Assembly (NCBI GenBank): GCA_040757115.1 | Contig: JBFLYA010000214.1 | Span: 1-6,424 of the forward strand | Length of the DNA stretch: 6,424 nt | Direction of reading: 5' to 3' | DNA from: a bacterium | Lineage (GTDB): Bacteria; UBA9089; CG2-30-40-21; SBAY01 | Shown: positions 1-6,424 of the stretch, piece after piece | Layout: each line of letters begins with the position of its first letter | Numbering within the stretch: position 1 is the stretch's first letter | Position numbers and translations under genes: made by a program | The notes under the pieces: model-generated | The model's input: only the letters and a program-made list of their open reading frames with translations | The model's database searches: none | What the model was told of the DNA's origin: nothing

Positions 1-125
1 GTTTTCCACAATCAATTTCTACCTATTTCTATAAATTTCAATCTATTTCTATTATCTTATCTCCATATCACTCTTATCTCCTTATCCCCTTTCTTACACT
101 TTTGATATATAGCCTGAACGGTTAC
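1..125 (-). repeat. 125-bp arm of a GTAA-ended MITE-like element, exact inverted copy of 755-879
   Basis: This stretch is the exact reverse complement of 755-879, pairing 1 with 879 and 125 with 755; I compared all 125 positions and found no mismatch. Its right end reads, on the minus strand, GTAACCGTTCAGG, the same terminus as the complete element at 755-991. It is therefore probably one half of a second copy in the opposite orientation, with the other half left of the window. The match stops at 125/126, as expected at an element boundary. The 8 bases just outside (126-133, ACAGATTT) would be its target duplication; the partner copy lies outside the window and cannot be checked. No open reading frame is supported here. 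Confidence 0.85.
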
Positions 126-164
126 ACAGATTTGATGGAAATTTATAAAAATTGGAGATAAATA

Positions 165-746
165 ATGTTGCGGGGTGCAATTGCATTATTTTGTTTAATG
201 GTTATTTTGGGGTTAATATTAGTTAATAGTAATTGGTTTTGGGATACAATTGCCCCGGTTTATTATGAAGACATAGTTTATAAATATGCCGAAAAGTATG
301 ACATCGACCCTTTTTTAGCTATGGCTATTATCAAAGCTGAATCAAGTTTTTATTCTGGAGCACAATCGCCAAAAGGGGCAATTGGTCTGATGCAAATAAT
401 GCCGGCAACGGGTAAAGAAATTGCCTCTAAATTAAACTTAAGACCATTTGCGGTTTGCGACCTATACGACCCGGAGATAAATATTCAAATTGGATTATAT
501 TATTTCGTCAAATTACAAAATAAGTTTAATGGAGATATATATTTAACTTTAGCCGCATACAATGGTGGAGCAGAAAATGTAAAAAAATGGCTATCTGAAA
601 AGAAAATGGGAACGATAAAGTCAAAAGCGGACATTAAAAATATACCATTTAAGGAAACACGAGAATTTGTCCATGATGTTATCTGGAATTACCTGTGGTT
701 TAAAAATATTCATAAAATCAGGAAGGTTTTACAAATCAAAATATAA
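165..746 (+). CDS. Membrane-anchored lytic transglycosylase, SLT domain
   Basis: This 193-residue protein probably cleaves the beta-1,4 glycosidic bond between MurNAc and GlcNAc in peptidoglycan, releasing 1,6-anhydro ends, at the outer face of the inner membrane. Residues 4-20 form one hydrophobic segment with no lipobox-like signal, so it is likely an uncleaved anchor. The SLT fold occupies about residues 33-180. Visible motifs are AIIKAESSF with the expected catalytic Glu59, GLMQIMP (74-80), AYNGG (131-135) and ETREFVHDV (164-172). The length is typical of small single-domain enzymes of this family. The ATG at 165 has GGAG at 154-157 just upstream. The gene sits between perfect 125-bp inverted repeats, and the downstream element begins 8 bp after its stop. 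It was probably once 20 bp from pgsA. The family is clear; the exact physiological role is not. Confidence 0.93.
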   Translation: MLRGAIALFCLMVILGLILVNSNWFWDTIAPVYYEDIVYKYAEKYDIDPFLAMAIIKAESSFYSGAQSPKGAIGLMQIMPATGKEIASKLNLRPFAVCDLYDPEINIQIGLYYFVKLQNKFNGDIYLTLAAYNGGAENVKKWLSEKKMGTIKSKADIKNIPFKETREFVHDVIWNYLWFKNIHKIRKVLQIKI

Positions 747-754
747 CTTATTTC
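747..754 (+). repeat. Left copy of the 8-bp target-site duplication CTTATTTC
   Basis: CTTATTTC here directly abuts the left end of the 755-991 element, and the same 8 bases recur at 992-999 directly abutting its right end. Perfect direct repeats touching both inverted termini are the footprint of transposase-mediated insertion. The left copy starts immediately after the transglycosylase stop codon (744-746). Confidence 0.85.
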
Positions 755-991
755 GTAACCGTTCAGGCTATATATCAAAAGTGTAAGAAAGGGGATAAGG
801 AGATAAGAGTGATATGGAGATAAGATAATAGAAATAGATTGAAATTTATAGAAATAGGTAGAAATTGATTGTGGAAAACAACAAATTTCCATAAATTTCT
901 ATTAGTTTCTATTAATTTCAATTTTTTTAATAATATCTCCCTATCTCCTTAATCTCCACATCTCCTTTTGTTACACCACCTGAACGCTTAC
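755..991. mobile_element. 237-bp palindrome-like MITE with IS66-type ends
   Basis: The element starts GTAACCGTTCAGG at 755 and ends with the complement of GTAAGCGTTCAGG at 991, so the terminal inverted repeats match at 12 of 13 positions. It is flanked by an 8-bp direct duplication (747-754 and 992-999). Ends beginning GTAA and 8-bp duplications are the known combination for IS66-family insertion sequences. The element has no room for a transposase, so I infer a non-autonomous derivative moved in trans. The two halves (755-879 and 880-991) are loosely complementary along their length, both purine/pyrimidine-skewed with GGAGATAAG-like and GAAATAG-like words on opposite strands; transcribed RNA could fold into a long imperfect hairpin. 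The left half is identical to 1-125 inverted; the right half has diverged. The family assignment rests on ends and duplication length only. Confidence 0.85.
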
Positions 992-999
992 CTTATTTC
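992..999 (+). repeat. Right copy of the 8-bp target-site duplication CTTATTTC
   Basis: This is identical to 747-754 and immediately follows the right terminus of the inserted element. It lies 12 bp before the pgsA start, so the insertion landed in the former transglycosylase-pgsA junction. Confidence 0.85.
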
Positions 1000-1011
1000 A
1001 AGAATAAAAAA

Positions 1012-1584
1012 ATGACATTAGCCAATAAAATTACTATTTTAAGAATCTTATTAATTCCGGTTCTTGTTATCTTTTTAGTCTATGGTTACCGAAAAAATCT
1101 ACTACTTTTTCGCCATATCGCCCTGGGTATTTTTATCCTTTCAATGATAACAGATGCCTTAGACGGAATGGTTGCCCGTGCATTTAAACAAAAAACTAAT
1201 CTTGGAAGTTTATTAGACCCGCTGGCAGATAAATTACTTCTGGTAACTACCTTTGGAGTTATAGGATATATTGGAAAAATCTCATTGGGAATAGTAATCC
1301 TGGTGATAAGTCGAGAAGTGATTATGACATTAGGGTGGATTATTCTTCATATATTTAGTCCTAATACGATTACGATTAAGCCAAGCATCCTGGGAAAGAT
1401 AACAACTGCCCTTCAAATGTTGACAATTATTTGTTGTCTGATAGAAATTCAATATCCAATTATTATTCGCTGGACGCTTATTACCACTATGGTAATTTTT
1501 ACTATCGTCTCCACACTTCATTATATCTTTGTTGGTAGTCAGATGCTTAATGAAGAAGGAAAGGGAAAGAATAAAGGAGATTAA
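1012..1584 (+). CDS. pgsA: CDP-diacylglycerol--glycerol-3-phosphate 3-phosphatidyltransferase
   Basis: PgsA transfers the phosphatidyl group from CDP-diacylglycerol to glycerol-3-phosphate, giving phosphatidylglycerol phosphate, the committed step to phosphatidylglycerol and cardiolipin in the inner membrane. The protein has 190 residues, normal for the family. It shows the full CDP-alcohol phosphatidyltransferase signature: Asp48, Asp51-Gly52, Ala55-Arg56, then Gly65, Asp69 and Asp73 with the standard spacing. The N-terminal NKITILRILLIPV segment and GKITTALQM (128-136) are typical of PgsA rather than PssA. Several hydrophobic segments fit a multi-pass membrane enzyme. No clear Shine-Dalgarno sequence precedes the ATG at 1012; only the target duplication and AAGAATAAAAAA lie before it. 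The C-terminal tail is short and charged, and its stop codon directly abuts an intergenic octamer repeat. Confidence 0.95.
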   Translation: MTLANKITILRILLIPVLVIFLVYGYRKNLLLFRHIALGIFILSMITDALDGMVARAFKQKTNLGSLLDPLADKLLLVTTFGVIGYIGKISLGIVILVISREVIMTLGWIILHIFSPNTITIKPSILGKITTALQMLTIICCLIEIQYPIIIRWTLITTMVIFTIVSTLHYIFVGSQMLNEEGKGKNKGD

Positions 1585-1608
1585 CCACGAAGGCACGAAG
1601 ATACAAAG
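1585..1608 (+). repeat. Three tandem octamers of the CCACGAAG type
   Basis: Immediately after the pgsA stop, three 8-bp units follow one another: CCACGAAG (1585-1592), GCACGAAG (1593-1600) and the more diverged ATACAAAG (1601-1608). Similar TAACCACGAAGGCACGAAG strings are common dispersed intergenic repeats in genomes of environmental bacteria. No coding role is supported. Related period-8 and period-10 tracts occur in this window at 6098-6117, 6141-6160 and 6205-6228. Confidence 0.65.
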
Positions 1609-1733
1609 GAGAATGAAAATAAAGGCTGAAGGAAACAGCGTTCAAAACTTCAGCCTATATCCTTCAGCCTTCAGCCTATTTTCAGGAGAAACGCTCATGC
1701 CCACAGGGAGTGGGCACAAAGGAGGATGAAAAT
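1603..1733 (+). repeat. Repeat mosaic downstream of pgsA
   Basis: An 18-base word, ACAAAGGAGAATGAAAAT, occurs at 1603-1620 and again with one change at 1716-1733. Between the copies are a 10-bp inverted pair, GGCTGAAGGA (1624-1633) with TCCTTCAGCC (1660-1669), three copies of TTCAGCCT (1649, 1663, 1670), and a compact hairpin with a 7-bp stem TGCCCAC/GTGGGCA and a 5-base loop (1698-1716). The hairpin is not followed by a T-run, so it is not a standard intrinsic terminator. An open frame running through 1529-1729 is made of this repeat material and I do not regard it as a gene. Confidence 0.6.
1676..1691 (+). repeat. 16-bp duplicate of the pilB ribosome-binding region
   Basis: CTATTTTCAGGAGAAA at 1676-1691 is repeated exactly at 1802-1817, where it supplies the AGGAG of the pilB start. 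The upstream copy is followed by ACGCTCATG rather than by a convincing gene. It looks like a duplicated segment or part of a dispersed repeat carrying an incidental ribosome-binding-like sequence. Confidence 0.6.
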
Positions 1734-1739
1734 CGGGCA

Positions 1740-1796
1740 TAGAGATTAGAGATTAGCAAGAGTGCAGGTTCTAATTCACTAATTCTCTAATCTCTA
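1740..1796 (+). repeat. Inverted repeat of TAGAGATTAGAGATTAG upstream of pilB
   Basis: The 17-base arm at 1740-1756 pairs with 1779-1796 across a 22-base loop, with one extra base in the right arm. The arms are built from repeated TAGAGAT units. In RNA this would form a long AT-rich hairpin ending about 14 bases before the pilB Shine-Dalgarno sequence. No T-run follows. It could be a folded leader element or simply another dispersed repeat; the sequence does not decide between them. Confidence 0.55.
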
Positions 1797-1809
1797 ATTA
1801 ACTATTTTC

Positions 1810-1814
1810 AGGAG
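1810..1814 (+). promoter_or_regulatory. Shine-Dalgarno sequence of pilB
   Basis: AGGAG lies four bases before the ATG at 1819, a slightly short but workable spacing. It supports that start and lies inside a 16-bp word that also occurs at 1676-1691. Confidence 0.75.
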
Positions 1815-1818
1815 AAAA

Positions 1819-3525
1819 ATGGAAAATAAACCACGAAAAAAAAGATACTTTTTAGGTGAAATGTTAATAGAGTCAAAGATAATTACCCAAAAACAACTGG
1901 ATGAAGCAATAGAACTACAATTGAAAACAGGTGAGAGAATTGGTAATATCTTAAGAAATTTAGGTTATATAACCGAAAATGACCTTTTAGAAACATTAAG
2001 TCAACAATTGGGTATTCCTCGAATTAATTTTAGCGATATAGGAGAAATCCCGAGTGAAGTATTAAAATTAATTCCAGAATTTATCATTAGAAGACATAAT
2101 TTAATTCCTATTTCACTTGCAGACCATAATTTAACCATAGCTATGTCTGACCCACTGGATATATTTGCCATAGATGATGTAGCGTTATTTATAGGTGACT
2201 ATCGCATAACTCCAGTAATTGTCTCTGAGGATGACATAAGAAAAACTATCGATAAATATTATGGCGGAGAGATAACTTTTGAGAAAACAATAGAGAAAAT
2301 AGAAGTAAAATCCACTGAGGTTGAAGAGGAAGTAATGGATGTCAGTAAAGTTACCTCTGCGGCTGAAGAAGCTCCATTAGTTAATCTGGTCAATCGTATT
2401 ATTTCAAATGCGATTCAAACCGGGGCATCAGATATTCATATTGAGCCCTATGAGTATAAACTTCGCGTTCGACAAAGAATTGATGGGATTTTATATGAAC
2501 TTTCTGCTCCACCTAAAAAATTACTTCTACCTATTATCTCTCGTATAAAAATTATGTCCAAGGCTGATATTACTGAACATAGACGACCACAAGATAGTCG
2601 AGCAAAGGTTATTGTTGGAAATCGAGAGGTAGATATGCGAATATCTTTTATTCCGACTATTTTTGGCGAAAGGGTTGCGATTAGAATTTTAGACCCCAAA
2701 AGTCTATATTTAGATTTATCTAAACTTGGTTTTGATGAAGAGTCACTTGCAATTTATCAAAAATATATTAAATCTCCTTATGGAATAGTTCTGGTGACAG
2801 GTCCAACTGGAAGTGGTAAGACAACAACACTCTATTCAACATTAGCCACACTTAATTCCGTAGAAAAGAATATTATGACCATAGAAGACCCGGTGGAATA
2901 TGTTCTTCCGGGTATAAATCAGGAGCAGGTAAGACCAGACCTTGATGTTACCTTTGCCAGTGGTCTAAGGTCTTTTTTGAGGCAAGATCCGGATATTATT
3001 ATGGTGGGTGAAATACGAGATAAGGAAACAGCAGAAACCGCAGTTCATGCCGCATTAACCGGTCATTTAGTCTTAAGCACACTCCATACAAATGATGCGG
3101 TAAGTGCGATACCAAGATTGATTTCAATGGACATCGTGCCTTTTCTGGTTTCTTCTTCTTTAATTATGATAATTGCCCAGAGACTATTACGAGTTTTATG
3201 TCATAAATGTAAAACACCTTATCAAATGCCAGGTTCCATACTTACAGAAATGGGATTAAAAGTAGAAGATGGAAATAAGGAAATAACTCTATATCATGGC
3301 AAAGGCTGTCCTGCTTGTTTCGATACCGGCTATCGTGGTCGAATTGGGATATTTGAAGTCTTACCCATAGATGAACACATTAGAAATTTAATCTTTAAAT
3401 CCGCCTCTATTATTGAAATTAAAGAATATGCCTGTAAGATAGGAATGAAACCGTTAAAGGAAGTAGGTTTTAGTCGAGTCTTAGATGGCACGACCAGTTT
3501 AGAAGAATATTTAAGGGTGATTTAG
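1819..3525 (+). CDS. pilB: Type IV pilus assembly / type II secretion ATPase (PilB/GspE family)
   Basis: This is a cytoplasmic hexameric ATPase that drives pilin or pseudopilin polymerisation at the inner membrane. At 568 residues it is full length for PilB/GspE. Residues about 8-150 form the N-terminal MshEN/GspE-N domain (FLGEMLIESKIIT..., LG.. repeats); a charged linker follows (151-180), then the ATPase core. Key motifs are Walker A GPTGSGKT (328-335, Lys334), the Asp box TIEDPVEY (354-361), Walker B region DPDIIMVGEIRD (390-401, Glu398) and the His box GHLVLSTLHTNDA (415-427). A four-cysteine zinc site is intact (Cys461, Cys464, Cys497, Cys500), which favours the assembly ATPases over the retraction ATPase PilT. 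No pilT, pilC or pilin gene is in the window, so choosing between PilB and GspE is not possible from context. Confidence 0.95.
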   Translation: MENKPRKKRYFLGEMLIESKIITQKQLDEAIELQLKTGERIGNILRNLGYITENDLLETLSQQLGIPRINFSDIGEIPSEVLKLIPEFIIRRHNLIPISLADHNLTIAMSDPLDIFAIDDVALFIGDYRITPVIVSEDDIRKTIDKYYGGEITFEKTIEKIEVKSTEVEEEVMDVSKVTSAAEEAPLVNLVNRIISNAIQTGASDIHIEPYEYKLRVRQRIDGILYELSAPPKKLLLPIISRIKIMSKADITEHRRPQDSRAKVIVGNREVDMRISFIPTIFGERVAIRILDPKSLYLDLSKLGFDEESLAIYQKYIKSPYGIVLVTGPTGSGKTTTLYSTLATLNSVEKNIMTIEDPVEYVLPGINQEQVRPDLDVTFASGLRSFLRQDPDIIMVGEIRDKETAETAVHAALTGHLVLSTLHTNDAVSAIPRLISMDIVPFLVSSSLIMIIAQRLLRVLCHKCKTPYQMPGSILTEMGLKVEDGNKEITLYHGKGCPACFDTGYRGRIGIFEVLPIDEHIRNLIFKSASIIEIKEYACKIGMKPLKEVGFSRVLDGTTSLEEYLRVI

Positions 3526-3588
3526 GAATTAGATGTCAAAAGACAAAAGAGAAATATCCGCAGAGGAGATTAACACTAAACTAATAAA
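3526..3588 (+). other. Short pilB-acpS spacer with repeat-like words
   Basis: The 63-bp gap contains CCGCAGAGGAGATTAACAC (3558-3576), which combines words seen in the tail repeats (CCGCAGAG at 6205, GATTAACAC at 6098). Its AGGAG (3564-3568) is 20 bases before the acpS start, too far to be a standard ribosome-binding site. No terminator hairpin is evident, so readthrough from pilB into acpS is plausible. Confidence 0.4.
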
Positions 3589-3981
3589 ATGATTCATGGT
3601 ATTGGAATTGACATTATTGAAATTAAAAGAATAAAAAAAACCAAAGAACGATTTGGTAACATATTCTTAACTAAAGTTTTTACTGAATCAGAGATTCGGT
3701 ATTGCCAGACACATCCTAAAACAGAAGACCAACATTTTGCCGGGCGATTTGCGGCTAAAGAGGCAGTGTTAAAGGCATTTGGACTCCGATGGCCTTTTAT
3801 CTCACTTAAAGATATTGAGATAATCCCTGATGTGATTACAGGTGCTCCGGAGGTGATTTTATACGGAAATATACTTGGCAAGGCAAATAGACTAAAAATA
3901 TCATCTATCCTTCTCTCTATCTCTCATACGAAAGAATACGCCATTGCCCAAGCAATATGTAATGTTGGAGATAAATTATGA
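3589..3981 (+). CDS. acpS: Holo-[acyl-carrier-protein] synthase
   Basis: AcpS transfers 4'-phosphopantetheine from coenzyme A to the conserved serine of apo-ACP, activating it for fatty acid synthesis in the cytosol. The protein has 130 residues, the normal size for this small trimeric type. The N-terminal GIGIDIIEIKRI motif carries the magnesium-binding Asp8. The second signature, FAGRFAAKEAVLKAFG (50-65), supplies Glu58 and Lys57/Lys62, and LSISHTKEYA (109-118) is the usual C-terminal motif. The ATG at 3589 lacks a well-spaced Shine-Dalgarno sequence, but the GIDIIEI motif so near the N-terminus leaves little room for another start. Its stop overlaps the start of nnr by four bases (ATGA), so the two are very likely translated together, a neighbour pair common in bacteria. 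Confidence 0.96.
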   Translation: MIHGIGIDIIEIKRIKKTKERFGNIFLTKVFTESEIRYCQTHPKTEDQHFAGRFAAKEAVLKAFGLRWPFISLKDIEIIPDVITGAPEVILYGNILGKANRLKISSILLSISHTKEYAIAQAICNVGDKL

Positions 3982-5522
3982 AAGTCGTATCTAAACAACA
4001 AATGCAAGAAATTGATAAAAGAGCCAGTCTTGAATTCAATATCCCGGGTATTGTTCTTATGGAAAATGCTGGACTTGTATCTTCTTTAATTTTAGAGGAG
4101 GATTTTCCGGATTTAAAAAACTCTAAAATTGCCATCTTTGTCGGTGGAGGTAATAATGGCGGCGATGGATTGGTTGTTGCCAGACATCTGTTTAATCAAG
4201 CGATGGATGTCCAGGTGTATTTGTTAAGAGAACAGGCTCAGATTAAAGGCGATGCCTTGATTAATTTAAACATAGCAAAATCAATCGGTATTCCCATCAA
4301 GGAAATAAATGAATTAGAAAAAGAAAAAACTAACATCCTTCAAGCAGATATTATTATTGATGCAATACTGGGCACTGGCATCTCAGGAGAGATAGAAGGT
4401 TTTTTAGCAGAGGTCATTAATTTTTTAAATGAAACTCAGAAACCAGTTATTGCCCTTGACATTCCATCTGGATTAGATGCAGATACAGGTTTTCCTCTGG
4501 GATGTAGTATCCGTGCAAATTCTACTTTTACCTTCGGATTACCAAAGATTGGATTATTACTTTATCCTGGAGCAGAATTAGTCGGAGAGTTGTCTGTTAT
4601 TGATATAAGTCTTCCTGAACAACTCCTGAATGATAAGGAGATTAAAGTAAATTTATTATTAGAGGAGGATATTTTTCCGTTATTGCCACAACGGGCTGAA
4701 GATAGCCATAAAGGTTCTTGTGGTAAAGTCATAGTTATTGCTGGCTCGGTGGGTATGACGGGTGCGGCAACAATGACCGCTCAATCTTCCCTGTTGATGG
4801 GTGCAGGATTAGTCATATTAGGTATTCCCAAAAGCCTGAACCTAATTATTGAGATGAAACTTACGGAAGTGATAACGGTACCTTTACCTGAGACTGATGA
4901 CCAGATACTGAGTCTGAATAGTTATGATAAAATTATGGAATTAATAAAAGATGCCTCTTGTCTCGCCATAGGGCCTGGTCTGGGAAGAAATAATGAGGTT
5001 GTAAATTTAATTAAAAAGTTAATTCCAAAGATAAATATTCCAGTGGTTATAGACGCAGACGGATTATTTGCCTTAGTAAATAATTTACACATATTAAAGA
5101 ATAAAACCTCACCGGTAGTCATTACTCCTCATCCGGGAGAAATGGCGCGTCTTTTAGGAATAGGTATCGATGAGGTAAAAAGAAATACATTAACTCTCGC
5201 TCGAGAATTTGCCCAAAAATACCAATTAGTGGTTGTGCTAAAAGGTGCGAGAACAATAGTTGCTGACCCAGAAGGTAATATCTTTATCAATCCCACAGGC
5301 AATGAAGGTATGGCAACGGCTGGTTGTGGAGATGTATTAACCGGAATGATAGCTGGATTATTAGCTCAAAAGGTATTGGCATTAAATGCGGCTAAATTAG
5401 GTGTTTTCCTGCATGGCCTGGCTGGAGATTTAGTTTTAGAAGAAAAAGGGATGTATAGTTTAGTAGCATCTGACTTGATTCTTAAAATTCCAAAAGCGAT
5501 TAAACGAGTAGACAATAGATAG
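3978..5522 (+). CDS. nnr: Bifunctional NAD(P)HX epimerase / ADP-dependent NAD(P)HX dehydratase
   Basis: This enzyme repairs hydrated NADH and NADPH: the N-terminal half epimerises R- and S-NAD(P)HX and the C-terminal half dehydrates the S form, using ADP in bacteria. At 514 residues it matches the length of the fused E. coli protein (YjeF/Nnr). The epimerase domain (about 1-215) has GGGNNGGDG (56-64), DAILGTG (128-134) and LDIPSGLDADTG (160-171). The dehydratase domain (about 225-510), of ribokinase-like fold, has GSVGMTGAA (256-264), GPGLG (332-336), DADGL (359-363), TPHPGEMARL (383-392), LKGART (421-426) and GCGDVLTGMIAG (449-460) with the catalytic Asp452. Both active sites look intact. 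GGAG at 3967-3970 lies seven bases before the ATG, which overlaps the acpS stop. Confidence 0.96.
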   Translation: MKVVSKQQMQEIDKRASLEFNIPGIVLMENAGLVSSLILEEDFPDLKNSKIAIFVGGGNNGGDGLVVARHLFNQAMDVQVYLLREQAQIKGDALINLNIAKSIGIPIKEINELEKEKTNILQADIIIDAILGTGISGEIEGFLAEVINFLNETQKPVIALDIPSGLDADTGFPLGCSIRANSTFTFGLPKIGLLLYPGAELVGELSVIDISLPEQLLNDKEIKVNLLLEEDIFPLLPQRAEDSHKGSCGKVIVIAGSVGMTGAATMTAQSSLLMGAGLVILGIPKSLNLIIEMKLTEVITVPLPETDDQILSLNSYDKIMELIKDASCLAIGPGLGRNNEVVNLIKKLIPKINIPVVIDADGLFALVNNLHILKNKTSPVVITPHPGEMARLLGIGIDEVKRNTLTLAREFAQKYQLVVVLKGARTIVADPEGNIFINPTGNEGMATAGCGDVLTGMIAGLLAQKVLALNAAKLGVFLHGLAGDLVLEEKGMYSLVASDLILKIPKAIKRVDNR

Positions 5523-5530
5523 GAAACAAT

Positions 5531-5550
5531 AGTCAAATGTAATTTTGACT
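5531..5550 (+). other. Small hairpin after nnr
   Basis: AGTCAAA (5531-5537) pairs with TTTGACT (5544-5550) around a 6-base loop, starting 8 bases after the nnr stop. The stem is AT-rich and is followed by the heptamer repeat rather than a T-run, so it is at best a weak terminator. Confidence 0.3.
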
Positions 5551-5581
5551 ACTAACTACTGACTACTGACTACTGACTACT
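5547..5581 (+). repeat. Five tandem heptamers GACTACT before the tRNA gene
   Basis: Five consecutive 7-bp units fill this tract: GACTACT at 5547, 5561, 5568 and 5575, and AACTACT at 5554. The tract ends five bases before the first base of the tRNA. A 7-bp unit would shift frame if translated, and no gene covers it. Such arrays change length by slippage. Whether it affects tRNA expression cannot be told from the sequence. Confidence 0.85.
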
Positions 5582-5586
5582 ATAAG

Positions 5587-5662
5587 GGGGGCGTAGCTCA
5601 GTTGGGAGAGCGTCGGCTTCGCATGTCGAAGGTCAGGGGTTCAAATCCCCTCGCCTCCACCA
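5587..5662 (+). tRNA. tRNA-Ala, anticodon CGC
   Basis: A complete 76-base cloverleaf can be drawn. The acceptor stem is GGGGGCG (5587-5593) with CGCCTCC (5652-5658). The D arm is GCTC/GAGC (5596-5611). The anticodon stem is TCGGC/GTCGA with loop TTCGCAT (5618-5624), placing anticodon CGC at 5620-5622. The T arm is AGGGG/CCCCT with loop TTCAAAT (5635-5651). The third acceptor pair is G3-U70, the known alanine identity element, and the discriminator is A73. CCA is encoded (5660-5662). This tRNA reads GCG codons. No convincing promoter is visible in the 64 bp before it, so it may be transcribed from nnr or from an unrecognised promoter. Confidence 0.97.
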
Positions 5663-5684
5663 ATAAAATAGAATGATGGAGTAA

Positions 5685-5689
5685 AGGAG
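5685..5689 (+). promoter_or_regulatory. Shine-Dalgarno sequence deciding the S1-protein start
   Basis: AGGAG lies five bases before the TTG at 5695 and fourteen before the in-frame ATG at 5704. The spacing favours the TTG. Homologues whose N-terminus begins close to the IGSIVEG segment fit either choice; the difference is only three residues. Confidence 0.6.
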
Positions 5690-5694
5690 AATAT

Positions 5695-6078
5695 TTGATA
5701 ACTATGCCTCCAGAAATTGGAAGTATCGTTGAGGGAAAAATTACAAAAATAACGAATTTTGGGGCATTTGTCCAACTTACGGATGGAAATCAAGGGTTAA
5801 TTCATATCTCTCAAATCGCAAATCAATTTGTTAAAGATATTTCCGAGCATCTGAAGATAAACGATGTTGTTAAAGTTAAGATTCTGGCAATGAATAAAAA
5901 AGGTTGTTTTGACCTATCTCTAAAAGATGCACAGGATGACCCTGAAAGTCCAAAGAAAAAAACTGACTTATTTGAAGAAAAATTAGCCCGGTTTTTAAAA
6001 AGTAGTGATGAAAGATTATCAGATTTAAGACGCAATATGGAAGCAAAACGAGGTGGCGGTGGAAGAATTAAATATTGA
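5695..6078 (+). CDS. yabR: YabR-like S1 domain RNA-binding protein
   Basis: This 127-residue cytoplasmic protein carries one S1 OB-fold RNA-binding domain at about residues 8-79. Characteristic elements are GSIVEGKI (9-16), NFGAFV (21-26), GLIHISQI (34-41), a central VKDISEHLKINDVVKVK stretch and a closing LSLKDA. The C-terminal tail (92-127), predicted helical and then glycine/arginine-rich, contains FEEKLARFLK, DERLSDLRRN and AKRGGGG. This arrangement and length resemble B. subtilis YabR, from memory of that protein. The exact function of YabR-type proteins is poorly defined; RNA or ribosome binding is inferred from the domain. The gene starts 32 bases after the tRNA, and a TTG start is preferred because of its Shine-Dalgarno spacing. 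No terminator hairpin with a T-run follows. Confidence 0.88.
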   Translation: MITMPPEIGSIVEGKITKITNFGAFVQLTDGNQGLIHISQIANQFVKDISEHLKINDVVKVKILAMNKKGCFDLSLKDAQDDPESPKKKTDLFEEKLARFLKSSDERLSDLRRNMEAKRGGGGRIKY

Positions 6079-6097
6079 AAGTAACTATTCAGCCACT

Positions 6098-6117
6098 GAT
6101 TAACACGGATTAGCACG
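6098..6117 (+). repeat. Tandem decamer GATTAACACG / GATTAGCACG
   Basis: Two adjacent 10-bp units differ at one position, preceded by CCACT. Strings of the type CACTGATTAACACGGATTA are frequent intergenic repeats in environmental bacterial genomes. It lies 20 bases past the S1-protein stop. Confidence 0.6.
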
Positions 6118-6140
6118 GAATTGGTTTTCAAGTTAATAGG

Positions 6141-6160
6141 ACGCAGATTTGCGCAGATTA
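6141..6160 (+). repeat. Tandem decamer ACGCAGATTT / GCGCAGATTA
   Basis: Two adjacent 10-bp units match at 8 of 10 positions and are followed by TCAGGATAAT and an A-run. This is a second 10-bp-period family, distinct in sequence from the one at 6098-6117. Confidence 0.55.
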
Positions 6161-6181
6161 TCAGGATAATAAAAAAAATCG

Positions 6182-6198
6182 GTAACCGTTCAGGTGGT
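6182..6198 (+). mobile_element. Third GTAA-type element end, partner not in window
   Basis: GTAACCGTTCAGGTGGT here matches the right terminus of the 755-991 element, read inward, at 16 of 17 positions, and its first 13 bases equal that element's left end exactly. The similarity stops after 6198. No matching opposite end is found before 6424, so this is either a truncated end or the left end of a longer element continuing past the window. The 8 bases before it (6174-6181, AAAAATCG) would be its target duplication. Confidence 0.65.
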
Positions 6199-6204
6199 AA
6201 TTTA

Positions 6205-6228
6205 CCGCAGAGACGCAGAGAAACAGAG
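6205..6228 (+). repeat. Three tandem octamers of the CCGCAGAG type
   Basis: CCGCAGAG (6205-6212), ACGCAGAG (6213-6220) and AAACAGAG (6221-6228) form a period-8 tract with the first two bases most variable. It has the same architecture as the CCACGAAG tract after pgsA: two good units and a diverged third. It begins six bases after the GTAA-type element end. Confidence 0.65.
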
Positions 6229-6424
6229 AGGAAAATATTTGTTTTTTTCGTGTTTTTCGGTGTTTAAAAAGGCTTAAAAACAGTTAGTCGAAAGTCCGTA
6301 TTACTCGATGTTCAAGTTTTTGGATAGGACTCAATATGATAGAAGTTTTTGGCACGAATTAGCTAAATAAAGAAAGGTCTTTTGCCGATAGTAGAAATAG
6401 TGTGAAGACACGAAATTTACTATT

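What the first reader, a model, noticed from the sequence alone, without database searches (positions are those of the whole stretch)
747..999. Small non-autonomous element with IS66-like ends and an intact 8-bp target duplication
A 237-bp segment has 12/13 terminal inverted repeats starting GTAA and is bounded by perfect CTTATTTC duplications. IS66-family elements are known for GTAA-starting ends and 8-bp duplications, so this looks like a MITE moved by an IS66 transposase. Its palindrome-like interior is unusual for a simple internal deletion of an IS. I do not recognise this element as a named one.
Basis: partly seen in the sequence, partly recalled or inferred. Interest (0 to 1): 0.7.

Follow-up and report, generated by a model that had tools for sequence, protein, structure and literature searches.

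The report
High-copy MITE family with IS66-type ends
This 237-base DNA segment is one of about 135 near-identical copies of a small gene-less jumping element whose ends match those of IS66-family (ISBst12-group) transposons, so it is a well-documented new example of a known kind of bacterial genome parasite.

Summary
The genome holds 135 left and 135 right ends of it (0 in controls). Three sites filled here are empty in a congeneric genome, with a single 8-mer; a fourth empty site confirms the window's own second, truncated copy (1-125). Of 55 single-ORF IS66 loci from other bacteria, 37 carry near-identical ends (0 with control motifs), 10 with perfect 8-bp duplications. It is therefore a MITE of the ISBst12 group of IS66. 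New details: at least four further non-autonomous families share these ends in this genome; homologues occur across the phylum with conserved outer ~50 bp but unrelated, still self-complementary centres; targets are AT-rich (AAAA/TTTT-like) and mostly intergenic. Open points: no intact matching transposase gene was found in this genome, and about half of the assembled copies lack a duplication, only partly explained by assembly joins.

The parts
747..754 (.). left copy of 8-bp target duplication CTTATTTC
   Evidence: identical to 992-999; the same filled site with the same duplication is present in congener G001
755..991 (+). 237-bp non-autonomous element (MITE), left end GTAACCGTTCAGGCTATATATC, right end GTAAGCGTTCAGGTGGTGTAAC on the other strand; folds as one long imperfect hairpin
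   Evidence: 135+135 ends in the genome, empty sites, fold z -11.9
755..767 (+). left terminal inverted repeat GTAACCGTTCAGG, matching the ends of the IS66 tnpC element in the same genome
   Evidence: 12/13 complementary to 979-991; 13 identical bases to the IS ends in L061
979..991 (-). right terminal inverted repeat (GTAAGCGTTCAGG on the - strand)
992..999 (.). right copy of target duplication CTTATTTC
1..125 (-). left half of a second, oppositely oriented copy; the contig ends at the hairpin centre
   Evidence: 100% complementary to 755-879; its right half lies at the end of contig C292
126..133 (.). target duplication ACAGATTT of the second copy
   Evidence: same 8-mer flanks the half copy on C292; congener G001 has the empty site with a single ACAGATTT joining both flanks
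165..746 (+). neighbour: lytic transglycosylase (SLT) gene lying between the two inverted copies; its stop codon directly abuts the 747 duplication
   Evidence: PF01464, E 5e-32
1012..1584 (+). neighbour: CDP-alcohol phosphatidyltransferase gene starting 12 bp after the element's right duplication
   Evidence: PF01066, E 6e-31

Best explanation
[quoted passage not shown] The transposase recognises the terminal GTAA(C/G)CGTTCAG repeat (and perhaps the conserved purine-rich ~35 bp inside it), joins the ends to staggered cuts in AT-rich, mostly intergenic target DNA, and repair leaves an 8-bp duplication. Shown here: ends, copy number, 8-bp duplications, filled and empty sites, an IS66 element with the same ends in the genome, and the same ends on IS66 elements elsewhere. 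Inferred: that this transposase type did the work, and the catalytic steps.
For: 135 left and 135 right ends; copies 98-100% identical; 24/52 paired copies with perfect 8-bp duplications, and 10 exact 8-mer matches between contig-end half copies against about 0.1 per shifted control; empty sites in congener G001 with single ACTTTTTT, AAAACTTT and AATTTTCT and ACAGATTT; a copy nested inside another MITE with duplication GAAAAGGA; the genome's one full-length IS66 tnpC bounded by perfect GTAACCGTTCAGGTA inverted repeats 1563 bp apart; 37 of 55 ISBst12-type IS66 loci with both ends at least 9/11 to GTAACCGTTCA, 0 for two control motifs, 10 with perfect 8-bp duplications; intact 1493-bp IS66 copies in G065 with GTAACCATTCAGGGGG / GTAACTATTCAGGGGG ends and 8-bp duplications; published ISDge4, ISBst12 group, transposing with ends GTGACTACTCAGCA / GTAACTGCTCAGCA and 8-bp repeat CCTCGATG (PMC12898284).
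Against: The only full-length matching tnpC in the genome has two in-frame stops and no flanking duplication. Congener G001, which carries the same MITE, has no close relative of that tnpC. 23 of 52 assembled copies have no recognisable duplication. Mobilisation by an IS66 transposase was not tested experimentally.
Confidence: 0.93

Rival explanations
1. The element is a MITE but is moved by a transposase of another family that also makes 8-bp duplications; the end similarity to IS66 is convergence.
For: No intact tnpC with these ends was found in this genome or in the congener; 8-bp duplications occur in several IS families (own knowledge).
Against: The terminal match is shared with 37 of 55 IS66 loci and with none for control motifs; the genome's own IS66 element has 15-bp identical ends; in 0.8 Mb sampled no gene-carrying pair of such ends with a duplication was seen.
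Confidence: 0.05
2. The SLT gene (165-746) and its two flanking inverted copies form one composite transposon.
For: The gene lies exactly between two identical, oppositely oriented copies.
Against: Each copy has its own 8-bp duplication (CTTATTTC and ACAGATTT). In G001 the right copy is present while the left site is empty and the gene is in place, so the two insertions were independent.
Confidence: 0.01
3. It is a structural repeat (REP/ERIC-like hairpin) kept for a host function such as transcription termination or mRNA stability, rather than a mobile parasite.
For: Full-length hairpin; 22 of 30 copies lie outside ORFs although 71% of random points fall inside ORFs; hairpin centres remain self-complementary despite sequence turnover.
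Against: 8-bp duplications, precise empty sites and transposon-type ends show it is mobile; intergenic bias is expected from selection and AT-rich targeting; no terminator-like site was called at 600-1100 and no Rfam family matched the element. A host effect could still be secondary.
Confidence: 0.03
4. The repeats or duplications are artefacts of assembly.
For: Contigs often break at the hairpin centre, and half copies at contig ends pair by 8-mers, so some joins may be wrong.
Against: The same filled site with the same duplication occurs in a separately assembled species, and four other sites are empty there.
Confidence: 0.01

Closest known systems
IS66 family, ISBst12 group (e.g. ISDge4 of Deinococcus geothermalis, PMC12898284)
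   Same: terminal motif GTAAC..TCAG and 8-bp target duplication; single-ORF members of ~1.5 kb have the same end motif
   Different: 237 bp, no transposase ORF; only the terminal 13-18 bp are shared with the IS in the same genome
Bacterial MITEs such as Chunjie (Geobacter), Correia (Neisseria), ERIC
   Same: size 100-250 bp, AT-rich, hairpin-forming, intergenic, tens to hundreds of copies (PMC10969869)
   Different: end sequence and duplication length point to IS66; the review read here does not mention IS66
Other GTAA..TTCAG-ended repeats in the same genome (118, 151-158, 198-278 and 240-242 bp families)
   Same: same terminal 12-bp motif and perfect 8-bp duplications
   Different: different sequences next to the ends; some are only partly hairpin-forming

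Membership tests
MITE (non-autonomous miniature transposon) | short, no transposase gene, terminal inverted repeats | tested here: met
   237 bp, 12/13 TIR; the only ORF over it is an incidental 60-aa frame
MITE (non-autonomous miniature transposon) | many near-identical dispersed copies | tested here: met
   135 left and 135 right ends, scored copies 98-100% identical
MITE (non-autonomous miniature transposon) | target duplication and precise empty sites | tested here: met
   24/52 perfect 8-bp duplications; four empty sites in the congener
IS66 family / ISBst12 group-derived | ends starting GTAA and matching the family terminal motif | tested here: met
   GTAACCGTTCAGG equals the ends of the genome's IS66 element; 37/55 relatives share the motif
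IS66 family / ISBst12 group-derived | 8-bp target duplication | tested here: met
IS66 family / ISBst12 group-derived | a matching IS66 transposase available in the genome | tested here: inconclusive
   one tnpC with matching ends but two in-frame stops; four other short IS66 fragments
IS66 family / ISBst12 group-derived | mobilisation by an IS66 transposase | not testable with these tools
   needs a transposition assay

The most novel reading that the evidence does not exclude
The element is a modular foldback MITE: in each lineage of the phylum the outer ~50 bp is conserved while the centre is replaced by an unrelated sequence that is itself self-complementary, which would mean that the hairpin itself is needed for IS66-type mobilisation or survival, or that a palindrome-generating (template-switching) step is part of its life cycle.
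Probability: 0.2. Interest if true: 0.65.

Novelty: new member of a known kind. Interest (0 to 1): 0.42.

Why it matters
In the searched open-access literature I found no description of an IS66-derived MITE family, and the prokaryotic MITE review I read does not mention IS66. Here one genome carries about 135 copies of one such family and several others with the same ends, giving clean filled/empty site pairs, a target preference, and a terminal motif shared by ISBst12-type elements across phyla. It also probably explains part of the fragmentation of this genome into 462 contigs, and shows how the flanking 8-mers of half copies can be used to order contigs.

Tried and rejected
A composite-transposon reading of the SLT gene was rejected by the empty left site in G001. 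Derivation by simple internal deletion of the genome's IS66 was rejected: similarity is limited to the termini. The 526-aa weakly IS66-like protein in G001 (L139) has only a sub-threshold PF03050 match and no GTAA-type ends in its locus, and was set aside. Explanation of the copies without duplication by swapped joins was tested: four flanks find a partner among contig-end halves, against 0 to 2 per shifted control, so most remain unexplained. Covariation across the outer stem was uninformative, because the arms are nearly invariant.

Full report
Observation. The window is a whole contig (G000:C214) of a 4.32-Mb, 462-contig genome, 99.9% complete. Positions 755-991 hold a 237-bp segment that starts GTAACCGTTCAGG, ends CCTGAACGCTTAC, and is flanked by perfect CTTATTTC copies at 747-754 and 992-999. 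The segment folds end to end into one imperfect hairpin (RNA MFE -88.5, z -11.9; DNA parameters z -7.5).

Copy number. A search of the own genome scored 40 full-length matches at 98-100% identity, with more candidates unscored. Counting ends, there are 135 left ends and 135 right ends, and none of the backward-read control. Many of them lie about 100-125 bases from a contig end, so the assembly often breaks at the hairpin centre. This window's first base is such a break.

Target duplications. Among 52 copies with both ends assembled, 24 have a perfect 8-bp duplication, 5 match at 6-7 of 8, and 23 match less well. Duplications are A-rich in the first half and T-rich in the second (AAAACTTT, AATTTTCT, ATAAAATT, AAAAATTC). 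Left and right half copies at contig ends can be paired by identical 8-mers: 10 pairs against about 0.1 per shifted control. One pair joins the window's 1-125 half copy with the end of contig C292.

Filled and empty sites. The congeneric genome G001 carries the same MITE at 98-100% identity. The window site is filled there too, with the same duplication. Three other sites filled in G000 are empty in G001 and carry one copy of the 8-mer: ACTTTTTT, AAAACTTT and AATTTTCT (at the second, left-flank similarity runs only about 50 bases, so it is the weakest of the three). The pairing of the window's half copy with C292 predicts an empty site reading ATAGATTTC-ACAGATTT-GATGGAAATT; G001 has exactly that. 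The two copies flanking the SLT gene were therefore inserted independently; the simplest history is one insertion before and one after the two species separated (inference). Another copy sits inside a different MITE with a GAAAAGGA duplication.

Source of the transposase. The genome has five matches to the IS66 transposase domain. One (L061, contig C277) is full-length, with two in-frame stops; it lies between perfect inverted repeats GTAACCGTTCAGGTA 1563 bp apart, with no flanking duplication. In the same order an intact 468-aa single-ORF IS66 has ends GTAACCGTTCAC; NCBIfam and Pfam name it IS66. In genome G065 intact 1493-bp IS66 copies have ends GTAACCATTCAGGGGG / GTAACTATTCAGGGGG and 8-bp duplications AAGTAAAC and CATGATTC. 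A scan of a GTDB collection brought 80 IS66 loci. Of 55 long enough to test, 37 have both ends at least 9/11 identical to GTAACCGTTCA, 10 of these with perfect 8-bp duplications; the reversed and complemented control motifs gave none. In the literature, ISDge4 of the ISBst12 group transposed experimentally with ends GTGACTACTCAGCA / GTAACTGCTCAGCA and an 8-bp repeat (PMC12898284). The IS66 assignment is thus supported at the level of the ISBst12 group.

Other families and distribution. In an 0.8-Mb sample of the genome the strict motif GTAA[CG][CT][AG]TTCAG occurs 154 times, against 0 in reversed sequence; by extrapolation (inference) there are several hundred ends genome-wide. At least four further non-autonomous families share the ends with perfect 8-bp duplications (118, 151-158, 198-278 and 240-242 bp). 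Homologues of the 237-bp family occur in other genera of the phylum: 230 bp in G005 (duplication GAATATAG), 208 bp in G017 (ATAAAAGG), 170-193 bp in G003 (7 of 8). Their outer ~50 bp align well, but the centres of G000, G005, G003 and G017 share no detectable similarity, while each centre is more self-complementary than shuffles (z -2.9 to -8.3; these are single-base shuffles, so the weaker values are modest evidence). This is the most interesting detail: the palindrome persists although its sequence changes. The cause is not known.

Setting and effect. In 30 copies tested, 22 lie outside ORFs of 100 aa or more, against 29% of random points. In the window, the element separates an SLT lytic transglycosylase gene from a CDP-alcohol phosphatidyltransferase gene on the same strand. 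An effect on expression is possible but untested.

Verdict. A MITE mobilised (in the past at least) by ISBst12-type IS66 transposase, confidence 0.93. It is a new member of a known kind. The mechanism of end recognition and 8-bp staggered insertion is inferred from family knowledge and from the empty sites. The chief gaps are the missing intact transposase and the copies without duplications.

Noticed in passing
window 6081-6096 and 6182-6197: Two further IS66-type ends of other repeat families (GTAACTATTCAGCCAC and GTAACCGTTCAGGTGG followed by TAATTTACCGCAGAGACGCAGAG) at the right side of the window, both in the same orientation, without matching partners.
   Followed up: partly
window 1584-1730: Short dispersed-looking repeats (accacgaaggcacgaag; ctattttcaggagaaa twice; paired AAGGCTGAAGG / CCTTCAGCCTT) between the pgsA-like and pilB-like genes.
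   Followed up: no
L061:1273-1285: The tnpC reading frame itself contains GTAAGCGTTCAGG, an internal copy of the terminal motif.
   Followed up: no
own genome, copies such as L002, L012, L016, L017, L029: About half of the copies with both ends assembled lack an 8-bp duplication although their sequence is ~100% identical; only four such flanks found a partner elsewhere.
   Followed up: partly
G001:C223:464-914 (L114): A site filled by the 237-bp MITE in G000 (L024) carries a different ~258-bp insert at nearly the same place in G001, with a GTAACCGTTCAGGTATAG-type sequence near its end.
   Followed up: no
L380 4223-4976: A 754-bp GTAA-ended stretch with perfect AAAATTAT duplication containing another such element with its own CGTGGTTA duplication: apparently nested insertions.
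   Followed up: no
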